Shown here: positions 1-64,000 of the stretch, piece by piece
How positions within the stretch are numbered: the stretch's first letter is position 1
Layout of the letters: every line of letters starts with the position of its first letter
Assembly: GCF_006491595.2 (NCBI RefSeq)
Contig: NZ_VEVQ02000010.1
Span: 62,001-126,000, forward strand
Length of the DNA stretch: 64,000 nt
Direction of reading: 5' to 3'
From: Flavobacterium jejuense
GTDB taxonomy: Bacteria > Bacteroidota > Bacteroidia > Flavobacteriales > Flavobacteriaceae
Position numbers and translations under genes: made by a program
The notes under the pieces: generated by a model
What the model was told of the DNA's origin: nothing
Databases searched by the model: none
What the model saw: only the letters and a program-made list of their open reading frames with translations

Positions 1-663
1 GGTGACTTAAGAACAGATGCGAAGGAGAATTTAATTACAGCTATACAAATTGCTTCTCTTAAGGAAAAGGGAAAATCAGTTATACAAGAGGTTTGCTTGT
101 ATTTTGAATACAAACTATATAGAGGAAATAGAACTACAAAGATTAGCGCTGAGCATTTTAATGCGTTTGCATCTCCAAATTTTCCAGAATTAGCTGAGTC
201 GGGTGTGCATTTAAAAGTAAATAAAGAAGCAATAATTAGAAATCAAGGAAATAAAACATTGAAAGTTAATCTTGGTTTTGATCAAAATGTAGTTATTTTA
301 AAAGTTTTTCCTGGAATTACTGAAGAAGTTATTGAAGCAATTATAAATATAAAAAGTCTTAAAGGTATAGTTTTAGAAACCTATGGTTCTGGAAATGCAC
401 CAACAGAGAAATGGTTTATAAACAATTTAGAACAAGCAATAAAAAAGAATATTCACGTTATCAATGTGACACAGTGTAGTGGAGGAGCTGTATCGATGGG
501 GCAATATGAAACGAGTACGCAGTTAAAAGATATTGGAGTTATTTCTGGACATGATATTACAACAGAAGCAGCAATTACAAAGTTGATGTATTTATTAGGT
601 CAAAAAGTATCTCATAAAGTGTTCAAAACAATTTTTGAAACTAGCTTAAGAGGAGAAATATAG
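1..663 (+). CDS. ansA: Type I L-asparaginase, C-terminal part (5' end outside window)
   Basis: Hydrolyses L-asparagine to aspartate and ammonia in the cytoplasm. The frame is open from base 1 (GDLRTDAKENLITAIQIASL...) to the stop at 661-663, so about 220 C-terminal residues are present and the N-terminal catalytic Thr motif lies upstream of the window. The visible parts fit the C-terminal half of type I asparaginases: a FNAFASPNFPELAE segment, a Rossmann-like GIVLETYGSGNAP stretch and the VTQCSGGAVSMGQYE segment. An internal TTG at 97 could be mistaken for a start, but homology continues in frame upstream of it. The gene precedes a tRNA-Ser and the exbB operon. The assignment is from family resemblance. 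Confidence 0.88.
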   Translation, partial: GDLRTDAKENLITAIQIASLKEKGKSVIQEVCLYFEYKLYRGNRTTKISAEHFNAFASPNFPELAESGVHLKVNKEAIIRNQGNKTLKVNLGFDQNVVILKVFPGITEEVIEAIINIKSLKGIVLETYGSGNAPTEKWFINNLEQAIKKNIHVINVTQCSGGAVSMGQYETSTQLKDIGVISGHDITTEAAITKLMYLLGQKVSHKVFKTIFETSLRGEI

Positions 664-740
664 TAAAAAATGACACTAAAATTTTTATACCTGAGAATTT
701 TTACGTTATTTAGCGCCCTTGAAATCGAAGTATTAGCAAT

Positions 741-828
741 GGAGAGGTGTCCGAGAGGTCGAAGGAGCATGCCTGGAAAGTATGTATGCCCCTAAAGGGC
801 ATCGAGGGTTCGAATCCCTTCCTCTCCG
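741..828 (+). tRNA. tRNA-Ser (anticodon GGA)
   Basis: Class II tRNA. The acceptor stem GGAGAGG (741-747) pairs with CCTCTCC (821-827), with discriminator G at 828. The anticodon stem CATGC/GTATG closes a seven-base loop holding GGA, so it reads UCC/UCU serine codons. A long variable arm (TGCCCC...GGGCA) and a GGTTCGAATCC T-arm are present, as expected for serine tRNAs. CCA is not encoded. It lies in the spacer between asparaginase and exbB. Confidence 0.96.
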
Positions 829-907
829 CAGGAATAAAATATTTTTAATTTCATAAATAATTTTATACATTTAACCCAATTAACTAATTAAATTAAGAAC
901 AAAAGCG

Positions 908-1741
908 ATGAAAAGATTATTTTCTATTTTAGCAATCACAGGGCTTATGACTTTTGGTAACATTCAAGCTCAAGAATCTACTGATGCAGATAGTACTGCA
1001 ATGGCTACTGAACAAGTTGATGTAGCAACTGATGAAGCAGTATCATCTGATGAAGCAGTGTCATCTGACGAAGAAGTTGTCGAAGAGGTTATTACCACAA
1101 ATGATGACGAAGCTACTTTTACTCAAAAAATGAAACAACGTTTTATTGAAGGTGGTCCTGGATTTATGGGAATTGTATTAATCTGTTTGATTTTAGGATT
1201 AGCAATTGCTATTGAAAGAATTATTTATTTAAACCTTTCTACTACAAACTCTAAAAAATTAATTTCTGACGTAGAAGATGCTTTAAAGTCGGGTGGTGTA
1301 GAAGCTGCTAAAGAAGTTTGTAGAAATACTTCTGGTCCAGTTGCATCTATCTTCTATCAAGGTTTAGACAGACAATCTCATGGAATTGATTCTGCTGAGA
1401 AAGCTGTTGTAGCTTACGGAGGAGTACAAATGGGACAATTAGAGAAAAACGTTTCTTGGATATCTTTATTCATCGCATTAGCACCGATGTTAGGATTCAT
1501 GGGAACTGTAATCGGTATGATTGAGGCGTTTGACCAAATTCAGTCTGCTGGATCTATGGAGCCATCATTAGTAGCTGGAGGTATTAAAGTTGCCTTATTA
1601 ACAACTGTATTCGGTCTTATAGTAGCTATTATTTTACAGATATTCTATAACTATATTATCGCTAAAATCGATTCTATCGTTAATGATATGGAAGATGCAT
1701 CAATTAGCTTAATTGACATCTTGTCTGATTACAGTAAATAA
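908..1741 (+). CDS. exbB: MotA/TolQ/ExbB proton channel family protein
   Basis: Proton-channel subunit of an ExbB-ExbD type motor in the inner membrane, which powers TonB- or Tol-like functions. The 277 residues comprise a signal-like N-terminus (1-21), an acidic Ser/Asp/Glu-rich segment (about 22-70) with a duplicated DEAVSS unit, a first membrane segment near 85-108, and the conserved pair of membrane helices near 183-212 and 225-250 with the ALAPMLGFMGTVIGMIEAF signature. The N-terminal extension is common in Bacteroidetes ExbB. It is first of four co-directional genes (ExbB, small membrane protein, ExbD, ExbD). No TonB gene follows, so the partner must be encoded elsewhere. Family call is secure; the exact partner (TonB or another) is not shown. 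Confidence 0.93.
   Translation: MKRLFSILAITGLMTFGNIQAQESTDADSTAMATEQVDVATDEAVSSDEAVSSDEEVVEEVITTNDDEATFTQKMKQRFIEGGPGFMGIVLICLILGLAIAIERIIYLNLSTTNSKKLISDVEDALKSGGVEAAKEVCRNTSGPVASIFYQGLDRQSHGIDSAEKAVVAYGGVQMGQLEKNVSWISLFIALAPMLGFMGTVIGMIEAFDQIQSAGSMEPSLVAGGIKVALLTTVFGLIVAIILQIFYNYIIAKIDSIVNDMEDASISLIDILSDYSK
1031..1066 (+). repeat. 18-bp tandem duplication inside exbB
   Basis: GATGAAGCAGTATCATCT at 1031-1048 is followed directly by GATGAAGCAGTGTCATCT at 1049-1066, a single mismatch. In frame it encodes two DEAVSS units in the acidic linker before the first channel helix. It looks like a recent in-frame duplication in a flexible segment. Confidence 0.85.
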
Positions 1742-1763
1742 TAACTAAAAAAAGACAATTCTC

Positions 1764-2186
1764 ATGAATTTACACAAGTTAACAAAAATTGCAGCTATTG
1801 TCATTGCCGTATTAGGTATTCTGTTTTTAGGATTACTTATGGCAGCTAGTGAAGATGGCGCAGAAAATAAATGGATTACACCTTTAATTTATTTATCTTA
1901 CATTGTACTTGCAGTTTGCATTGGTATTGTATTGATATATGTTTTAAAGAATTTGTTTTCCGACAAAGATAATTTAAAAAAGACTTTAATTTCAGTTGCT
2001 TTATTTGCAGCAGTAATGTTGGTTTCTTACCTTTTAGCAAATGGAGGTGAAGTTAAAGCTAATGGAGAAGTTTACTCTAGCTCAACAACAAAATTAGTTG
2101 GAGCAGGATTAAATGCTTTTTATATCCTTACAGTTGTTGCAATTGGAACAATGGTATGGTCTGGATTCACTAAAATTAAAAAATAA
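1764..2186 (+). CDS. Small four-helix membrane protein of the exbB-exbD operon
   Basis: I do not recognise a named family. The 140 residues contain about four hydrophobic segments (roughly 9-28, 42-63, 73-92 and 110-132), with short charged loops and a lysine-rich end. It sits 22 bp after exbB and 2 bp before the first exbD, so it is almost certainly co-transcribed and possibly co-translated with exbD. A protein of this size in this position is a familiar arrangement in flavobacterial exbBD operons, which suggests an accessory subunit of the channel. That role is inferred from position only. Confidence 0.8.
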   Translation: MNLHKLTKIAAIVIAVLGILFLGLLMAASEDGAENKWITPLIYLSYIVLAVCIGIVLIYVLKNLFSDKDNLKKTLISVALFAAVMLVSYLLANGGEVKANGEVYSSSTTKLVGAGLNAFYILTVVAIGTMVWSGFTKIKK

Positions 2187-2188
2187 TT

Positions 2189-2797
2189 ATGGCAAAAAGA
2201 GAAGCACCAGAGGTAAATGCTGGTTCTATGGCAGATATTGCTTTCCTTCTTTTAATCTTCTTCTTGGTCACAACTACCATTGGAGTTGATCAGGGAATCA
2301 ATAGATTATTGCCTAGATATGAAGAAAATCCACCAGTACCACCTATTAATGAAAGAAATATTATGCGTGTTCTTGTGAACAGGGATAATCAACTTTTAGT
2401 TAATGAAAAACCAATGGATATTAAAGATTTAAGACAAGCTGCTATTGAATTTTTAGATAATAATGGTAAGCAAGAGTGTGCTTATTGTTTAGGAAAGAAA
2501 GATCCAAATTCATCTGATGGACCAGATGATGCAGTTATCTCTTTAATGAATGACGGTCAAACAACTTATCAAACGTATATTGCTGTTCAAAATGAACTTG
2601 TAGCCGCTTACTATTTTTTAAGAGATAGAGAGAGTATGAGACGTTTTAATAAAAAATATACTGAAATTGAGTATGTAGCCAATGATCCAGCATCAAAAGC
2701 ACAAGAAGGTTTAGTAGAAGAGTTGCAACCAAAGGTTAAATTAATTCAAGATTTATATCCTATGAGACTTTCAGAAGCAGAACCTAAAAAGAACTAA
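2189..2797 (+). CDS. exbD: Biopolymer transporter ExbD/TolR family protein (first copy)
   Basis: Partner of ExbB that couples proton flow to work across the envelope. The 202 residues have a short cytoplasmic tail, one membrane helix near 16-36 (SMADIAFLLLIFFLVTTTI) with the conserved membrane aspartate, and a periplasmic domain. It is longer than classical ExbD (about 140 residues) because of an insert around 85-130 containing the pair ECAYC and a DPNSSDGPDD loop. It starts 2 bp after the preceding membrane protein gene and is followed by a second ExbD, so two different ExbD chains may form heteromers in the complex (inference). Confidence 0.92.
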   Translation: MAKREAPEVNAGSMADIAFLLLIFFLVTTTIGVDQGINRLLPRYEENPPVPPINERNIMRVLVNRDNQLLVNEKPMDIKDLRQAAIEFLDNNGKQECAYCLGKKDPNSSDGPDDAVISLMNDGQTTYQTYIAVQNELVAAYYFLRDRESMRRFNKKYTEIEYVANDPASKAQEGLVEELQPKVKLIQDLYPMRLSEAEPKKN

Positions 2798-2820
2798 TAA
2801 CCCTTTAAGTTTTAGAAACT

Positions 2821-3291
2821 ATGTCTAAATTTAAAAAGAAAAAATCAGCTGGTACGCCTGGAATTTCTACAGCATCATTACCTGATATTGTATTTATGCT
2901 TTTGTTCTTCTTTATGACTGCTACTACAATGAAAGATAGTGATTTGATGATTGAGAACAGATTGCCTAAAGCAGATCAAACTGCAAAATTACACAAGAAA
3001 GAATATCTTATGTATATTTATGTAGGTAAACCAAAACAAGGTTATGCTTCTTTAGGTACTTCAGATCGTATACAGTTAAATGATAAAATTTCATCTGTTT
3101 CAGATATTAGAAGTTTTGTTATTACAGAAAGAGCTGAGAGAAATTCTGAAGCTGAGAAATATTTAACAGCTTCTTTAAAAATTGATAAAGAAGTAAGAAT
3201 GGGTTTGATACAAGATATCAAAACTGAATTACGTAAAGTTGAACAATTAAAGGTCAACTATACTACAAATAAAGGGAATCCTTTAGATTAG
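2821..3291 (+). CDS. exbD: Biopolymer transporter ExbD/TolR family protein (second copy)
   Basis: Second ExbD-type subunit, 156 residues. A basic N-terminus (KFKKKKSAGTPG) is followed by a membrane helix near 20-40 (SLPDIVFMLLFFFMTATTM) with the conserved Asp, then a periplasmic domain ending in a helix. It is only distantly similar to the preceding ExbD, so this is not a recent duplication. It is the last gene of the exbB operon and is followed by a strong intrinsic terminator at 3315-3342. Confidence 0.92.
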   Translation: MSKFKKKKSAGTPGISTASLPDIVFMLLFFFMTATTMKDSDLMIENRLPKADQTAKLHKKEYLMYIYVGKPKQGYASLGTSDRIQLNDKISSVSDIRSFVITERAERNSEAEKYLTASLKIDKEVRMGLIQDIKTELRKVEQLKVNYTTNKGNPLD

Positions 3292-3314
3292 TTAATCTTT
3301 TCATTTAAATATAT

Positions 3315-3342
3315 AAAAGGCACGCATTGCGTGCCTTTTTTT
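3315..3342 (+). terminator. Intrinsic terminator after the exbB-exbD operon
   Basis: The GC-rich hairpin GGCACGC-ATT-GCGTGCC is flanked by A and T runs, with a T tract on its 3' side. It lies 24 bp past the second exbD stop and 37 bp before the next gene. Confidence 0.9.
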
Positions 3343-3378
3343 ATTAATTTTATAAAATAATTTTTAATTCTTTATAGA

Positions 3379-4062
3379 ATGAGTAGGATTCTCCTATTAA
3401 TTAATTTACTAATTGTTTTTCTTTCTTATTCGCAAGAGAATGAAAGAAAAATCCCCACAGATTCACTTTTTAGAGAAGATCAGTTTTATTTTTCAGTGAC
3501 CTATAATTTGTTAAGAAATACTCCTAGTGGATATTCTCAATATTCCTTTTCTTCAGGTCTAACTTTTGGTTTTTTAAGAGATATTCCTTTTTCAAAGAAT
3601 AGGGATTGGGCAATAGGTTTAGGTCTAGGTTATTCTTATAATGATATTAAACATAATTTAAAAATTGCTAATTTAGAGTCGTCAGAATCTAATGTATATA
3701 GTATAGATGATTCCTATAACAAAAGTAAACTTAGACTGCATTATGTTGAGTTACCTCTAGAAATTCGCTGGAGAAATGCAAGTTATGAGAGTCATAAATT
3801 TTGGAGAATTTATACCGGTTTTAAGGTTAGTTATTTGTTTGCTAGCAAAAGTATTTTTGAATCTAACACTGAAAGTTATAATATAAAAAATAGCAACGAA
3901 CTTACAAAACTTCAATATGGTCCCTATTTGAGTGTTGGTTATAATACTATAAATTTATACGCTTATTATGGTTTGAAATCTAATTTTGACAATGTTAAGA
4001 TGGAAAGTAGGGATTTAGAATTGAATTCTTTTAACGTGGGTTTTATCTTTTATATTTTATAA
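3379..4062 (+). CDS. Outer-membrane beta-barrel protein (porin/PorT-like family)
   Basis: Predicted exported protein of 227 residues. Residues 1-19 are a signal peptide ending SYSQ. The rest alternates hydrophobic and polar residues, with repeated aromatic strand ends (YFSVTYNLL, GFLRDIPF, GLGLGYSYND, YGPYLSVGYN) and a C-terminal FNVGFIFYIL strand. This is typical of small eight-stranded Bacteroidetes barrels annotated as porin family or PorT family. It follows the ExbBD terminator and probably has its own promoter. Its 3' end overlaps the convergent PAP2-like gene by 6 bp. Specific function is unknown, and it need not be the T9SS component PorT itself. Confidence 0.72.
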   Translation: MSRILLLINLLIVFLSYSQENERKIPTDSLFREDQFYFSVTYNLLRNTPSGYSQYSFSSGLTFGFLRDIPFSKNRDWAIGLGLGYSYNDIKHNLKIANLESSESNVYSIDDSYNKSKLRLHYVELPLEIRWRNASYESHKFWRIYTGFKVSYLFASKSIFESNTESYNIKNSNELTKLQYGPYLSVGYNTINLYAYYGLKSNFDNVKMESRDLELNSFNVGFIFYIL

Positions 4063-4668
4063 CCAAAAGTACCAAAAAGAAACCTGAGAGAGTATTCCAA
4101 TAAAACTACCAATAATGAGTTCGATAGGTGTGTGTGACTTCATGTGTAGTCGAGATGATGCAACAAAGCCTACTGAAACAATAATAAAAGCTATACTGTT
4201 TTTTAAAGGTAATTGTAAATGTAGACTGATAGCGTAGATAAATGTTGCTAATAAACAAATAGCAATCATGTGTAAACTGGCTTTAAATTTAAGTGATACT
4301 GCAATAAATGCAAGTAGAGAGCTTAAAAATCCTCCAAAAAAGAAATAGTATAATTCAGGAATATTGTCAAATGAAGAGCTAAATTTTATTAGTATAAATA
4401 ATAAGATAGCTTGAATTATTATTGGGATTTTGCGTTCTTTTAAGCTAGCTTCTGTAAATGAGTTAACTAGTCCTATAGAAAAGAATAAATAATATAATGA
4501 TAAGGGTAATAGTAAGGTTAAAATCCCAACTTGTAAAAGTGTCATATAAAACAAAGTTGGATAGGTGTACATTTTAGAAACTAAAAAATAAAAAATGGTA
4601 CCGTAAACAGAAATGAATATAGGATGATAAATGTATGAGAAAAAAGGTAGAATTTTTTTTAAATCCAT
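4057..4668 (-). CDS. PAP2-like integral membrane protein
   Basis: Membrane protein of 203 residues with six or so hydrophobic segments. Near the C-terminus the segment SSRLHMKSHTPIELIIGS resembles the third catalytic motif of PAP2 phosphatases (SRx5HxxxD), but the final acidic residue is Glu. An upstream SLHM stretch could stand for the PSGH motif in a weakened form. PAP2 enzymes remove phosphate from lipid phosphates such as undecaprenyl pyrophosphate. With these motif departures the activity here is uncertain. It lies 11 bp downstream of rpoN on the same strand and probably shares its transcript. Confidence 0.6.
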   Translation of the reverse strand: MDLKKILPFFSYIYHPIFISVYGTIFYFLVSKMYTYPTLFYMTLLQVGILTLLLPLSLYYLFFSIGLVNSFTEASLKERKIPIIIQAILLFILIKFSSSFDNIPELYYFFFGGFLSSLLAFIAVSLKFKASLHMIAICLLATFIYAISLHLQLPLKNSIAFIIVSVGFVASSRLHMKSHTPIELIIGSFIGILSQVSFWYFWL

Positions 4669-4679
4669 TTTTTAGTGAT

Positions 4680-6146
4680 TTATATTTTTTTTCTCAACCT
4701 TGCAACAGGAATATCTAATTGTTCTCTATATTTTGCAACAGTTCTTCTGGCAATAGGGTATCCTTTTTCTTTTAAAATTTCAGCTAATTTATCATCAGGA
4801 AGTGGTTTTTTCTTATCTTCTTCACTAATAACTACTTCTAGTATTTTTTTAATTTCTATAGTTGATACATCTTCTCCTTGATCATTTTTCATAGCTTCGC
4901 TAAAGAAATCTTTAATTAATTTCGTGCCATATGGAGTGTCAACATATTTGCTATTAGCAACTCTTGATATGGTAGAAATATCTAGACCAATTAGGTCAGC
5001 AATGTCTTTTAAGATCATTGGTTTTAATTTGGTTTCATCTCCATCTAAGAAGTACTCTTCTTGATAGTACATGATAGCATTCATAGTGATATAAAGTGTT
5101 TCTTGACGTTGTCTAATGGCATCAATAAACCATTTTGCTGAATCTAATTTTTGTTTGATAAATTGAACTGCATCTTTTTGAGCATTGGATTTTTCAGAAG
5201 TGACTTTATAGCTTTGTAGCATTTCTTGATAGTCCTTTGAGACATGTAGTTCGGGAGCATTTCTTCCGTTTAGTAAAAGTTCTAATTCACCATCAACAAT
5301 TTTTATGGTAAAATCTGGAACTACATGTTCTATAGGTTTTTGATTGCCATCATAAGCGCCACCTGGCTTAGGGTTTAATTTTTCAATTTCATCGATTACT
5401 TTTCTTAACTGATCTTTAGAAATCTCATACTTTAAAAGCAATTTGTCATAATGTTTTTTTGAAAAAGCATCAAATTGATTTTTGATAACATCTATAGCTA
5501 ATTCAATGGAATCGGTAGGGGTTTTGTGTTTTAATTGTAATAATAAACATTCTTGTAAATCTCTGGCAGCAACTCCAGAAGGCTCAAGTTCTTGAACTAT
5601 TCCAAGAATTCTAGTTACTGTTTTTTCATCAGTATATATACCTTGCGTAAAAGCTAAGTCGTCTACAGTGTCTTGGATAGTTCTTCTGATATATCCCATA
5701 TCGTCAATACTACCAACTAAAAATTCAGCAATATCTCTTTCTTCATCACTAAGGATAAACGTATTCAATTGATTTAGTAAATCTTGATGAAAAGTTACCC
5801 CTGCAATAAAAGGCATACTGTTGTCTTCATCGTCATCACTATAATTATTTGCTTGATATTTGTAATCGGGTGTCTCGTCGTTACTTAAATATTCGTCGAT
5901 ATTGATATCTTCAGCTTCAATTCTTTCACCTTCATAATCGTCATAATCATCATTATTTGAAACATCATCGTATTCATCATATTCCAAATTTTCTTCTTTA
6001 CCATTTTCTAGTGCAGGATTTTCAACTAATTCTTCTTGAAGACGTTGTTCAAATGCTTGCGTAGGTAATTGAATTAACTTCATCAACTGTATTTGTTGAG
6101 GAGATAATTTTTGAGATAATTTGAATTGTAAACTTTGTTTTAACAT
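4680..6146 (-). CDS. rpoN: RNA polymerase sigma-54 factor
   Basis: Alternative sigma factor that recognises -24/-12 promoters and needs AAA+ activators. The 488 residues show region I, rich in Gln and Leu (about 1-50), a very acidic region II (about 50-110, many Asp/Glu/Asn), the core-binding domain (about 115-300), and the DNA-binding part ending with the RpoN box ARRTVAKYREQL near 468-479. Length and domain order are normal. A cognate NtrC-type activator is encoded in this window at 58116-59465. A TATATTTG -7 element on the minus strand (6192-6199) lies inside the loop of an inverted repeat upstream. Confidence 0.97.
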   Translation of the reverse strand: MLKQSLQFKLSQKLSPQQIQLMKLIQLPTQAFEQRLQEELVENPALENGKEENLEYDEYDDVSNNDDYDDYEGERIEAEDINIDEYLSNDETPDYKYQANNYSDDDEDNSMPFIAGVTFHQDLLNQLNTFILSDEERDIAEFLVGSIDDMGYIRRTIQDTVDDLAFTQGIYTDEKTVTRILGIVQELEPSGVAARDLQECLLLQLKHKTPTDSIELAIDVIKNQFDAFSKKHYDKLLLKYEISKDQLRKVIDEIEKLNPKPGGAYDGNQKPIEHVVPDFTIKIVDGELELLLNGRNAPELHVSKDYQEMLQSYKVTSEKSNAQKDAVQFIKQKLDSAKWFIDAIRQRQETLYITMNAIMYYQEEYFLDGDETKLKPMILKDIADLIGLDISTISRVANSKYVDTPYGTKLIKDFFSEAMKNDQGEDVSTIEIKKILEVVISEEDKKKPLPDDKLAEILKEKGYPIARRTVAKYREQLDIPVARLRKKI

Positions 6147-6170
6147 TGTAAATGGGGATCGTAAAAACTA

Positions 6171-6214
6171 TTAATCGTTTAGTCTAATAAACAAATATAC
6201 AACTAAACGATTAA
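6171..6214 (-). promoter_or_regulatory. 13-bp inverted repeat enclosing the rpoN promoter
   Basis: The arms TTAATCGTTTAGT (6171-6183) and ACTAAACGATTAA (6202-6214) are perfect complements with an 18-nt spacer. The spacer holds CAAATATA (6192-6199), which reads TATATTTG on the minus strand and fits the Bacteroidetes -7 consensus for rpoN. On the minus-strand RNA the hairpin is followed by a short T run, so it may also act as the asnS terminator. Either or both uses are inference. Confidence 0.6.
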
Positions 6215-6224
6215 ATAAGGAATA

Positions 6225-7673
6225 TTAAAATTCTGCGTTTTGAGGTGTTCTTGGGAAAGGAATTACATCACGAATGTTAGTCATTCCTGTAACAAATAGT
6301 ACCAATCTTTCAAATCCTAATCCAAAACCAGAGTGTACTGCAGAACCGAAACGTCTTGTGTCTAAATACCACCACAATTCTTCCTCTTCAATACCAAGTG
6401 CTTTCATTTTTTCAATTAAGACATCTAAACGTTCTTCTCTTTGAGAACCACCAACAATTTCACCAATTCCTGGAAAAAGAATATCCATGGCTCTAACAGT
6501 TTCTTTTCCAGGTTCTGTATTCTCATTTAAACGCATGTAAAATGCTTTAATATTTGCTGGGTAATCAAATAAAATAACAGGACATTTAAAGTGTTTTTCA
6601 ACTAAAAATCTTTCGTGTTCACTTTGAAGATCGGCTCCCCATTCTTCGATGATATAATTGAATTTTTTATTTTTATTTGGTTTACTACTTTTTAAAATGT
6701 CAATAGCTTCTGTGTAAGATACTCGTTTGAAATTATTTTCTAAAACAAAATTCAATTTTTGTAATAAACTCATTTCACTACGTTCTGTTTGTGGTTTTGA
6801 TTTTTCTTCCTCTAAAAGTCTTCCTTCTAGGAATTTTAAATCATCTTCACATTTGTCAATAGTATATTTTATAACATATTTTATAAAATCTTCAGCCAAA
6901 TCCATATTAGCAGCTAAATCATTAAATGCTACTTCTGGTTCAATCATCCAAAATTCAGCTAAATGTCTAGAAGTATTCGAGTTTTCTGCTCTAAAGGTTG
7001 GCCCAAAAGTATATACTTGACCTAAAGCCATAGCATAAGTTTCAGCTTCAAGCTGACCAGAAACAGTAAGGTTGGTTTCTTTACCAAAGAAATCTTCTTT
7101 GTAATCTACCTTTCCTTCTTCGTTTCTTGGAGTTCCATCAAAAGGCAAAGCGGTTACTTTAAACATTTCTCCAGCTCCTTCTGCATCTGAGCCTGTAATA
7201 ATAGGTGTGTTTACATATACAAAACCTTTTTCTTGAAAATATTGGTGAACAGCAAATGATAATACTGAACGTACTCTCATAACTGCACTGAATGTATTTG
7301 TTCTTACTCTTAGATGCGCTTGTTCTCTTAGGAACTCAAGACTAGGACGATTTCTTAATTGTATTGGATATTTTTCAGCATCACTGTCTCCTAAAATTTC
7401 AATTTTTGAAACTTGTATTTCTACTGTTTGTCCTTTTCCTTGACTTTCTTGTAAAGTACCTGTTACAGAAATAGCAGCACTAGTAGTGATTCTTTTTAAT
7501 GTTTCTTCTGGAGTGTTTTCAAAATCAATAACACATTGAATATTATTTATAGTTGACCCATCATTTAAGGCAATAAACTGATTGTTTCTAAAAGTTCTTA
7601 CCCAGCCTTTGGCAGTTACTTCTTGTAACGTTTTAGTATTGTTTAATAGGTCTATGACTTTAATATGTTTCAT
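6225..7673 (-). CDS. asnS: Asparaginyl-tRNA synthetase
   Basis: Charges tRNA-Asn with asparagine in the cytoplasm. The 482 residues carry an N-terminal OB-fold anticodon-binding domain (about 15-115) and a class II catalytic core. Motif 2 is [20 protein letters not shown] near 227-246, and motif 3 is the [10 protein letters not shown] segment near 455. A Bacteroidetes-style insert lies around 270-340. Length fits AsnRS. A minus-strand TATATTTG element (7693-7700) lies 20 bp upstream of the ATG and is the likely promoter. Asn-specific rather than Asp-specific is judged from overall resemblance. Confidence 0.95.
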
Positions 7674-7692
7674 TTTGTAAAAATTTAATATG

Positions 7693-7700
7693 CAAATATA
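7693..7700 (-). promoter_or_regulatory. asnS -7 promoter element
   Basis: TATATTTG on the minus strand matches the Bacteroidetes consensus TANNTTTG. It is 20 bp upstream of the asnS start, giving a leader of roughly 10-15 nt. Confidence 0.6.
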
Positions 7701-7703
7701 AAA

Positions 7704-10118
7704 TTATTCGTTTTTAGTTTCAATATCTTCTTTATCTTCTGCTAAAATATCTATTGTTGGTTTTGTAAATTCTTGTTCATTAGCTATTGATTTTTCTAAA
7801 GAAAGTAACAAAGCTGGTAAAAAAATCAAATTGGATAGCATTGCAAAGAGTAATGTTGTTGCTACTAACCCACCTAAAGCAATAGTTCCACCAAAACTAG
7901 AAAGGGTAAATACCGAAAATCCAAAAAATAACACTACAGAAGTATAAAGCATACTTACACCAGCATCCTTAACGGTATTGTAAACGGATTTTTTTATTCG
8001 CCAATTATTGGCAATCAATTCTTGTCTATATTTAGCCAAGAAATGTATGGTATCATCAACCGAAATACCAAAAGCAATACTAAAAACTAATATAGTAGAT
8101 GGTTTAATAGGCACTCCTAAAAAGCCCATTAGTCCAGCAGTAATAATTAGAGGAAGTATATTGGGTAACAATGATATAATGATCATTTTAAAAGATCGAA
8201 ATAAGTAAGCCATTAATAAAGAAATAAGAAAAATGGCAAACAATAAAGATATTACTAAATTACGAACCAGATAATGAGTTCCTTTTTCAAAAATATAGGC
8301 TTTTCCTGTGATTGAAACAGTATATTTTTCTTTTGGGAAAAGCTTGTCTATTTTTTGTGCTAATCGTTCTTCGGTACGTTTCATTTTATCTGTTCCAATG
8401 TCTCTCATAAAAGTAGTGATTCGAACAAATTGACCTGTACTGTCTACATAGCTTTTTAAAAGGTTTTCTTTTCCTTTGCCTGTAGATTTTTTTATGTATG
8501 AAAGTATAAAGGCTTCTTCTTGTTTGGTAGGAAGTTCATAATACTTTGGATTACCGTTGTAATATGTTTGCTTAGCGTATTTTAATAAATTTACTAGGGA
8601 AACAGGTTTTGAAAGCTCAGGAATTTCTTCTATAGTTTCTTGAAGTTCGTTTATTCTTTTTAATGTAGCTGATTTTAAGGCGCCTTTAGGGCGCTTAGTG
8701 TCTATCATTATTTCAAGTGGCATTACACCATCAAATTCTTTTTCGTAGAAACGAATATCTTCAAAAAAGCCAGTATTTTTCGGCATATCTTCTATAACAC
8801 TTCCGGATATTTTCATTTTATTAATTCCAATGATTCCAAAGATTAATAATCCAATGGCAACGGAGTAGATGGCAATGGTTTTTTTCTTAATGGTTATCAA
8901 TATCCAATCAATAAAAAACTGAATATAATTTTTCTCTAAGTGTGCTAAATGCTTGTCTTTTGGTAAAGGCATGTAGCTATAAAGAATAGGTATAATTATT
9001 AAACTTAAAAAGAATAAAAATATAATATTTAGTGAAGCTATAATACCAAATTCTTTTAGTAAATCACTATCTGTAATTATAAATGTTGCAAAACCTGCAG
9101 CAGTAGTTAGGTTGGTCATTAAAGTAGCATTACCTACTCTTGAGATTACACGTTGTAAAGATTTGGCTTTATTTCCGTGTTTTTTAATTTCTTGTTGGTA
9201 TTTATTGATTAAGAAAATACAATTTGGTATGCCGATTACAATGATTAAAGGAGGTATAATTGCCGTTAGAACAGTTATTTCATAATTTAGTAGGCCAATA
9301 GTTCCAAACGACCACATTACTGCTATGATTACAATAATCATAGAAATTAATGTTGCTCTAAAGCTTCTAAAGAAAAAGAAGAAAAGTAAGGATGTAATTC
9401 CTAAGGCTGCACCAACGAAAAGACCAATTTCACTAAGAATACTTTGAGAATTAAGTGTTCTTATGTAAGGCATTCCTGAAATTTTTAAATCAATACCTGA
9501 AGCTTTCTCAAAAGTTTCTATTCTTTCTTCGCTTAAGTATTTATTTACAAATTTCTTTCTTTCTGGTGTGTTTACTATGTCTTTGTTTATATAGATGGCA
9601 AAACGGACTGCTCCAGACTTTTTATTAAAGAGCATGTTTTCATAAAAAGGCAAGTTGTCGAATAATTCTTCTTTTTTCTCTTTTAAATAAGCATCAGATA
9701 GTAATTCGTTATTAACAAATGGAACTAAATTGAATTTTTGATTTAAGGTATCTTTTTTAAGTACTTTTAAATCACTAATTGATAAGGTTAAATCAACAGC
9801 TTTATCTTTTTTTATTTCATTAATAAAGTTTTCCCAGAGTTTTACATTTTTTTCTGTGAAAAAAGAGTCGTCATTAAAACCAATGACAATAAGGTTTCCT
9901 TCTTCTCCAAATTTCTCTAAAAAGAGGTCGTATTGAATTGAAATTTCATTATCTTTAGGAAGTATGTTTGCTTCTGTGTAAGTTAATCGGATATTTTGCC
10001 ACTGAAATGCCATAAAAAAAGTAAAGAGCACTAAAGCAACTAAAAGTCCTATTCTATTTCGTAATATTTTGGTAGCAATAAAATCCCAAAAACTGGTCGT
10101 TAACCATTTAATCATCAT
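7704..10118 (-). CDS. MMPL/RND-family transporter
   Basis: Large inner-membrane transporter of the MMPL/patched-like RND group, about 804 residues. It has two repeated halves, each made of one membrane helix, a periplasmic domain and five more helices. The first half has helices near 21-40 and a cluster at about 220-400. The second has a helix near 420 and a cluster at about 630-770, containing the FSIAFGISVDDTIHFLAKY signature. Such proteins export lipids or hydrophobic compounds; the substrate is unknown. The start was moved from 10157 to the ATG at 10118, because a TACCTTTG -7 element (10135-10142, minus strand) lies between them. Confidence 0.87.
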   Translation of the reverse strand: MMIKWLTTSFWDFIATKILRNRIGLLVALVLFTFFMAFQWQNIRLTYTEANILPKDNEISIQYDLFLEKFGEEGNLIVIGFNDDSFFTEKNVKLWENFINEIKKDKAVDLTLSISDLKVLKKDTLNQKFNLVPFVNNELLSDAYLKEKKEELFDNLPFYENMLFNKKSGAVRFAIYINKDIVNTPERKKFVNKYLSEERIETFEKASGIDLKISGMPYIRTLNSQSILSEIGLFVGAALGITSLLFFFFFRSFRATLISMIIVIIAVMWSFGTIGLLNYEITVLTAIIPPLIIVIGIPNCIFLINKYQQEIKKHGNKAKSLQRVISRVGNATLMTNLTTAAGFATFIITDSDLLKEFGIIASLNIIFLFFLSLIIIPILYSYMPLPKDKHLAHLEKNYIQFFIDWILITIKKKTIAIYSVAIGLLIFGIIGINKMKISGSVIEDMPKNTGFFEDIRFYEKEFDGVMPLEIMIDTKRPKGALKSATLKRINELQETIEEIPELSKPVSLVNLLKYAKQTYYNGNPKYYELPTKQEEAFILSYIKKSTGKGKENLLKSYVDSTGQFVRITTFMRDIGTDKMKRTEERLAQKIDKLFPKEKYTVSITGKAYIFEKGTHYLVRNLVISLLFAIFLISLLMAYLFRSFKMIIISLLPNILPLIITAGLMGFLGVPIKPSTILVFSIAFGISVDDTIHFLAKYRQELIANNWRIKKSVYNTVKDAGVSMLYTSVVLFFGFSVFTLSSFGGTIALGGLVATTLLFAMLSNLIFLPALLLSLEKSIANEQEFTKPTIDILAEDKEDIETKNE

Positions 10119-10134
10119 CGGAAAAATTAGAGCG

Positions 10135-10142
10135 CAAAGGTA
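10135..10142 (-). promoter_or_regulatory. -7 promoter element of the MMPL transporter gene
   Basis: TACCTTTG on the minus strand fits TANNTTTG. Transcription would begin about 10 nt before the ATG at 10118, which rules out the longer start at 10157. Confidence 0.55.
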
Positions 10143-10192
10143 ATGATTCTTACTCAATTACTTAGGGAACAATGAAAAGATTTAAGGAAATT

Positions 10193-12679
10193 TTAAAAAC
10201 CTAAATCGATAAAGTAAGAAATTTTTACAGCTATATTATCTTCGAAAGTAGGTAATTGATTTGGTCCATATCTATAAAACGCGGTTAGACCTAGACCTCT
10301 GAAAAGTTTATTGCATTCTATTCCGCTTTCAAAAAAGCCTTTTTCTAATGAGCTAAAAGGTAATCCCATATGAGTATTATCCTCATTTATTTTTCCCCAA
10401 GCAAAACGAGTAACAAATGAAAATTCTGGATTAATGCGATATCCTAATCGAATTCTATTGAGGGTATGTTTTAACTGCAAAGTGACATATTTGTCTGAGA
10501 AAAATTCGTTGAAATACATGGTTTCAAAACTGTTTTTACCAGCAAATGTTATTCTTTGTAAGAGTGCATCTCTATTCAGATTATTAGGTTGTAAACTGTA
10601 TAAATGAGTTAGAGGAACATCTCCAAAAGCAATACCTGTTTGAAAAAGCACAGAACTTGATTGTCCAGATAGATAAGAAACTTCATAAAACGTTTTGAAA
10701 TCTATTTTGGTAAAATTAAAATCATTGCCAAAGATTCCTGGAATAGTTTGAGTTGCTTGAAAAGAAAATTTCGGATGTCTTTTTTCTATTTCAATTCTAC
10801 TTTTTGGAGTTTGCATAAAATTACTATACGGATTCCATTGAATAGCAAGTTGAGCGGCCGTAATCGTATATTCTTTATAGGTAACATCATTATTTACAAA
10901 TGTATAATCAAATTTTGGATTGATTTTATTTGTCGATAATGAAAAATAGGCATCTGTCTTTGGGAAAAATTTACTTTCAGCAAAAATAGAAGCAGCTCTA
11001 TTTTGATAAAAAGTTGAAATGTTAATAGGTCTAGGATCGTATATTTTAAAACGTCTAGGGTCAGTTGCGAAGGAGATTTGAGAAATTTCATTTAAATCAT
11101 CAGTGTAAGAAGCACTTACCCAAGTTTCAGACTGAGGCTCTATTAAATAAGAAGGAGTTATTCCAAATTTAAACCCCTCATCTTTTATACCATAAGCACC
11201 ATAAAAAGCTATTTTATAATTTTCAGATAATTTATCATTGGTGACACCTCCAAATCCTAATCGGAATCCTTCAAAATTATTGTATTTCACTAAACTTCTT
11301 AAATCTACATCTACATAGCTAATTGGATAATAGCCATTTAATATTTTTTTTCCAAGAAAAATCTTTCTTTCTAAGTTTTTAGATTCCGATAAACTATCTA
11401 GAGAGGTGTAAGTTCTTAATCTTCTTTTATCGATAGTGTCTTTTGCAAATTTTTTCCAATAACTATCTTCTCTTTTTAAGCCATCTTTTTCAATTGAAAT
11501 TTTAATTCCATCTTTTTGAAGTGTTACTCTTTTATCTAATTCAATGTCAAAAGGGGTTGATTCGATAATTAAGTAAACTTGGTCAGTGGCATTGGTATTT
11601 GGAGTTGGATCTAATGACGAACTAAATTTGATTGTATTTCCTAAAATTTTAATGTCATCTGCGTTGTTTCCTTTTAAAACAGTAATTTTTCTTTTTTTGG
11701 GAAACCAAAGGTTTTCTTTTTCTTGATAATCAAAGGTATAGTCGGCATTAATATGTACTATACCGTAAATCCTGTAATAGGCTTTGGCTATAGCAAAAGT
11801 TTCTGCGTCTATATATAAGAGACCTCTCAGTCTACTCGATTTAAGCTTTTTAGGTTGGAAGAAGATTTTATATGTTTTTCTGTTTTGAATATTTAAGGAA
11901 TCAATCATATAGAAATTATATAAGTGACGCCCATAATTTGAAATAGGATTTCTTACAGGTGTTTCCATTATTTCAAAAGGATTTTCATAAACCGAATACG
12001 AAAATAAGTTAAGACCTAAATACTCATATAAAGGTTCTTTAAACCCAGCCATTCTGGTAGCTATAACTGTTTCTTTATATCCTTTTTTAGTATACTGAAT
12101 AAGATTTACCTTTTCAGTTTGATACAAATGATTTTTTTCTATTAGTTTTTTGAATTTGTAATTTGTAGAGTCTAATTCAATTTTTCTTTTACCAAAAAGC
12201 GTTTTTTTATAAATAGGTTCAATTTTACTTGATATAGAATCTGGATTAGCTGTAACTAGTAAACTTTCGTAGTTTTTATATTGAAAACTTTCCAAAGCTT
12301 TTTCAGGTTGGTTTAGCTTTTTATTTTCGATTACTTTTTTTAGAATTTTATTTACTTTATTATCAGTATAAATTTCAACTTTTTCAAAAGTATTTATATC
12401 TATAGCCATTTTAATAATGACTATTTCTTGCTCTCTAGAAACATATACATTTTTTGTTTGGTAGCCTTTATATGTGATGACTAAAGGTTTATCGTAAGCT
12501 TTAATTTCTAATTCAAATTTTCCTTCCCAGTTTGTAGTAATGGTTTTGTTTAAGTATTCCACTTTACAAAATGCTAGTGGAACTCTACTATCGATATCTA
12601 TTACTTGTGCTTTGATTTTGTTTTGACCAAATGAAATAGCAGTACTTAGTAAAACAAACCATAAAAGGATGTATCTCAT
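10193..12679 (-). CDS. DUF5686 outer-membrane protein with carboxypeptidase-regulatory-like domain
   Basis: The 828 residues begin with a signal peptide (1-18, ending SFGQ). A carboxypeptidase-regulatory-like beta domain follows (about 20-95, AFCKVEYLNKTITTNWEGKF...), then a long DUF5686 region rich in aromatic strands ending in FIDLGF, typical of an outer-membrane barrel end. Such proteins are widespread in Bacteroidetes. They look like TonB-receptor relatives without a plug; their function is not known. It lies alone between the MMPL gene and the frr terminator. Confidence 0.82.
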   Translation of the reverse strand: MRYILLWFVLLSTAISFGQNKIKAQVIDIDSRVPLAFCKVEYLNKTITTNWEGKFELEIKAYDKPLVITYKGYQTKNVYVSREQEIVIIKMAIDINTFEKVEIYTDNKVNKILKKVIENKKLNQPEKALESFQYKNYESLLVTANPDSISSKIEPIYKKTLFGKRKIELDSTNYKFKKLIEKNHLYQTEKVNLIQYTKKGYKETVIATRMAGFKEPLYEYLGLNLFSYSVYENPFEIMETPVRNPISNYGRHLYNFYMIDSLNIQNRKTYKIFFQPKKLKSSRLRGLLYIDAETFAIAKAYYRIYGIVHINADYTFDYQEKENLWFPKKRKITVLKGNNADDIKILGNTIKFSSSLDPTPNTNATDQVYLIIESTPFDIELDKRVTLQKDGIKISIEKDGLKREDSYWKKFAKDTIDKRRLRTYTSLDSLSESKNLERKIFLGKKILNGYYPISYVDVDLRSLVKYNNFEGFRLGFGGVTNDKLSENYKIAFYGAYGIKDEGFKFGITPSYLIEPQSETWVSASYTDDLNEISQISFATDPRRFKIYDPRPINISTFYQNRAASIFAESKFFPKTDAYFSLSTNKINPKFDYTFVNNDVTYKEYTITAAQLAIQWNPYSNFMQTPKSRIEIEKRHPKFSFQATQTIPGIFGNDFNFTKIDFKTFYEVSYLSGQSSSVLFQTGIAFGDVPLTHLYSLQPNNLNRDALLQRITFAGKNSFETMYFNEFFSDKYVTLQLKHTLNRIRLGYRINPEFSFVTRFAWGKINEDNTHMGLPFSSLEKGFFESGIECNKLFRGLGLTAFYRYGPNQLPTFEDNIAVKISYFIDLGF

Positions 12680-12765
12680 TAAAAATGATTTGATGATATT
12701 ACAAACTTACATAAAATTATAACGTATTGAAATAACATTTAATAATGATTAACATTTGAAATAAA

Positions 12766-12793
12766 AAAATCCCGATATAAATCGGGATTTTTT
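12766..12793 (-). terminator. Intrinsic terminator after frr
   Basis: The hairpin ATCCCGAT-TTAT-ATCGGGAT (minus strand) is followed by a run of seven T. It starts 24 bp past the frr stop and has A and T runs on both sides, so it may work in both directions. Confidence 0.88.
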
Positions 12794-12816
12794 TATTTTA
12801 TAAAAAGGTAAAAAAT

Positions 12817-13380
12817 TTACACTTTCATAATTTCAGCCTCTTTTACTACTAAATGATCATCAATTTTTTTGATATAAGCATCTGTTAATTTTTGAACGTC
12901 ATCTTCAGCTTTCTTGCAAATATCTTCAGAAGTTCCGTTTTTCTCTTCTTTTTTAATATCGGTATTGGCATCTTTACGAGCATTACGAATACCTATTTTT
13001 GCATCTTCAGCTTCAGATTTGGCTTGTTTTACTAAATCACGTCTTCTTTCTTCTGTTAAAGCAGGGATGTTTATAATGATGTTTTCTCCATTATTCATTG
13101 GGTTTAACCCAAGGTTAGCAATCATAATTGCTTTTTCTATAGGTTGAAGCATATTTTTTTCCCATGGAGTAACGGTTAATGTTCTTGCATCTGGAGCATT
13201 AATGTTTGCAACCTGAGACAAGGGAGTTTGTGAGCCATAATAATCTACAAAAACACCACCTAACATTTGTGGAGATGCTTTACCAGCTCTAATGTTTAAA
13301 AATTCTTTTTCTAAGTGGGCAATAGAACCTTCCATAGATTCTTTAGCACTGTCTATTATAAAATTAATTTCTTCAGTCAT
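12817..13380 (-). CDS. frr: Ribosome recycling factor
   Basis: Splits post-termination ribosomes together with EF-G. The 187 residues match the usual length (about 185) and two-domain build: a long three-helix bundle (1-30 and 105-187) and a beta domain in between. The segments FLNIRAGKASPQML, NINAPDARTLTVTPW and NIPALTEERRRDLVKQAK are family signatures. It is encoded downstream of pyrH on the same strand, the common pyrH-frr arrangement, and ends at a strong terminator. Confidence 0.97.
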   Translation of the reverse strand: MTEEINFIIDSAKESMEGSIAHLEKEFLNIRAGKASPQMLGGVFVDYYGSQTPLSQVANINAPDARTLTVTPWEKNMLQPIEKAIMIANLGLNPMNNGENIIINIPALTEERRRDLVKQAKSEAEDAKIGIRNARKDANTDIKKEEKNGTSEDICKKAEDDVQKLTDAYIKKIDDHLVVKEAEIMKV

Positions 13381-13467
13381 TTTTTTAGATTTTAACTATC
13401 TTAATACTTTGATTTTTTGCACTTAATTCTTTTTATTTTTTTGTACTTCAAAAATCGTACCTTATAC

Positions 13468-14175
13468 TTATATCGTTACTGTTGTTCCTACGGTTTGTCC
13501 TTCACAAACTTTTAATAAATTTCCTTTTTTATTCATGTCAAAAATGATAATTGGTAATTTATTTTCTTGACTTAGAGTAAAAGCAGTTGTATCCATTACA
13601 TTTAATCCTTTGGCTAATACATCTTCAAAAGAGATATAATCAAATTTTACCGCATTGACATCTTTTTCAGGATCAGCAGTATAAACACCGTCTACACGAG
13701 TACCTTTTAGAATTACATCTGCATGCACTTCAACTCCCCTTAATACAGCAGCTGTATCTGTTGTAAAGTATGGATTTCCTGTTCCTGCGCCAAAAATAAC
13801 AATTCTTCCTTTTTCTAAGTGTCTTGTTGCACGTCTTTTAATATATGGTTCAGCAATAGCTTCTATTTTTAATGCTGTTTGTAAACGTGTCTGCATACCA
13901 GCGTCTTCTAATGCTCCTTGTAAAGCCATTCCATTGATAACTGTGGCAAGCATGCCCATATAATCTCCTTGAACGCGATCCATTCCGTTACTAGCTCCTG
14001 CAACACCTCTAAAAATATTTCCTCCACCTATAACGACAGCAATTTCAATTCCTTTACTATGAATTTCTTTAATTTCTTGCGCATATTCTGCTAAACGTTT
14101 TGGGTCAATTCCATATTGTCTATCGCCCATTAATGCTTCACCGCTAAGTTTTAGAAGAATTCTTTTGTATTTCAT
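13468..14175 (-). CDS. pyrH: UMP kinase
   Basis: Phosphorylates UMP to UDP, the step that feeds all pyrimidine nucleotides. The 235 residues show the amino-acid-kinase fold with [11 protein letters not shown] at the N-terminus, [10 protein letters not shown] near 47, and the [13 protein letters not shown] segment near 130 that identifies bacterial PyrH. It lies 87 bp upstream of frr. A minus-strand TATATTTG element at 14198-14205 lies 22 bp before the ATG. Another pyrimidine gene, pyrC, lies at 37453 in this window but is not linked. Confidence 0.97.
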
Positions 14176-14197
14176 CAGGTTGTTTGTTTTTATGATG

Positions 14198-14205
14198 CAA
14201 ATATA
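14198..14205 (-). promoter_or_regulatory. pyrH -7 promoter element
   Basis: TATATTTG on the minus strand fits TANNTTTG and predicts a leader of about 15 nt before the pyrH ATG at 14175. Confidence 0.55.
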
Positions 14206-14239
14206 AATATATATCTACAGAAAAAAAATGTTGGTGTAA

Positions 14240-15019
14240 TTATGCTTTTATTTCTTCAAAACTATTTTTAGCTTCGGTGTATCCTATTTCAAAAATGGTC
14301 TTCATTTTTGTCTTGTTGGTTTCAAATGTGCTATAATTGGCTAAGTCTTTTGGTTCAATCACCCAATCGCACAAACTAAATTTTTGATAGTTACCTTGAG
14401 CAGAAAGTAAATTAAATGCTCTGGTTGTAACAGCTTTTATTGAAGTTAAGTCTTTGGCTTCTATATTTTGAATTGGACTTACATAAACACCTATTATACA
14501 ATCGCAGTTTCCTTGAAGTAAATCGGTTGGAAAATGATTTAAAATACCACCATCACTATATAATTTTTTATTTACCTCATAAGGCGTTAACATTCCAGGG
14601 AATGAAGCAGAGGCTAGAACGGCATCTGTGATTTTAGTATCATCACTAAAAATTTTTAACTTTCCTTTTACTAAATCAGTGGCTGTAATTTTTACTGGAA
14701 TCGGCAAATCACCTATTTTGGTTTCCCCAAAAATAGTATTGAAATAGATTTTAAAAGAATCGGAATCAATTATACCTGGTTTTTTTAGAGTAAAGTGTTT
14801 CCAATTAAAAAAATAGATGGATTGAAAAAAAGTCAAGATTTCTTGTGGTGTTTTTCCAAAAGCATACATAGCAGCAATAATGGCACCAGCACTCGAACCA
14901 GAAATAATACTGGGTTTAATGCCTTGCTCGTCTAAAAACTGTAATGCACCCGCGTGAGCAATTCCTTTTGAACCACCACCAGATAAAGCAATTCCTATTT
15001 CTTTTGATTTAAAGTCCAT
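14240..15019 (-). CDS. Patatin-like phospholipase
   Basis: Predicted lipid acyl hydrolase with a Ser-Asp dyad. In the 259-residue form the oxyanion motif GGGSKG is near residue 13, the nucleophile elbow GSSAG near 38-42, and the catalytic Asp in the DGG motif (SDGGILNHFP) near 155. Cytoplasmic, with no signal peptide. Longer forms starting at 15154 or 15037 are open. The minus-strand -7 element TAAATTTG (15046-15053) lies between them, so the ATG at 15019 leaves a sensible leader and is chosen. It is divergent from the thioredoxin-like gene, with the two promoters nearly touching. Confidence 0.87.
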   Translation of the reverse strand: MDFKSKEIGIALSGGGSKGIAHAGALQFLDEQGIKPSIISGSSAGAIIAAMYAFGKTPQEILTFFQSIYFFNWKHFTLKKPGIIDSDSFKIYFNTIFGETKIGDLPIPVKITATDLVKGKLKIFSDDTKITDAVLASASFPGMLTPYEVNKKLYSDGGILNHFPTDLLQGNCDCIIGVYVSPIQNIEAKDLTSIKAVTTRAFNLLSAQGNYQKFSLCDWVIEPKDLANYSTFETNKTKMKTIFEIGYTEAKNSFEEIKA

Positions 15020-15045
15020 ATGTAACTTAACTAACATATAATGTT

Positions 15046-15065
15046 CAAATTTAGCTTTAAATTTG
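15046..15065. promoter_or_regulatory. Divergent pair of -7 elements
   Basis: CAAATTTA at 15046-15053 (TAAATTTG on the minus strand, for the patatin) and TAAATTTG at 15058-15065 (plus strand, for the thioredoxin-like gene) are separated by 4 bp. The -33 region of each promoter must overlap the other promoter. Confidence 0.6.
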
Positions 15066-15084
15066 TAAAATAAAATAGAGTAAT

Positions 15085-15723
15085 ATGAAAAATATAATAG
15101 AAAAGGCTCTTTTAGGCTCTTTTGCATATGAAGAATACAAAGCATTGGTAACAAAATTGATTGAAGAAGGTAGATCTACAGGAAATAATCAAAGTGAAGC
15201 TTTGTTGCATTATTCACAATTAAATGAAACTAGAATAAAGCGTTTGGATAAAACTATTGTTGTTGAAGAGTCAATCGCTTCAGACTTAAAACAACTGAAA
15301 AAGGAATTCATTTGGCTGGTAATTTCTGAAGGTTGGTGTGGTGATGCCGCTCAATTATTACCCATTATGAATAAAATGGCTGAATTATCGAATGCGATTG
15401 ATTTAAGAATTGTATTACGTGATGCTAATAAAGATTTAATGGATTTGTTTTTGACCAATGGTAGCCAATCTATACCTAAATTAATTATTTTAGATGCGAA
15501 TACTAAAGAGGTTGTGGCTGATTGGGGACCAAGACCAGAACCAGCAAGAAAATTAATAGCTGACTACAAAGCACAATATGGAGTAGTAGATGAACCTATT
15601 AAAATTGATTTGCAAAAATGGTATTTACAAGACAAAGGATTAACCACTCAAGAAGAATTAATGCAACTTTTGAGGAATCATATTATAAATGCTAATAAAA
15701 AAAATCAAGAAATATTACACTAA
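15085..15723 (+). CDS. Thioredoxin-like family protein
   Basis: Cytoplasmic protein of 212 residues with a thioredoxin fold: strand WLVISEGWCGDA near 76-87, then helix, then the cis-Pro segment SQSIPKLIILD near 127-137. Only one cysteine sits at the redox site (GWCGDA rather than CxxC), so any chemistry would be monothiol. This form is a known Bacteroidetes thioredoxin family group, with unknown substrates. A TAAATTTG -7 element lies 20 bp upstream. The 3' end overlaps the convergent DUF1501 gene by 9 bp. Confidence 0.82.
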   Translation: MKNIIEKALLGSFAYEEYKALVTKLIEEGRSTGNNQSEALLHYSQLNETRIKRLDKTIVVEESIASDLKQLKKEFIWLVISEGWCGDAAQLLPIMNKMAELSNAIDLRIVLRDANKDLMDLFLTNGSQSIPKLIILDANTKEVVADWGPRPEPARKLIADYKAQYGVVDEPIKIDLQKWYLQDKGLTTQEELMQLLRNHIINANKKNQEILH

Positions 15724-17313
15724 GAACTTCTTTTGAAGCAATGCTATGTTGTATTTTATTTCTAATATATAAGTTCCTTTTGCAAGAATCGTTTTTGGTG
15801 ATATGTTTAAAGTGTCGCCTAAAACAAATACTTTTTCGGCATAAATTAGTTTGCCTGCTATTGAATGAATAGTGACTTCAATTTCAGTGTTAATAAATTT
15901 TTTGAAGGCAACATTGATTTGATTATTTACAATTGGATTCGGAAAAAGCAAAATAAAATCATTATTGACTGGTGGGTTGAATGAACCATTTTTAAAAATA
16001 GGTAAAGTTTCAAAACTGGAACCTAAAACGGATGAGGATTGTTCGTCTGTCATACATAGCCAGTCTTTCATAATGGTAGCATAAAGTTGTCTGAAATCAA
16101 ATTGCATGGGAACTTGTTGGTTTACTGCTGCATTTTGTGGTAAATCAGGTGAGGAGCCAATCATTCCAGAAACAGGATGATCCGTTCCGATGACATTGGC
16201 AACACCAGTATTTAAAGAACTTCCAAAAAAGATGACTGGAGCACTAGAACCATGATCGGTTCCTAAGCTGTCATTGCTTTTTATTCTTCGTCCAAATTCG
16301 CTAAAAGTCATGCCTGTTACTCTATCTTCTTTACCCATTTGTTTTAAATCAGCTTGAAAAGCACCAATTGCTCCTGATAAGATAGATAAATTTTCTGGTT
16401 GTCTTCCCAGTTTTCTGTCTGATTCCATGATTTGATTTTCATGTGTATCAAAACTTTTATGATGATTGACAATGTAAATAGGCGTCTGTAAACCTCCATT
16501 AATTAATCGAGCAACAATTTTTAGTTGTGCTGCTAACTTGTTATCAGGATATTCAGTAGTTTGCTCTTGTGGAACGTTGTATGCGGTTTGTATGGTTTCT
16601 TTGTAAGCATTACTTTGATCTTTCATTAATCGCAAGAAAGTAAGTTCTAAGCCATAATCGGTATTGGGTGCTGGATCAGTAGTTTCATTAATGACATTTA
16701 GTAAATCATTAGGATCTGGAGCACTGTATCCCATATTTATATTTGGTCCTTGTAAAGAAAAAGGTAAAGTAGAGCCAATTTGTACTGCTAAAGGATCTCT
16801 CATGTCACTATTTGGATAGGCTTCAGGATAATTGGGATAAATAGAATCCAAAGCTCTTCCAATCCATCCTGTATCTAATGTTTCGTTACTTTGAGATCCA
16901 GTAAACCAAATGTCAGTAGCCCTAAAATGACTATAACTAGGATTAGGATAAGATACTCCTTGTACAATCATTAATTCTCCTAAATTATATAGTTCTTGCA
17001 TTTCAACCATAGAAGGGTGCAAACCAGTAGTTGGATTGTTGTTCAAAGCTAAAACTTCGCTTTCATCAATTAGAATATTTGGTCTTGCGTTAGATAGCTC
17101 AGTCCATTTATCTCGTGGAAAAACAGTATTTAAACCATCATTTCCACCACTCATTTGTACAATGACAAGGATCTTGCCACAATTGATTGCGGCATTTGCT
17201 AGGGTTTGTAAATTGCTACTCTCTAATTGAGAAGAGGCTAAAACAGGAATTTTATTAAATAATAATGGTGTAGCAACTAAAGCGGACGTTTGTATAAATT
17301 TTCTTCTTTTCAT
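15715..17313 (-). CDS. DUF1501 protein with T9SS type A sorting domain
   Basis: Exported protein of 532 residues. The N-terminus MKRRKFIQTSALVATPLL has a twin-arginine and a hydrophobic stretch, as in Tat signals. The central DUF1501 region (about 40-440) is related to the alkaline phosphatase/sulfatase fold (QMSGGNDGLNTVFP, HRATDIW-like and TDHGSSAPVIFFG segments). The last 75 residues, from about 455 (LLFPNPIVNNQINV ... GTYILEIKY), are a type A sorting domain for the type IX secretion system. It lies 10 bp after the DUF1800 gene, forming a two-gene operon. The pairing of DUF1501 with DUF1800 is conserved in many bacteria, but the biochemical role is unknown. Confidence 0.88.
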   Translation of the reverse strand: MKRRKFIQTSALVATPLLFNKIPVLASSQLESSNLQTLANAAINCGKILVIVQMSGGNDGLNTVFPRDKWTELSNARPNILIDESEVLALNNNPTTGLHPSMVEMQELYNLGELMIVQGVSYPNPSYSHFRATDIWFTGSQSNETLDTGWIGRALDSIYPNYPEAYPNSDMRDPLAVQIGSTLPFSLQGPNINMGYSAPDPNDLLNVINETTDPAPNTDYGLELTFLRLMKDQSNAYKETIQTAYNVPQEQTTEYPDNKLAAQLKIVARLINGGLQTPIYIVNHHKSFDTHENQIMESDRKLGRQPENLSILSGAIGAFQADLKQMGKEDRVTGMTFSEFGRRIKSNDSLGTDHGSSAPVIFFGSSLNTGVANVIGTDHPVSGMIGSSPDLPQNAAVNQQVPMQFDFRQLYATIMKDWLCMTDEQSSSVLGSSFETLPIFKNGSFNPPVNNDFILLFPNPIVNNQINVAFKKFINTEIEVTIHSIAGKLIYAEKVFVLGDTLNISPKTILAKGTYILEIKYNIALLQKKFLV

Positions 17314-17323
17314 TTTCCTCAGA

Positions 17324-19165
17324 TTACATTAATTGAAATTCAGCTAATTGAATAATTGTTAAAAACAAACTGTTTAAACGAGAGGTTACAGCTGATTTTT
17401 TGGTTTCATCGGATGGATCTTGCGTGTAATTATTCCATGCTTGTGTCCAATAATAATCAGTTGCTTGACCAGAAAGTAAATTCTGTGTCTTTATTATATT
17501 TTTTTGTTCCATACTTAAATCAACTGGCAAAAGGTATTTGATACATTCATCAACTAATAAATTAGGATCCAAGCAAGTGGAATTTGGAAATTGAGAAACA
17601 AATTGTAAGGTATCTGCTTTTATTTTAGTTGTTAATCCATTTTTAGTTAATGTTATGCCGTAAAAAGTATAGTCGAGATAAGCAAATCGTTTCTGAATGG
17701 TGTTGGAGTTAATCCAATATTCATGAAAGGAAGGATTTTGATAAAAAGCTTGCCAACCAGCAACATTAGGAATGCTTCCCATGCTTTGACCCATATCAGA
17801 TAATAGTCTGTCTAATCGTTCCCATAAATAATATTGAGCATTGTAATTTGTAGGATCAGAAACGTCTGTCTCGATAGAAAAGGTCCTTATAAAACCAATA
17901 AACAAATCTAATGGTGATTTAATATAAACCCCTCGATTTGCCATGTCGTAAAAATGCTGACTTTTGAAAAGTTTTTCTAAAACAGGCATAATTTCCCAAT
18001 TGTTAGCTATAAAATGTTGTGCTAATGGTTCAATTATGTTTGCTTCTATGTAGGGATCAATATCATAATACACAAAAAAACGATATAATCTTCTACAGAT
18101 ATATTGTGAAACCACTTCAGATTTAGCAAAGATCATATCAATGAAAGCATCAAGTTCTAATGCTCCATTATTTGGAATAGTTGTATTGTTGAAAAAGGGA
18201 GAAAACTGTTTGTCGGTTTCATCGTGTTTGTTAGCTACAAAATCTGTAGTTGGATTAGAGGTGTTTAAATTTTGTACTCTCCAACCTGTTAATACTTTTG
18301 CAGCTTCAATTACATCAGGTTGTGAATATTGACTATTGGATCCTTTTCCTAAAGTGAATAACTCCATAATTTCGCGCGCAAAATTTTCATCAGGAGCTGT
18401 TTTTGTATTGGCTTGATTGTTCAAATAATACATCATTGCAGGTTGAGTAGCAATACTTCTTATCAAAGTTTTAAAATTTCCACCAGAATAGTCTCTTAAG
18501 TTTTGAATGTATTGATAACATACTCTAGCCGTATTACCAGAAATATATTGGTTTGAACTCGCTTTAATGAAATCAAAATCAACAGGAATAAAATGATACC
18601 AAAATAAGACCATTTTTTCTCTAATAGTGATATCTTGTTTTATAGCTAAATTGGTCATCCATGAAGTTAAGCTATTCATTCGTTTTCTGTCTGTAGTATT
18701 TCCTGTTTCAGCATCTACAAATGGATCAATGGTCCAATCTTCTCCATAGGGTAAACCATTTTCATCTGGCTCGTCTAGTTCATAATTGTTTATAGGTGGT
18801 GAAGGTGGTGTAAAATCAATATTCAAAATCAAATCCACAGCTTGAGACATAGACAAATTAGCAATAGTGTCTAAATCTGTCTTTTTGAAACCAAAACCAG
18901 TTCGTTTTAATAAATGTATTGCTTGTCTGTCAGTCCATGGACCTGTATATAGTTCTAAACCAGATGTAACAGGATTAACGCGCTCTAATTCTGCATTTGT
19001 TTTTGGTTTTTGTTTGGAATTTTTTTCTTGAGCAAGATATTTCCTACCGTTGAATACTTTTCGGGAATATTTTTCAAATAAGGGATCTGTTTGGGTACTA
19101 TCGAACTCAGAATTTAAAAATAATTTACGAATGAGCGCTCTCCGAGTAAAGGTCTTGTTTCTCAT
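17324..19165 (-). CDS. DUF1800 family protein
   Basis: The 613 residues contain the DUF1800 core: HLLKRTGFGFKKTD near 85, the REKMVLFWYHFIPVD segment near 180, NFAREIMELFTLG near 265 and VIEAAKVLTGWRV near 290. DUF1800 proteins are exported or envelope-linked proteins of unknown activity, nearly always encoded beside DUF1501. A basic N-terminus with tandem arginines (TRRALIRKLFL) lacks a clear hydrophobic signal core. It is first of two genes. Its promoter carries the ACCCC-N8-GGGGT palindrome shared with the two RNA units at 23941 and 24275, so I infer control by the nearby TPR kinase/LuxR regulator pair. Confidence 0.88.
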   Translation of the reverse strand: MRNKTFTRRALIRKLFLNSEFDSTQTDPLFEKYSRKVFNGRKYLAQEKNSKQKPKTNAELERVNPVTSGLELYTGPWTDRQAIHLLKRTGFGFKKTDLDTIANLSMSQAVDLILNIDFTPPSPPINNYELDEPDENGLPYGEDWTIDPFVDAETGNTTDRKRMNSLTSWMTNLAIKQDITIREKMVLFWYHFIPVDFDFIKASSNQYISGNTARVCYQYIQNLRDYSGGNFKTLIRSIATQPAMMYYLNNQANTKTAPDENFAREIMELFTLGKGSNSQYSQPDVIEAAKVLTGWRVQNLNTSNPTTDFVANKHDETDKQFSPFFNNTTIPNNGALELDAFIDMIFAKSEVVSQYICRRLYRFFVYYDIDPYIEANIIEPLAQHFIANNWEIMPVLEKLFKSQHFYDMANRGVYIKSPLDLFIGFIRTFSIETDVSDPTNYNAQYYLWERLDRLLSDMGQSMGSIPNVAGWQAFYQNPSFHEYWINSNTIQKRFAYLDYTFYGITLTKNGLTTKIKADTLQFVSQFPNSTCLDPNLLVDECIKYLLPVDLSMEQKNIIKTQNLLSGQATDYYWTQAWNNYTQDPSDETKKSAVTSRLNSLFLTIIQLAEFQLM

Positions 19166-19196
19166 ATGCTCAGTGTTTTAGAAGGTTAGTTTTATA

Positions 19197-19243
19197 CAAA
19201 TAAAAGCGTTCCTTCTTAAATTTTAACCCCCAGAAAAAGGGGT
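19197..19243 (-). promoter_or_regulatory. DUF1800-DUF1501 promoter with ACCCC-N8-GGGGT operator
   Basis: On the minus strand ACCCCTTTTTCTGGGGGT (19243 to 19226) is followed by a 20-nt spacer and TTTTATTTG (19205 to 19197), a -7-like element 31 bp before the DUF1800 ATG. Operator length (18 bp), strand and 20-nt spacing match the two copies at 23941 and 24275 exactly. The operator would be centred near -50, a place typical for an activator. Confidence 0.72.
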
Positions 19244-19298
19244 GTCTAAGATTTTTTAAATACTAACCAAATGCGACAATATTGCAGAAAATCGTCTT

Positions 19299-19868
19299 TT
19301 AGAAATTGAATAAACAAATTCCAATAGAAAAATTGTATACTTTGTCTAGATAATTGCCTACAGTATAGCCATGATAATTACCTTCTATAAACAAACAAAT
19401 GCCATCGCCATTTTCAAGACCAATACTTGCTTTTTGATAGCTTCCTTGTAAATTTCCTCTTCCAATGGCAAAGGATTGACCAAGTCCGTATTGAGCTGTA
19501 ATTCTTGTTTCTTGTCCAATTTTTGGGCTGATTCTGAAATTAGTGAAAACGGGTAAGGCAATTAATTTGTAACTCGCATAAAAATCGATTCCACTGTTTA
19601 CACTTACTCCAATCCATTTGTTATGATGCAGACCGTAACCAAATTTTGCTCCAACTCCGTCTGGAATAAACCAATTGTCATTTGTACTGCCATCTGCAAA
19701 GGTTTCTCCTCTTTTTTTGTTTCCTTTAAAGGGAATGGTTAAATCAAATTGAGTAAATGTTATTTTTTGAGTTGAAGAAACAACCTTTGATGTATTGATA
19801 GAATCCGTATCTTGACTGTAGCCTAAATAGCTTATAAAAAGTAAAATAAAAATAGTTTTAGTTTTCAT
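19299..19868 (-). CDS. Small exported beta-rich protein, unknown function
   Basis: The 189 residues start with a signal peptide (MKTKTIFILLFISYLGYSQ). The rest has short amphipathic strands ending aromatic or Phe (YNFSIGICLFNF at the C-terminus), which suggests a small outer-membrane barrel. No named family is recognised. The ATG at 19868 is chosen because it gives a proper signal peptide. It overlaps the end of truB by 11 bp (ATGAAAACTAA holds both start and stop), indicating translational coupling to truB. The longer frame up to 19928 would run deep into truB. Confidence 0.72.
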   Translation of the reverse strand: MKTKTIFILLFISYLGYSQDTDSINTSKVVSSTQKITFTQFDLTIPFKGNKKRGETFADGSTNDNWFIPDGVGAKFGYGLHHNKWIGVSVNSGIDFYASYKLIALPVFTNFRISPKIGQETRITAQYGLGQSFAIGRGNLQGSYQKASIGLENGDGICLFIEGNYHGYTVGNYLDKVYNFSIGICLFNF

Positions 19869-20556
19869 GTATAGTGTGTTGTTCAAAATCTTCAGGAGAA
19901 ACAGCATTTTCAACGGAATATTTTCCAATTTTGGTCCTTCTTAAAGCAGTTAAATGGCCACCTGATTGCAAAGCAAGTCCAAAATCATAAGCAATGGAAC
20001 GAATGTAGGTTCCTTTACTGCATTTTATTCTAAAATTAATTTCTGGTAAAGCGATACGAGTAATTTCAAATTCGTAGATAGTTGTTTTTCTGGTTTTTAT
20101 TTCTACTTCTTCACCAGCACGGGCATGTTCGTATAAACGTTTTCCATCTTTCTTTATAGCAGAAAAAACAGGAGGCTTTTGATCGATTTCTCCTAAAAAT
20201 TGTTTTGTGGTTTCTAGAATCAGTTCGTTTGTAAGATGACTAGTTGGAAAAGTAGCATTAATTTCAGTTTCTAAATCGTAGGAAGGTGTAGTTGCACCAA
20301 CTGTAATCGTACCAGTATATTCTTTTTCTTGAGCCTGAATTTCAGTAATAGTCTTTGTGAATTTCCCAGTACAAACTATAAGCAATCCTGTAGCTAAAGG
20401 ATCTAAAGTACCTGCATGACCAATCTTGAATTTCTTTGGTAAACCGTAGTGATTTTTTAATAAATATTTTAATTTATTTACGGCTTGAAAAGAGGACCAT
20501 TTTAAAGGTTTATCAATTAAGAGCACTAGTCCATTTTGGAAATCTTCTGCTGTCAT
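19858..20556 (-). CDS. truB: tRNA pseudouridine(55) synthase
   Basis: Makes pseudouridine at position 55 in the T-loop of tRNAs. The 232 residues contain the signature GHAGTLDPLATGLLIV near 46-61, whose Asp is the catalytic nucleophile, then the KEYTGTITVGATTPSYD strand and the GTYIRSIAYDFG segment near 180. It is shorter than E. coli TruB because the C-terminal PUA-like part is reduced, as is usual in Bacteroidetes. Its stop is coupled to the start of the next gene. It begins directly at the end of uppP, with no gap. Confidence 0.95.
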   Translation of the reverse strand: MTAEDFQNGLVLLIDKPLKWSSFQAVNKLKYLLKNHYGLPKKFKIGHAGTLDPLATGLLIVCTGKFTKTITEIQAQEKEYTGTITVGATTPSYDLETEINATFPTSHLTNELILETTKQFLGEIDQKPPVFSAIKKDGKRLYEHARAGEEVEIKTRKTTIYEFEITRIALPEINFRIKCSKGTYIRSIAYDFGLALQSGGHLTALRRTKIGKYSVENAVSPEDFEQHTIHEN

Positions 20557-21342
20557 TTAGATAATGGTTAATTCTTTGATGAAAAAATGAATGATTAAGA
20601 TGGCTAAACCTGCAAGAATTCTGTAATAACCAAATATTTTAAATCCGTGTTTGGTTAAATACCCAATGAATGATTTAATTGCAATTAAGGCTACAACAAA
20701 ACCTACTATGTTTCCTATTATTAATAAGTTGGTTTGATCTTGGGTTAGTTCAAAACCAGCTTTATAGTAATCATATAATTTTTTTACGGTTGCTCCAAGC
20801 ATTGTAGGAATGGCAAGGAAAAAAGAAAATTCGGCAGCTGTTGTTCGAGAAAGTTTTTGACTCATTCCACCTACAATACTAGCACCACTTCTAGAAACAC
20901 CAGGAATCATGGCTAAACATTGAAAAAAACCAATCTTTAATGCTGTTAAGTAGGATATTTCGGTATTTTCAGAATTACCAAACCATTCGTCTACTTTTAA
21001 AAGTAGTATTCCGCCAATAATTAATGAAATAGCAACTACTATTGGACTTTCAAGCATACTATCAATAAAGTCATTTAACAGTAATCCAAATACAACCGCA
21101 GGGATAAAGGCTACAAATAACTTAAAATAGAAATCCATACTTTGGAAAAAACGTTTAAAATAAAGAACAACTACGGAAAGTATGGTTCCTAACTGTATAA
21201 CAATTGTAAAAAGTTTAGTAAAATCATCACCAGCAATTCCGAAAAAGGAAGAGGCAATAATCATATGACCTGTAGAGGAAACTGGTAAAAATTCAGTTAT
21301 TCCTTCTATAATAGCGAGAATAATAGCTTGTAGTGTATTCAT
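20557..21342 (-). CDS. uppP: Undecaprenyl-diphosphatase
   Basis: Integral membrane enzyme that dephosphorylates undecaprenyl pyrophosphate to recycle the lipid carrier for peptidoglycan and other surface polymers. The 261 residues have about eight helices. The two catalytic regions are [16 protein letters not shown] (13-28) and [12 protein letters not shown] near 147-158. The stop abuts the truB start. A minus-strand TATTTTTG element (21350-21357) lies only 8 nt before the ATG, so the transcript may be nearly leaderless. In many flavobacteria this gene follows DUF3098 and ftsX; here a regulatory module on the other strand separates them (from memory of gene order). Confidence 0.95.
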
Positions 21343-21438
21343 AATTTTACAAAAATATGTTTTTTTATAATAGTTTTAGTTGTTTTTTTGTAGTTTGGAA
21401 AAATTTGATGTTGTAACGTTTATTAAGAAATAGTTTTA

Positions 21439-23307
21439 ATGAAAATTAACTTTGGTATTGTTTTAATCTTATTATTTCAATCTTTAATAGCTCAAAATCC
21501 TAAAAGGAATGAATTTGAGACTATTAAGGAAAAAGTTGCCGAACTTTATATTAACTCTCCTGTTAAAGCAAAAAAAGAAGCCTATTTGCTTCATGAAGTA
21601 GCTGAAACCAACGATGAAAAAATAATTTCATATCGATATCTAGGCTATATTTATGATTTTTCTGGAAATGTAGATTCTGCACGTTATTTTTTTCAAAAGC
21701 AACTTCAATTTTCAAAAGAAAAATTTTTAAATAAAGAATTCTATTATCAAGCAGTTATTGATTATGCAAATTGGGGAACCAATTATGTAGATAGTAATGT
21801 TATAATTGAAGAACTAACTCAGGCTTTACTCACGATAAATGAAGCAGAATTTCCTCAGCAAAAGGGTTTAATGTATATGCTTATGGGAGACTTATTTTTG
21901 AGGAAAAATCAACTTGAAAAATCGAACGAATATTTTGATAAATCATTTAACCTTATTAAAGGAAATGCTGCCGAACTTGATTATTATCTTAGAAAAAGTG
22001 AGATAGCACTTAAAAAAAGAGATTATCTATCAGCTAAAGAAAACTTACTAAGTGGATTTGCACTTTTCAATGAAAAAGAGAAGTACGAATATTCTTTATA
22101 TCTTAATAAGTTAGGCTATGTCTATTTATTATTAGGAGATATTGATAATTCAAATCAATGTTTGTATGAATCTTTACATTATCAAAAAAAGAATGGTTTC
22201 TTGAACTTGTTTTCTAGTACTTATTTGAATTTATCACATTTAGCAAAAATTGAGAAGAACGAAAGATTAGTAAAATTCAATTTAGATAAAGCTCTTGAGG
22301 CTAATCAAGGTGATGTTCAAGTTTTGAAAGATATTTATTTAGCTTACAAAGACTATTATTCTAATCAAGGAGATTTTATTAATGAAAACGAAAGTTTAGC
22401 ACAGTTTAATAAAATTAATGATAGTATTTTTAATGTTGAAAAAGCGAAATTAGGTATCGATTTAGAGTCGAGATTTCAATTAAGAGAAAATAAGAAAGAA
22501 TTAGCTTTAAAAGAGAAAATAATTCAAAAAGAGCAAAAAATAAAATCATTATTAGTACTAGGATTTGTAATGTTACTTTTATTATTGTTGGCTTTAATAG
22601 CTTTATATTTTAATAAAATAAAGACACAGAAAAAACTTAGAAATAATCAAAAATTACTTCACGAAGAGCAATTAAAATCCATGCTAGAGAATCAACGAAC
22701 AGAAATCATAAAGGAGAAGATAAAAGCCAAGCTTGAAGAACGTTCAAAACTATCTTTAGAACTACATGATGGAATTGCTAATGAGATTGGTGCTTTAAAA
22801 GTGTCTTTAACAAATGAATATGCACTCGATGCAACAAATATAAATTCAATTGTAGATAAAATAGACAAACTCTATAACGAAGTAAGAGATTGGTCTCACG
22901 ATTTACATTCCGATAAAATATTAGATATAGAGTTTTCCCAATTAATAAATAGTCTTTGCTTAATCGCTGAAAAAAAAGGAATAAAAACGACTAAGAATGT
23001 ATTAATTGATGAAAAAATTAATACTTTAGAAGATTCATTTTTATTAAATATTTATAGAATTTTACAAGAAGCTATTAATAATGTATTAAAACATGCTAAT
23101 GCTACTGAGATACAATTAGACATAATACAATCAGAAACAGAATTGTTTCTGATAATTAAGGATAATGGTATTGGGTTTTCAAAAAACAGTTCCAAATTAG
23201 GTATTGGATTAAAAAATATAGAAAAAAGAATAGAAATATTAGGAGGGAAATTCAATATAATGTCTTCAGAAAAAGGAACAACATTAGATATAAAACTACC
23301 ATTATAA
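21439..23307 (+). CDS. TPR sensor histidine kinase (HisKA_3/NarL-partner type)
   Basis: Sensor kinase of 622 residues. A signal peptide (1-18, LFQSLIAQ) is followed by a helical TPR-type periplasmic region (about 25-355), a membrane helix near 371-393, a charged coiled coil, and a HisKA_3 dimerisation domain with ERSKLSLELHDG (His about 443). An HATPase follows, with NNVLKHA and DNGIGFSKNSSKLGIGL motifs. The stop is 1 bp before the response regulator start, so the pair is one operon. The signal sensed is unknown. Kinases of this build normally pair with LuxR/NarL-type regulators, as here. The module stands on the strand opposite to its neighbours uppP and DUF3098. Confidence 0.92.
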   Translation: MKINFGIVLILLFQSLIAQNPKRNEFETIKEKVAELYINSPVKAKKEAYLLHEVAETNDEKIISYRYLGYIYDFSGNVDSARYFFQKQLQFSKEKFLNKEFYYQAVIDYANWGTNYVDSNVIIEELTQALLTINEAEFPQQKGLMYMLMGDLFLRKNQLEKSNEYFDKSFNLIKGNAAELDYYLRKSEIALKKRDYLSAKENLLSGFALFNEKEKYEYSLYLNKLGYVYLLLGDIDNSNQCLYESLHYQKKNGFLNLFSSTYLNLSHLAKIEKNERLVKFNLDKALEANQGDVQVLKDIYLAYKDYYSNQGDFINENESLAQFNKINDSIFNVEKAKLGIDLESRFQLRENKKELALKEKIIQKEQKIKSLLVLGFVMLLLLLLALIALYFNKIKTQKKLRNNQKLLHEEQLKSMLENQRTEIIKEKIKAKLEERSKLSLELHDGIANEIGALKVSLTNEYALDATNINSIVDKIDKLYNEVRDWSHDLHSDKILDIEFSQLINSLCLIAEKKGIKTTKNVLIDEKINTLEDSFLLNIYRILQEAINNVLKHANATEIQLDIIQSETELFLIIKDNGIGFSKNSSKLGIGLKNIEKRIEILGGKFNIMSSEKGTTLDIKLPL

Positions 23308-23308
23308 A

Positions 23309-23926
23309 ATGCCATATAAAATAATCATAGTTGACGATCATAAAGTTTTTGCAGAAAGCATAGCATCAATTTTAAGGAACAAATATGAAGTGGTTGAGGT
23401 TACTTCAGTTGAAAAAGCCCTGCAAATTGTAAAAACATTTTCTCCAGATTTAATTCTTACAGATTTGCAATTGCCTGATCAAGATGGTTTTTTTTTAATT
23501 AAATCAATAAAAAAACAAGGGTTGCCAGCAAAAATTCTTGTTTTAAGTAGTCTTGCCAATCAAGCAACTATTCATAAATTGGTACAACTTGAAGTAAATG
23601 GCTTTCTAAATAAAAATGTTTCAAGTATCGATTTATTAAATGCTATTCAGAAAATAATTCAGGGAGAATCTTATTTTCAGGCTGATATTTATAACGATTA
23701 TATTAAGAATTTTAAATTAAAATCTGAAAAAGTAAACGAAATTACTCCTAGAGAGATTGATGTTTTGAAATTAATTATTGAAGAGAAAACAACAAGTGAA
23801 ATTGCAGAAATTTTAAATATATCTAGTTATACTGTAGAAGGTTATAGAAAAAACTTATTGTATAAAACAGGAGCTACAAATGTTGTTGGACTTATAAAAT
23901 ATGCAATGAAAATTAACTTAATTTAA
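23309..23926 (+). CDS. LuxR/NarL-family response regulator
   Basis: DNA-binding response regulator of 205 residues. The receiver domain (1-120) has the acidic pair D9-D10, phospho-acceptor D52 (LILTDLQLPDQDG) and a Lys near 103. The C-terminal GerE-type HTH (about 143-203) reads EITPREIDVLKLIIEEKTTSEIAEILNISS in two parts, with recognition helix near SSYTVEGYRKNLL. It is cotranscribed with the kinase. An ACCCC-N8-GGGGT operator starts only 15 bp after its stop, in front of an RNA-like unit, and two more copies occur nearby. I infer these are its binding sites. NarL-type regulators usually bind inverted repeats as dimers, which fits the palindrome. Confidence 0.93.
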   Translation: MPYKIIIVDDHKVFAESIASILRNKYEVVEVTSVEKALQIVKTFSPDLILTDLQLPDQDGFFLIKSIKKQGLPAKILVLSSLANQATIHKLVQLEVNGFLNKNVSSIDLLNAIQKIIQGESYFQADIYNDYIKNFKLKSEKVNEITPREIDVLKLIIEEKTTSEIAEILNISSYTVEGYRKNLLYKTGATNVVGLIKYAMKINLI

Positions 23927-23940
23927 AATAAAAATAACAA

Positions 23941-23987
23941 ACCCCTTTTTTCAGGGGTACAGGAGTTTTGTAAATGCGTTTACTTTG
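23941..23987 (+). promoter_or_regulatory. Palindromic operator and -7 element of RNA unit A
   Basis: ACCCCTTTTTTCAGGGGT (23941-23958), a 20-nt spacer and TTTACTTTG (23979-23987). The same 18+20+9 layout is found at 24275-24321 and, on the minus strand, at 19243-19197. Confidence 0.75.
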
Positions 23988-23992
23988 TACTT

Positions 23993-24083
23993 GACAAACA
24001 AATAAACAAACAATTCAGGGCAACTGTAAATTAGATTAAGAAATACCCTTATTTGCCTATGCTGATTAAGGGTATTTTCTTTT
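23993..24083 (+). ncRNA. Candidate small RNA A (~90 nt)
   Basis: Predicted to start 5-8 nt after the -7 element and to end at a 10-bp perfect hairpin (AATACCCTTA 24042-24051 with TAAGGGTATT 24067-24076) followed by TTTTCTTTT. The 5' part is unstructured, made of ACAAACAAATAAACAAAC-like sequence. The middle CAGGGCAACTG can form a three-pair mini-hairpin exposing GGCAA. No open reading frame with coding character is present. Promoter, near-identical twin and terminator together support a real transcript. Function and targets are unknown. Confidence 0.7.
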
Positions 24084-24125
24084 ACATTAAAAAGACTTTA
24101 AAAAAAAGAGAAAATTTACTCACAA

Positions 24126-24237
24126 TAACTTTGTAAATAAATGTAGTAACCCTTTTTTAGAGCAATTAAAAGAAAATTAGTTGGACATTTTTTTGTGTAA
24201 CACCTTTTTTAGTTCATCTAAAAGAGGTGTTTTTTTT
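24126..24237 (+). ncRNA. Candidate third small RNA between the twin units
   Basis: TAACTTTG (24126-24133) matches the -7 consensus TANNTTTG exactly. About 65 bp further on, a 13-bp hairpin (AACACCTTTTTTA 24199-24211 with TAAAAGAGGTGTT 24219-24231) is followed by a T run. The predicted transcript of about 100 nt, from roughly 24138, has no sizeable reading frame. It lacks the ACCCC-N8-GGGGT operator, so its control would differ from the twin units. Support is weaker, because there is no second copy to compare. Confidence 0.45.
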
Positions 24238-24270
24238 GTCTGTTTTTATAGGTTTTTCTGAGAAAAAAAG

Positions 24271-24420
24271 ACAAACCCCTTTTTTCAGGGGTATAAAGGA
24301 AATTTAAATGGCTTTACTTTGCATAACAAACAAATAAACAAACAAACAATTCAGGGCAACTGTAAATTAAATTGAGGAATACCCTTATTCACCTACGCTG
24401 AATAAAGGGTATTTTCTTTT
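24271..24420 (+). repeat. Promoter-plus-RNA repeat unit, copy B
   Basis: Second copy of the unit at 23937-24083, in direct orientation with about 190 bp between them. It differs mainly in the spacer before the -7 element, one extra ACAA in the leader and compensating changes in the terminator stem. Confidence 0.88.
24275..24321 (+). promoter_or_regulatory. Palindromic operator and -7 element of RNA unit B
   Basis: ACCCCTTTTTTCAGGGGT (24275-24292) is identical to copy A. A 20-nt spacer of different sequence and TTTACTTTG (24313-24321) follow. Confidence 0.75.
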
Positions 24421-24422
24421 TT
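24326..24422 (+). ncRNA. Candidate small RNA B (~95 nt)
   Basis: Twin of candidate RNA A. The ACAAACAAATAAACAAAC leader is one repeat longer, and the TTCAGGGCAACTGTAAATTA block is unchanged. The terminator stem is longer (AATACCCTTATTCA 24378-24391 with TGAATAAAGGGTATT 24399-24413, one bulge), because the loop-side bases differ in a pairing-preserving way. The T tail abuts the stop of the convergent DUF3098 gene, so the hairpin could serve both. Confidence 0.7.
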
Positions 24423-24423
24423 A

Positions 24424-24669
24424 TTAGTTTGCACTTTTCTTAAAAATAGAGTAGATAACAATTCCAAAACCTGCTAAAACAGTTGTTGGAGCTAGACGAA
24501 TTCTTCTAAAGCTAAAAATATCCTCACTCCAAACATTTGGATCGTCACTAGAACCACCACTCATTAGGATAAAACCTAAAGCTATTACAGCTAAGCCAAT
24601 TAAAAGGATAGTGTAATTTCCTTTTTCAAATAAAAATTCTGGATTACTATTTTCGTTATTTTTTTTCAT
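24424..24669 (-). CDS. DUF3098 family small membrane protein
   Basis: The 81 residues have two hydrophobic segments (about 19-38, and 57-75 with TTVLAGFGIVIYSIFKKS). Between them lies a short loop rich in Gly, Ser and Asp, followed by the family's WSEDIFSFRRIRLAP-type stretch. DUF3098 proteins are found in Bacteroidetes next to ftsX, as here (27 bp downstream of it), which hints at a divisome or envelope role. No function is established. Confidence 0.85.
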   Translation of the reverse strand: MKKNNENSNPEFLFEKGNYTILLIGLAVIALGFILMSGGSSDDPNVWSEDIFSFRRIRLAPTTVLAGFGIVIYSIFKKSAN

Positions 24670-24696
24670 AATAGTTATATTTATTTTTTGACAATC

Positions 24697-25572
24697 TTAA
24701 TAAAGGTCATCAGTTCTTAAATTTAAAAAACGTTGGGTGGCAAAGAAAGTACTAATCCAAGTAATAACGATACCTATAAGTAAAACACCTCCAAAAACGA
24801 TGCTTAGAGAAGTGTAATCTTTTAACAAACCTAAACTTGGTAAAAATTCATCAGCATAATAAATTAAAGCTAAAAGAGCTAATATAGCAAGAAAAGAACC
24901 AGCTAAACCTAATTTAATACTTCTCATAATAAAAGGTTTTCTGATGAAAGATTTAGTAGCACCAACCATTTGCATGGTTTTAATAGTAAAACGGTGCGAA
25001 TAAATGGAAAGACGCAACGAACTATTGATAAGCAACATAGCAATTATTGCTAAAAAGCCACTGATAATCAACATCCAAAAACTAATTCGTTTGATGTTGT
25101 CATTTACTAATTCTACTAATTGCTTGTCATAAATAATTTCAGAAACCATTTCGTTTTTCTTAATATCATGCTCAATCGCTCTAATGCTATCAGCGACTAC
25201 ATAAACTCCTTTTAGGTTAATATCAAACGAATTTTGTAACGGATTAAAACCTAAAAAAGACATAAAATCTTTTCCTACGATATCTACATTGTTTTTGGCA
25301 GCACTATCCTTATGCACAAAAGCATATTCTTTAATGAAACGAGAATTTTTCAATTGCGTATCAAAAGCATTCAAGACACTGTCTTTAGCTTCATTTTTAA
25401 AGAAAACAGTCATCGGAATATTCTCCTTAAAATCATTTGTAATTTTTTTGGAATTAATTACAAACAACCCTAAAGTTCCCAGTAAAAACAAAACCAAAAA
25501 AATACTCAACACAACCGAAAAGTAAGAGGATATTAAACGTCTTTTGTTATAATTTTCAAATGAAGATGCCAT
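24697..25572 (-). CDS. ftsX: Cell division protein FtsX
   Basis: Permease-like partner of the FtsE ATPase, which activates peptidoglycan hydrolases at the septum. The 291 residues have a membrane helix near 21-43, an extracytoplasmic domain (about 44-165) and three further helices near 170-190, 215-240 and 255-280. The cytoplasmic loop TMQMVGATKSFIRKPF is the typical FtsX/MacB coupling loop. ftsE is not adjacent, which is normal in Bacteroidetes. It is the first of the ftsX-DUF3098 pair. Confidence 0.93.
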   Translation of the reverse strand: MASSFENYNKRRLISSYFSVVLSIFLVLFLLGTLGLFVINSKKITNDFKENIPMTVFFKNEAKDSVLNAFDTQLKNSRFIKEYAFVHKDSAAKNNVDIVGKDFMSFLGFNPLQNSFDINLKGVYVVADSIRAIEHDIKKNEMVSEIIYDKQLVELVNDNIKRISFWMLIISGFLAIIAMLLINSSLRLSIYSHRFTIKTMQMVGATKSFIRKPFIMRSIKLGLAGSFLAILALLALIYYADEFLPSLGLLKDYTSLSIVFGGVLLIGIVITWISTFFATQRFLNLRTDDLY

Positions 25573-25661
25573 AAAATTTAGAAATATGAGGTAAAAATAG
25601 TAAAGAAATTTTGTTTATACAGAATATAACAACAAAGTTTTAACTTTAGTGTTTTAAAATG

Positions 25662-25669
25662 TATTTTTG
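25662..25669 (+). promoter_or_regulatory. Probable leuS -7 promoter element
   Basis: TATTTTTG fits TANNTTTG and is the best plus-strand match in the gap before leuS. Confidence 0.45.
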
Positions 25670-25723
25670 CAACTGATTTTTTTAAGAAGCGAATGGCTAG
25701 TGCATTATTGGAATCCATTTTCC

Positions 25724-25789
25724 CGCTTTCCATTCTATCTTTTCTTTTTTTCTTTAAAAAAACAAAAGGATGCCATTACAATCGGGGCT
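25724..25789 (+). repeat. Dispersed intergenic hairpin element, copy 1
   Basis: The sequence runs from CGCTTTCC through a CTTTTCTTTTTTT/AAAAAAACAAAAG hairpin to GGATGCC and ATCGGGGCT. Its blocks match the element at 42631-42695 in the same order. Similar elements are, from general knowledge, frequent between genes in Flavobacterium genomes. Confidence 0.7.
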
Positions 25790-25856
25790 AAAAAGGAAAC
25801 CATTGGCTTTTTTGGAATCAAAATAAAAAGGAATAATTCAAGCATTAGGCAAAATT

Positions 25857-25938
25857 AGACCTTAGGTAAAATAATAAAGACGAATGACTTAAGCTTGCGA
25901 CAGCATGAGACCTTAGGCAAAATAATAAAGACGAATGA
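25857..25938 (+). repeat. 31-bp direct repeat overlapping the leuS start
   Basis: Copies at 25857-25887 and 25908-25938 differ at one base (AGACCTTAGGTAAAATAATA versus AGACCTTAGGCAAAATAATA, then AAGACGAATGA in both). The second contains the leuS ATG. The first therefore places an identical start context ahead of a two-codon frame, ATG ACT TAA. Confidence 0.85.
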
Positions 25939-28900
25939 AATACTTTCACAACGAAATCGAAGCCAAATGGCAAAAATATTGGGCAGAAAACAAAACTTTT
26001 GCAGCGACTAATAATGCTACCAAGCCAAAATACTATGTTTTAGACATGTTTCCTTATCCATCAGGAGCAGGATTGCACGTAGGACATCCACTGGGTTATA
26101 TTGCTTCAGATATTGTGGCACGTTTTAAAAGACATAAAGGATTTAATGTATTGCATCCACAAGGATATGATTCCTTTGGTTTACCTGCTGAACAATATGC
26201 CATTCAAACAGGACAACATCCAGATAAAACGACCAAAGAAAATATTACTCGTTATAGAGAGCAATTAGATAAAATCGGATTTTCATTTGATTGGAGTAGA
26301 GAAGTACGCACTTCAAATGCCGATTATTACAAACATACGCAATGGATTTTTATTCAATTATTTGAATCTTGGTACAACAATGATTCCAATAAAGCAGAAG
26401 CTATCTCAACTTTAATTGCAATTTTTGAAAAAGAAGGCAATGATACTGTAAATGCAGTTTGTGATGACAATATAACTGCTTTTTCAGCAGAGGAATGGAA
26501 TGCCTTTTCGTCAGAAGAACAACAAAAAATCCTATTACAATATAGATTAACCTATTTAGCTGAAACCGAAGTAAACTGGTGTCCAGCTTTAGGAACCGTT
26601 TTAGCTAATGACGAAATCGTAAATGGAGTTTCAGAAAGAGGAGGACATCCTGTAATTCGTAAAAAAATGACCCAATGGTCGATGCGAATTTCAGCTTACG
26701 CAGAACGTTTGTTACAAGGTTTAAACGAAATTGATTGGACAGAATCTCTAAAAGAATCACAAAGAAACTGGATTGGAAAAAGTGTAGGAGCAATGGTTTC
26801 ATTCAATGTACAACCTACAACCTACAACCTACAACCTGCAACAATCGAAGTCTTCACAACAAGACCAGATACCATTTTTGGAGTAACTTTCATGACTTTA
26901 GCACCAGAACACGATTTGGTAGCTAAAATCACAACTCCTGAGCAAAAAGCAGCGGTAGAAGCTTATGTAGAAGCAACAGCAAAACGTTCTGAAAGAGAAA
27001 GAATGGCAGATGTTAAAACCATTTCTGGTGTTTTCACTGGAGCTTATGCTGAACATCCTTTTACAAAAGAATCGATTCCAGTTTGGATTGGCGATTATGT
27101 GTTAGCAGGTTATGGAACAGGTGCAGTTATGGCAGTTCCTTGTGGTGACGAACGCGATTATGCTTTCGCGAATTTCTTCAAAGGAACCAAAGGAATGCCT
27201 GAAATCAAAAACATTTTCGACCAAGATATCTCAGAAGCTGCTTTTGGAGCCAAAGAAGGTTTTAAATTAGTAGATTCTGATTTCTTAAATGGTTTAGGCT
27301 ACAAAGAAGGTACAAAAAAAGCTATTGAAGCTTTAGAAAAAATAAAGCAAGGTAAAGGAAAAACCAATTACCGTTTGCGTGATGCTGTTTTTTCAAGACA
27401 AAGATATTGGGGTGAACCCTTTCCAGTGTATTATGTGAACGGATTGCCACAAATGATTGATAAAAAACATTTGCCAATCGCTTTACCAGAAGTTGAAAAA
27501 TATTTACCAACAGAAGATGGACAACCTCCTTTAGGAAATGCTACGGTTTGGGCTTGGGATGTTGAAAAGTTGTCGGTTGTCAGTTGTGAGTTAATAGATA
27601 ACGTTAAAGTATTTCCGCTGGAGTTGAATACTATGCCAGGTTGGGCTGGTTCTTCTTGGTATTGGATGCGTTATATGGATGCTCATAATGAAGAAGAATT
27701 TGCAAGCAAAGAAGCTTTAGACTATTGGCAAAATGTAGATTTATATATCGGTGGAAGCGAACACGCAACCGGACATTTATTATATTCCCGTTTTTGGAAT
27801 AAATTCTTAAAAGATAGAGGTTTCGCACCCACAGAAGAACCTTTTAAGAAATTGATTAATCAAGGGATGATTTTGGGAATGAGTGCTTTTGTATATAGGT
27901 TAGAGATAGGATTTTCTGCTTATAATGAGAAAGAGGAAATTGAATTTAAAAAATTAATAAGTTCACTACCAGTTTTTATTTTACCTAAAGAAGATAATGG
28001 AATGGAATTTTATGAATTTCAATCATTATCAGATGATGAAAGATTAAAAAATGTACTTTCTTTTATTCAAGAAAAAAACATAAATAATTTAGAACTTAAT
28101 TATGGAGGTTTGTTGTTTACTGTTAGTCCAATTCACGTTGATGTTTCATTAGTTAACATATCAGATGAATTAAATATTGAAGAATTTAGAAAAAATTCTC
28201 TTTATAGTGATTATAAAGATGCGGTTTTTGTAGGTTTAAATGGGGATTTGATTTTTGGAAATGATGGAAAATACATCGTTGGTCGAGAAGTAGAAAAAAT
28301 GTCAAAATCAAAATACAACGTAGTTAATCCAGATGAGATTTGTAATGAGTATGGTGCAGATACGTTGCGTTTGTATGAAATGTTTTTGGGCCCATTGGAA
28401 CAAGCAAAACCTTGGAATACTGCTGGAATTACTGGTGTTTATGGTTTCCTTAAAAAACTATGGCGATTGTATTTTGATGATAATGGTTTAATTGTTACCA
28501 ATGACGAACCATCAGCTGAAATGTATAAATCGTTACATAAAACCATCAAAAAAGTGACGGAAGATATCGAGAATTTCTCCTTCAATACTTCGGTTTCTCA
28601 ATTCATGATTTGTGTAAATGAATTAGCCACTTTAAAATGCCATCACAGAGCTATTTTAGAACCATTAGCGATTATATTATCTCCTTACGCTCCTCATATT
28701 GCAGAAGAATTATGGAGTGCGTTAGGTCATGAAGGGTCAATTGCAATGGTAGCTTTCCCAATTTTTGAAGAAAAATATTTAGTTGAAAGTGAAAAAGAAT
28801 ATCCTGTTTCATTCAATGGAAAAATGCGTTTTACCTTGAAATTACCATTGGACTTAACTCCAAAACAAATTGAAGAAATCGTAATGGCAGATGAAAGAAC

Positions 28901-28976
28901 AATTGCGCAATTAGCAGGAAATATTCCTAAAAAAGTAATTATTGTTCCTGGAAAGATTATCAATTTAGTAGGATAG
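25935..28976 (+). CDS. leuS: Leucyl-tRNA synthetase with enlarged variable insert
   Basis: Charges tRNA-Leu with leucine. The 1013 residues are longer than typical bacterial LeuRS (about 860-930). The class I motifs are PYPSGAGLHVGHPLGY near 43 (HIGH) and EKMSKSKYN near 790. The CP1 editing domain (about 280-480) includes TTRPDTIFG. Between LINQGMILGMSAFVYRLE (about 640) and IFGNDGKYIVGREVEKMSKS lies an insert of roughly 130 residues, richer in A/T codons than its flanks. Two heptamer repeat tracts (26810 and 27569) are read in frame within surface loops. An intrinsic terminator follows at 29005. Confidence 0.95.
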   Translation: MKYFHNEIEAKWQKYWAENKTFAATNNATKPKYYVLDMFPYPSGAGLHVGHPLGYIASDIVARFKRHKGFNVLHPQGYDSFGLPAEQYAIQTGQHPDKTTKENITRYREQLDKIGFSFDWSREVRTSNADYYKHTQWIFIQLFESWYNNDSNKAEAISTLIAIFEKEGNDTVNAVCDDNITAFSAEEWNAFSSEEQQKILLQYRLTYLAETEVNWCPALGTVLANDEIVNGVSERGGHPVIRKKMTQWSMRISAYAERLLQGLNEIDWTESLKESQRNWIGKSVGAMVSFNVQPTTYNLQPATIEVFTTRPDTIFGVTFMTLAPEHDLVAKITTPEQKAAVEAYVEATAKRSERERMADVKTISGVFTGAYAEHPFTKESIPVWIGDYVLAGYGTGAVMAVPCGDERDYAFANFFKGTKGMPEIKNIFDQDISEAAFGAKEGFKLVDSDFLNGLGYKEGTKKAIEALEKIKQGKGKTNYRLRDAVFSRQRYWGEPFPVYYVNGLPQMIDKKHLPIALPEVEKYLPTEDGQPPLGNATVWAWDVEKLSVVSCELIDNVKVFPLELNTMPGWAGSSWYWMRYMDAHNEEEFASKEALDYWQNVDLYIGGSEHATGHLLYSRFWNKFLKDRGFAPTEEPFKKLINQGMILGMSAFVYRLEIGFSAYNEKEEIEFKKLISSLPVFILPKEDNGMEFYEFQSLSDDERLKNVLSFIQEKNINNLELNYGGLLFTVSPIHVDVSLVNISDELNIEEFRKNSLYSDYKDAVFVGLNGDLIFGNDGKYIVGREVEKMSKSKYNVVNPDEICNEYGADTLRLYEMFLGPLEQAKPWNTAGITGVYGFLKKLWRLYFDDNGLIVTNDEPSAEMYKSLHKTIKKVTEDIENFSFNTSVSQFMICVNELATLKCHHRAILEPLAIILSPYAPHIAEELWSALGHEGSIAMVAFPIFEEKYLVESEKEYPVSFNGKMRFTLKLPLDLTPKQIEEIVMADERTIAQLAGNIPKKVIIVPGKIINLVG
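26810..26837 (+). repeat. Heptamer tract in leuS (ACAACCT x4)
   Basis: Four perfect copies of ACAACCT. In frame they encode the low-complexity stretch QPTTYNLQPAT just before the editing-domain strand with TTRPDTIFG. Because 7 is not a multiple of 3, only changes of three units keep the frame. Confidence 0.85.
27569..27589 (+). repeat. Heptamer tract in leuS (GTTGTCG/GTTGTCA/GTTGTGA)
   Basis: Three imperfect tandem heptamers, in frame as LSVVSCEL, in a loop shortly before FPLELNTMPGWAGSSW. Confidence 0.65.
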
Positions 28977-29004
28977 TTGTATAGGCTTTTACTAGTAAAA
29001 CTCT

Positions 29005-29049
29005 AAATCTCAAATACTGTTTTAAACCACAGTGTTTGGGATTTTTTTG
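29005..29049 (+). terminator. Intrinsic terminator after leuS
   Basis: A 16-bp stem (AAATCTCAAATACTGT 29005-29020 with ACAGTGTTTGGGATTT 29029-29044, two G-U pairs) is followed by a T run. It begins 29 bp past the leuS stop. Confidence 0.88.
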
Positions 29050-29079
29050 TTATAATTTCTTTTTTTATTCCATTTTACT

Positions 29080-29138
29080 TGTTAAAATGTGATTTTTGTC
29101 CTAAAAAAATCTTATAGAAATGTTAAAATGCGATTTTT
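29080..29138 (+). repeat. 18-bp direct repeats upstream of 29256
   Basis: TGTTAAAATGTGATTTTT (29080-29097) and TGTTAAAATGCGATTTTT (29121-29138) differ at one base and are 41 bp apart, close to four helical turns. They lie about 120-170 bp before the next gene and may be paired protein-binding sites (inference). Confidence 0.6.
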
Positions 29139-29255
29139 ATACAATAAAAACAGTTTTTAATCCTTTATTTCATATAAACAAAACAAAATGGCTTTCCTTT
29201 TTATTTAAAATCAAATAAAAAGCAATCAGCTGTATAAACTATCTATCTAATAACT

Positions 29256-29855
29256 ATGAAAAAAACAACCCTAAACTCAATTGTAGTAGTATTTATTTTT
29301 TGTACTAATTTGCTAACAGTAAGCGCTCAGGAAAAGAATGCTAAAATAGCGGAAGATTTAAACACTTTAATCACGAAATCATCTAGTTATCAAAATTATA
29401 AAGTAATTGAAAAAGGAGCAGTTTTTGGTTTTCAATCTTCATTAGACAAATATATCGAGCATGAGCAAAATACTCAAGATTTATTGAGAAAGGAAATTGT
29501 AGAAAATAAGAAGAATATCTTAGGATTACAAAATCAAATACAAGAATTAAAAAAATCAAATGCGATTTTAACTGCTGAAAAAGCTAATATTTCTTTTTTA
29601 GGATTATCTATAAGTAAATCTAGTTACTCCGTTACAATGTGGACTTTGTTTTTAGGCACCTTATTTGTTGCTGGAATTTTATTTTATAAATTTAAAAATG
29701 CTAATGCTGTTACTAAGCATTCTAAATCGGTACTAAAAGATGTAGAAGAAGAATATGAGTCGTATAGAAGAGTTTGTATCGAAAGAGAACAAGGTTTAAG
29801 AAGACAATTATTTGAAGAAGCAAAAAAGAGAAAAGAACTTAAGAACGTCTCATAA
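29256..29855 (+). CDS. Membrane-anchored coiled-coil protein, unknown function
   Basis: The 199 residues comprise a signal peptide or first membrane segment (1-24, LLTVSAQ), a helical region with a coiled coil near 80-110 (ENKKNILGLQNQIQELKKS), a membrane helix near 127-146 (MWTLFLGTLFVAGILFYKF), and a charged cytoplasmic helix ending KKRKELKNVS. I do not recognise a named family. The gene stands alone after the leuS terminator, with its own upstream direct repeats. Confidence 0.72.
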   Translation: MKKTTLNSIVVVFIFCTNLLTVSAQEKNAKIAEDLNTLITKSSSYQNYKVIEKGAVFGFQSSLDKYIEHEQNTQDLLRKEIVENKKNILGLQNQIQELKKSNAILTAEKANISFLGLSISKSSYSVTMWTLFLGTLFVAGILFYKFKNANAVTKHSKSVLKDVEEEYESYRRVCIEREQGLRRQLFEEAKKRKELKNVS

Positions 29856-29887
29856 AAGCACAATTTTAATCTTTAATTTTTGTAACA

Positions 29888-29930
29888 TTTTCATGTTTTA
29901 CGTATAATAATTAAAAGTAAAACATGAAAA
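29888..29930 (+). promoter_or_regulatory. Perfect 14-bp inverted repeat over a start codon
   Basis: TTTTCATGTTTTAC (29888-29901) and GTAAAACATGAAAA (29917-29930) are exact complements separated by 15 nt. The ATG of the small gene at 29924 lies inside the second arm, so the RNA hairpin would hide it. No T run follows, so it is not a normal terminator. It could instead be a DNA operator. Confidence 0.75.
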
Positions 29931-30154
29931 AATTTGAAGTACACACTTTAACTGTAAAATCGGATTTTAAAAGTATGAAGGAAGAGTTGGCAAAAGATGT
30001 GCAACAATTTCTGAATAAGAAAGCAAATGAAGGCTATGAAGTAATAAATGTTTTATGAAGCAATGGAATTAATTGCCTTTATCACTTTGTGAAGGTAAAA
30101 ATGTCAAATTGGCACAAAGAAAAAGTGGAATATAATTTGATGATTATTTTGTAA
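29924..30154 (+). pseudogene. DUF4177-like small gene with in-frame TGA
   Basis: From the ATG at 29924 the frame encodes 44 residues, beginning MKKFEVHTLTVKSDF and ending NKKANEGYEVINVL, before TGA at 30056-30058. The same frame stays open to 30154 and resumes with SNGINCLYHFVKVK. Small DUF4177-type proteins have an N-terminal strand, a helix, an EGWE/EGYEVI strand and a final strand like YHFVKV, so the TGA appears to remove the last strand. It is either a decayed gene or a functional 44-residue peptide (29924-30058). The family call is a resemblance only. Confidence 0.5.
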
Positions 30155-30182
30155 CTTTAAGTTTTAAAAACAAAAAAATATT

Positions 30183-30881
30183 ATGGATTTTACCTATTTA
30201 ATATTAATTGGTGGTATTGCTCTTTTTAGTTGGTTAGTAAGTGCAAGATTAAAAAGCAAGTTTGCTCACTATTCAAAAATTCATTTAAGAAATGGAATGA
30301 GTGGAGCAGAAATTGCGGAAAAAATGTTGTCAGATAATGGAATTTATGATGTAAAGGTAATTTCCACACCAGGACAATTAACCGATCATTACAATCCAGT
30401 AAACAAAACTGTAAATTTAAGTGAAGCAGTCTACAACCAAAGAAATGCAGCTTCAGCAGCTGTTGCAGCTCATGAATGTGGACATGCTGTACAACATGCC
30501 CAAGCTTATAGTTGGTTGACTATGCGCTCTAAAATGGTGCCTATGGTAAATGTTTCATCGAGTATGTCTCAATGGTTAATTATGGGAGGCTTAATTTTAG
30601 GTTATGCTGCTAAAACGAGTATCGGTTTTTATGTTGCTGTTGCAGGTTTAATTTTAATGGCTGTAGCAACAACCTTTAGTTTTATTACTTTACCAGTAGA
30701 ATATGATGCTAGTAATAGAGCATTGGCTTGGTTGAAAAGCAAAAATATGTTGAGTCAACAAGAATATGCTGGTGCAGAAGATTCTTTAAAATGGGCCGCG
30801 AGAACTTATGTAGTTGCAGCTTTAGGAGCTTTAGCTTCACTTTTATATTGGGCATTTAGAATTTTAGGCTCACGAGATTAA
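30183..30881 (+). CDS. Zinc metallopeptidase, YugP family
   Basis: Membrane-bound neutral zinc peptidase of 232 residues. A first helix lies at about 3-20. The zinc site AAHECGHAVQHA near 95-106 is the HExxH-like motif in its HECGH form, typical of this family. Helices near 122-168 (VSSSMSQWLIMGGLI, FYVAVAGLILMAVAT) and a C-terminal helix at about 208-226 follow. Substrates are unknown. It is transcribed alone and ends before a bidirectional terminator at 30908. Confidence 0.9.
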   Translation: MDFTYLILIGGIALFSWLVSARLKSKFAHYSKIHLRNGMSGAEIAEKMLSDNGIYDVKVISTPGQLTDHYNPVNKTVNLSEAVYNQRNAASAAVAAHECGHAVQHAQAYSWLTMRSKMVPMVNVSSSMSQWLIMGGLILGYAAKTSIGFYVAVAGLILMAVATTFSFITLPVEYDASNRALAWLKSKNMLSQQEYAGAEDSLKWAARTYVVAALGALASLLYWAFRILGSRD

Positions 30882-30907
30882 TTATGTTTAAAATATAGAT
30901 AAAAACA

Positions 30908-30943
30908 ATCCCAAATTCTAATGAAAGAATTTGGGATTTTTAT
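30908..30943. terminator. Bidirectional terminator between YugP-like and Lrp genes
   Basis: ATCCCAAATTCT pairs with AGAATTTGGGAT, with A-rich sequence before and TTTTTA after, so it can serve both convergent genes. Confidence 0.82.
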
Positions 30944-30972
30944 TTCAATACATTATTTTTTTAACTTCTAAC

Positions 30973-31443
30973 TTATAATTGTATTTGTCTATCAATTTGT
31001 TGATCTAGTGAAATAAATGTTTCTGTTCTAGAAACTCCTTTAATGGCTTGAATTTTTTTATTTAATAATTGCATTAAATGTTCATTGTCTTTACAGATGA
31101 TTTTAATTAAGATACTCCAATTTCCCGTTGTGTAATGACATTCCAATACTTCTGGAATTTTTTTTAATTCCCTTACTGCTTCAGAATTACTAGAAGCCTT
31201 GTCCAAATAAACACCTACAAAAGCCATTGTGGAATAGCCTAATACTTTAATGTCAACAGTAAATTTTGAACCAGAAATTACACCAGCTTGTTCCAGTTTT
31301 CTTAGTCTTTGATGAATAGCAGCACCAGAAATGCCTATTTTTTTTGCAATTTGTAAAATAGGTTTTCTTGCGTCTTCCATTAAGTCTCTTAATATTTCTT
31401 TATCAATCCCATCTATTTCAATTTGCAACTGGTTTATCTTCAT
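30973..31443 (-). CDS. Lrp/AsnC family transcriptional regulator
   Basis: The 156 residues, from the ATG at 31443, have an N-terminal HTH (DGIDKEILRDLMEDARKP, IAKKIGISGAAIHQRLRKLE) and a C-terminal RAM/AsnC ligand domain (about 70-150, GVYLDKASSNSEAVRELKKI ... GVSRTETFISL). The longer frame to 31494 adds an unlikely leader peptide. It is encoded next to a saccharopine-dehydrogenase-like gene on the same strand, separated by a terminator. Control of amino-acid metabolism, possibly lysine, is inferred from family and position. Confidence 0.92.
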   Translation of the reverse strand: MKINQLQIEIDGIDKEILRDLMEDARKPILQIAKKIGISGAAIHQRLRKLEQAGVISGSKFTVDIKVLGYSTMAFVGVYLDKASSNSEAVRELKKIPEVLECHYTTGNWSILIKIICKDNEHLMQLLNKKIQAIKGVSRTETFISLDQQIDRQIQL

Positions 31444-31492
31444 AATAATTCTATTTGTAAGTGAACTAGTGTAAAAATAAGTTTTTATAAAC

Positions 31493-31526
31493 AAAAAATC
31501 CGAAATTAATTAAAATTTCGGATTTT
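31493..31526 (-). terminator. Intrinsic terminator after the saccharopine dehydrogenase-like gene
   Basis: AAAATCCGAAATT and AATTTCGGATTTT form a hairpin between the two minus-strand genes, with A and T runs on both sides. Confidence 0.85.
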
Positions 31527-31542
31527 GTAATGCTTTTATTTT

Positions 31543-32913
31543 TTAACTACTTACATTTAAAGGGTTGTAACCCAAATAATCAACGGGAATTTCCTTAAAA
31601 ATAACTCCGTACTCTTCTAGTTCTTTTAATATAGGAGTGTAGATTTCTTTAGAAATAGGCAATTGTACTCCAGGTGTTTTAATTTCTCCGTTTAATATTT
31701 TTAAAGTAGCTATCGCAACAGGTAAGCCAACTGTTTTGGCCATTGCAGTATAAGTTTGATCATCACCTATGCAAACCATAGTAGAATCTATTTGTTTTTT
31801 CTCATTATTGATGACGTATCCAAACTTATGGTACATCACAATCATGTCCTTGTCATGAGGTTGCAAAGTCCATTTTTCTGATAAAATTTTTTCTAGTACT
31901 TGTGCCGGAGTAGCTTTTTTTAGTCCTACGTTTTTATCTGCATTAAATAAATCTAATTCTAAAAGTTTATCCCAAATAATATCGTCTTGGTCGATTTTTT
32001 GAGCATGTCTTAATTTGATTTCAACAGTATCGGTTGGATGATATGGTAAAAAAGAATTCGTAAATTCACGATAGGTCATCTCTTCAGAATTATCTATGGT
32101 ATACGAATCATCTGTCATTCCTAATTGTACTAAAATATCCCATGCCCTTGAATATCCTACTCTTCTTATTGTTCCTCTGTAAACAGTTAAAGCATTATCT
32201 AAACCATAAACACTTCTGTACTTCAGAGAATCTCTATTGGCATAAGCTTCAAAACGACCAAAGCTTTCTACTTCTAAAAATTCAGTTCTTCTAAATAATT
32301 TGTTATATGGAATATACTTGTAAGTGCCTTCTTGAATAAATTTGGCAGCACCACCTTGACCAGCTAAAACTACATTTCTAGGATTCCAAGTAAATTTATA
32401 ATTCCAAAGATTGGTATCGCTTTCAGGAGCAACTAGTCCACCGCAAAACGATTCGAATAAAATCATTTCACCTCCTTTTTCTCTAATCTCGTCTATGATT
32501 TTCATAGCGCTCATGTGATCGATACCAGGATCAAGACCTATTTCATTCATGAAAACCAAACCATTTTCTTTAACTTTGGCATCCAATTCTTGCATAGCAG
32601 GGCTTATATAAGAAGCTGTTACCATATGTTTTTTATAGGTAAGGCAATCTTTAGCCACTTCAATATGCATATGAGCAGGTAACATCGATACTACGATATC
32701 TGCTTTCTGAATTTCTTCTTTTCTCTGTTCCGGATTTAAAATATCAAAAGCAATTGGCTTTGCATTTGGGTGATTGCTAGTTTTCTTTTGAGCTAACTCT
32801 AAAGACAAATCAGCAATAGTTATGTGTAATTGTTCTTCTTTTGATTTGTCTAATAAATATTTGATTAAGGAAGAAGCACTCCTTCCAGCACCAATCACTA
32901 ATATGTTTCTCAT
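31543..32913 (-). CDS. Saccharopine dehydrogenase family protein
   Basis: The 456 residues have an N-terminal Rossmann domain (NILVIGAGRSASSLIKYL, 3-20), a catalytic-like middle with NEIGLDPGIDHMSAMKI near 124-140, and a C-terminal domain containing TVYRGTIRRVGY. The order resembles the saccharopine reductase (LYS9-like) half of lysine-ketoglutarate reductase/saccharopine dehydrogenase. That enzyme forms or splits saccharopine using NAD(P). Whether this protein acts in lysine degradation or another amine pathway is not shown. The TATTTTTG element just upstream would give a very short leader. Confidence 0.87.
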   Translation of the reverse strand: MRNILVIGAGRSASSLIKYLLDKSKEEQLHITIADLSLELAQKKTSNHPNAKPIAFDILNPEQRKEEIQKADIVVSMLPAHMHIEVAKDCLTYKKHMVTASYISPAMQELDAKVKENGLVFMNEIGLDPGIDHMSAMKIIDEIREKGGEMILFESFCGGLVAPESDTNLWNYKFTWNPRNVVLAGQGGAAKFIQEGTYKYIPYNKLFRRTEFLEVESFGRFEAYANRDSLKYRSVYGLDNALTVYRGTIRRVGYSRAWDILVQLGMTDDSYTIDNSEEMTYREFTNSFLPYHPTDTVEIKLRHAQKIDQDDIIWDKLLELDLFNADKNVGLKKATPAQVLEKILSEKWTLQPHDKDMIVMYHKFGYVINNEKKQIDSTMVCIGDDQTYTAMAKTVGLPVAIATLKILNGEIKTPGVQLPISKEIYTPILKELEEYGVIFKEIPVDYLGYNPLNVSS

Positions 32914-33034
32914 TATTATAATTTACAAAAATATCACACGAAGATACTAAATTGTTATATTTATAAAAAATAAATTACTTTTTTAATTACAAAGCGAACA
33001 AATACAATATTTTTATCTTTACAAAAAAAACAAT

Positions 33035-33424
33035 ATGGAAAAGAAAATCCTTTTAACAGCTTTATTAATGGGAATAATTGGTATTATCTTAGGTGCTTTT
33101 GGTGCACATGGATTAAAGAAAATAATTTCAACCGAACAATTGGCTACTTTTGAAGTGGGTGTTCGTTATCAAATATATCATGCCATGTTTTTATTGTTTG
33201 TGGTAAATACTTCTTTCTTAACATTTAAAGAGAAAATAATTGTTTTTTATCTTGCACTAGCTGGAGTTATACTTTTTTCGGGATCAATTTATTTACTGTC
33301 AACAAGTATAATTACTTCAATAAAAACAAAGATTATTGGTCCTTTAACACCTTTAGGAGGATTACTGCTAATTGCGTCGTGGAGTTATATGTTTTATTGC
33401 GTTTTGCTAAAAAATAAGATTTAG
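33035..33424 (+). CDS. DUF423 family membrane protein
   Basis: The 129 residues have four hydrophobic segments (about 5-25, 47-64, 70-88 and 104-123). The N-terminal LLMGIIGIILGAFGAHGLK segment is the family signature. The function is unknown. Its ATG follows a short spacer from the divergent saccharopine dehydrogenase-like gene, and pckA lies 66 bp downstream with its own promoter. Confidence 0.88.
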   Translation: MEKKILLTALLMGIIGIILGAFGAHGLKKIISTEQLATFEVGVRYQIYHAMFLLFVVNTSFLTFKEKIIVFYLALAGVILFSGSIYLLSTSIITSIKTKIIGPLTPLGGLLLIASWSYMFYCVLLKNKI

Positions 33425-33448
33425 TTCTTCATTCTAAAATTAAATTTA

Positions 33449-33456
33449 TAATTTTG
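33449..33456 (+). promoter_or_regulatory. pckA -7 promoter element
   Basis: TAATTTTG fits TANNTTTG. It lies 34 bp before the pckA ATG, giving a leader of about 28 nt. Confidence 0.6.
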
Positions 33457-33490
33457 CACTTTAAAATATACACAACATAACTCATTTTTT

Positions 33491-35116
33491 ATGAATAGCT
33501 ACGCCCAAATTACGAAAACGATTTCGTTGGAAAAATATGGAATTAGAAATGCTTCACAAATTATTTATAACCCTTCATATGATTTTTTATACAAAGAAGA
33601 ATTGAGTGAAGGTCTATCAGGATTTGAAAGAGGTCAATTGTCAGAACTTGGAGCTGTTAATGTTATGACAGGTGAATTTACAGGTCGTTCTCCAAAAGAT
33701 AAATACATTGTTAAAGATGATGTTACTAAAGATACAATTTGGTGGACTTCTGATAAGGCAGTAAATGACAACAAACCTATTTCAACAGCAACATGGGATG
33801 CTCTTAAAGAAACTACAGTCAATCAATTATCAGGAAAAAAGCTTTACGTTGTTGATGCCTTCTGTGGAGCCAATGAAGATACTAGATTAAAGGTTCGTTT
33901 TATAATGGAAGTGGCTTGGCAAGCACATTTTGTAAAAAATATGTTTATTAGACCAACAGAGGCTGAATTAGAAAATTTTGGAGAGCCTGATTTTATAGTG
34001 ATGAATGCTTCAAAAACTTCATTTAAAGAGTATGAGAAATACAATCTAAATTCAGAGGTTTATGTTGCTTTTAATTTAACTGAAAAAATTCAATTAATAG
34101 GGGGAACATGGTATGGTGGAGAAATGAAAAAAGGGATGTTTTCCATGATGAATTATTATTTGCCATTACAAGGAATTGCTTCTATGCATTGCTCTGCTAA
34201 TAAAGGAAAAGATGGAGATGTCGCAGTTTTCTTTGGACTATCAGGAACAGGAAAAACTACGCTTTCTACAGATCCAAAAAGAGAATTAATAGGGGATGAT
34301 GAACATGGATGGGATAATGATGGTGTTTTTAATTTTGAAGGAGGTTGTTATGCAAAAACAATCGATTTAAGTGCTGAAAATGAGCCAGATATTTATAAAG
34401 CTATCAAGAAAGATGCTTTATTAGAAAATGTTACTATTGATTCAAGTGGGAAAATTGATTTCAAAGATGGCTCTGTAACGCAAAATACGCGTGTCTCTTA
34501 TCCAATTAATCATATAGATAATATTGTAAAACCAATTTCTAAAGCGGGTCATGCAACTAAAGTGATTTTCTTAACAGCAGATGCCTTTGGAGTTATGCCT
34601 CCTGTCTCTAAATTAACGCCTGAGCAAACAAAGTATTATTTCTTGTCTGGTTTTACTGCTAAATTAGCAGGAACTGAAAGAGGAGTGACAGAACCACAAC
34701 CTACTTTTTCAGCTTGTTTTGGTAAGGCATTTTTGTCGTTACATCCTACAAAATATGGTGAGGAGTTAGTTAAAAAAATGGAAAAGCATAATGCAACTGC
34801 ATATATGGTTAATACAGGTTGGAATGGAACTGGTAAACGTATTTCTATAAAAGATACTAGAGCAATTATTGATGCTATTTTGGACGGTTCTATAGAAAAG
34901 GTAGAAACTAAAGTTGTTCCTGTTTTTAATTTTGAAGTACCAGTTTCTTTACATGATGTAAACTCAGCTATTTTAGACCCAAGAGATACTTACGAAGTTT
35001 CAAGTCAATGGGAAGAAAAAGCAAAAGATTTAGCGACTAGATTCGTTAAAAACTTTGAACAATATACAGATAACACAGAAGGACAGCAATTAGTAAAAGC
35101 AGGTCCAGTTTTGTAA
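33491..35116 (+). CDS. pckA: Phosphoenolpyruvate carboxykinase (ATP)
   Basis: Converts oxaloacetate and ATP to phosphoenolpyruvate, the entry step of gluconeogenesis. The 541 residues match the usual length (about 535). Key features are RSPKDKYIV near 62, the kinase-1a P-loop [13 protein letters not shown] near 246-258, the kinase-2 motif LIGDDEHGW near 267, and the metal-binding [13 protein letters not shown] region near 205-217. An intrinsic terminator follows. Confidence 0.97.
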
Positions 35117-35133
35117 AATAAAATTAACTATTA

Positions 35134-35168
35134 AAAAAGGGTTCTAAAATAATTTAGAACCCTTTTTT
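35134..35168. terminator. Terminator between pckA and hemD
   Basis: GGGTTCTAAA and TTTAGAACCC form a 10-bp stem, with A6 before and T7 after. It lies between convergent genes and can serve both. Confidence 0.88.
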
Positions 35169-35185
35169 TGTTATGTTTGATAAAG

Positions 35186-35944
35186 TTATTTTCCTTTATT
35201 TACTTCAACTATGTATTTTTCAAGTGCACCTGTCATAGACGGTGTTCCTGGAGAAGGAGCCATTATATCTACTCTTAAACCACTATCTATAGCTTCTTTA
35301 TGTGTAGTTGTACCAAAAACGGCTATACGAGTGTTGTTTTGTTTAAAATCGGGAAAATTCTTGAAAAGTGATTTTATTCCTGTTGGACTAAAGAATGCAA
35401 GAACATCATAGTAAACGTCTTTTAAATCAGATAAATCACTCATTACAGTTTTGTAAAAAATTGCAGGAGTCCAAGAAATTTTCAAACTATCTAAGGTTTG
35501 AGGAATGTCATAATTTAGCTGATCAGATGCTGGTAATAAGAATTTTTCGTCTTTGTACTTCTTAATTAAAGGAGCTAAATCAACAAAATCCTTTTGACCA
35601 ACATAAATTTTTCGTTTTCTATAAACCACATAACGTTGCAGGTAAAAAGCAACAGCTTCAGATTGACAAAAATACCTCAAATCTTCTGGAACTTTAAAAC
35701 GCATTTCTTCAGCAACTCTAAAAAAATGATCTACAGAATTTCTGCTTGTTAAAATAATAGCAGTAAAATTATTTAAATCTATTTTTTGAGCTCTAATTTC
35801 TTTTGCAGGAACACCTTCAACGTGTATGAAGGTTCTGAAGTCAACTTTAACTTTAAGTTTGTTTTGTAACTCAAAATAGGGGGAATTCTCTACTTTAGGC
35901 TCTGGTTGTGAAACCAAAATTGTTTTCACTTTTAAATTTGACAT
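35186..35944 (-). CDS. hemD: Uroporphyrinogen-III synthase
   Basis: Closes hydroxymethylbilane to uroporphyrinogen III in haem synthesis. The 252 residues have the two-lobed HemD build: KTILVSQPEPKVENSPYFEL at the N-terminus, AIILTSRNSVDHFF near 63-76, DVLAFFSPTGIKSLFKNF near 176-193, and RIAVFGTTTHKEAIDSGL near 202-219. HemD is poorly conserved in sequence, but these segments fit well. It is encoded 10 bp downstream of the DUF4271 gene, the common Bacteroidetes order. Confidence 0.9.
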   Translation of the reverse strand: MSNLKVKTILVSQPEPKVENSPYFELQNKLKVKVDFRTFIHVEGVPAKEIRAQKIDLNNFTAIILTSRNSVDHFFRVAEEMRFKVPEDLRYFCQSEAVAFYLQRYVVYRKRKIYVGQKDFVDLAPLIKKYKDEKFLLPASDQLNYDIPQTLDSLKISWTPAIFYKTVMSDLSDLKDVYYDVLAFFSPTGIKSLFKNFPDFKQNNTRIAVFGTTTHKEAIDSGLRVDIMAPSPGTPSMTGALEKYIVEVNKGK

Positions 35945-35954
35945 ACGCTTTGTT

Positions 35955-36623
35955 CTAATTTTTTGTAATAAAATAATAGATAAAATAGTAAGGTGCTATT
36001 TCAAGGGTGCAAAGATATAAAATAAAATAAAATATTTTGCGTAATACTAAATTTTGATACATTTTTAAAGCAACAAAATAGGTTGCTAAGTTGATAATGA
36101 TGATAATTGCTATGATTCCATAGTAAATCCAGTCTTTATTTAAAACAGGATTATAGTAAAGTATTACATTAATTGGTAAAAGAAGGAAGCCAAAGTAAGT
36201 TCGGTAGCTGACTTTCAATAAATTAAATTGTTCACTGAACTCTTCAATTTTAAAAGAAGTAGCTATAATTTTCTCAATTAAATATTTTGATAAAATAAAT
36301 ACAGCAATGAAAGTAAAAATTTGTAAAAAGACAATTCCTTCGCTATTTTTTGTAAATTTAAATTGTTTTAATAATAAAAGAATAAAAAAAGCAAATGAAA
36401 AAAGTTGAACGAAAAACATTGAGATTGTAAATCCACTCATCAAGTTACTAGTGTCTTTGTAGATTTTGGTATATTTATCTGATATAGCTAGTTTAATGAA
36501 CTCATTAAAACGAGCTTGGAATACATTTTTGTTTATTCCTATAATAAGTGAACTTAGGACAAATAAAATTGTTGCCCAGTCTTTAAAGTGAATAATTCTC
36601 TCGTGAAATTGTATTGCTTGCAT
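35955..36623 (-). CDS. DUF4271 family membrane protein
   Basis: The 222 residues have about six hydrophobic helices, with charged loops between the first and second (FQARFNEFIKLAISDKYTKI). The family is found in Bacteroidetes upstream of hemD, as here; its function is unknown. The ATG at 36623 is chosen over 36653 because a minus-strand TAAATTTG element (36630-36637) falls between them. The element is only 7 nt before the chosen ATG, which suggests a leaderless or almost leaderless message. Confidence 0.82.
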   Translation of the reverse strand: MQAIQFHERIIHFKDWATILFVLSSLIIGINKNVFQARFNEFIKLAISDKYTKIYKDTSNLMSGFTISMFFVQLFSFAFFILLLLKQFKFTKNSEGIVFLQIFTFIAVFILSKYLIEKIIATSFKIEEFSEQFNLLKVSYRTYFGFLLLPINVILYYNPVLNKDWIYYGIIAIIIIINLATYFVALKMYQNLVLRKIFYFILYLCTLEIAPYYFIYYFITKN

Positions 36624-36697
36624 TTGTGGCAAATTTACAAAAATTAACTTCAAATAATTATTATAAATTTATTAAGAGATAAACTTAAGAAATAGTT

Positions 36698-36705
36698 TAT
36701 TTTTG
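36698..36705 (+). promoter_or_regulatory. -7 element of the glycosyltransferase-pyrC operon
   Basis: TATTTTTG fits TANNTTTG and lies 25 bp before the TTG start at 36731. Confidence 0.55.
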
Positions 36706-36730
36706 TATTCGAAAATTAAATAAAAGAATA

Positions 36731-37453
36731 TTGAAGGCACTAGTAGTTATACCTACATATAATGAGATTGAAAATATTGAAAGTATTATAAAGGCAATAT
36801 TTTTACTAAATACTACTTTTCATATTTTAATTGTTGATGATAATTCACCTGATGGAACTTCAAAAAAAATTGAAGAACTACAATCGATATTTAAAGACAA
36901 CTTATTTCTTTCAATTAGATCTAAAAAATCTGGATTAGGAACTGCTTATGTTCATGGCTTTAAATGGGCTTTAAATGAAGGTTATGATTTTATTTTTGAA
37001 ATGGATGCTGATTTTTCACATAATCCTAATGATTTAGAAAAACTTTTATATGCTTGTCAGACAGAAAATGCAGATGTAGCTATCGGATCTAGATATTCAA
37101 CAGGAGTAAATGTGGTTAATTGGCCTTTAAATAGGGTCTTAATGTCTTATTTTGCTTCTGTTTATGTGAAGTGGATTACTGGTATGAAAATTCATGACGC
37201 GACAGCTGGATTTATTTGTTACAAAAAGAATGTTTTAGAAAAAATTAATCTGGACAGAATAAAGTTCATAGGTTATGCGTTTCAAATAGAAATGAAGTAT
37301 AGGGCTTATGTTCAAAAATTCAAAATTGTTGAAGTTCCTATAATTTTTACAGATAGAACAAAAGGACAATCAAAAATGAGTGGTTCAATTATTAGGGAAG
37401 CTGTTTTTGGAGTGATATTATTACGAATAAGAAAAATTTTTAACAAATTATAA
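36731..37453 (+). CDS. Polyprenol-phosphate mannosyltransferase-like GT2 enzyme
   Basis: The 240 residues of a GT2 glycosyltransferase resemble dolichol-phosphate mannose synthase. Visible motifs are VVIPTYNEIENIESII at the N-terminus, LIVDDNSPDGT near 35-45, the DxD motif MDADFSHNPNDLE near 94, and the ATAGFICYKKNVLEKI segment near 155. It probably moves a sugar from a nucleotide donor to a polyprenyl phosphate at the inner membrane. The start codon is TTG. Its stop overlaps the pyrC start by one base (TAATG), so the two are translationally coupled. Confidence 0.9.
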   Translation: MKALVVIPTYNEIENIESIIKAIFLLNTTFHILIVDDNSPDGTSKKIEELQSIFKDNLFLSIRSKKSGLGTAYVHGFKWALNEGYDFIFEMDADFSHNPNDLEKLLYACQTENADVAIGSRYSTGVNVVNWPLNRVLMSYFASVYVKWITGMKIHDATAGFICYKKNVLEKINLDRIKFIGYAFQIEMKYRAYVQKFKIVEVPIIFTDRTKGQSKMSGSIIREAVFGVILLRIRKIFNKL

Positions 37454-38796
37454 TGAGTACTTTTTTAATTAAAAATGCAAAGATTGTTAATGAAGGAGTT
37501 GTTTTTGAAGGAGATGTGTTAATTGAAAACGAGTTCATAAAAGAAATTGCAGAACAAATAAGTTTAAAATCATCTGACTGTATTATTATTGATGCAGAAG
37601 GGAGTTATTTAATACCTGGAGCAATAGATGATCAAGTTCATTTTAGAGAACCAGGGTTAACACACAAGGGTACGATTGAGACAGAAAGTAGAGCAGCTAT
37701 AGCAGGTGGAATTACTTCTTTTATAGAGCAACCTAATACTATTCCAAATGCTATAACACAAGAGTTATTAGAAGATAAATATAAGATTGCAGCCAAGACT
37801 TCTTATGCGAATTATTCTTTCATGATGGGTGGAACCAATGATAATTTAGAAGAAGTATTAAAAACGAATCCTAGAAATGTTGCTGGAATAAAATTGTTTT
37901 TAGGTTCTTCAACTGGTAATATGCTTGTTGATAATCAAGAGGTGCTTGAAAAAATATTTTCATCTACCAAAATGTTAATTGCAGTTCATTGTGAAGATGA
38001 AGGAACTATAAAAGCCAATTTAGAGAAATATAAAGAGCAATATGATGATGATATCCCTATGAAGTATCATCATTTAATTAGAAGCGCAGAGGCTTGTTAT
38101 TTGTCTTCTTCGAAAGCAATTGCTTTAGCTAAGAAAACAGGAGCAAGATTACATGTGTTTCATTTGTCAACAGCTAAGGAAATGGATTTGTTTACCAATA
38201 AAATTCCTTTAGAACAAAAGCAAATTACAGCAGAAGTATGTGTACATCATCTTTGGTTTAGTAATGAAGATTATGAGAATAAAGGGTCTTTAATAAAATG
38301 GAATCCTGCAGTAAAAACGGTTGATGATAGAGAAGCATTATGGAATGCATTATTGGACGATAGAATTGATGTAATCGCAACTGATCATGCTCCTCATACT
38401 TTAGAAGAAAAGATCAATCCTTATACGAGTTGTCCTTCAGGAGGACCATTAGTGCAACATGCGGTTGTAGCTATGTTTGAGGCTGTTCATAGAGAGAAGA
38501 TTTCTGTTGAAAAAGTAGTAGAGAAAATGTGTCATAATCCTGCTAAAATTTTCAAAATAGAAAAAAGAGGTTTTATAAAAGAAGGATATTATGCAGATTT
38601 GGCCATAGTAAACCCTCATTTGCCGTGGAATGTAAAAAAAGAAAATATTTTATACCATTGTGGTTGGTCTCCTTTTGAAGGGACTAATTTTAAATCTAGG
38701 GTTACACATACATTTGTTAACGGTAGATTGGTTTATTCTAATGGGAGAATTAAAGAAGTAAAAGCAGCTCAAAGGTTGCTATTTGAAAGAGAATAA
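37453..38796 (+). CDS. pyrC: Dihydroorotase
   Basis: Zinc enzyme that closes carbamoyl aspartate to dihydroorotate in pyrimidine synthesis. The 447 residues include the metal motif DDQVHFREPGLTHKG near 58-72, the GIKLFLGSSTGNM segment with the probable carboxylated Lys near 147, AVHCEDEG near 177, and IATDHAPHTLEEK near 313. The sequence fits the class I (AllB/PyrC) amidohydrolases. The retained Asp and His ligands argue for an active enzyme rather than a pseudo-dihydroorotase. It is the middle gene of three in an operon with DUF4296. Confidence 0.93.
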   Translation: MSTFLIKNAKIVNEGVVFEGDVLIENEFIKEIAEQISLKSSDCIIIDAEGSYLIPGAIDDQVHFREPGLTHKGTIETESRAAIAGGITSFIEQPNTIPNAITQELLEDKYKIAAKTSYANYSFMMGGTNDNLEEVLKTNPRNVAGIKLFLGSSTGNMLVDNQEVLEKIFSSTKMLIAVHCEDEGTIKANLEKYKEQYDDDIPMKYHHLIRSAEACYLSSSKAIALAKKTGARLHVFHLSTAKEMDLFTNKIPLEQKQITAEVCVHHLWFSNEDYENKGSLIKWNPAVKTVDDREALWNALLDDRIDVIATDHAPHTLEEKINPYTSCPSGGPLVQHAVVAMFEAVHREKISVEKVVEKMCHNPAKIFKIEKRGFIKEGYYADLAIVNPHLPWNVKKENILYHCGWSPFEGTNFKSRVTHTFVNGRLVYSNGRIKEVKAAQRLLFERE

Positions 38797-38798
38797 TT

Positions 38799-39230
38799 AT
38801 GAAGAAAATTGTTTTTTTGTTGTTACTGGCTTCTATCTCATGCAATGAAAGTCCGGTTCCTAAACCAGATAAATTATTGGATGAAGATATTATGGTAGAT
38901 ATTTTATATGACACTGCTTTACTTCAAGCAGCAGAAGCTTATCTGCCTAATAGATTAACAGAAAATCAAATTAGAATTAAAAATTATATTTATTTAAAAT
39001 ACAGTATTGATAGTGCTACTTATTATCAAAATCAACTTTATTATGCATCTGATTTTAAAAAATATAAAAGAATGTATAAAAAAGTTACTGAAAGAATAGT
39101 AGAAGAAAAAACAGAAATAGATACTTTGGTTGCTGAAGAAATTAGAAATAAACCAGAAAAACCACCTTTAGAGAGAAAAAAAATTACTGGTAATAACTTG
39201 AAAGATAATAAAGATACTCTTTCATATTAG
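38799..39230 (+). CDS. DUF4296 lipoprotein
   Basis: The 143 residues begin with a lipoprotein signal, MKKIVFLLLLASISC, with Cys15 as the lipidation site. A helical domain (LLDEDIMVDILYDTALLQAA ... YYQNQLYYASDFKKYKRMY) typical of DUF4296 follows, then a charged tail. Its function is unknown. It starts 2 bp after pyrC in the same operon. Its 3' end overlaps the convergent epimerase gene by 47 bp. Confidence 0.85.
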   Translation: MKKIVFLLLLASISCNESPVPKPDKLLDEDIMVDILYDTALLQAAEAYLPNRLTENQIRIKNYIYLKYSIDSATYYQNQLYYASDFKKYKRMYKKVTERIVEEKTEIDTLVAEEIRNKPEKPPLERKKITGNNLKDNKDTLSY

Positions 39231-40179
39231 TAAAGGAATACTCTGTCTTTTTTTTAATTTTAATGGTACTATACTCACTTTTTTTGTGAGATGCTATTGC
39301 AGTTTGTTTAGTGAACTTTCTTTTTCTACCTGATAATTTAGACAGTAACCAATCTATTTTCCAAGCGAAATTAGTTAGTGTTTTGTTAGCATTAATGAAT
39401 GGTCTTTTTAATTGCATGGCATCTGCAATCCAAAATAAAATAGTTTCAAATGTTACATTTTCAGCTACAAGAGTAAAATGTTCACCATTATTATTTTGTT
39501 GCATTAGTAAATACATAATTGAGACAACATCTTCAACAGTTATAATACCTGTTTTTCCTTTTGTATAAAATGTAGCTCCTTTTTTTATCGAATTGAAAAA
39601 GAAACTGCTACCTTGTTTAGGAAAGCCAAATCCAAAAATCACTCCTGGATTCACAATGATAACTTTTAAGCCTTCTTGTTGTCCTCTCCAAACTTCCATT
39701 TCTGCTCCATATTTAGAAATGGCATAATCACTGTGTAATTTTTCAGGATTCCATTCCGTTTCTTCGCTAATTATAGATTCATTTTCTTTAGCGTCACCTA
39801 AAGCAGCAATTGAGCTAACATAGCAAAGTTTCTCTATTTTAGAATCTAAACAACAATTTACAACATTGGCTGTGCCTTCAATATTCGTTTTTCTAAGCCT
39901 TTCTTCGTCTCTTGGGTCGAATGAAATTAAAGCAGCACAATGGTAAACTTCTCTAATAGTATCAAATGCAATTTCTAAAGAAGGTATATTTGTTATATCT
40001 CCTTGAACCCAGTTTATTTTTTCAAATAAGTTTAATTTGTCTTTATGTAAAAAAACATTTTTTACAGCTTCAATTTTCTTCTTGTCTCTATATAAGGCTT
40101 TTACTGTTTCATTCTCTTGAAGCAGTTGAATAAGTAAATGAGAGCCGACTAATCCTGTTGCACCTGTAACTAATACCAT
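39184..40179 (-). CDS. NAD-dependent epimerase/dehydratase family protein
   Basis: Extended short-chain dehydrogenase of 331 residues. The nucleotide-binding motif VTGATGLVGSHLL (4-16) is followed by a YCAALISF-like strand, CYVSSIAALG near 118, and the active-site YAISKYGAE (YxxxK) near 151. The closest groups are the dihydroflavonol-4-reductase-like and 3-beta-HSD-like SDRs; the substrate is unknown. The C-terminal 47 bp overlap the DUF4296 gene on the other strand. Confidence 0.88.
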   Translation of the reverse strand: MVLVTGATGLVGSHLLIQLLQENETVKALYRDKKKIEAVKNVFLHKDKLNLFEKINWVQGDITNIPSLEIAFDTIREVYHCAALISFDPRDEERLRKTNIEGTANVVNCCLDSKIEKLCYVSSIAALGDAKENESIISEETEWNPEKLHSDYAISKYGAEMEVWRGQQEGLKVIIVNPGVIFGFGFPKQGSSFFFNSIKKGATFYTKGKTGIITVEDVVSIMYLLMQQNNNGEHFTLVAENVTFETILFWIADAMQLKRPFINANKTLTNFAWKIDWLLSKLSGRKRKFTKQTAIASHKKSEYSTIKIKKKTEYSFTNMKEYLYYLSSYYQ

Positions 40180-40253
40180 AAGGTAAAGATAAAAATTCTT
40201 TGATTGGAATAAACTTTTAAAGACCTAAACTTTTAAACTTTTAAACTAAAAAC

Positions 40254-40261
40254 TATCTTTG
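40254..40261 (+). promoter_or_regulatory. tyrS -7 promoter element
   Basis: TATCTTTG fits TANNTTTG. Three copies of an ACTTTTAAA motif lie just upstream (40213-40246). It overlaps the alternative TTG start at 40259, which supports the ATG at 40280. Confidence 0.6.
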
Positions 40262-40279
40262 TCAAAATTAATTAGAGAA

Positions 40280-41587
40280 ATGAAGAATTTAGTAGAAGAA
40301 TTACGTTGGAGAGGCTTGTTTCACGATATGATGCCTGGAACAGAAGAACAATTACTAAAAGAAGCTACAACAGCTTATATTGGTTTTGATCCAACAGCAG
40401 ATTCTTTACATATAGGAAGTTTAGTGCAAATTATTTTATTAATGCACTTAAGAAGGTTCGGACACAAAGCTATTGCTTTAGTAGGTGGTGCAACTGGAAT
40501 GATAGGTGATCCGTCTGGGAAATCCAATGAGCGTAATTTGTTAGATGAAGCTACTTTAAATCACAATGTTAATGGAATAAAAGGAGTTTTATCTCGTTTT
40601 TTAGATTTTGATGCTAAAGATGAAAATGCTCCTATATTAGTTAATAATTACGATTGGATGAAAGATTTTTCATTTATTGATTTCGCTCGTGATGTTGGAA
40701 AACGTATCACAGTGAATTATATGATGTCTAAAGATTCTGTAAAAAAACGCTTAAGTGGTGATGATGGTGCAGAAGGTATGAGTTTTACAGAGTTTACCTA
40801 CCAATTGATTCAAGGGTATGATTTTTACCATTTAAATAAAGAATACAATTGCTTATTGCAAATGGGAGGCAGTGACCAATGGGGAAATATTACTACGGGA
40901 ACAGAATTAGTACGCAGAATGAATGTTGGGAATGATGAGGTTTCAAAAGCTTATGCTTTAACAACACCATTAATTACAAAAGCAGATGGTTCTAAGTTTG
41001 GAAAATCTGAAGGTGGAAATGTGTGGTTAGATGCAGATAAAACCACGCCATATACCTTTTACCAATTTTGGTTAAATGCGACTGATGCTGATGCTGAAAA
41101 ATACATTAAAATCTTCACATTTTTAGATCAAGAAACTGTTGAAAAATTAATTGCAGAGCACAATGAAGCTCCTCATGTAAGAGTGTTACAAAAACGTTTA
41201 GCCGAAGAGTTAATGCTATTAGTACATTCACCAGAAGAGCTTGATAGAGCAGTGTTTGCTTCAAATGCTTTCTTTAGTAAAGATATGTCAGAACTTATAA
41301 ATATGTCTGAAGTTGATTTATTAAATATTTTTAAAGGTATTCCAATGGTAGAAATTTCTAAATCTGATTTTGAGGAAGGTTTAGATATGGTTGCTGCTTT
41401 GGCTACAAAAACTAATTTTTTAGCATCAAATAGCGATGCTAGAAGGGAATTAAAACAAAATTCAGTTTCTTTGAATAAAACAAAAGTAAAAGAGGATAGA
41501 GTTATTACTAATGAAGATTTAATTAATAATCAATTCCTATTATTACAAAAAGGAAAGAAAAATTATTATGTAATTAGAGTGGTTTAA
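40280..41587 (+). CDS. tyrS: Tyrosyl-tRNA synthetase
   Basis: Charges tRNA-Tyr. In the 435-residue form the class I motifs are [16 protein letters not shown] near 35-50 (HIGS) and [16 protein letters not shown] near 235 (KFGKS). The [12 protein letters not shown] segment near 197 is the tyrosine/ATP site. A C-terminal S4-like domain (about 365-435) binds the tRNA. A longer start at TTG 40259 is possible, but the TATCTTTG promoter element sits on it. The stop is separated by one base from the stop of the convergent LuxE-like gene. Confidence 0.96.
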
Positions 41588-41588
41588 T

Positions 41589-42569
41589 TTACAAAACCAT
41601 CAAATTACAACCTCTAATGTCAGAATTATCAAAACGTCCCAACACTTCGAAAGAATGGTTGGGATTTTTTTTACCCAAATCTTGCGTAGCAATAAACGAG
41701 CATGAATTGATGTTTGCTAAATCTATTACGTTAATTCCACCCGTTTTTCCGTAATCAACATAAGATAAAGCATCTTCTGTGTCTCTAGTGAGAATTTGCA
41801 TCCACGGTGGACATTCAAAAACACCATTTCCTAAGGAATAAGCTTGCGACAATAATTCGGTCATGCCATATTCAGAATGAATGACAGGAACTCCAAAACC
41901 TTGGCATAAAATTTTATGTAATTCTTCACGAATAATTTCTTTTCGTTTCCCCTTCATTCCTCCTGTTTCCATGATAATCGTATTCTTTAACTCAAATTGA
42001 TGCAGTTCAATTAAATCCAATAAAGCATAAGTCACACCAATTAAAATTACATTTTGACCCGATTTGTCTAATGTAATTAATTTGGTAACCAAATCCTGAT
42101 AATTATTCAAATAAAATCCCGAATCTGGATGATTACTACTTTGAATTAGATCATCAACCATATAAATTAAAGAAGAACCCTCTCTTTCTAAATAGGATGG
42201 AAGTAAAGCTAAAATACAATAATCTTCAATATTGCCATAAAACTCAGAAAACCCTTTGCGATAACTTTGTTCGTAAACAGAAAGATCCGTTACAAAATGT
42301 TTACTAGTTTGCGTTCCAGTTGTGCCACTACTGGTAAAGGTTTCTTGGACACTTTCTGTAGTACTTATAATTTCATGGCTTTTAAAAAATTGAATAGGTA
42401 AAAAAGGAATTTCTACAAGCGTTTTTACATTGGATTTGTCCTTTCCTAATAAAGAGCAAAATTCGTTATAGACTTTATTGTTGTCAAATTGATATCGAAA
42501 AACTTTAAGGGCTAGTTTTTCAAAATCTCTTTTACTTGAAATGGTAAATATATCTTCGGTTGCAATCAT
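41589..42569 (-). CDS. LuxE/acyl-protein synthetase-like acyltransferase
   Basis: The 326 residues resemble the LuxE and PaaK-like adenylate-forming group. The phosphate-binding motif FTSSGTTGTQTSKH lies near 79-92, a GVTYALLDLIELH segment near 178, and the HSEYGMTELLSQAYS motif near 236 is the AMP-binding A5-type motif. Such enzymes activate a carboxylic acid with ATP. The flavobacterial members are often annotated acyl transferase, and their substrate is unknown. No other lux-like or fatty-acid genes are adjacent. Confidence 0.8.
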   Translation of the reverse strand: MIATEDIFTISSKRDFEKLALKVFRYQFDNNKVYNEFCSLLGKDKSNVKTLVEIPFLPIQFFKSHEIISTTESVQETFTSSGTTGTQTSKHFVTDLSVYEQSYRKGFSEFYGNIEDYCILALLPSYLEREGSSLIYMVDDLIQSSNHPDSGFYLNNYQDLVTKLITLDKSGQNVILIGVTYALLDLIELHQFELKNTIIMETGGMKGKRKEIIREELHKILCQGFGVPVIHSEYGMTELLSQAYSLGNGVFECPPWMQILTRDTEDALSYVDYGKTGGINVIDLANINSCSFIATQDLGKKNPNHSFEVLGRFDNSDIRGCNLMVL

Positions 42570-42630
42570 TTTAATTAAATTCTATTTTATTTGTAGGAGC
42601 ACAAAATAGACCTTCGGTTGAAAAGCACAC

Positions 42631-42695
42631 CTGCTATCCACTATATCTTTGCTTTTTTAAAGAAAAAAGCAAAGGATGCCGTTCCTATCAGGGCT
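42631..42695 (+). repeat. Dispersed intergenic hairpin element, copy 2
   Basis: CTGCTATCCACTATATCTTT begins the element. It has a 12-bp stem (CTTTGCTTTTTT with AAAAAAGCAAAG) and the blocks GGATGCCGTTCC and TATCAGGGCT, matching 25724-25789. It lies in the 285-bp gap upstream of the LuxE-like gene. The rest of that gap shows only the terminator below. Confidence 0.75.
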
Positions 42696-42805
42696 ATACA
42701 TCACATTTCCAATTTCTAGATGCCCTTTTCAAGGAAAGTAAATACAAACCAAAAAATTATATTCTGGCTAACTAAAATTGAAATCTTTGCAAAAGTATAA
42801 AATAA

Positions 42806-42845
42806 AAAAAGCACCAACTATATGTGTTGGTGCTTTTAATTTTTT
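42806..42845 (-). terminator. Terminator after the 42855-43853 gene
   Basis: GCACCAAC-TATATGT-GTTGGTGC has A7 before and T-rich sequence after, so it can be bidirectional. The stem is identical to that of the terminator at 44859-44890. Confidence 0.85.
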
Positions 42846-42854
42846 TTAAATGTA

Positions 42855-43853
42855 TTATTTACTTTTTTCTAGTAATTTTTTCACCAAAGCTTTTAATTCT
42901 TCAATTTCTTGATTTTGCTTCTCATTTATTTTGTTCTGCTCAATTATATACAAAGTCAATTCTTCAATTTTTTCTTGTTGAATTTTAGCCATTTCTCCTA
43001 ACTCTAAACCATTTCCTTTTACTTCTTTTGCGCTAGGAACATTAATTAAATGACCGTTTTCTTTAATGTGGTTTTCAACTTCTTTTAATGAAGGCAAATC
43101 GTAATCTTTATTGAAAACATAATCTGCCCAAGTATTGTAAACTTTAACTTCTTCTGCTCTAATCTTTCCTTTTACTGATAAGCGATAAATTTCTGATCCA
43201 TCAGTAAAATTATAAGTTCCAATTCCAATATTTGAATCAGTTAGTATGTCTCCTTGAATCAAGGAACTTCCTTTTACAACAAACTTATGAGTTGACATTA
43301 TTGGGTCATTTGAAAAACCACCAATAATTACTTTACTATTTGATTTAGGAATTTGCAAATAAGCTCCTCTTTGATCACCATAATCATTTACTTTAAAAAA
43401 TTCTCCTTGTGATTGATCATATAAGGTAAGTAGTGTGGTTGATCCTTCATATATATTTATATTAAATCTTTCTTTTCCAAGTCTATCATTTATGAAAAAA
43501 CCTACTGCTTTAATATTGTATGGGCTTATCATTGACATGTCATACATGTTGAATATTCTTCTTTGAGAATTTATAGGGTTAGTTTTTCCTGCAGCAAAAA
43601 TTATACTTTCATTTATTCCTTCATCATAATTTGAGAATGTTTCATCAGATAATTCTCTACCAGAAAAATCTCCTTTTTTTGCTTTTAAGTCTCCGTTAAC
43701 TTCAAGCTTACTTGTGGGAGTTGTTGTTCCAATTCCTATGTTTTCTGTTGAAGGATTGGTTGTTGAAGAAACTTGTCCATTAGGACTGCTTATTTGTGAA
43801 TAAGTAATATAACTTATAAAGAACATTAATAATGTTGAAAAAGAAAAGTTCAT
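42855..43853 (-). CDS. Exported tail-fibre-like/cell-surface protein
   Basis: The 332 residues start with a signal peptide (1-19, FISYITYSQ). The opening NIGIGTTTPTSKLEVNGDLK motif is the repeat-like strand found in Bacteroidetes surface and tail-fibre-like proteins. The C-terminal part (about 225-330) has KIRAEEVKVYNTWADYVFNK, then HIKENGHLINVPSAKEV, and ends in a coiled coil (EELTLYIIEQNKINEKQNQE). It lacks a recognisable Peptidase_S74 Ser-Lys pair and a T9SS domain. It is probably a trimeric fibrous surface protein with unknown binding partner. Confidence 0.7.
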   Translation of the reverse strand: MNFSFSTLLMFFISYITYSQISSPNGQVSSTTNPSTENIGIGTTTPTSKLEVNGDLKAKKGDFSGRELSDETFSNYDEGINESIIFAAGKTNPINSQRRIFNMYDMSMISPYNIKAVGFFINDRLGKERFNINIYEGSTTLLTLYDQSQGEFFKVNDYGDQRGAYLQIPKSNSKVIIGGFSNDPIMSTHKFVVKGSSLIQGDILTDSNIGIGTYNFTDGSEIYRLSVKGKIRAEEVKVYNTWADYVFNKDYDLPSLKEVENHIKENGHLINVPSAKEVKGNGLELGEMAKIQQEKIEELTLYIIEQNKINEKQNQEIEELKALVKKLLEKSK

Positions 43854-43917
43854 TTTATAGATTTTAATTTATACAAAAATAATTATTTTTTGAAGAATTA
43901 CATGTTATATTTGAATT

Positions 43918-44859
43918 ATGAATTGGAAAATTAAAGCGACATTACAAAAAATTTTATCCTTAAGTTTATTAGGTGATAAATTAAACCATATTCCAGTTAC
44001 TTTAAGTCAAGAATATCACAAAAATGTTTTTAGCTATCAAAGTCATGAATGTATTCGTAAGTTTGATTATTGTAAATCTGATTTTCTTAAAAAGGATAGA
44101 GTGGCTCTGGAAATAGGTACAGGTTATTCTGCTATTTCGGTGGTTGTACTTCGTCTACTTGGGTTTAAAAAAATTGTTACTGTAGATGTGACATCAGATT
44201 TGATTTTCTCTAGTTTTAAGAAACAATCTAAATATTTAAATGAAGATGTTTTTTTAAATGAAATCGTTTCGAAGAGTATTTATTCTAAAAATGAAATCCT
44301 CAAATTAATAGATGTTATACTAAGTAAAGAAACATTTAATGAACTTTTTGAGTTTTTAAATGTAATTTATATAGCTCCTTATCAATTTGATGATATTGAA
44401 AAACATGTTTTATCAATTGATTATATAACATCTCAAGTTGTTTTAGAGCATGTACATCCAGATATTTTAAATTCACTTTTTGAAAAAACTTGTAAATGGT
44501 TAGTTGATGACGGTTTGTCTGTACATACCATAAATTTTATTGATCATTTTGCTAATCCAGGTTTTTTTCAAGACAAGTCTATTTCTGAATTTAATTTTTT
44601 AAGGTTTTCGGATAAATATTGGAACTATTGGGCAGGAAATTCGATAGCATATACTAATAGGTTGTCTTATGTTTATTATTTAGAACTTTGTGAAAAAAAT
44701 AAGCTTACTGTAGTTGATTTTATTGGCGAAAATTATCGTAAAAGAGTTGAGTTAGATTCTAATTTAATTCATGAAGATGTGCTTAATAAGTATGAAGCTA
44801 TTAAATGTATTGATGATTTAACCAAGTTTCAAAGGGGAACTTTAATTATATCTAAATAA
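43918..44859 (+). CDS. Class I SAM-dependent methyltransferase-like protein
   Basis: The 313 residues have a Rossmann methyltransferase core: the motif I-like ALEIGTGYSAISVVVLRLLG near 62-81, an acidic motif II (KKIVTVDVTSD) near 85-95, and a motif IV-like segment ITSQVVLEHVHPDILNSLF near 170-188. The latter resembles the DxLEH pattern of small-molecule methyltransferases. The substrate is unknown; sugar or polyketide-like substrates occur in related proteins. It stands alone, divergent from the fibre-like gene, and is bracketed by two terminators with the same stem, suggesting an accessory cassette. Confidence 0.7.
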   Translation: MNWKIKATLQKILSLSLLGDKLNHIPVTLSQEYHKNVFSYQSHECIRKFDYCKSDFLKKDRVALEIGTGYSAISVVVLRLLGFKKIVTVDVTSDLIFSSFKKQSKYLNEDVFLNEIVSKSIYSKNEILKLIDVILSKETFNELFEFLNVIYIAPYQFDDIEKHVLSIDYITSQVVLEHVHPDILNSLFEKTCKWLVDDGLSVHTINFIDHFANPGFFQDKSISEFNFLRFSDKYWNYWAGNSIAYTNRLSYVYYLELCEKNKLTVVDFIGENYRKRVELDSNLIHEDVLNKYEAIKCIDDLTKFQRGTLIISK

Positions 44860-44890
44860 AAAAGCACCAACGATAAGTTGGTGCTTTTTA
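44859..44890. terminator. Terminator after the methyltransferase gene
   Basis: GCACCAAC-GATAA-GTTGGTGC has A6 before and T5 after, directly at the end of the gene. The same stem occurs at 42811-42833. Confidence 0.88.
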
Positions 44891-44898
44891 TGCTTTTT

Positions 44899-44929
44899 TG
44901 AGATTCTGAAATAAATTCAGAATGACAAT
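44899..44929 (+). repeat. Short hairpin repeat of the TTCTGAA...TTCAGAA type
   Basis: ATTCTGAA and TTCAGAAT enclose a short loop and are flanked by TTGAG and GACAA. Similar hairpins between convergent genes are, from general knowledge, common in flavobacterial genomes. Only one copy is seen in this window. Confidence 0.5.
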
Positions 44930-44933
44930 AGTA

Positions 44934-46571
44934 TTATTTTACTACTAATTTTCTTGTAGCAGTTTTTCCCTCTTCGGTTACTTTAACGATGTAAACTCCA
45001 GCGTTTAAGTTTCCTGTGTTGAATGAATTGTTGATTACATTTCCTTTAGCTACTTCTTTACCTAACATGTTGTAAATTTGAACATTCATGGTAGTATTAG
45101 CAGTAGAAGAGAAGTTTAAAGTGTTTCCAGATAATGGATTTGGATACATAGTTAAACCTTCAATTGCATCAAAAGATTTTGTTGATAAAGCTAAATCACT
45201 TAAATCACGAGCAACAACTTGAGGAGTTCCATTAAATTCAGCAACTAGTACTGTTATGTTGTTAGCACCCGTTGGAACTAAATCAGTATTAACTACATAA
45301 TTAGCTTCAGCAAAAATAGATCTAAATGCCATAGTTGTTCCGTCAGAAATATCGTAGTTAGTATTTACAGCAAAAGTTGTAGCTCCATTTCCGTCAGCAA
45401 AAGTAGCTCCGTTGATTTGCACTAATTCACTTTCATAAGCTTCAATATTTCCTGTAATATCAGAGATTGTTACTACTTCAGGAGTGATTGTGTTTCCAGT
45501 AGAAGAAGCAGTAATGTCTTCATAAGGCACTAATTGTAAAACGCCACTATAAAGTATTGCTTGTCCTTTAAGACCTGTCATTCCGTCACCTTCATTGAAA
45601 GTGTTTAATATGATTCCAGCATTATCATCAACTAGAATAGCAGCTGTTCCGTCTTGAATGTATTTCTGATTTCTTGCTGCTCTAGTGTAGGTTACAATTG
45701 CTTCACTAGAAATTTCATAAAATAAGCCATCTCCATTTGCAATAACATCAGCTCTTAATGTAGCAAGGTTATTGACTACTGTAAAAGGACTAACTGTAAA
45801 ATTTACTGTTGAGTTTACTGCTGGTGATATAGGTGTACCAGAATCATCAACAAGTTCCATGTAAATAGTATGTGCCCCTGTAGATAAGCTAGTTAAAGAA
45901 ATAACTGAAGTGTCAAATTTATCAGTTGCTGAACCAGTATCAACAGTATAGCTAATGTGTCCATCTCCAGATCCTGGATTTGCTACGGCAAAATTTTGTA
46001 CACTAAATGCTACATCAATATCAGTGTTCGGAGTTGTTGATCCATCAGTTGGACTTGTAATTGCTAAACTAGGTGTTAATTGTGCTACGAATTGAAAATT
46101 ATCGATATACATAATTGATGATCCCATCCAATTAGCAGAGGTGTCATAAAATCTAAATCCGATGTCAATTGGTCCAGATGTAGTAGCTGTATAAGTAAAT
46201 GTTAATGTTTGCCATTGATTTAAAACGGAATCATCACTATAATTTTGGTATGTCTCTACAAATAGTCTAGCTCTAGCTCCATTGTCTAAAGCATAAATAT
46301 CTACTGAAACATCATATGTAGTTCCAGCTATAACATTTATTGTTTGTCTTAAATCTGTATTTGCTTGTGTTTGAGTTGTGATTGTGAATTTTCCAGATTT
46401 AACACCTTCTGATATAATAGTTGTTTCCTCTTCAATAGTTATTCCTGGATCATTTGTCCATGTATCTAATACTCCAGTTGTAAAATTTTCAAAATCACCA
46501 TTAATTGCTAGATTTTGAGAAAAAGTAATTGTGGAAATAAATAAGGTAAATAAAAAGTAAATTTTTTTCAT
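44934..46571 (-). CDS. Secreted DUF5689 protein with T9SS type A sorting domain
   Basis: The 545 residues have a signal peptide (1-18, ITFSQ), a carbohydrate-binding-like jelly-roll (about 22-165, NGDFENFTTGVLDTWTNDP...), a short Ig-like segment (about 168-265), and a DUF5689 domain (about 268-455, an OB-fold-like region with KYIQDGTAAILVDDN). The type A sorting domain starts near 472 (GLTMYPNPLSGN ... GVYIVKVTEEG). It is therefore exported by Sec and then by the T9SS. No catalytic domain is visible; it may bind a polymer or act with the neighbouring TonB receptor system (inference). Confidence 0.83.
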   Translation of the reverse strand: MKKIYFLFTLFISTITFSQNLAINGDFENFTTGVLDTWTNDPGITIEEETTIISEGVKSGKFTITTQTQANTDLRQTINVIAGTTYDVSVDIYALDNGARARLFVETYQNYSDDSVLNQWQTLTFTYTATTSGPIDIGFRFYDTSANWMGSSIMYIDNFQFVAQLTPSLAITSPTDGSTTPNTDIDVAFSVQNFAVANPGSGDGHISYTVDTGSATDKFDTSVISLTSLSTGAHTIYMELVDDSGTPISPAVNSTVNFTVSPFTVVNNLATLRADVIANGDGLFYEISSEAIVTYTRAARNQKYIQDGTAAILVDDNAGIILNTFNEGDGMTGLKGQAILYSGVLQLVPYEDITASSTGNTITPEVVTISDITGNIEAYESELVQINGATFADGNGATTFAVNTNYDISDGTTMAFRSIFAEANYVVNTDLVPTGANNITVLVAEFNGTPQVVARDLSDLALSTKSFDAIEGLTMYPNPLSGNTLNFSSTANTTMNVQIYNMLGKEVAKGNVINNSFNTGNLNAGVYIVKVTEEGKTATRKLVVK

Positions 46572-46674
46572 TTTTTTAAGTTTTTTAAATGTCTACAAAT
46601 GTATGAACAATTTTCATTTTTATGAAAATAGGTATGTAAAATAATAGTTAAATAAGAGATTGGGGTTTTAGTAA

Positions 46675-47025
46675 CTAATTGATAATTAGTTTTCGAGTGG
46701 CAGAAGCTTCTTCTTCTTTTACTTTTACGATATATACTCCAGTATTTAGAGCACTAATGTTTACTTCTTTTGTAGTAACTATGGCTTCAAATACTTTTTT
46801 ACCTAAAACATCAAAAATTTCTACTTTCTTTTCTAAACCTAATTTAGAAGTGATGTAGATTTTTCCATTACTTACAGGGTTAGGGTAAATAGTTAGTCCC
46901 TCAATTGAAAGTTCTTGAGTTTTGCTAGTACTTGGATTGCTTTTAGTGTTCTGTGATAAAGCATCTACAGAAAACAAAAGGGTACTAAAAAGAATTATAT
47001 AAAAGTATTTTTTTATCACTCGCAC
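46675..47025 (-). CDS. Signal peptide plus T9SS type A sorting domain only
   Basis: The 116 residues are a signal peptide (about 1-25, LLFSVDALSQ), some 18 polar residues (NTKSNPSTSKTQELS), and then a complete type A sorting domain (EGLTIYPNPVSNGKIYI ... ALNTGVYIVKVKEEEASATR). There is no room for a functional cargo domain. The sorting domain closely resembles that of the next gene downstream at 44934. It may be a remnant left after loss of the cargo part, or a tiny exported peptide processed at the T9SS. It lies between the beta-helix lipoprotein and the DUF5689 gene on the same strand. Confidence 0.78.
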   Translation of the reverse strand: MRVIKKYFYIILFSTLLFSVDALSQNTKSNPSTSKTQELSIEGLTIYPNPVSNGKIYITSKLGLEKKVEIFDVLGKKVFEAIVTTKEVNISALNTGVYIVKVKEEEASATRKLIIN

Positions 47026-47080
47026 TATTTTATTACAGGGTAAATATAATCAAAATTTATAATACAATAACAATGCCAAA

Positions 47081-47110
47081 TAAAAAATCCCTCATTTTGA
47101 GGGATTTTTA
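47081..47110 (-). terminator. Terminator after the beta-helix lipoprotein gene
   Basis: AAAAATCCCTCA-TTTT-GAGGGATTTTT hairpin with A and T flanks, 19 bp past the stop at 47129. Confidence 0.88.
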
Positions 47111-47128
47111 ACTTTTAGTATAGAAAAA

Positions 47129-48274
47129 TTATAATCCTATAGTCCAACCAGTTGTCCAAGAAGGAGCATTTTGATTGCTTCCTGCTCCAGTATTACTACC
47201 TACTGTTATGTAAGAAGTGTTTGTACCTGCATATTCAGATTGAGTAGTGATAGAAGCTCCGAAATAAATTGGGTTAAAAAGAACATGACTATTATCTATG
47301 TTAGCATTAGAAACAGCATCAGTTGTTGCGTCTTTAATTTTTAAACCTTTAGTAAAACCATCTATATAAATATTTTGACAATTCCAATATCCAGTTCCTT
47401 CTTTTAAATACATTCCATGCTCTGAACCAGCTAGTGAACCTTTTAAAATAGTAAAGTTTTTTAAAGTTGCATTTGTTCTAGGTGTTGCGTCAAAGTTGTC
47501 TCCATTGTTAGAACCTTCTACACCTGCTTTTTCAATATCTTTTATAAAAACATTTTCAAATGATCCAGTAAATCCATCAGCGAAATCTAATCCGTCATCT
47601 TGTGCATTAACAATTACCAAGTTTTTTGCATTAACGGCTCCACCAAAGAATTCTATTCCATCATCTCCACTCATGTAAGCTTCAACGTTTTCAAATACTG
47701 TTCCAGATCCTACTGCGAATAAAGAAACACCATTAAATTCTTTATCACTTGAGAAAGCGGCACCAGTATATTCAACTCTTAAGTAACGAATTACTCCTGA
47801 GCTGTCATTATTGTCTGAACCACCATAAGTTAAGTTAGATACTTCTGCTAAAGCTGACTCTCCATTAGAACCTCCTTTGTTTGTATATGCTTTTCCACAA
47901 ATTACTAATCCACCCCAATCACTTTGACTTGGTGAGCTAATAGCACTTGTCATAATAACTGGATTGCTAGCAGTACCATTTACATATATGTAGGCTCCTT
48001 GAGAAATAGCAATATAAGCTGAAGTTCCACCAGAAGCTTCTACTCTTGTTCCAGCTGGAAATGTAACAGATGCACCGTTTTCAACAACAAATGGTCCAGT
48101 TAATTTGTAAGTTATTGATGGATCTAGTGTTAGCGTTTGTCCTGATTTTAGAGTACCTTGAAAATTAGAAGGATCAATAGTTACAACATTGTTTGTATCA
48201 TCTCCATTATCTCTTGAACAAGATGATAGTGTTAAAGCTGCAATTGTTAAAGCAGATAATAATAATTTTTTCAT
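47129..48274 (-). CDS. Right-handed beta-helix lipoprotein
   Basis: The 381 residues begin with a lipoprotein signal (MKKLLLSALTIAALTLSSC, Cys19), followed by SRDNGDD. The rest is a parallel beta-helix: repeated short strands with Asn/Gly turns (YIAISQGAYIYVNGTASNPV, GGLVICGKAY, AYMSGDDGIEFFGGAVNAKN, AQDDGLDFADGFTGSFENV). The DDGIEFFGG/DDGLDFADG pattern may form a ligand or calcium site. It lies 148 bp downstream of a TonB receptor gene on the same strand, so it could be a surface partner of that receptor. Substrate unknown. Confidence 0.8.
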   Translation of the reverse strand: MKKLLLSALTIAALTLSSCSRDNGDDTNNVVTIDPSNFQGTLKSGQTLTLDPSITYKLTGPFVVENGASVTFPAGTRVEASGGTSAYIAISQGAYIYVNGTASNPVIMTSAISSPSQSDWGGLVICGKAYTNKGGSNGESALAEVSNLTYGGSDNNDSSGVIRYLRVEYTGAAFSSDKEFNGVSLFAVGSGTVFENVEAYMSGDDGIEFFGGAVNAKNLVIVNAQDDGLDFADGFTGSFENVFIKDIEKAGVEGSNNGDNFDATPRTNATLKNFTILKGSLAGSEHGMYLKEGTGYWNCQNIYIDGFTKGLKIKDATTDAVSNANIDNSHVLFNPIYFGASITTQSEYAGTNTSYITVGSNTGAGSNQNAPSWTTGWTIGL

Positions 48275-48360
48275 TTTAGATTGTGTTATTTTAATTTTAA
48301 TACAGCAAATTTAAGTATAGATTGCTACTAGAGTTTTATGTAAATGTTATGTGTTTATTA

Positions 48361-48395
48361 ATAAAAAAAGGGCTGTCTTTATGGAAAAACAGCCC
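48361..48395 (-). terminator. Terminator after the TonB-dependent receptor gene
   Basis: GGGCTGT...ACAGCCC with a 13-nt loop, followed on the minus strand by a run of seven T. It is 28 bp past the receptor stop, so the beta-helix gene has its own promoter or depends on read-through. Confidence 0.82.
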
Positions 48396-48422
48396 AATCT
48401 TTATTAATTGTTAATTTATTGT

Positions 48423-51200
48423 TTAGAATTCATACTTCAATGAAAAACCAAAATTTCTACCTTTTTTGTATTCAGAAATAGTTACATCTTGTGTTTCTTG
48501 AACCCTTTTGACGGTTGGATTATTTAAGTTTTTAGCACTTATACCAATCCCTAAATTTTTATTTAATTTATATTTTAAGATAAAATCTGCAGTTACAACT
48601 GCTTTATCAACAATGTTGCCTTTGTAATTAGTTCCTAAAGCATAGATTCTATCTGAAAAATAACCAGTAGTAAATGTTGCTGTAATTGATTTTTCATTTG
48701 CCATTTTCTTGTTGAAACTAATATCAGCATTGGCTAATAAATCTGACGCCCCTGTTAGAGCACTTTCGTCATATGTGAAGAAAGCGTTTATAAAACCTTT
48801 GGTTTCTTTGAAAACTTTATTTTTGTCTAAATCTTGATTAGTGTGTAAATAGGATACATTTAATCCAGCACTTAAACTTTCTCCTGTGTCAGATGAAATA
48901 TTCTCTATTTCATAAATAAACTTTCTTACCTCTAGTTCAGCACCAAAACCAATTGCTCTTTCACCAGAATTAATCCAAGAAATATCATTAGAAGCTGATG
49001 CAACAGTTGTTTCATTTATAGGATTTTGGATGTATTTACCAAAACCTGTAATAGAAATTACTTCACCGTTTTTAGGAAAATATTCCCATTTTAAATCAAA
49101 ATTGTAGTCAGTCGAATTATATAAGTATGGATTACCAAAATATGCTTGGCCTACCTCTTCATATAAGAATGGAGCTCTTTCTTTAAATTGTGGTAATGTA
49201 TAAGTCTTACTAGCGGCTAGTTTAATATTCTGCTTCTCTGTTAATTCATATTTTGCAGCTAAAGAAGGCAAGTATTCCATAGTGTCAAATAATTTTTTTG
49301 TCTTGGTAGGAATAAGAGTTGTAAAATATTCAATATCTTGGATGATATATTCAGCTCTGAAAGCTACATTTACAAATAATTTTGATGTAAATTGATACTC
49401 TAAAGCACCATATCCTGCTGAAATTATTTGTTGACCATTATAATTCTGAGGTTTGTAGGCATTCGGTGAGTTAACGTCACCAAACAAAGTACTTAATGTA
49501 AATAAACCAGCGTTGTAGTTGTTTTGATTAAAATATGAATCAATATTATTTATGTCTATATTTGGTTGAGTGACTTCATTTACTGGCTTCATGTTGTATT
49601 GAATAGCATCAAAATTAATTGTTTTATATCTTCCACTATAGCCAGCAATCAACTTGCCTTTATAAATATCATCTGAATCTTTTTTGAATTTATAAGATAC
49701 TGCAAAGTTTCCAGCTACTTCATCATCAGTCATTTCTTGATAATATCTGTTGTTGTCTGCTTTATTGTAGTTTGAAGGGACTAAACCTTGAGATAGATCA
49801 TCATCATTTCTTGGTATGAAAGTATTTTGTATTCTATCTGGAATAACATTAGTCATCATGTTATATGATAATCCCCAATTTAAATCAATTCTTTCATTAA
49901 ATAATTTATGCTCACCTAATAGTTGATTTACCCATAGACTAGTTCTGTCAAATGTAGATCTTCTCAAAAAACCTCCTCCATTCGGAGCTCTGTCAAAAAC
50001 GTTTAATGTTCCTGTATATTCGCTATGATCTTGGTTAGAAGAGTTGATATACATTGAATTAGCTTTAAATAAATTTTTGTTGTCTACTTTATAGACTAAA
50101 TTTAATAGACCATTCGTGTTAGTTGAATAATTATATGAATTCTGAAATAAATCAACAACTTTTGTTCCATCTTGTGTAATTGACCCTCTTCTTACGCCTT
50201 CTTTGTAACTATATGCATTATCGAATGATCCATTTATAAAGAAGCTAAATTTGCTATTTTCACCTATTGAATAAGAATCTCCGCCTCTTAAATAATAAGA
50301 AGAATTGATAGGAGTGGCAGCTTGTTTATCCCAACTTGTAGAGAAATTATAATTAGATAAACCGTTTGAAGGTTCTTTTGTATTGCTAAATCCTGTAAAA
50401 TTTGGACCGTCTTGTAAATAAAATTTATTTTGTTGAATTGCATTTGAATTTACACTAAATCCAGTTCCAACTTCTAGCATTCCTGAACCAGTATAATTTT
50501 TAGAAACTATATCAACATTTGCTCCAGCAAAATCGCCATAGTTTTTATAGTTGTATGTTTTGTCAATTCCAATATATTCTACAATATCTGTTGAGAATAA
50601 ATCTAGAGAAATATTTTTTGTGGAAGGATTGTTTGAAGGTAATGGAAGCCCATTCAATGTAGTCATATTATATCGGTCACCTAATCCTCTTACGAATATT
50701 CCGCTTGAGCTTTCTGATTTTGAAATTCCAGTTGTTTTTGCAACCGCAGCTGCTACATCACTAATTCCTTTTTTTGAGATTTCTTCAGCTCCAATTGCTT
50801 GTTTAATTTCTACAGCTTTTTGTTGTTCTTGTAATAAAGCGGTTTCACTTTCTTTTGTAACTGTATGAGTGATAACGACGTCTGCTAGTTGTACTCCACT
50901 TGCTGCTAAAGTGTAATTAATCACTTTCTTTTCTCCAGCTTTTATGGTAAATGGGATTTCTTTAGTTTCGTATCCTAAATAACCTATTTCTAAAACATAA
51001 CTTCCTGGTTTTATAGAAAGAGAGTATTTTCCAGTATAATCAGTTGATGAGCCTATTGTTGTTCCTTTAATAAGTACGTTTGCAAAAGGCAATGGTTCGT
51101 TGTTGTATTCTTTATCTGTTATAACTCCGCTTACTGTTCCGTTCTGAGAAAAGGTTAACGTAGTTAAAAATAAAAAGCCTAATAAAAATTGTAGTTTCAT
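48423..51200 (-). CDS. TonB-dependent receptor with carboxypeptidase-regulatory-like domain
   Basis: Outer-membrane active transporter of 925 residues. A signal peptide (1-18, LTLTFSQ-like) is followed by a carboxypeptidase-regulatory-like beta domain (about 22-100, GTVSGVITDKEYNNEPLPFANVLI), a plug domain (about 125-230, GISKSESSSGIFVRGLGDRY then NGLPLPS), and a 22-strand barrel ending NFGFSLKYEF. No SusD partner follows, so it is not a Sus-type glycan system. The start is divergent from an OmpR-type two-component pair 176 bp away, which may regulate it. The nature of the imported compound is unknown. Confidence 0.93.
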   Translation of the reverse strand: MKLQFLLGFLFLTTLTFSQNGTVSGVITDKEYNNEPLPFANVLIKGTTIGSSTDYTGKYSLSIKPGSYVLEIGYLGYETKEIPFTIKAGEKKVINYTLAASGVQLADVVITHTVTKESETALLQEQQKAVEIKQAIGAEEISKKGISDVAAAVAKTTGISKSESSSGIFVRGLGDRYNMTTLNGLPLPSNNPSTKNISLDLFSTDIVEYIGIDKTYNYKNYGDFAGANVDIVSKNYTGSGMLEVGTGFSVNSNAIQQNKFYLQDGPNFTGFSNTKEPSNGLSNYNFSTSWDKQAATPINSSYYLRGGDSYSIGENSKFSFFINGSFDNAYSYKEGVRRGSITQDGTKVVDLFQNSYNYSTNTNGLLNLVYKVDNKNLFKANSMYINSSNQDHSEYTGTLNVFDRAPNGGGFLRRSTFDRTSLWVNQLLGEHKLFNERIDLNWGLSYNMMTNVIPDRIQNTFIPRNDDDLSQGLVPSNYNKADNNRYYQEMTDDEVAGNFAVSYKFKKDSDDIYKGKLIAGYSGRYKTINFDAIQYNMKPVNEVTQPNIDINNIDSYFNQNNYNAGLFTLSTLFGDVNSPNAYKPQNYNGQQIISAGYGALEYQFTSKLFVNVAFRAEYIIQDIEYFTTLIPTKTKKLFDTMEYLPSLAAKYELTEKQNIKLAASKTYTLPQFKERAPFLYEEVGQAYFGNPYLYNSTDYNFDLKWEYFPKNGEVISITGFGKYIQNPINETTVASASNDISWINSGERAIGFGAELEVRKFIYEIENISSDTGESLSAGLNVSYLHTNQDLDKNKVFKETKGFINAFFTYDESALTGASDLLANADISFNKKMANEKSITATFTTGYFSDRIYALGTNYKGNIVDKAVVTADFILKYKLNKNLGIGISAKNLNNPTVKRVQETQDVTISEYKKGRNFGFSLKYEF

Positions 51201-51376
51201 CGTGTTGTTGAATTTTGGTGCAAAGGAACTCCAACTAAGTTATTAGACTGTTACTTGTAAATTATAAAAATGTTTCTATAAAGTTAATTAAATGTAAACT
51301 CATTAAATTATTGTTAAGCGCTTGAATCTTTTTATATTATCTTTACCTTTACCACTAAGAAACAAGCAAAATTGTT

Positions 51377-52060
51377 ATGAAAAAAAAAGAAATTAAGATA
51401 TTATTAGTTGATGATGAACCAGATATCTTAGAAATTGTAGGATATAATTTGTCTCAAGAAGGGTATCAAATTGTTACAGCAACTAATGGTAAAGAGGCTA
51501 TAACTAAGGCAAAAAAGGAGCTTCCACAATTAATTATTATGGATGTCATGATGCCAGAGATGGATGGTATTGAAGCTTGTGAAAATATCAGAAAATTTCC
51601 AGAATTGGAAAACACAATAATTACTTTTTTAACAGCACGTTCTGAAGATTATTCTCAAGTAGCTGGATTTGATGCAGGTGCGGATGATTACATAGCTAAA
51701 CCAATTAAACCAAAAATTTTGGTTAGTAAAGTAAAAGCTCTTTTAAGAAGATTAAAAGACGATTCAAATGCAACAGATACTTTGCGCTTAGGTGATATAG
51801 AAATTAATAGAGAAGAATACAAAATCATTCGTCAAGATGAAGAAATTGTTCTTCCTAGAAAAGAATTTGAACTTTTCTATTTGCTAGCAACAAAACCAGG
51901 TAAAGTTTTTACAAGAGAAGAAATTTTAGACAAAGTCTGGGGTAATGAAGTAGTTGTAGGAGGAAGAACGATAGATGTTCATATTCGTAAATTAAGAGAA
52001 AAAATTGGTGATGATTTCTTTAAAACAATTAAAGGAGTAGGATATAAGGTAGAGTTTTAA
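51377..52060 (+). CDS. OmpR/PhoB-family response regulator
   Basis: The 227 residues consist of a receiver domain (1-120) with D12-D13, phospho-acceptor D56 (LIIMDVMMPEMDG) and a Lys near 107 (YIAKPIKPK), followed by an OmpR-type winged helix (about 132-227, EFELFYLLATKPGKVFTREE, RTIDVHIRKLREKIG). It overlaps the kinase gene by one base (TAATG), so the two are coupled. PhoB-like by general resemblance, but phosphate control is not shown by the sequence. Confidence 0.94.
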   Translation: MKKKEIKILLVDDEPDILEIVGYNLSQEGYQIVTATNGKEAITKAKKELPQLIIMDVMMPEMDGIEACENIRKFPELENTIITFLTARSEDYSQVAGFDAGADDYIAKPIKPKILVSKVKALLRRLKDDSNATDTLRLGDIEINREEYKIIRQDEEIVLPRKEFELFYLLATKPGKVFTREEILDKVWGNEVVVGGRTIDVHIRKLREKIGDDFFKTIKGVGYKVEF

Positions 52061-53100
52061 TGGTCATTAATTTTAAAAAATCATATAAATTTGCTGTTAA
52101 ATCAGCGACTTATATAACTCTCTTTTCTTCTGGAGTATTATTCCTTTTTAATCATTTTTTTCTAAAAAATAACCCTTGGTTTGTATTTGGGTTTGCTTGT
52201 GTTTTATATGTTTTCTCTTTTTTCGTATTACAATATAGAGTAGAACGATTTATTTATAGAAGAGTAAAAAAAATATATGACGATGTTTCTCTTTTAGAAA
52301 CTACATCTTTCAGAAATCAGCCAGTAACTACAGACATGGCTACTCTTACAAGGGAAGTTCAGAAATTTGCTAGAGATAAAAAATTAGAAATTGAAACTTT
52401 AAAGATTCGGGAGGAATATCGAAGAGAGTTTTTAGGAAATGTGTCTCATGAATTAAAGACACCATTATTTACAGTTCAAGGTTATTTATTAACCTTGTTA
52501 GATGGAGCAATGGACGATAAAAATATTCGAAAGAAATACTTACAAAGAGCTGAGAAAGGAGTTGAAAGACTTATTTATATAGTGAAAGATTTAGATATGA
52601 TTACCAAATTAGAAACAGGTGATCTTAATTTAGAACTTACTGAATTTAATATTGTTGAAGTTATTCAAAATGTATTTGAACTGTTAGAAATGAGAGCTTC
52701 TAAAAAGAATATTTCTTTAACCTTTGATGCAAAATATAAACCTATTAAAGTTATTGCAGATCAAGAAAAAATTCAACAAGTAGTTACTAATTTAGTTATG
52801 AATTCTATTAAATATGGAAAACAAGGGGGAACTACGGAAGTAAGCATTGAAGACTTAGTGAATAATAAAGTAATTATAAGGGTTACAGACAATGGTGAGG
52901 GAATTGAAAAGCAGCATATTTCTAGACTCTTTGAACGATTCTATAGGGTAGATAAAAGCGGAGCTAGAAGTGAAGGAGGTTCTGGTTTAGGACTTGCAAT
53001 TGTGAAACATATAATAGAAGGGCATAAAGAAAAAATTTATATTGAAAGTCAATTTGGAATTGGTTCTGAGTTTTCATTTACTTTGGAAAAGACAAAATAA
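52060..53100 (+). CDS. Sensor histidine kinase (PhoR-like layout)
   Basis: The 346 residues have two membrane helices (about 15-32 and 37-57) with almost no periplasmic loop, a short linker, and a HisKA domain with FLGNVSHELKTPLFTVQGY (His about 130). An HATPase domain follows: NLVMNSIKYGK (N-box), DNGEGIEKQHISRLFERFYR, and the glycine-rich GSGLGLAIVKHIIEGH. The lack of a sensory periplasmic domain is like PhoR kinases that sense through the membrane or a partner protein. Its 3' end overlaps the convergent glycosyltransferase gene by 27 bp. Confidence 0.93.
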   Translation: MVINFKKSYKFAVKSATYITLFSSGVLFLFNHFFLKNNPWFVFGFACVLYVFSFFVLQYRVERFIYRRVKKIYDDVSLLETTSFRNQPVTTDMATLTREVQKFARDKKLEIETLKIREEYRREFLGNVSHELKTPLFTVQGYLLTLLDGAMDDKNIRKKYLQRAEKGVERLIYIVKDLDMITKLETGDLNLELTEFNIVEVIQNVFELLEMRASKKNISLTFDAKYKPIKVIADQEKIQQVVTNLVMNSIKYGKQGGTTEVSIEDLVNNKVIIRVTDNGEGIEKQHISRLFERFYRVDKSGARSEGGSGLGLAIVKHIIEGHKEKIYIESQFGIGSEFSFTLEKTK

Positions 53101-54129
53101 TTTTTTCCAACTAACATCAGTTGTGTAATTGCTAAATCCTCTGTATAAATCTATTTTGTTTAATTTTGATATTTCAAAATCTTCTTGTTTACAACATGGA
53201 GCAATGCCTTCTTTTTTGAATTTTTTTGCTAAATACTCTTGTTCATATTGTCCTGGAGTAGGGATAAAAAAAGCTTTTTTGCCAAGTTGAGCTAAATCCA
53301 TAACAGTAGTGTAGCCTGATCTGGATAAAATTTTGTCACTTTGATTAAAAGCTATTTCAACCTGTTCACTATTCATGAAATTGTAATAGGTAATGTTGTT
53401 TTCTTCAGTTACTTTTTGTTCTTTTTCAATTGTACCTTTTATAAAGAGTGTTTTTTCTTTAGATCCTTTTAGTTCGGTAATTAATTTTTCTTCTAATAGT
53501 GTTCTTTGAGGTTCTGGACCAGAGAGAATAATCATTAAATCATATTTTTTTGGGCTCGTTTTTTTGTAAAGTCTACTTAAAGGACCAATATATTTAATAT
53601 TTTTAAAGGGTTCTTCTAAGTGACCTAAATCACCAGAGAGATTTGGACTTTTTTCTTTATCAGGAACCCAACATTCAGTAAATTTTTTTACAAAGTGATG
53701 GTGTAATTTAGTAGTGAACCATGTGGTATTACCTGTTAAAACATTTAGTTGGTGGGTAATAAATACTGATGGGACATCTTTTGAAAAAACACCTAATCTA
53801 TTATCTGAAATTATTCCTTCAATTTGGTATTTGTCAATAAGTTTTTTAGTAACTTTTTTTTCTTGCTTTATAGCTTTTATAATGTCTGGAATTTGAGAAA
53901 TCAATTTTATTTTAAAATTACTCCCTTTTTCGGCATAGGTAACATTGTAAGATGGGAGCATAATGGAAATCAAATGCGGAAATTCTTTTTTTAATAATTC
54001 AAGAGCTACTCCGTCAGAGGCAATAATGGGCTCGAAACTATTTTTCTCTAGCGCTTTTATAATAGGGATACACCTTGTAGCATGACCTAATCCCCAATTA
54101 AGAGGGGCAACAAGAATTTTTTTTGACAT
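53074..54129 (-). CDS. Glycosyltransferase of the GT28/MGT-like type
   Basis: The 351 residues have a GT-B fold. The N-terminal APLNWGLGHATRCIPIIKAL (6-25) is the nucleotide-sugar glycosyltransferase opening. A middle LSGPEPQRTLLEEKL segment is near 206, and the C-terminal donor-site stretch SRSGYTTVMDLAQLGKKAFFI is near 270-290, followed by PTPGQYEQEYLAKKFKKEG. It resembles MurG/YjiC-like enzymes and the UDP-GlcNAc transferase-related proteins of Bacteroidetes. Acceptor unknown. It is encoded 12 bp downstream of an LpxH-like gene, so it may act on envelope lipids (inference). Confidence 0.84.
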   Translation of the reverse strand: MSKKILVAPLNWGLGHATRCIPIIKALEKNSFEPIIASDGVALELLKKEFPHLISIMLPSYNVTYAEKGSNFKIKLISQIPDIIKAIKQEKKVTKKLIDKYQIEGIISDNRLGVFSKDVPSVFITHQLNVLTGNTTWFTTKLHHHFVKKFTECWVPDKEKSPNLSGDLGHLEEPFKNIKYIGPLSRLYKKTSPKKYDLMIILSGPEPQRTLLEEKLITELKGSKEKTLFIKGTIEKEQKVTEENNITYYNFMNSEQVEIAFNQSDKILSRSGYTTVMDLAQLGKKAFFIPTPGQYEQEYLAKKFKKEGIAPCCKQEDFEISKLNKIDLYRGFSNYTTDVSWKKLFCLFQSK

Positions 54130-54141
54130 CTGATTTTAAAA

Positions 54142-54963
54142 TTATTTTTTTATTATAGATATAAATTGTTCTGCTAATTGATTTTCATAATCAAAATATA
54201 AGTCATCATTATTATATTGAACTTCGGGTTTGTATTTATAAAGTTTCCACTTTTTTTTGTTGTATTCCAAAGCGGTTAAGTTTTCTATCCAATCTCCAGA
54301 GTTAAGATAAATGGTTGAACCTTTAGAATTTGTTATTGTTTCCATTTTAGGTTCATGTATATGTCCGCAGATCACATATTCATAATTATTTTCAATAGCC
54401 AGTTCGGTACATACATTTTCAAAGTTAGTTATAAATTTTACAGCTGATTTCACATTGTTCTTAATTTTTTTAGAAAGGGAATAAGGTTCTCGTTTTAACT
54501 TTACTAATATCCAGTTTAAAAAACGATTAATTAAAATTAACATATCATAGCCCCAACCACCTAGTTTTGCCAACCATTTAGCATGTGTTATTGAAGAGTC
54601 AAAAACATCTCCATGAAAAATCCAAGCTTTTTTTCCGTCTAATTCTAGAACCAATTTGTTTAATAAATGTAAGTTTCCAAGATTTAAATCAGTAAATTTT
54701 CTCAAAAACTCATCATGATTGCCCGTTAAGTAATATACTTTTGTTCCATTAGAACTTAATGAGATTATTTTTTTGATTACTTTAAGATGACTAGCAGGGA
54801 AATAGGATTTTCTAAATTGCCAAATATCTATAATGTCTCCATTTAAAATTAGTGTTTTGGGCTTAATTGAAGAGAGATATTCTAATAATTCTTTCGCATG
54901 ACAACCATAAGTTCCTAGATGAACATCTGAGATAACAACTACTTCTACTTTTCTTTTTTTCAT
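54142..54963 (-). CDS. Metallophosphoesterase, UDP-2,3-diacylglucosamine diphosphatase-like
   Basis: The 273 residues of a calcineurin-like phosphoesterase show all five metal motifs: VVISDVHLG (DxH) near 9, LILNGDIID (GDxxD) near 39, YLTGNHDEFLR (GNHD) near 79, WIFHGDVFD near 113, and VICGHIHEPK (GHxH) near 195. LpxH hydrolyses UDP-diacylglucosamine in lipid A synthesis. The Bacteroidetes protein carrying this annotation is related, but its exact substrate has not been shown here. It is the first gene of a two-gene run with the glycosyltransferase. Confidence 0.83.
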   Translation of the reverse strand: MKKRKVEVVVISDVHLGTYGCHAKELLEYLSSIKPKTLILNGDIIDIWQFRKSYFPASHLKVIKKIISLSSNGTKVYYLTGNHDEFLRKFTDLNLGNLHLLNKLVLELDGKKAWIFHGDVFDSSITHAKWLAKLGGWGYDMLILINRFLNWILVKLKREPYSLSKKIKNNVKSAVKFITNFENVCTELAIENNYEYVICGHIHEPKMETITNSKGSTIYLNSGDWIENLTALEYNKKKWKLYKYKPEVQYNNDDLYFDYENQLAEQFISIIKK

Positions 54964-55129
54964 TTTATAACGATAAAAAAACTAGTTATTCTATTGAATT
55001 AAAACACTTTAATGTCATTATTAATAAAATAAATATCTCACAAATAAAGAAATTTTAACTTTAATTAAGGTTAATCAATCATTATCAAAACTTTATTTCA
55101 TTAATTTTACCAAAAATTAAATAATCAAA

Positions 55130-55804
55130 GTGGGAAGTAAAAATAAACTGAAGCGATTTAAGGAAAACGAAACTTTTGCAAACGTATTTCAACCAACTAG
55201 AGAAGAAGTGGTTTCTGACAACTTTCCATTAAAAGGGAAATGGAATAAAGAATTTTTTAAGAATGACAATCCTATAGTCTTGGAATTAGGTTGTGGAAAA
55301 GGAGAATATTCTGTAGGTTTAGCGGAACGATATACTAATAAAAATTTCATTGGAATAGATATAAAAGGGGCTCGTTTTTGGAGAGGAGCTAAAACAGCTC
55401 AAGAAAGAGGAATGAATAATGTAGCATTTGTTAGAACACAAATTGAACTTATCGAACATTGTTTTAATGAAAATGAAGTAGATGAAATATGGATTACTTT
55501 TCCTGATCCACAAATTAAGTACAAACGTACCAAACATAGAATGACAAACACTGAGTTTTTGCAACGATATAAAAAGATATTAAAGACAAATGGTTTGATG
55601 CATTTAAAAACAGATAGTGAATTTATGCATGGCTATACATTAGGCCTTTTGCATGGTGAAGGTCATGAAGTACTTTATGCTAACCATAATGTGTATAAAA
55701 ATGAAGGAGCTCCAGATGAAGTTATAAAAATTCAAACATTTTATGAAAGTCAATATCTAGAACAAAATAAACCAATTACCTATATTCAATTTAAGATTAA
55801 ATAA
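55130..55804 (+). CDS. trmB: tRNA (guanosine(46)-N7)-methyltransferase
   Basis: Methylates G46 in the tRNA variable loop using SAM. The 224 residues show the motif LELGCGKGEYSVGLAERY near 47-64, NFIGIDIKGARFWRGAKTA near 69-87, and the family-specific EIWITFPDPQIKYKRTKHRM near 120-139. Then come LMHLKTDSEFMHGYT and the C-terminal YESQYLEQNKPITYIQFKI. The start codon is GTG. It begins a three-gene run (trmB, LysE, ATL) with 3-bp and 2-bp gaps, so the genes are probably one operon. Confidence 0.95.
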   Translation: MGSKNKLKRFKENETFANVFQPTREEVVSDNFPLKGKWNKEFFKNDNPIVLELGCGKGEYSVGLAERYTNKNFIGIDIKGARFWRGAKTAQERGMNNVAFVRTQIELIEHCFNENEVDEIWITFPDPQIKYKRTKHRMTNTEFLQRYKKILKTNGLMHLKTDSEFMHGYTLGLLHGEGHEVLYANHNVYKNEGAPDEVIKIQTFYESQYLEQNKPITYIQFKIK

Positions 55805-55807
55805 TAA

Positions 55808-56434
55808 ATGGAATACTTAATCTCATTACTATTAGGTTTTTTAATCGCTTTTATCGGAATTCTTCCACCAGGAATGCTGAACATGATGGTTGCAAAGCTT
55901 AGTGTAAATGAAAATAAAAAAGCAGGTCTTTTATTTGGCTACGGAGCAGGTTTAATTGTTGTTTTACAATGTTTTTTAGGATTATATTTTGCTAAGTTTT
56001 TAGATAGTCATCCTGTTGTGAGTGAAAACTTAAAAAAATTTGCAGTACTAATATTTATTGTACTAACTTTTGTTTTTATTTATAATGGACTTAAACCTAA
56101 AAAAGAGAAAGCAGAAGTGACGATTGAAAATAAAAAGAATAGATTTCTTTATGGAATGATTTTATCCTCATTCAATATGTTTGCGATTCCTTATTATGTT
56201 TTTGCAAGTTTAACCTTGTCTTCAAAATATATTTTTAAATTTTCAACGAGTTCAAATCTCTTTTTTGTTGCTGGAGCAGGTTTAGGAACGCTTTTAGTAT
56301 TTCATATCTATGTATCAATTTTTAAAAAAATTGAGAATAAAGTTGGGTTTTTAATCAAAAACATTAATTTTATTATAGCGGCAATTACAGGTATTGTTGC
56401 CATTTCCTCTATTTATAAAATGGTTTCTTCTTAA
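55808..56434 (+). CDS. LysE-family transporter
   Basis: The 208 residues have about six membrane helices. The N-terminal GFLIAFIGILPPGMLNMMVAK is the LysE/RhtB-like signature segment (PGP-type turn). A second repeat starts near 112 (FLYGMILSSFNMFAIPYYVF). These proteins export amino acids or related compounds; the substrate is unknown. The gene sits between trmB and an alkyltransferase-like gene. Confidence 0.84.
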   Translation: MEYLISLLLGFLIAFIGILPPGMLNMMVAKLSVNENKKAGLLFGYGAGLIVVLQCFLGLYFAKFLDSHPVVSENLKKFAVLIFIVLTFVFIYNGLKPKKEKAEVTIENKKNRFLYGMILSSFNMFAIPYYVFASLTLSSKYIFKFSTSSNLFFVAGAGLGTLLVFHIYVSIFKKIENKVGFLIKNINFIIAAITGIVAISSIYKMVSS

Positions 56435-56436
56435 AA

Positions 56437-56772
56437 TTGAAAGCAAAAGAGTCACATAATGAAAATTTTTTCGAACGAGTATATGATGTTGTTCGTTTAA
56501 TTCCTGAAGGAAAAGTAACTTCTTATGGAGCTATTGCAAAAGCCATTGGAGCCGCTCGTTCTGCGAGAATGGTTGGCTATGCTATGAATGCAAGTCATAA
56601 TATGGAAAACGTGCCAGCACATAGAGTTGTAAATAGGAAAGGTTTGCTTTCTGGAAAACATCATTTTGATGGAACTAATTTGATGCAACAATTGCTTGAA
56701 AATGAAGGAATAACTGTAGTAGATAACCAAATAGTAGATCTTGAAAAGCATTTTTGGGAACCAGATTTTTAG
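56437..56772 (+). CDS. Alkyltransferase-like (ATL) protein, MGMT family without active Cys
   Basis: The 111 residues form the DNA-binding domain of O6-alkylguanine-DNA alkyltransferase: VYDVVRLIPEGKVTSYGAIA (15-34), the Arg-finger segment GAARSARMVGYAMNAS (38-53), and VPAHRVVNRKG near 59-69. The canonical PCHR active-site motif reads PAHR, with Ala61 in place of the acceptor Cys. The protein therefore cannot repair by alkyl transfer. As in known ATLs, it should bind O6-alkylguanine and signal the lesion to nucleotide-excision repair. The start codon is TTG, 2 bp after the LysE gene. Confidence 0.9.
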   Translation: MKAKESHNENFFERVYDVVRLIPEGKVTSYGAIAKAIGAARSARMVGYAMNASHNMENVPAHRVVNRKGLLSGKHHFDGTNLMQQLLENEGITVVDNQIVDLEKHFWEPDF

Positions 56773-56782
56773 TTTTTTAAAC

Positions 56783-58114
56783 TTATTCGGTCAAACAAAT
56801 TAAAAATGTAGTTTTATTATCTTTATTTTGATAAGTTAAATAACCACCATGTGCTTCAATAATATTCTTAGATAAAGTTAACCCTATTCCTGCTCCTTCT
56901 TTTCGAGTAGTGAAAAAAGGCATAAATATTTTATTTTCAATTTCTGGTTCTACACCATTTCCTGTATCAGTTATAGCGATGAAAAGTCTTTTCTCTTTTG
57001 TTTCAGCAGTAATTAAAATTTGTTTGTTTTCTTTGTTTGATAATGCATAAATACTATTCGTCAATAAATTAATAAGTACTTGTTCCATCTGTAATTTATC
57101 AACTTTTAGTCTATATTTAAAGTCAATAGTGTTAGTTATTGCAATATTTTCTTTTTTAAATAAGGGTTGCATGATTTCTAAACTATTATTTATAATTTCG
57201 TTTAGTTCTGTTTTTTCTTTTTGAGGAGTTGGCAACATAGCTAATTTTCTATAGCTTTCAACAAATTGTTGCAGATGATCACTACGATGTAACATGGTTT
57301 GAACGCTTTGTTTCATGTCATCTAAATCTTCAGTAGAAAGGGACTCTTGGTCGATTAATTCTTTTAAATTTTGTGAAAGTGAACGAATAGGAGTTAATGA
57401 ATTCAATAATTCATGAGAAATTACCTTCATCAAATTAATCCAAGCTTCTTTTTCTTTTTTCTCAACTACTTTTTGAATAGAATCCAATAAAACCACATAA
57501 TAGTCTTGATTGTAAGTTTTAGTTCGTGAAGATTGCATTACAAAAGTTTGACTGTCTCTCTTGTTTACTCTAATTTGTAATGATGTTTTTATTTCACTAA
57601 AACCTTGTTCTTCAATTATTTTACAAAGTGAAGGCAATTGGTTTTTTAAATAATACCATTTGCTAACTTTTGGAGCTTCAAAATGACTGGAAAAATAATC
57701 ATTCATAAAGAAGATATTCCAGTCTTCATTTTCTTTTTGCAAAATTAAAATACCAGTTTCGACATTGTTTAAAATAGAACGATAAATGATGTCTTTAGAA
57801 ACTTGCTCATTTTGTTTGTTTTTTAAAGTTTCGTATAATTTAAAAAGATTTTTGTAATTTGAAAATGACTTGTGTTTGGAAAAATCAGCAGAAAAATCAC
57901 TTTGTAGAATGGCCTGAATGGTTTTGTCATAAAACTGAAAAGCATTTTTAAGATATGTATAAAGTTCTATTGTTAATAATAAAACTAATAATCCTACAAA
58001 CAATGAAGTGTAGAATAGATCTTTTTGAAGTAGGTAAGTGGTAAATCCAAACCCCATCAGAATAATAACTAATCGTATAAATAATTGATTGTATATTTTA
58101 ATTGATCCTAACAT
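56783..58114 (-). CDS. Sensor histidine kinase, NtrB-like, partner of the sigma-54 activator
   Basis: The 443 residues have two membrane helices near the N-terminus (about 11-28 and 32-50), a PAS-like segment (about 110-200), and a HisKA domain with LMKVISHELLNSLTPIRSL (His about 234). The HATPase domain contains NLLTNSIYALSNKENKQ, TDTGNGVEPEIENKIFMPFFT and GAGIGLTLSKNIIEAHGGY. It lies one base downstream of the response regulator on the same strand, so it is in one operon with it. The signal is unknown. Position beside an efflux operon suggests an envelope or toxic-compound stress (inference). Confidence 0.92.
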   Translation of the reverse strand: MLGSIKIYNQLFIRLVIILMGFGFTTYLLQKDLFYTSLFVGLLVLLLTIELYTYLKNAFQFYDKTIQAILQSDFSADFSKHKSFSNYKNLFKLYETLKNKQNEQVSKDIIYRSILNNVETGILILQKENEDWNIFFMNDYFSSHFEAPKVSKWYYLKNQLPSLCKIIEEQGFSEIKTSLQIRVNKRDSQTFVMQSSRTKTYNQDYYVVLLDSIQKVVEKKEKEAWINLMKVISHELLNSLTPIRSLSQNLKELIDQESLSTEDLDDMKQSVQTMLHRSDHLQQFVESYRKLAMLPTPQKEKTELNEIINNSLEIMQPLFKKENIAITNTIDFKYRLKVDKLQMEQVLINLLTNSIYALSNKENKQILITAETKEKRLFIAITDTGNGVEPEIENKIFMPFFTTRKEGAGIGLTLSKNIIEAHGGYLTYQNKDNKTTFLICLTE

Positions 58115-58115
58115 T

Positions 58116-59465
58116 TTAAGGAGTTGTAATGTTGTATTTTTCTATTCTTCTATACAAAGAGGCTCTAGATAAACCTAACTCTTCAGCTGATTTACTGATA
58201 TTAAATTCGTTTTTTGTCAATACTTTTTCAATGGTCATTTTTTCAACATCAGAAAGGGGTAACTCCTCTTGATTTTCGTTATAGGAGCTTATAATTTCTA
58301 AGTCTAAATCAGTCGTTTTAATAGTATTATTTTCACATAAAATAATGGCTCTTTCAATTCGATTTTCCATTTCACGAATGTTCCCATTCCAAGCATGTTT
58401 TTCTATTTGTTCTAATGCTTTTTCGTCAAAAACAACTTCTTCTTTCTCATATTTAACTTTCATTTTGTCTAAGAGAAAATGAGCTAATGGAATTTTGTCT
58501 GAAAATCGTTCTCGTAATGGAGGCAAAACAATTTCCATCGTATTGATGCGATAAAATAAATCTTCTCGAAAGTCCTTGTTTGAAACAGCTTGTTTTAAAT
58601 CTAAATTAGTTGCTGTTATAATGCGAACATCTATAAGTCTAGGTTTAGACTCTCCTAATCTTGTGATTGTTTTAGTTTGAATAACTTGCAATAATTTTGA
58701 TTGAAGTTGAATAGGAATATTACCAATTTCATCTAGAAAAATGGTTCCGTTTTGAGCAGCTTCAAATCGTCCTAGAGTATCCACTTTCGCATCAGTAAAG
58801 GCTCCTTTGGCATAACCAAATAATTCACTTTCAAAAATAGTAGCGTTTAATGAACCTAAATCAACATGTACAAAAGGGTTTGTTTTTCGATTGGAAACTA
58901 AATGAATATGATGTGCTAACACAAATTTACCAGTCCCATTTTCACCTAAAATAAGGACATTTGCATCAGTTTTGGCTACTTTATCAGCTAGTTCATATGC
59001 TTTTTTAATGTTTTGTGAAGCTCCTATGAAATAATTTGGAATAATATCATTTTGATTTTTTTTTGTCTTTGATTTTCTAGATTCTTCTACTGCTTTTTTT
59101 ACGGTATTTAGTAATTTATCATTATCCCAAGGTTTTAAAACATAATCAAAAGCACCAGATTTTAATCCTTCCACAGCAGTTTCTACTTTTCCAAATGCAG
59201 TCATTAGAATAACAATGGTTTTTGGAGCTAATTTTTTTATCTCTTTTAGAAAATATAATCCTTCTTTCCCATCTTCAAAACCGATACGGTAATTCATATC
59301 TAATAAAACCACATCAATGTTATGATCAGCTAAAAGTTGAATTACATTTTTAGGATTATTTAGAGTATGAATCACCTCAAAATGTTTCTTTAACAACATT
59401 CTTACAGAGAAAAGGATGTCTTCTTGGTCATCAATAACTAAAATTTCGGCTTGTGTTTTTTTCAT
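58116..59465 (-). CDS. Sigma-54-dependent NtrC-type response regulator
   Basis: The 449 residues comprise a receiver (1-125, D56 phospho-acceptor in VVLLDMNYRIGFEDG), an AAA+ domain (about 150-375), and a Fis-type HTH (about 405-445, FNISKSAEELGLSRASLYRR). In the AAA+ domain the Walker A is GENGTGKFVLA, near 177. The sigma-54 loop reads GAFTDA instead of the usual GAFTGA, and Walker B is GTIFLDEIG. The R-finger region and NIREMENRIERAI segment are present. Sigma-54 itself is encoded at 4680. The divergent efflux operon with tandem palindromes at 59470-59506 is the probable target. Confidence 0.95.
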   Translation of the reverse strand: MKKTQAEILVIDDQEDILFSVRMLLKKHFEVIHTLNNPKNVIQLLADHNIDVVLLDMNYRIGFEDGKEGLYFLKEIKKLAPKTIVILMTAFGKVETAVEGLKSGAFDYVLKPWDNDKLLNTVKKAVEESRKSKTKKNQNDIIPNYFIGASQNIKKAYELADKVAKTDANVLILGENGTGKFVLAHHIHLVSNRKTNPFVHVDLGSLNATIFESELFGYAKGAFTDAKVDTLGRFEAAQNGTIFLDEIGNIPIQLQSKLLQVIQTKTITRLGESKPRLIDVRIITATNLDLKQAVSNKDFREDLFYRINTMEIVLPPLRERFSDKIPLAHFLLDKMKVKYEKEEVVFDEKALEQIEKHAWNGNIREMENRIERAIILCENNTIKTTDLDLEIISSYNENQEELPLSDVEKMTIEKVLTKNEFNISKSAEELGLSRASLYRRIEKYNITTP

Positions 59466-59469
59466 CTAG

Positions 59470-59506
59470 TGTTCAGTTTCGTACAAAAGGTGTTCAAAAT
59501 CGGACA
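59470..59506 (+). promoter_or_regulatory. Tandem enhancer-like sites of the sigma-54 activator
   Basis: TGTTCAGTTTCGTACA (59470-59485) and TGTTCAAAATCGGACA (59491-59506) are two copies of an imperfect palindrome (TGTTC-N6-GNACA), 21 bp apart start to start, or two helical turns. They lie just upstream of the activator's own ATG and about 60-100 bp before a possible -24/-12 promoter. This is the usual layout of NtrC-type upstream activating sites. Confidence 0.68.
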
Positions 59507-59567
59507 GTTGTTGTTTTTTAATAATTGCAATCAATTGAAATGTAGTGTTTTGTGAATATTAAAATGA

Positions 59568-59583
59568 TGGCATGAAATTCCCC
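59568..59583 (+). promoter_or_regulatory. Possible sigma-54 (-24/-12) promoter of the efflux operon
   Basis: TGGCATGAAATTCCCC has a good -24 part (TGGCAT) but an imperfect -12 part (consensus TTGCW). It is 38 bp before the adaptor ATG. The location relative to the paired enhancer sites fits sigma-54 control; the weak -12 makes this tentative. Confidence 0.4.
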
Positions 59584-59605
59584 ATATTAATAGAAAAATA
59601 CAATA

Positions 59606-60847
59606 ATGGACACTATCATCAATCGTAAAAATAATAAAAAAAAGAAGCTCCTTCTAGTTATTCCAATAATTTTACTCTTATGTTATTTCATTTTCAGTGG
59701 TATGATTAAAAAGAGAACATATAATGTTAAACAATCAGAAATAACAATAAAAAAAGTTGAAAACGATTATTTTGAAGATTTTATTTTGTTTCAAGCTAAA
59801 GTAACGCCTTTGCATTCCATGTTGGTCAATGTTATTGAAGGTGGAGCAGTTCAAGAAATTTTTGTTGAAAATGGAGATATGGTAACAAAAGGACAACCTT
59901 TAGTTCGATTGTATAATCCAAATACAGAATTGACTTATATGCAACAAGAAACGTCAATTATAGAACAAATTAACAACTTGAACAAAGCTAAGTTAGATTT
60001 AAGAAATCAAGAATTAAACTTAGCAAAAGATTTAATTGCTATTGAACATGATTATTTAGATGCTGAAAATTTATATAACTTAAATCAAAAGTTATTTGAA
60101 CAAGAAATTATTGCCAAAAATGAATGGAAAGTGACTCAAGAGAATTATCGTTTTCAAAAAGAAAGAATGAGTATTATAAAACAAAGTGTGACCAAAGAAA
60201 AACAGGCCAACTTAATTCAAATTGGACAATTAAATCAGTCTATTGGAATTATGAGTCAAAGTTTATCGATTTTGAGAAAAAACAAAAACAATTTTTTAAT
60301 AACAGCTCCACTTTCAGGACGATTGTCTTCATTTGAACCTATTTTAGGAAAGACTTTCACGCAAGGCAATAGTATTGGAACTATAGATGTTATGCAAGGT
60401 TACAAATTGGTGGCTGATGTGGATGAATTTTATTTAGACAGAGTTGCTATTGGTCAAAAAGGAACAATAGATTTCAATGGAAAAACGGTTGAGGTGCAAA
60501 TTGGAAAAGTGATTCCAGAAGTGAAAAATGGTCGTTTTATTGTAGAGATTAACTTTGTTAAAGATGAAAATTTAGAATTAAACCAAGGATTGTCTTTCGG
60601 GGTACGAATTAACCTTTCTGAGAAAACAAAAACAACTTTGCTGTCAAAAGGGAGTTTTTACCAAGATACAGTAGGAAAATGGATTTTTGTGGTAAACGGA
60701 AACAAAGCAGAAAGAAGAAACATTAAATTAGGTAGAGAAAATCCTTTATATTATGAAGTAATCGAAGGTTTAAAAGAAGACGAGAAGGTCATTACATCAA
60801 CTTATAAGGATTACAATGAAGTACAAATTTTAAATATTGAAAAATAA
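59606..60847 (+). CDS. Efflux RND/ABC periplasmic adaptor (MacA/HlyD-like)
   Basis: Membrane-fusion protein of 413 residues. A membrane anchor lies near 14-31. The barrel/lipoyl half (VNVIEGGAVQEIFVENGDMV, KGQPLVRLYNP) covers about 70-115, and a long alpha-hairpin (about 115-230) is rich in Gln, Asn and Lys. The second lipoyl half follows (LITAPLSGRLSSFEPILGK, near 232), and a beta-barrel and MacA-like C-terminal part extends to about 410. It links an inner-membrane pump to an outer-membrane channel. It is first in an operon with an MacB-type ATPase and permeases, and divergent from the sigma-54 activator. Confidence 0.9.
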   Translation: MDTIINRKNNKKKKLLLVIPIILLLCYFIFSGMIKKRTYNVKQSEITIKKVENDYFEDFILFQAKVTPLHSMLVNVIEGGAVQEIFVENGDMVTKGQPLVRLYNPNTELTYMQQETSIIEQINNLNKAKLDLRNQELNLAKDLIAIEHDYLDAENLYNLNQKLFEQEIIAKNEWKVTQENYRFQKERMSIIKQSVTKEKQANLIQIGQLNQSIGIMSQSLSILRKNKNNFLITAPLSGRLSSFEPILGKTFTQGNSIGTIDVMQGYKLVADVDEFYLDRVAIGQKGTIDFNGKTVEVQIGKVIPEVKNGRFIVEINFVKDENLELNQGLSFGVRINLSEKTKTTLLSKGSFYQDTVGKWIFVVNGNKAERRNIKLGRENPLYYEVIEGLKEDEKVITSTYKDYNEVQILNIEK

Positions 60848-60883
60848 ATTATTCACTAATTATTCACGACTAATTATTAAAAA

Positions 60884-61585
60884 ATGATAGAAATTAAAAA
60901 CCTTACAAAGGTATTTCAAACGGAAGAAGTAGAAACAAAAGCACTAAACGAGGTTTCAATCACAATCAATCAAGGAGAATTTGTAACTATCATGGGACCT
61001 TCAGGAAGTGGAAAATCAACACTTTTAAATATTGTAGGTCTTTTAGATAGTGCAACAGGTGGAAGTTATCAATTACTAAATCAAGAAATGATAGGCATTA
61101 AAGAACAAGAAAAATCAAAGGTAAGAAAGCAAAATATTGGTTTTGTGTTCCAAAATTTTAATCTTATAGACGAACTATCGGTTTATGACAATATAGAATT
61201 GCCTTTAATTTATAATAATATTGCGGCTTCTGAAAGAAAGATAAAAGTGAAAGCTATGGCTGAGCGTTTAGGTATTTCGCACCGATTGAAACACTATCCT
61301 CAACAACTTTCTGGAGGACAACAACAGCGTGTTGCTGTAGCAAGAGCATTAATCAACGATCCAAAGATAATTTTAGCCGATGAGCCAACAGGAAATTTAG
61401 ATTCTAAAAATGGAAATGAAGTAATGGAATTATTAACCGATTTACATGCTCAAGGAGCCACTATTTTAATGGTAACCCATTCTAATTATGACGCTTCTTT
61501 TTCTCAAAAAACCATTTTCATGAAAGACGGAATCATTCTTTCAGAGAAGAACAATAGTAAAAACGTGGATGTATTAATTTCTTAA
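60884..61585 (+). CDS. ABC transporter ATP-binding protein (MacB/LolD type)
   Basis: The 233 residues contain Walker [13 protein letters not shown] (about 38-49), Q-loop [13 protein letters not shown], signature [15 protein letters not shown] near 141, Walker [14 protein letters not shown] near 162, and switch His near 197 (MVTHS). It belongs to the MacB/LolD/FtsE-like class that drives mechanotransmission without substrate passing the membrane. It follows the adaptor gene by 36 bp. Confidence 0.95.
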
Positions 61586-61597
61586 AAAAATAAAATC

Positions 61598-62398
61598 ATG
61601 ATAAAGATAATTGTAACGGTAACCGCTTTTTTAATTAGTTTAATTTCATTTGCCCAAGTTTCAGAAAATAGAACAGTAGGTGATTTTTCTAAATTACAAG
61701 TGTCAAATGCTATTGAAGTTTTTTACACTGTTTCGAATACTAAAAGTGTAAAAGTAGAAACTGACGAAAAAGAAAATTTAAAATATATAAAAGCAATAGC
61801 TGAAAACGGAACATTAAAGCTTTTTGTAGACACATCAGACTATAAAAAGGAAAAAAACAGTAAAAAACGTTCAAAAGGTAAAAATGTAAACTGGATTAAC
61901 GGAGTTGAATTTGCTGTACTAAAAATCACGATTTCTGGACCAAATTTAGAGGCAATTAAAGCAAGTTCGTCTGCTGATATTAAAATTGAAAACACCAATA
62001 CCAGTTCAAATTTAGATATTGCAGTTAGTTCTTCAGGAAGTATTTCAGGGAATTTCAATTGTACAAATTTAACCATTGACGCTTCTTCAAGTGGAGATTT
62101 TACAGGCAAAATTGATGCAACTTCAGCTGCAATTGAGTCAAGCAGTTCAAGCGATGTAAATTTATCAGGAAAAGCTACAAAAATTTCAGTAAAAGCAAGT
62201 AGTTCATCTGATTGTAATTTAAAAGATTTTATGGTTGAAGAAGCCATTATTGGAGCAAGTTCTTCAGCTGATGTTTCCATAAAAGTTACAAAATCAATTG
62301 AAGCAAAAGCTACATCAAGTGCTTCGATTGAATATTTTGGAAATCCATCAGCAGTTAAAAAAGAAGAAAGTTCTTCGGGTTCAGTTAAAAACAAATAA
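61598..62398 (+). CDS. DUF2807/GIN-domain exported protein
   Basis: The 266 residues have a signal peptide (1-20, ISFAQ). A head segment (RTVGDFSKLQVSNAIEVFYT) is followed by a beta-helix of short repeats dominated by Ser, with the pattern xASSSxD (IKASSSADIKIEN, IDASSSGDFTGKI, IESSSSSDVNLSG, VKASSSSDCNLKD, IGASSSADVSIKV). DUF2807 proteins are periplasmic or surface adhesin-like proteins of unknown role. Its position inside the efflux operon, 12 bp after the ATPase, implies joint control by the sigma-54 activator. Confidence 0.86.
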   Translation: MIKIIVTVTAFLISLISFAQVSENRTVGDFSKLQVSNAIEVFYTVSNTKSVKVETDEKENLKYIKAIAENGTLKLFVDTSDYKKEKNSKKRSKGKNVNWINGVEFAVLKITISGPNLEAIKASSSADIKIENTNTSSNLDIAVSSSGSISGNFNCTNLTIDASSSGDFTGKIDATSAAIESSSSSDVNLSGKATKISVKASSSSDCNLKDFMVEEAIIGASSSADVSIKVTKSIEAKATSSASIEYFGNPSAVKKEESSSGSVKNK

Positions 62399-62471
62399 GC
62401 ATCAAAATCATCAATCGATGTGAAGCCAAATTTTATGGAACGCAACGTAAAAAATCAAAAAACGAATCATT

Positions 62472-64000
62472 ATGTTAAAAAATTGGACAAATCTTTTTAT
62501 CTATCATATAAAAAACAATAAGTTATTTACTTTTCTAAATATTTTAGGATTGAGTATTGGAATTGCAGGTTTAATTTTTGCAACCTTATATTGGAATGAC
62601 GAGCAGAGTTATAATGAATGGAACCCTGAAAAGAATAAGGTGCATCAGGTGATTAGTGACTTAGGAAATGATATTATTTGGGGTTATACAGCAAGTCCTT
62701 TAGAGCAATATTTAGAGGAAATACCTGAGGTAGAATCACATTGTTACTTTAACACTTGGTATTATAATGAAATGATAACCTACAAAGGGAAAAAAGAATT
62801 AATTGAAAAAATATTCGATGGGCAAAAGAATTTCTTTGAATTTTTTCCATTCGAATTTACTAAAGGAAACAGCAAAACGGCTTTAGTGGACAATACTAGT
62901 ATTGCACTCTCAGAAGAAGTTGCCCAACGCTTATTTGGCAACGCTGAACCAATGGGAAAACAAGTGCTGTATTCTGGTAGAACTTTGGTAGTAAGAGGTG
63001 TTTATAAAATCAATAAAAAGTCATCAATTGCTCCAGAAGCTGTTACTAATATAATTGATAAACAATTAGAAGCAAATGCAGATCAATGGGGTAATTTTAA
63101 TTTTGGATTGCTACTAAAACTTAAAGATCCTGCTCAAAAAGCTAAAGTTGAAAAAGCATTAGACCAATTGTTTTTTAAATATAAAATTGCTAAAGAAGCG
63201 GCAGACGAAGGTATTTCAGTAGAGGAATATACCAAGTTATATGGAACTATTTCTAATGTTTTAGAACCCTTAGCTACTGCAAGATTGCATTCAAAAGCAC
63301 ATGGCTATCCTGAAGGAAATGGGAATTATCAAATGGTCCTTATTTTAGTAGGTTTGTCTTTTTTAATTTTACTCCTTTCTATAGTAAATTATGTCAATCT
63401 AGCCACTGCAAATGCAATTAAAAGAGCTAAGGAAGTTGGAGTGCGAAAGATTATTGGGGCAACAAAAAATAATATTATTCAACAATTTTTATTTGAGACT
63501 GTCATTACGGTGCTCTTTGCAATTATTATTTCTTTAGTGATAGTAGAATTAACATTGCCTCTTTATAATGCTTTTTTAGAAAAAGAATTACTTATTCACG
63601 GCAGTCAGTTTTATGTACAAATTATTTTAATATTTTTAGTTACAGTACTTGTTGCTGGTATTTTCCCTGCTGTTTATGTATCTAATTTTGATACGTTAAA
63701 AGTCTTAAAAGGAAATTTTGGCAGAAGTAAAAGCGGAATATGGTTAAGAAACGGAATGCTAATTCTACAATTTTCAATTGCTACTTTTTTTATAGTAGGT
63801 TCTTATATTGTTTATGAACAAGTGCAATTTATGTTGGATAAAGATTTAGGATTTCAAGGAGAACAAGTTCTTGAAATTGCCTATAGAAATCCATATGATT
63901 ACAAAGAGAAAAATTACCAACAGAAATTAATCACAAGATACAATACTATAAAACAAGAGATTTCCAAAATTAAAGGAGTAAAACAAGTCTCAACAGGAGC
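62472..64000 (+). CDS. MacB/FtsX-family ABC permease, 5' part (runs off window)
   Basis: An open frame from the ATG at 62472 (MLKNWTNLFIYHIKNNKLFT...) to the window end, about 509 residues. There is a first membrane helix near 20-37 (FLNILGLSIGIAGLIFATLY) and a MacB_PCD-like periplasmic domain (about 40-270). The next helices start near 285 (MVLILVGLSFLILLLSIVNY), with the coupling loop RAKEVGVRKIIGATKNNI, then helices near 340 and 380. A second MacB_PCD repeat begins near 425. It is the permease of the adaptor/ATPase system upstream, and further copies may follow beyond the window. Confidence 0.9.
   Translation, partial: MLKNWTNLFIYHIKNNKLFTFLNILGLSIGIAGLIFATLYWNDEQSYNEWNPEKNKVHQVISDLGNDIIWGYTASPLEQYLEEIPEVESHCYFNTWYYNEMITYKGKKELIEKIFDGQKNFFEFFPFEFTKGNSKTALVDNTSIALSEEVAQRLFGNAEPMGKQVLYSGRTLVVRGVYKINKKSSIAPEAVTNIIDKQLEANADQWGNFNFGLLLKLKDPAQKAKVEKALDQLFFKYKIAKEAADEGISVEEYTKLYGTISNVLEPLATARLHSKAHGYPEGNGNYQMVLILVGLSFLILLLSIVNYVNLATANAIKRAKEVGVRKIIGATKNNIIQQFLFETVITVLFAIIISLVIVELTLPLYNAFLEKELLIHGSQFYVQIILIFLVTVLVAGIFPAVYVSNFDTLKVLKGNFGRSKSGIWLRNGMLILQFSIATFFIVGSYIVYEQVQFMLDKDLGFQGEQVLEIAYRNPYDYKEKNYQQKLITRYNTIKQEISKIKGVKQVSTG

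Follow-up and report, generated by a model that had tools for sequence, protein, structure and literature searches.

The 64,000-nucleotide stretch of the Flavobacterium jejuense genome analysed here (the window) raises the question of what reads a palindrome, ACCCC-N8-GGGGT, that stands in front of three predicted promoters close to the genes of a two-component system. The first-pass annotation had counted three such palindromes in the window; all three proved exact at the coordinates given for them (Table 1), and there is no fourth in the 4.75 Mb genome, so that every copy lies within one 5 kb stretch. The reversed pattern, used as a control, gave no match in the whole genome. With up to one mismatch allowed, 0.18 copies were expected in the window, and none of 100 shuffled sequences reached three. 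As had been described, the third palindrome faces the DUF1800-DUF1501 operon from the minus strand. The statement that the small RNAs begin 15 bp past the regulator gene had to be corrected: that distance belongs to the palindrome, whose first base is the 15th past the regulator's stop codon, with 14 bp intervening, and the RNA start is predicted near 23992.

Table 1. Features of the locus, in window coordinates
Feature	Position	Strand	Remarks
DUF1501 protein, 532 aa	15715..17313	-	T9SS C-terminal sorting domain; PF07394 E 1.1e-15; TIGR04183 above cut-off
DUF1800 protein, 613 aa	17324..19165	-	first gene of presumed operon; PF08811 E 6.7e-85
-7 element TTTATTTG of DUF1800 operon	19197..19204	-	predicted start near 19192
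site 3, predicted regulator site	19226..19243	-	ACCCCTTTTTCTGGGGGT on minus strand; upstream of DUF1800
sensor histidine kinase, 622 aa	21439..23307	+	HATPase_c PF02518 E 6.7e-10
NarL/LuxR-type response regulator, 205 aa	23309..23926	+	Response_reg 1.4e-23; GerE 9.9e-14
site 1, predicted regulator site	23941..23958	+	ACCCCTTTTTTCAGGGGT; about -51 to -34 of sRNA 1
-7 element TTACTTTG of sRNA 1	23980..23987	+	TTnnTTTG at +39
predicted sRNA 1	23992..24083	+	leader rich in CAAA; core GGGCAACTGTAAATTAGATTAAG; terminator hairpin begins near 24042; start predicted
site 2, predicted regulator site	24275..24292	+	ACCCCTTTTTTCAGGGGT; upstream of sRNA 2
-7 element TTACTTTG of sRNA 2	24314..24321	+	TTnnTTTG at +39
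predicted sRNA 2	24326..24420	+	duplicate of sRNA 1; 83% identity

A gap of 20 nt had been noted between each palindrome and a 9-mer, and it is exact in all three copies (23959-23978, 24293-24312 and, on the minus strand, 19225-19206). The 9-mer itself, given as TTTAYTTTG, does not hold for the DUF1800 copy (TTTTATTTG), and across the larger set of sites the consensus is TTnnTTTG. In all, 23 CCCC-N8-GGGG words are present in the window and at six other loci; 21 of them have TTnnTTTG beginning 39 nt after the palindrome start, and at none of these 21 did the box, whose frequency is 0.0016 per position, recur anywhere else between offsets 25 and 59. The two words without the box are another register of a counted site and a word at window position 54091. 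The invariance of CCCC and GGGG in the 21 sites is partly by construction, as the sites were collected with that word, and array copies and sites from close species are not independent events. The spacer had been called variable, which is true across the 21 sites (mean identity 39%, and 59% over the five DUF1800 promoters) but cannot be read from the two sRNA spacers, which are not independent because the two units are duplicates. For sigma-A promoters of F. psychrophilum, the accessible text of PMC9723704 gives a -7 box of TAnnTTTG at positions -12 to -5. All 21 sites read TTnnTTTG with T, not A, as the second base of this Bacteroidetes box, and a weak match would fit an activator-dependent promoter.

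The distribution of the element follows that of the regulator. We found a kinase orthologue (56-100% identical) in six of 299 genomes of the genus, in one of which, a fragmentary MAG, the gene is broken, and at E up to 1e-60 in two of 397 genomes of the family, the source genome included. The 21 palindrome copies come from seven genomes with response regulator orthologues at least 74% identical, and the element, whose absence beside orthologous regulators the first-pass annotation would have taken as refutation, stands beside all seven of these regulators; both more distant regulators have a variant form with unchanged spacing. Copies unlinked to the regulator, which the first-pass annotation had named as evidence against its proposal, did not turn up: all 21 site-plus-promoter matches in eight genomes (0-1 mismatch) lie at the regulator locus. 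Outside the carriers, the strict pattern matched only two of the 299 genus genomes (G188 and G199), and genomes without the kinase show scattered matches near background. Predicting where NarL-type regulators bind is difficult, and the palindrome might be read by some other DNA-binding protein to which the regulator gene is merely a neighbour. We consider this very unlikely, because an unlinked factor needs neither the confinement of the site to the regulator locus in carriers, nor the near-background matches where the kinase is absent, nor a variant element that accompanies diverged orthologues with other targets.

The matches in G188 and G199 are one common sequence that resembles an intrinsic terminator, ACCCC...GGGGT followed by a T run, and the sRNA copies of the palindrome are duplicates, so one might take the palindromes for RNA hairpins (terminators or attenuators) or duplication relics instead of protein sites. 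Such an origin appears extremely improbable: read in the direction of the promoters, the window palindromes have no T run behind them, and they lie upstream of the predicted starts; the arms are retained while spacer and centre diverge, and outside the arms and the box the DUF1800 copies barely resemble the sRNA copies. The hairpin or terminator reading was rejected for the palindromes of the locus; it does fit the G188/G199 match.

The N-terminal half of the kinase is TPR-like, with TPR models under cut-off, and a transmembrane stretch, read by eye, precedes the C-terminal kinase part with its HATPase_c domain; a receiver or HPt domain was not found in the Pfam domain search. The response regulator consists of a receiver and a C-terminal GerE helix-turn-helix, both above the Pfam cut-off, and no AAA+ family is among its Pfam matches. 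D9, D10, D52 and K102, and with them the phosphoacceptor Asp and acidic pair of the NarL/FixJ family, are invariant in all seven aligned orthologues, as are parts of the helix-turn-helix, whose invariant residues are in part those shared family-wide. The closest solved proteins by profile, VraR (E 1.8e-21), EvgA (7e-19) and NarL (2e-16), share this receiver-GerE architecture, and against NCBIfam the best 25 of 97 models all score far under their cut-offs.

Taken together, the comparisons establish at the sequence level the site distribution, the fixed spacing, the co-conservation with the regulator and the conservation of RNA core and terminator. They support the earlier interpretation that the adjacent regulator binds the site and activates the three promoters, and we regard it as very probable that the locus is a self-contained two-component regulon in which the response regulator binds the palindrome and activates two RNAs and the DUF1800-DUF1501 pair. 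A signal probably tied to an extracellular glycan such as chitin would reach the kinase, which by family precedent would phosphorylate the regulator at D52. A regulator dimer would then bind ACCCC-N8-GGGGT at about -51 to -34, covering the position of the -33 element. Activation is suggested because the site is centred near -42.5, and the bound regulator may recruit the housekeeping polymerase to the TTnnTTTG box in a class II manner. The regulon is predicted to produce the exported protein pair together with two non-coding RNAs in tandem, each about 92-95 nt long.

The two sRNA units are 83% identical over 153 nt, and each terminates with a hairpin and a T-rich tail. Tandem units lie 3' of the regulator in six of the seven carrier genomes, with one to four per genome and up to four in the 9AF array. 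Covariation was seen at three of nine terminator pairs. The array could instead titrate the regulator as a DNA decoy, as the tandem units might suggest, or be a source of tiny peptides, since in one frame the core translates as LGNCKLN plus stop in six of the 14 units that possess it and fits [ND]CKL[ND] plus stop in 11 of 14, with a synonymous AAC/AAT change. We judge these possibilities unlikely: a decoy needs neither a conserved transcript core nor covarying terminators, and an upstream in-frame ATG is present in only one of the 14 units. Somewhat less improbable, but still doubtful, is that the RNAs are protein sponges whose CAAA-repeat leader captures a translation factor or an RNA-binding protein, comparable to CsrB/RsmZ with CsrA. 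Each of 15 units holds 2 to 21 CAAA words, the units are present in multiple copies, and the unit of RU_4_13, whose regulator is 88% identical, has no core. However, the core aligns well across units while leader length varies, the same leader type also precedes a GH18-like ORF in one carrier (G232), and 12 of 15 units lack GGA, the remaining three having it once each; because GGA is nearly absent, the RNAs are not CsrA-like. Most likely the RNAs would act in trans via the conserved core GGGCAACUGUAAAUUAAAUUAAG, without Hfq.

No Rfam family matched the sRNAs at gathering score (two Flavo-1 and a tRNA were the only matches, elsewhere in the window). An RNA model searched against the 299 genus genomes had 36 matches within an E limit of 0.01. 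The eight best (E 1.3e-10 or better) fall in the arrays of G000, G061 and G278 and had served to train the model; the next has an E of 3.9e-4. Near nine inspected of the 28 weaker matches we found neither a CAAA leader nor a palindromic promoter; several resemble terminators that follow a tRNA or the end of a coding region, and in two cases (L101 and L104) the strand viewed was probably not that of the match. An antisense search of five genomes with a core 12-mer gave 16 places, of which seven are the arrays themselves, and the other nine look coding by eye and show no common target. A methionine-synthase-like gene was rejected as target, as it contains the 12-mer in two genomes but in sense, not pairing, direction. 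Fourteen tests for duplexes of the RNAs with the DUF1800 leader, against mononucleotide shuffles, agreed on no signal; the lowest p, reached once, was 0.010. The search for Hfq reached no more than 14.5 bits in G000, below the cut-off of 27 that was exceeded in five of 14 control genomes.

The palindrome precedes DUF1800 in five genomes and is missing there in G232, so the DUF1800 branch was lost or is not ancestral. With hydrolase genes as targets in other lineages, the regulon is not fixed in composition. Sequence searches of PDB found no relatives, with E limits of 0.1 for DUF1800 and 0.01 for DUF1501, and the AlphaFold model of DUF1800 is unusable (pLDDT 37). In the accessible part of PMC5122149 the pair is linked with bacterial chitin synthases. 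This exported pair of unknown function would gain a regulatory context shared with chitinase-type genes.

In its proposed working the locus resembles the GacA-Rsm system, of which it is not a member. GacS/GacA-RsmX/Y/Z of gammaproteobacteria likewise has a LuxR/NarL-family regulator, an 18-nt site and a few duplicated small RNAs. The GacA site lies far upstream, whereas the site here differs in sequence and lies near -42; the units are not GGA-rich as Rsm RNAs are, the kinase differs from GacS in the domains found, and the locus adds a protein operon. Against the GacA/UvrY model NF007018 the regulator scores 85.3 bits, below the cut-off of 280. LuxO and Qrr1-5 of Vibrio are another case of two-component control of a redundant small RNA set. 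LuxO is a sigma-54 activator and the Qrr RNAs use Hfq, in contrast to the GerE-type regulator without AAA+, the sigma-A-like -7 box and the result for Hfq here. A tandem rsmX-1/rsmX-2 duplication is on record (PMC7911923, in part). Within Flavobacterium, the two-component system CusS/CusR belongs to the chitin utilization locus of F. johnsoniae, where its deletion abolishes growth on chitin and secreted chitinase ChiA; it sits in an eleven-gene locus with SusC/D pairs, and small RNAs are unmentioned in the accessible text (PMC5127042). Independent small RNAs of the genus such as Rfp18 of F. psychrophilum are described, with no link to a two-component locus in the portion available (PMC9723704). 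A comparable system was not found in the open-access literature, searched mainly by titles and abstract openings. To our knowledge, few regulator-site-promoter triads are known in Bacteroidota, and even fewer cases of small RNAs governed by a two-component system of their own. As the whole apparent regulon lies in 5 kb with one exact geometry, a single construct would suffice to examine binding, class II activation at a TTnnTTTG promoter and the function of the RNAs.

The kinase-regulator pair is found in a group of Flavobacterium species, and relatives have the same promoter layout at chitinase-type enzymes. G232, the seventh carrier, has a secreted-hydrolase ORF between the regulator and a DUF3098-type gene, the slot of one to four RNA units elsewhere. 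The ORF matches the Pfam EndoS TIM barrel under cut-off (E 0.0018) and PDB chitinase A over about 70 residues only (E 2.2e-4), and is therefore named merely GH18-like. It shares palindrome, spacing and leader type with the arrays and has a similar terminator stem. We tentatively raise the possibility that the sRNA array arose by replacing a hydrolase gene, with the promoter, the AAACAAATAAACAA leader and a AATACCCTTA-type terminator retained and the coding part lost. Terminators of the CCCTTA type are, however, also present at sites elsewhere in the genus that have no relation to the locus. If so, a regulator that once activated a chitinase-type enzyme would now make tandem RNAs and would have gained the DUF1800-DUF1501 operon. 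In the preferred reading the regulon is tiny and local, and RNA output would have replaced or joined a secreted hydrolase in it.

Two distant relatives (G090 and G661, regulators 42-47% identical) carry the variant element CCCCTGAAAACC, which precedes, with the distance unchanged, a GH19 chitinase gene and an S74 gene. Kinase and regulator are orthologous there and the distance from element (ACCCCTGAAAACC) to promoter is as here, but the targets beside the pair are secreted hydrolases, as in G232, in place of RNAs. The boxes at the distant sites read nAnnTTTG or TTATTTAG, not TTnnTTTG, with TTTG kept and TTAG in one of four. At 0-1 mismatch each distant genome has two matches to the variant element, all at the locus. 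Away from it the evidence for the variant element is weak: with up to two mismatches, eight genomes gave 17 matches, compared with 16 when the pattern was reversed, and with 0-1 mismatch 279 genus genomes gave 46 matches in 42 genomes against 36 for the control. Of these 42 genomes, G227, G071 and G090 were inspected; the candidate sites in G227 and G071 were discarded, as they lie within or at the ends of ORFs, and kinase and regulator were not found there.

The three copies of ACCCC-N8-GGGGT that the first-pass annotation had located in the window were all confirmed as exact, the expectation for the window's composition being 0.18 palindromes at ≤1 mismatch, and a search of all 74 contigs of the genome, 4.75 Mb in total, gave no exact copy beyond these three. 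The fixed spacing between palindrome and promoter, also claimed from the window, was found throughout the seven loci whose regulators share 74% identity or more (our window, NRK F7, F. profundi TP390, G232, the MAG RU_4_13, J27 and 9AF). These contain 23 CCCC-N8-GGGG words, and in 21 of them the -7 element TTnnTTTG begins 39 nt after the palindrome start, always in one orientation, while none of the 21 sites has a box at other offsets (25 to 59). Of the two words without a box, one repeats a counted site in another register and the other lies at window position 54091. Mean identity of the palindrome arms is 96% (21 sites), which is partly built in because words were gathered by CCCC and GGGG, whereas the box position is not so affected; spacer identity averages 39% across all 21 sites and 59% across five DUF1800 promoters. 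In F. psychrophilum, the sigma-A -7 box is placed at -12 to -5 (PMC9723704). By this measure the palindrome would extend from about -51 to -34, centred at -42.5 and covering the -33 position. This is the position at which class II activators bind.

Strict pattern matches were confined to five of 299 genus genomes, our own, NRK F7, F. profundi TP390, G188 and G199, the latter two with one common, terminator-like sequence. Kinase matches at E ≤1e-30 occur in 48 of the 299, with 56-100% identity in only six (our genome, NRK F7, F. profundi TP390, G232, G090 and the fragmentary MAG RU_4_13, whose kinase is two fragments with stops) and ≤34% in the remainder. At E ≤1e-60, 397 family genomes yielded one besides our own, G661 from another genus (50% identity). 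Two strict peptide patterns, which miss relatives such as G232, recovered the regulator from a named collection of 84,980 species at five loci with 84-88% identity (J27, NRK F7, F. profundi, 9AF, RU_4_13); nine other matches were ≤28% identical.

The first-pass annotation had expected the site to accompany regulator orthologues with few unlinked copies, and this is what we observed. The palindrome followed by 21 N and TTNNTTTG, allowing ≤2 mismatches, gave 28 matches in eight genomes (RU_4_13 being 76% complete). All 21 with 0-1 mismatch lie at the regulator locus (our genome 3, NRK F7 4, F. profundi TP390 4, J27 3, 9AF 5, G232 1, RU_4_13 1), with none in G090. Among the seven with two mismatches, one reads a locus site on its opposite strand and the other six are scattered, a number equal to the six matches of the reversed-pattern control. 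In the 397 family genomes 30 matches at ≤1 mismatch were found in 29 genomes besides our own, none near another, versus 15 for the reversed control, so that outside the carriers of the locus matches stay close to background, exceeding it modestly. From such sequence comparison it is very likely that the regulator acts at these promoters through the palindrome.

In the more distant G090 and G661 (regulator identity 47% and 42% by tblastn) the genes for kinase, GH19 chitinase and regulator are consecutive (chitinase at E 1.9e-50 and 1.6e-47, respectively), and an S74 gene is also at the locus. Here the palindrome expected beside orthologous regulators, and present where these are at least 74% identical, is replaced by a variant element, CCCCTGAAAACC, upstream of the GH19 and S74 genes in both genomes. 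TTTG follows at the same offset as in palindromic sites (TTAG in one of four), the boxes being GAATTTTG, CAACTTTG, GACCTTTG and TTATTTAG. At 0-1 mismatch the variant occurs twice in each genome, always at the locus, and in none of six other carriers searched; at ≤2 mismatches the count over the eight genomes is 17, versus 16 for the reversed control. Among 279 genus genomes, 46 matches at 0-1 mismatch in 42 genomes against 36 in the control are near background, exact matches being limited to G090 (twice) and G009 (once). G227 and G071 were inspected as further variant sites and discarded, both matches being coding. The helix-turn-helix residues TVE..RK.L..KT...NVVGL are common to seven aligned regulator orthologues, some of them being general to the regulator family. 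We read these loci as one regulator lineage in which half-site and spacing would be conserved while targets change.

RNA units lie 3' of the regulator in the window (2), NRK F7 (3), F. profundi (3), J27 (2), 9AF (4) and RU_4_13 (1). One site each precedes DUF1800 in the five array-clade genomes whose sequence covers that region (RU_4_13 outside this count), and none does in G232, whose single site lies upstream of a 528-aa ORF with a type IX tail, weakly suggestive of GH18, in the slot of the RNA arrays. Counted from 2 nt upstream of the predicted start, the units measure 84-151 nt, with CAAA words in the leader and the core GGGCAACTGTAAATTAAATTAAG or a near variant in 14 of 15. The exception, RU_4_13, may represent repeat expansion or a decaying unit. 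Three of nine terminator pairs covary. A model from 14 units matched strongly, among 299 genomes, only the arrays of our genome, NRK F7 and F. profundi TP390, which are among its training sequences, and an Rfam search placed the units in no family. In 11 of 14 units one core frame could be read as the end of a short peptide, but an in-frame ATG is present in just one of 14; coding by the core is unlikely.

As in GacA-Rsm, a regulator of this family is predicted to drive duplicated RNAs via an 18-nt site; membership was rejected as the defining tests failed, including the CsrA-type GGA pattern, absent from the units. Searches for Hfq and for RNA targets found none, pairing of the DUF1800 leader with the units gave no consistent duplex, and we found no comparable system in the open-access literature. 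Any RNA mechanism is proposed with far less confidence than the regulator-site-promoter relation. In some Proteobacteria, genes for chitin synthases are accompanied by DUF1800-DUF1501 pairs (PMC5122149), and F. johnsoniae requires another two-component system, CusS/CusR, for growth on chitin (PMC5127042). Together with the other target sets at orthologous loci, GH19 with S74 (twice) and GH18-like, these neighbours lead us to guess at a signal related to chitin or a GlcNAc glycan.

The hairpin region between the two window units may be what is left of a third unit, or else an RNA unrelated to the array. The ORF beside truB had no Pfam match and no tblastn match at the G232 locus.

Features of the window, our genome (G000) and the RU_4_13 locus
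Feature	Location	Strand	Observation
Sensor kinase and NarL/LuxR-type regulator genes	window locus		Pfam domains
DUF1800 gene	window locus		Pfam domain
DUF1501 gene with type IX sorting tail	window locus		domain and family profile models
Two RNA-like units	window locus		mutual identity 83%, each closing in a terminator-like hairpin
DUF1800 leader	window 19178-19189	-	CTAAC(C/T)TTCTAA in 5/5 array-clade genomes despite differing flanks
ORF between truB and DUF1800	window 19299-19928	-	62-65% identity in four array-clade genomes
Region between two RNA units	window 24126-24238	+	full TAACTTTG box, strong hairpin with T run, no palindrome
Flavo-1 RNA (RF01705)	window 25715-25793	-	71.7 bits
Flavo-1 RNA (RF01705)	window 42623-42699	-	67.4 bits
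RU_4_13 unit	L026 5500-6110		21 CAAA words, without RNA core
Two more ACAAACAAATAAACAAACATGAA words	G000:C9 near 3827 and 4599 (L017, L016)		directly 3' of terminator-like hairpins
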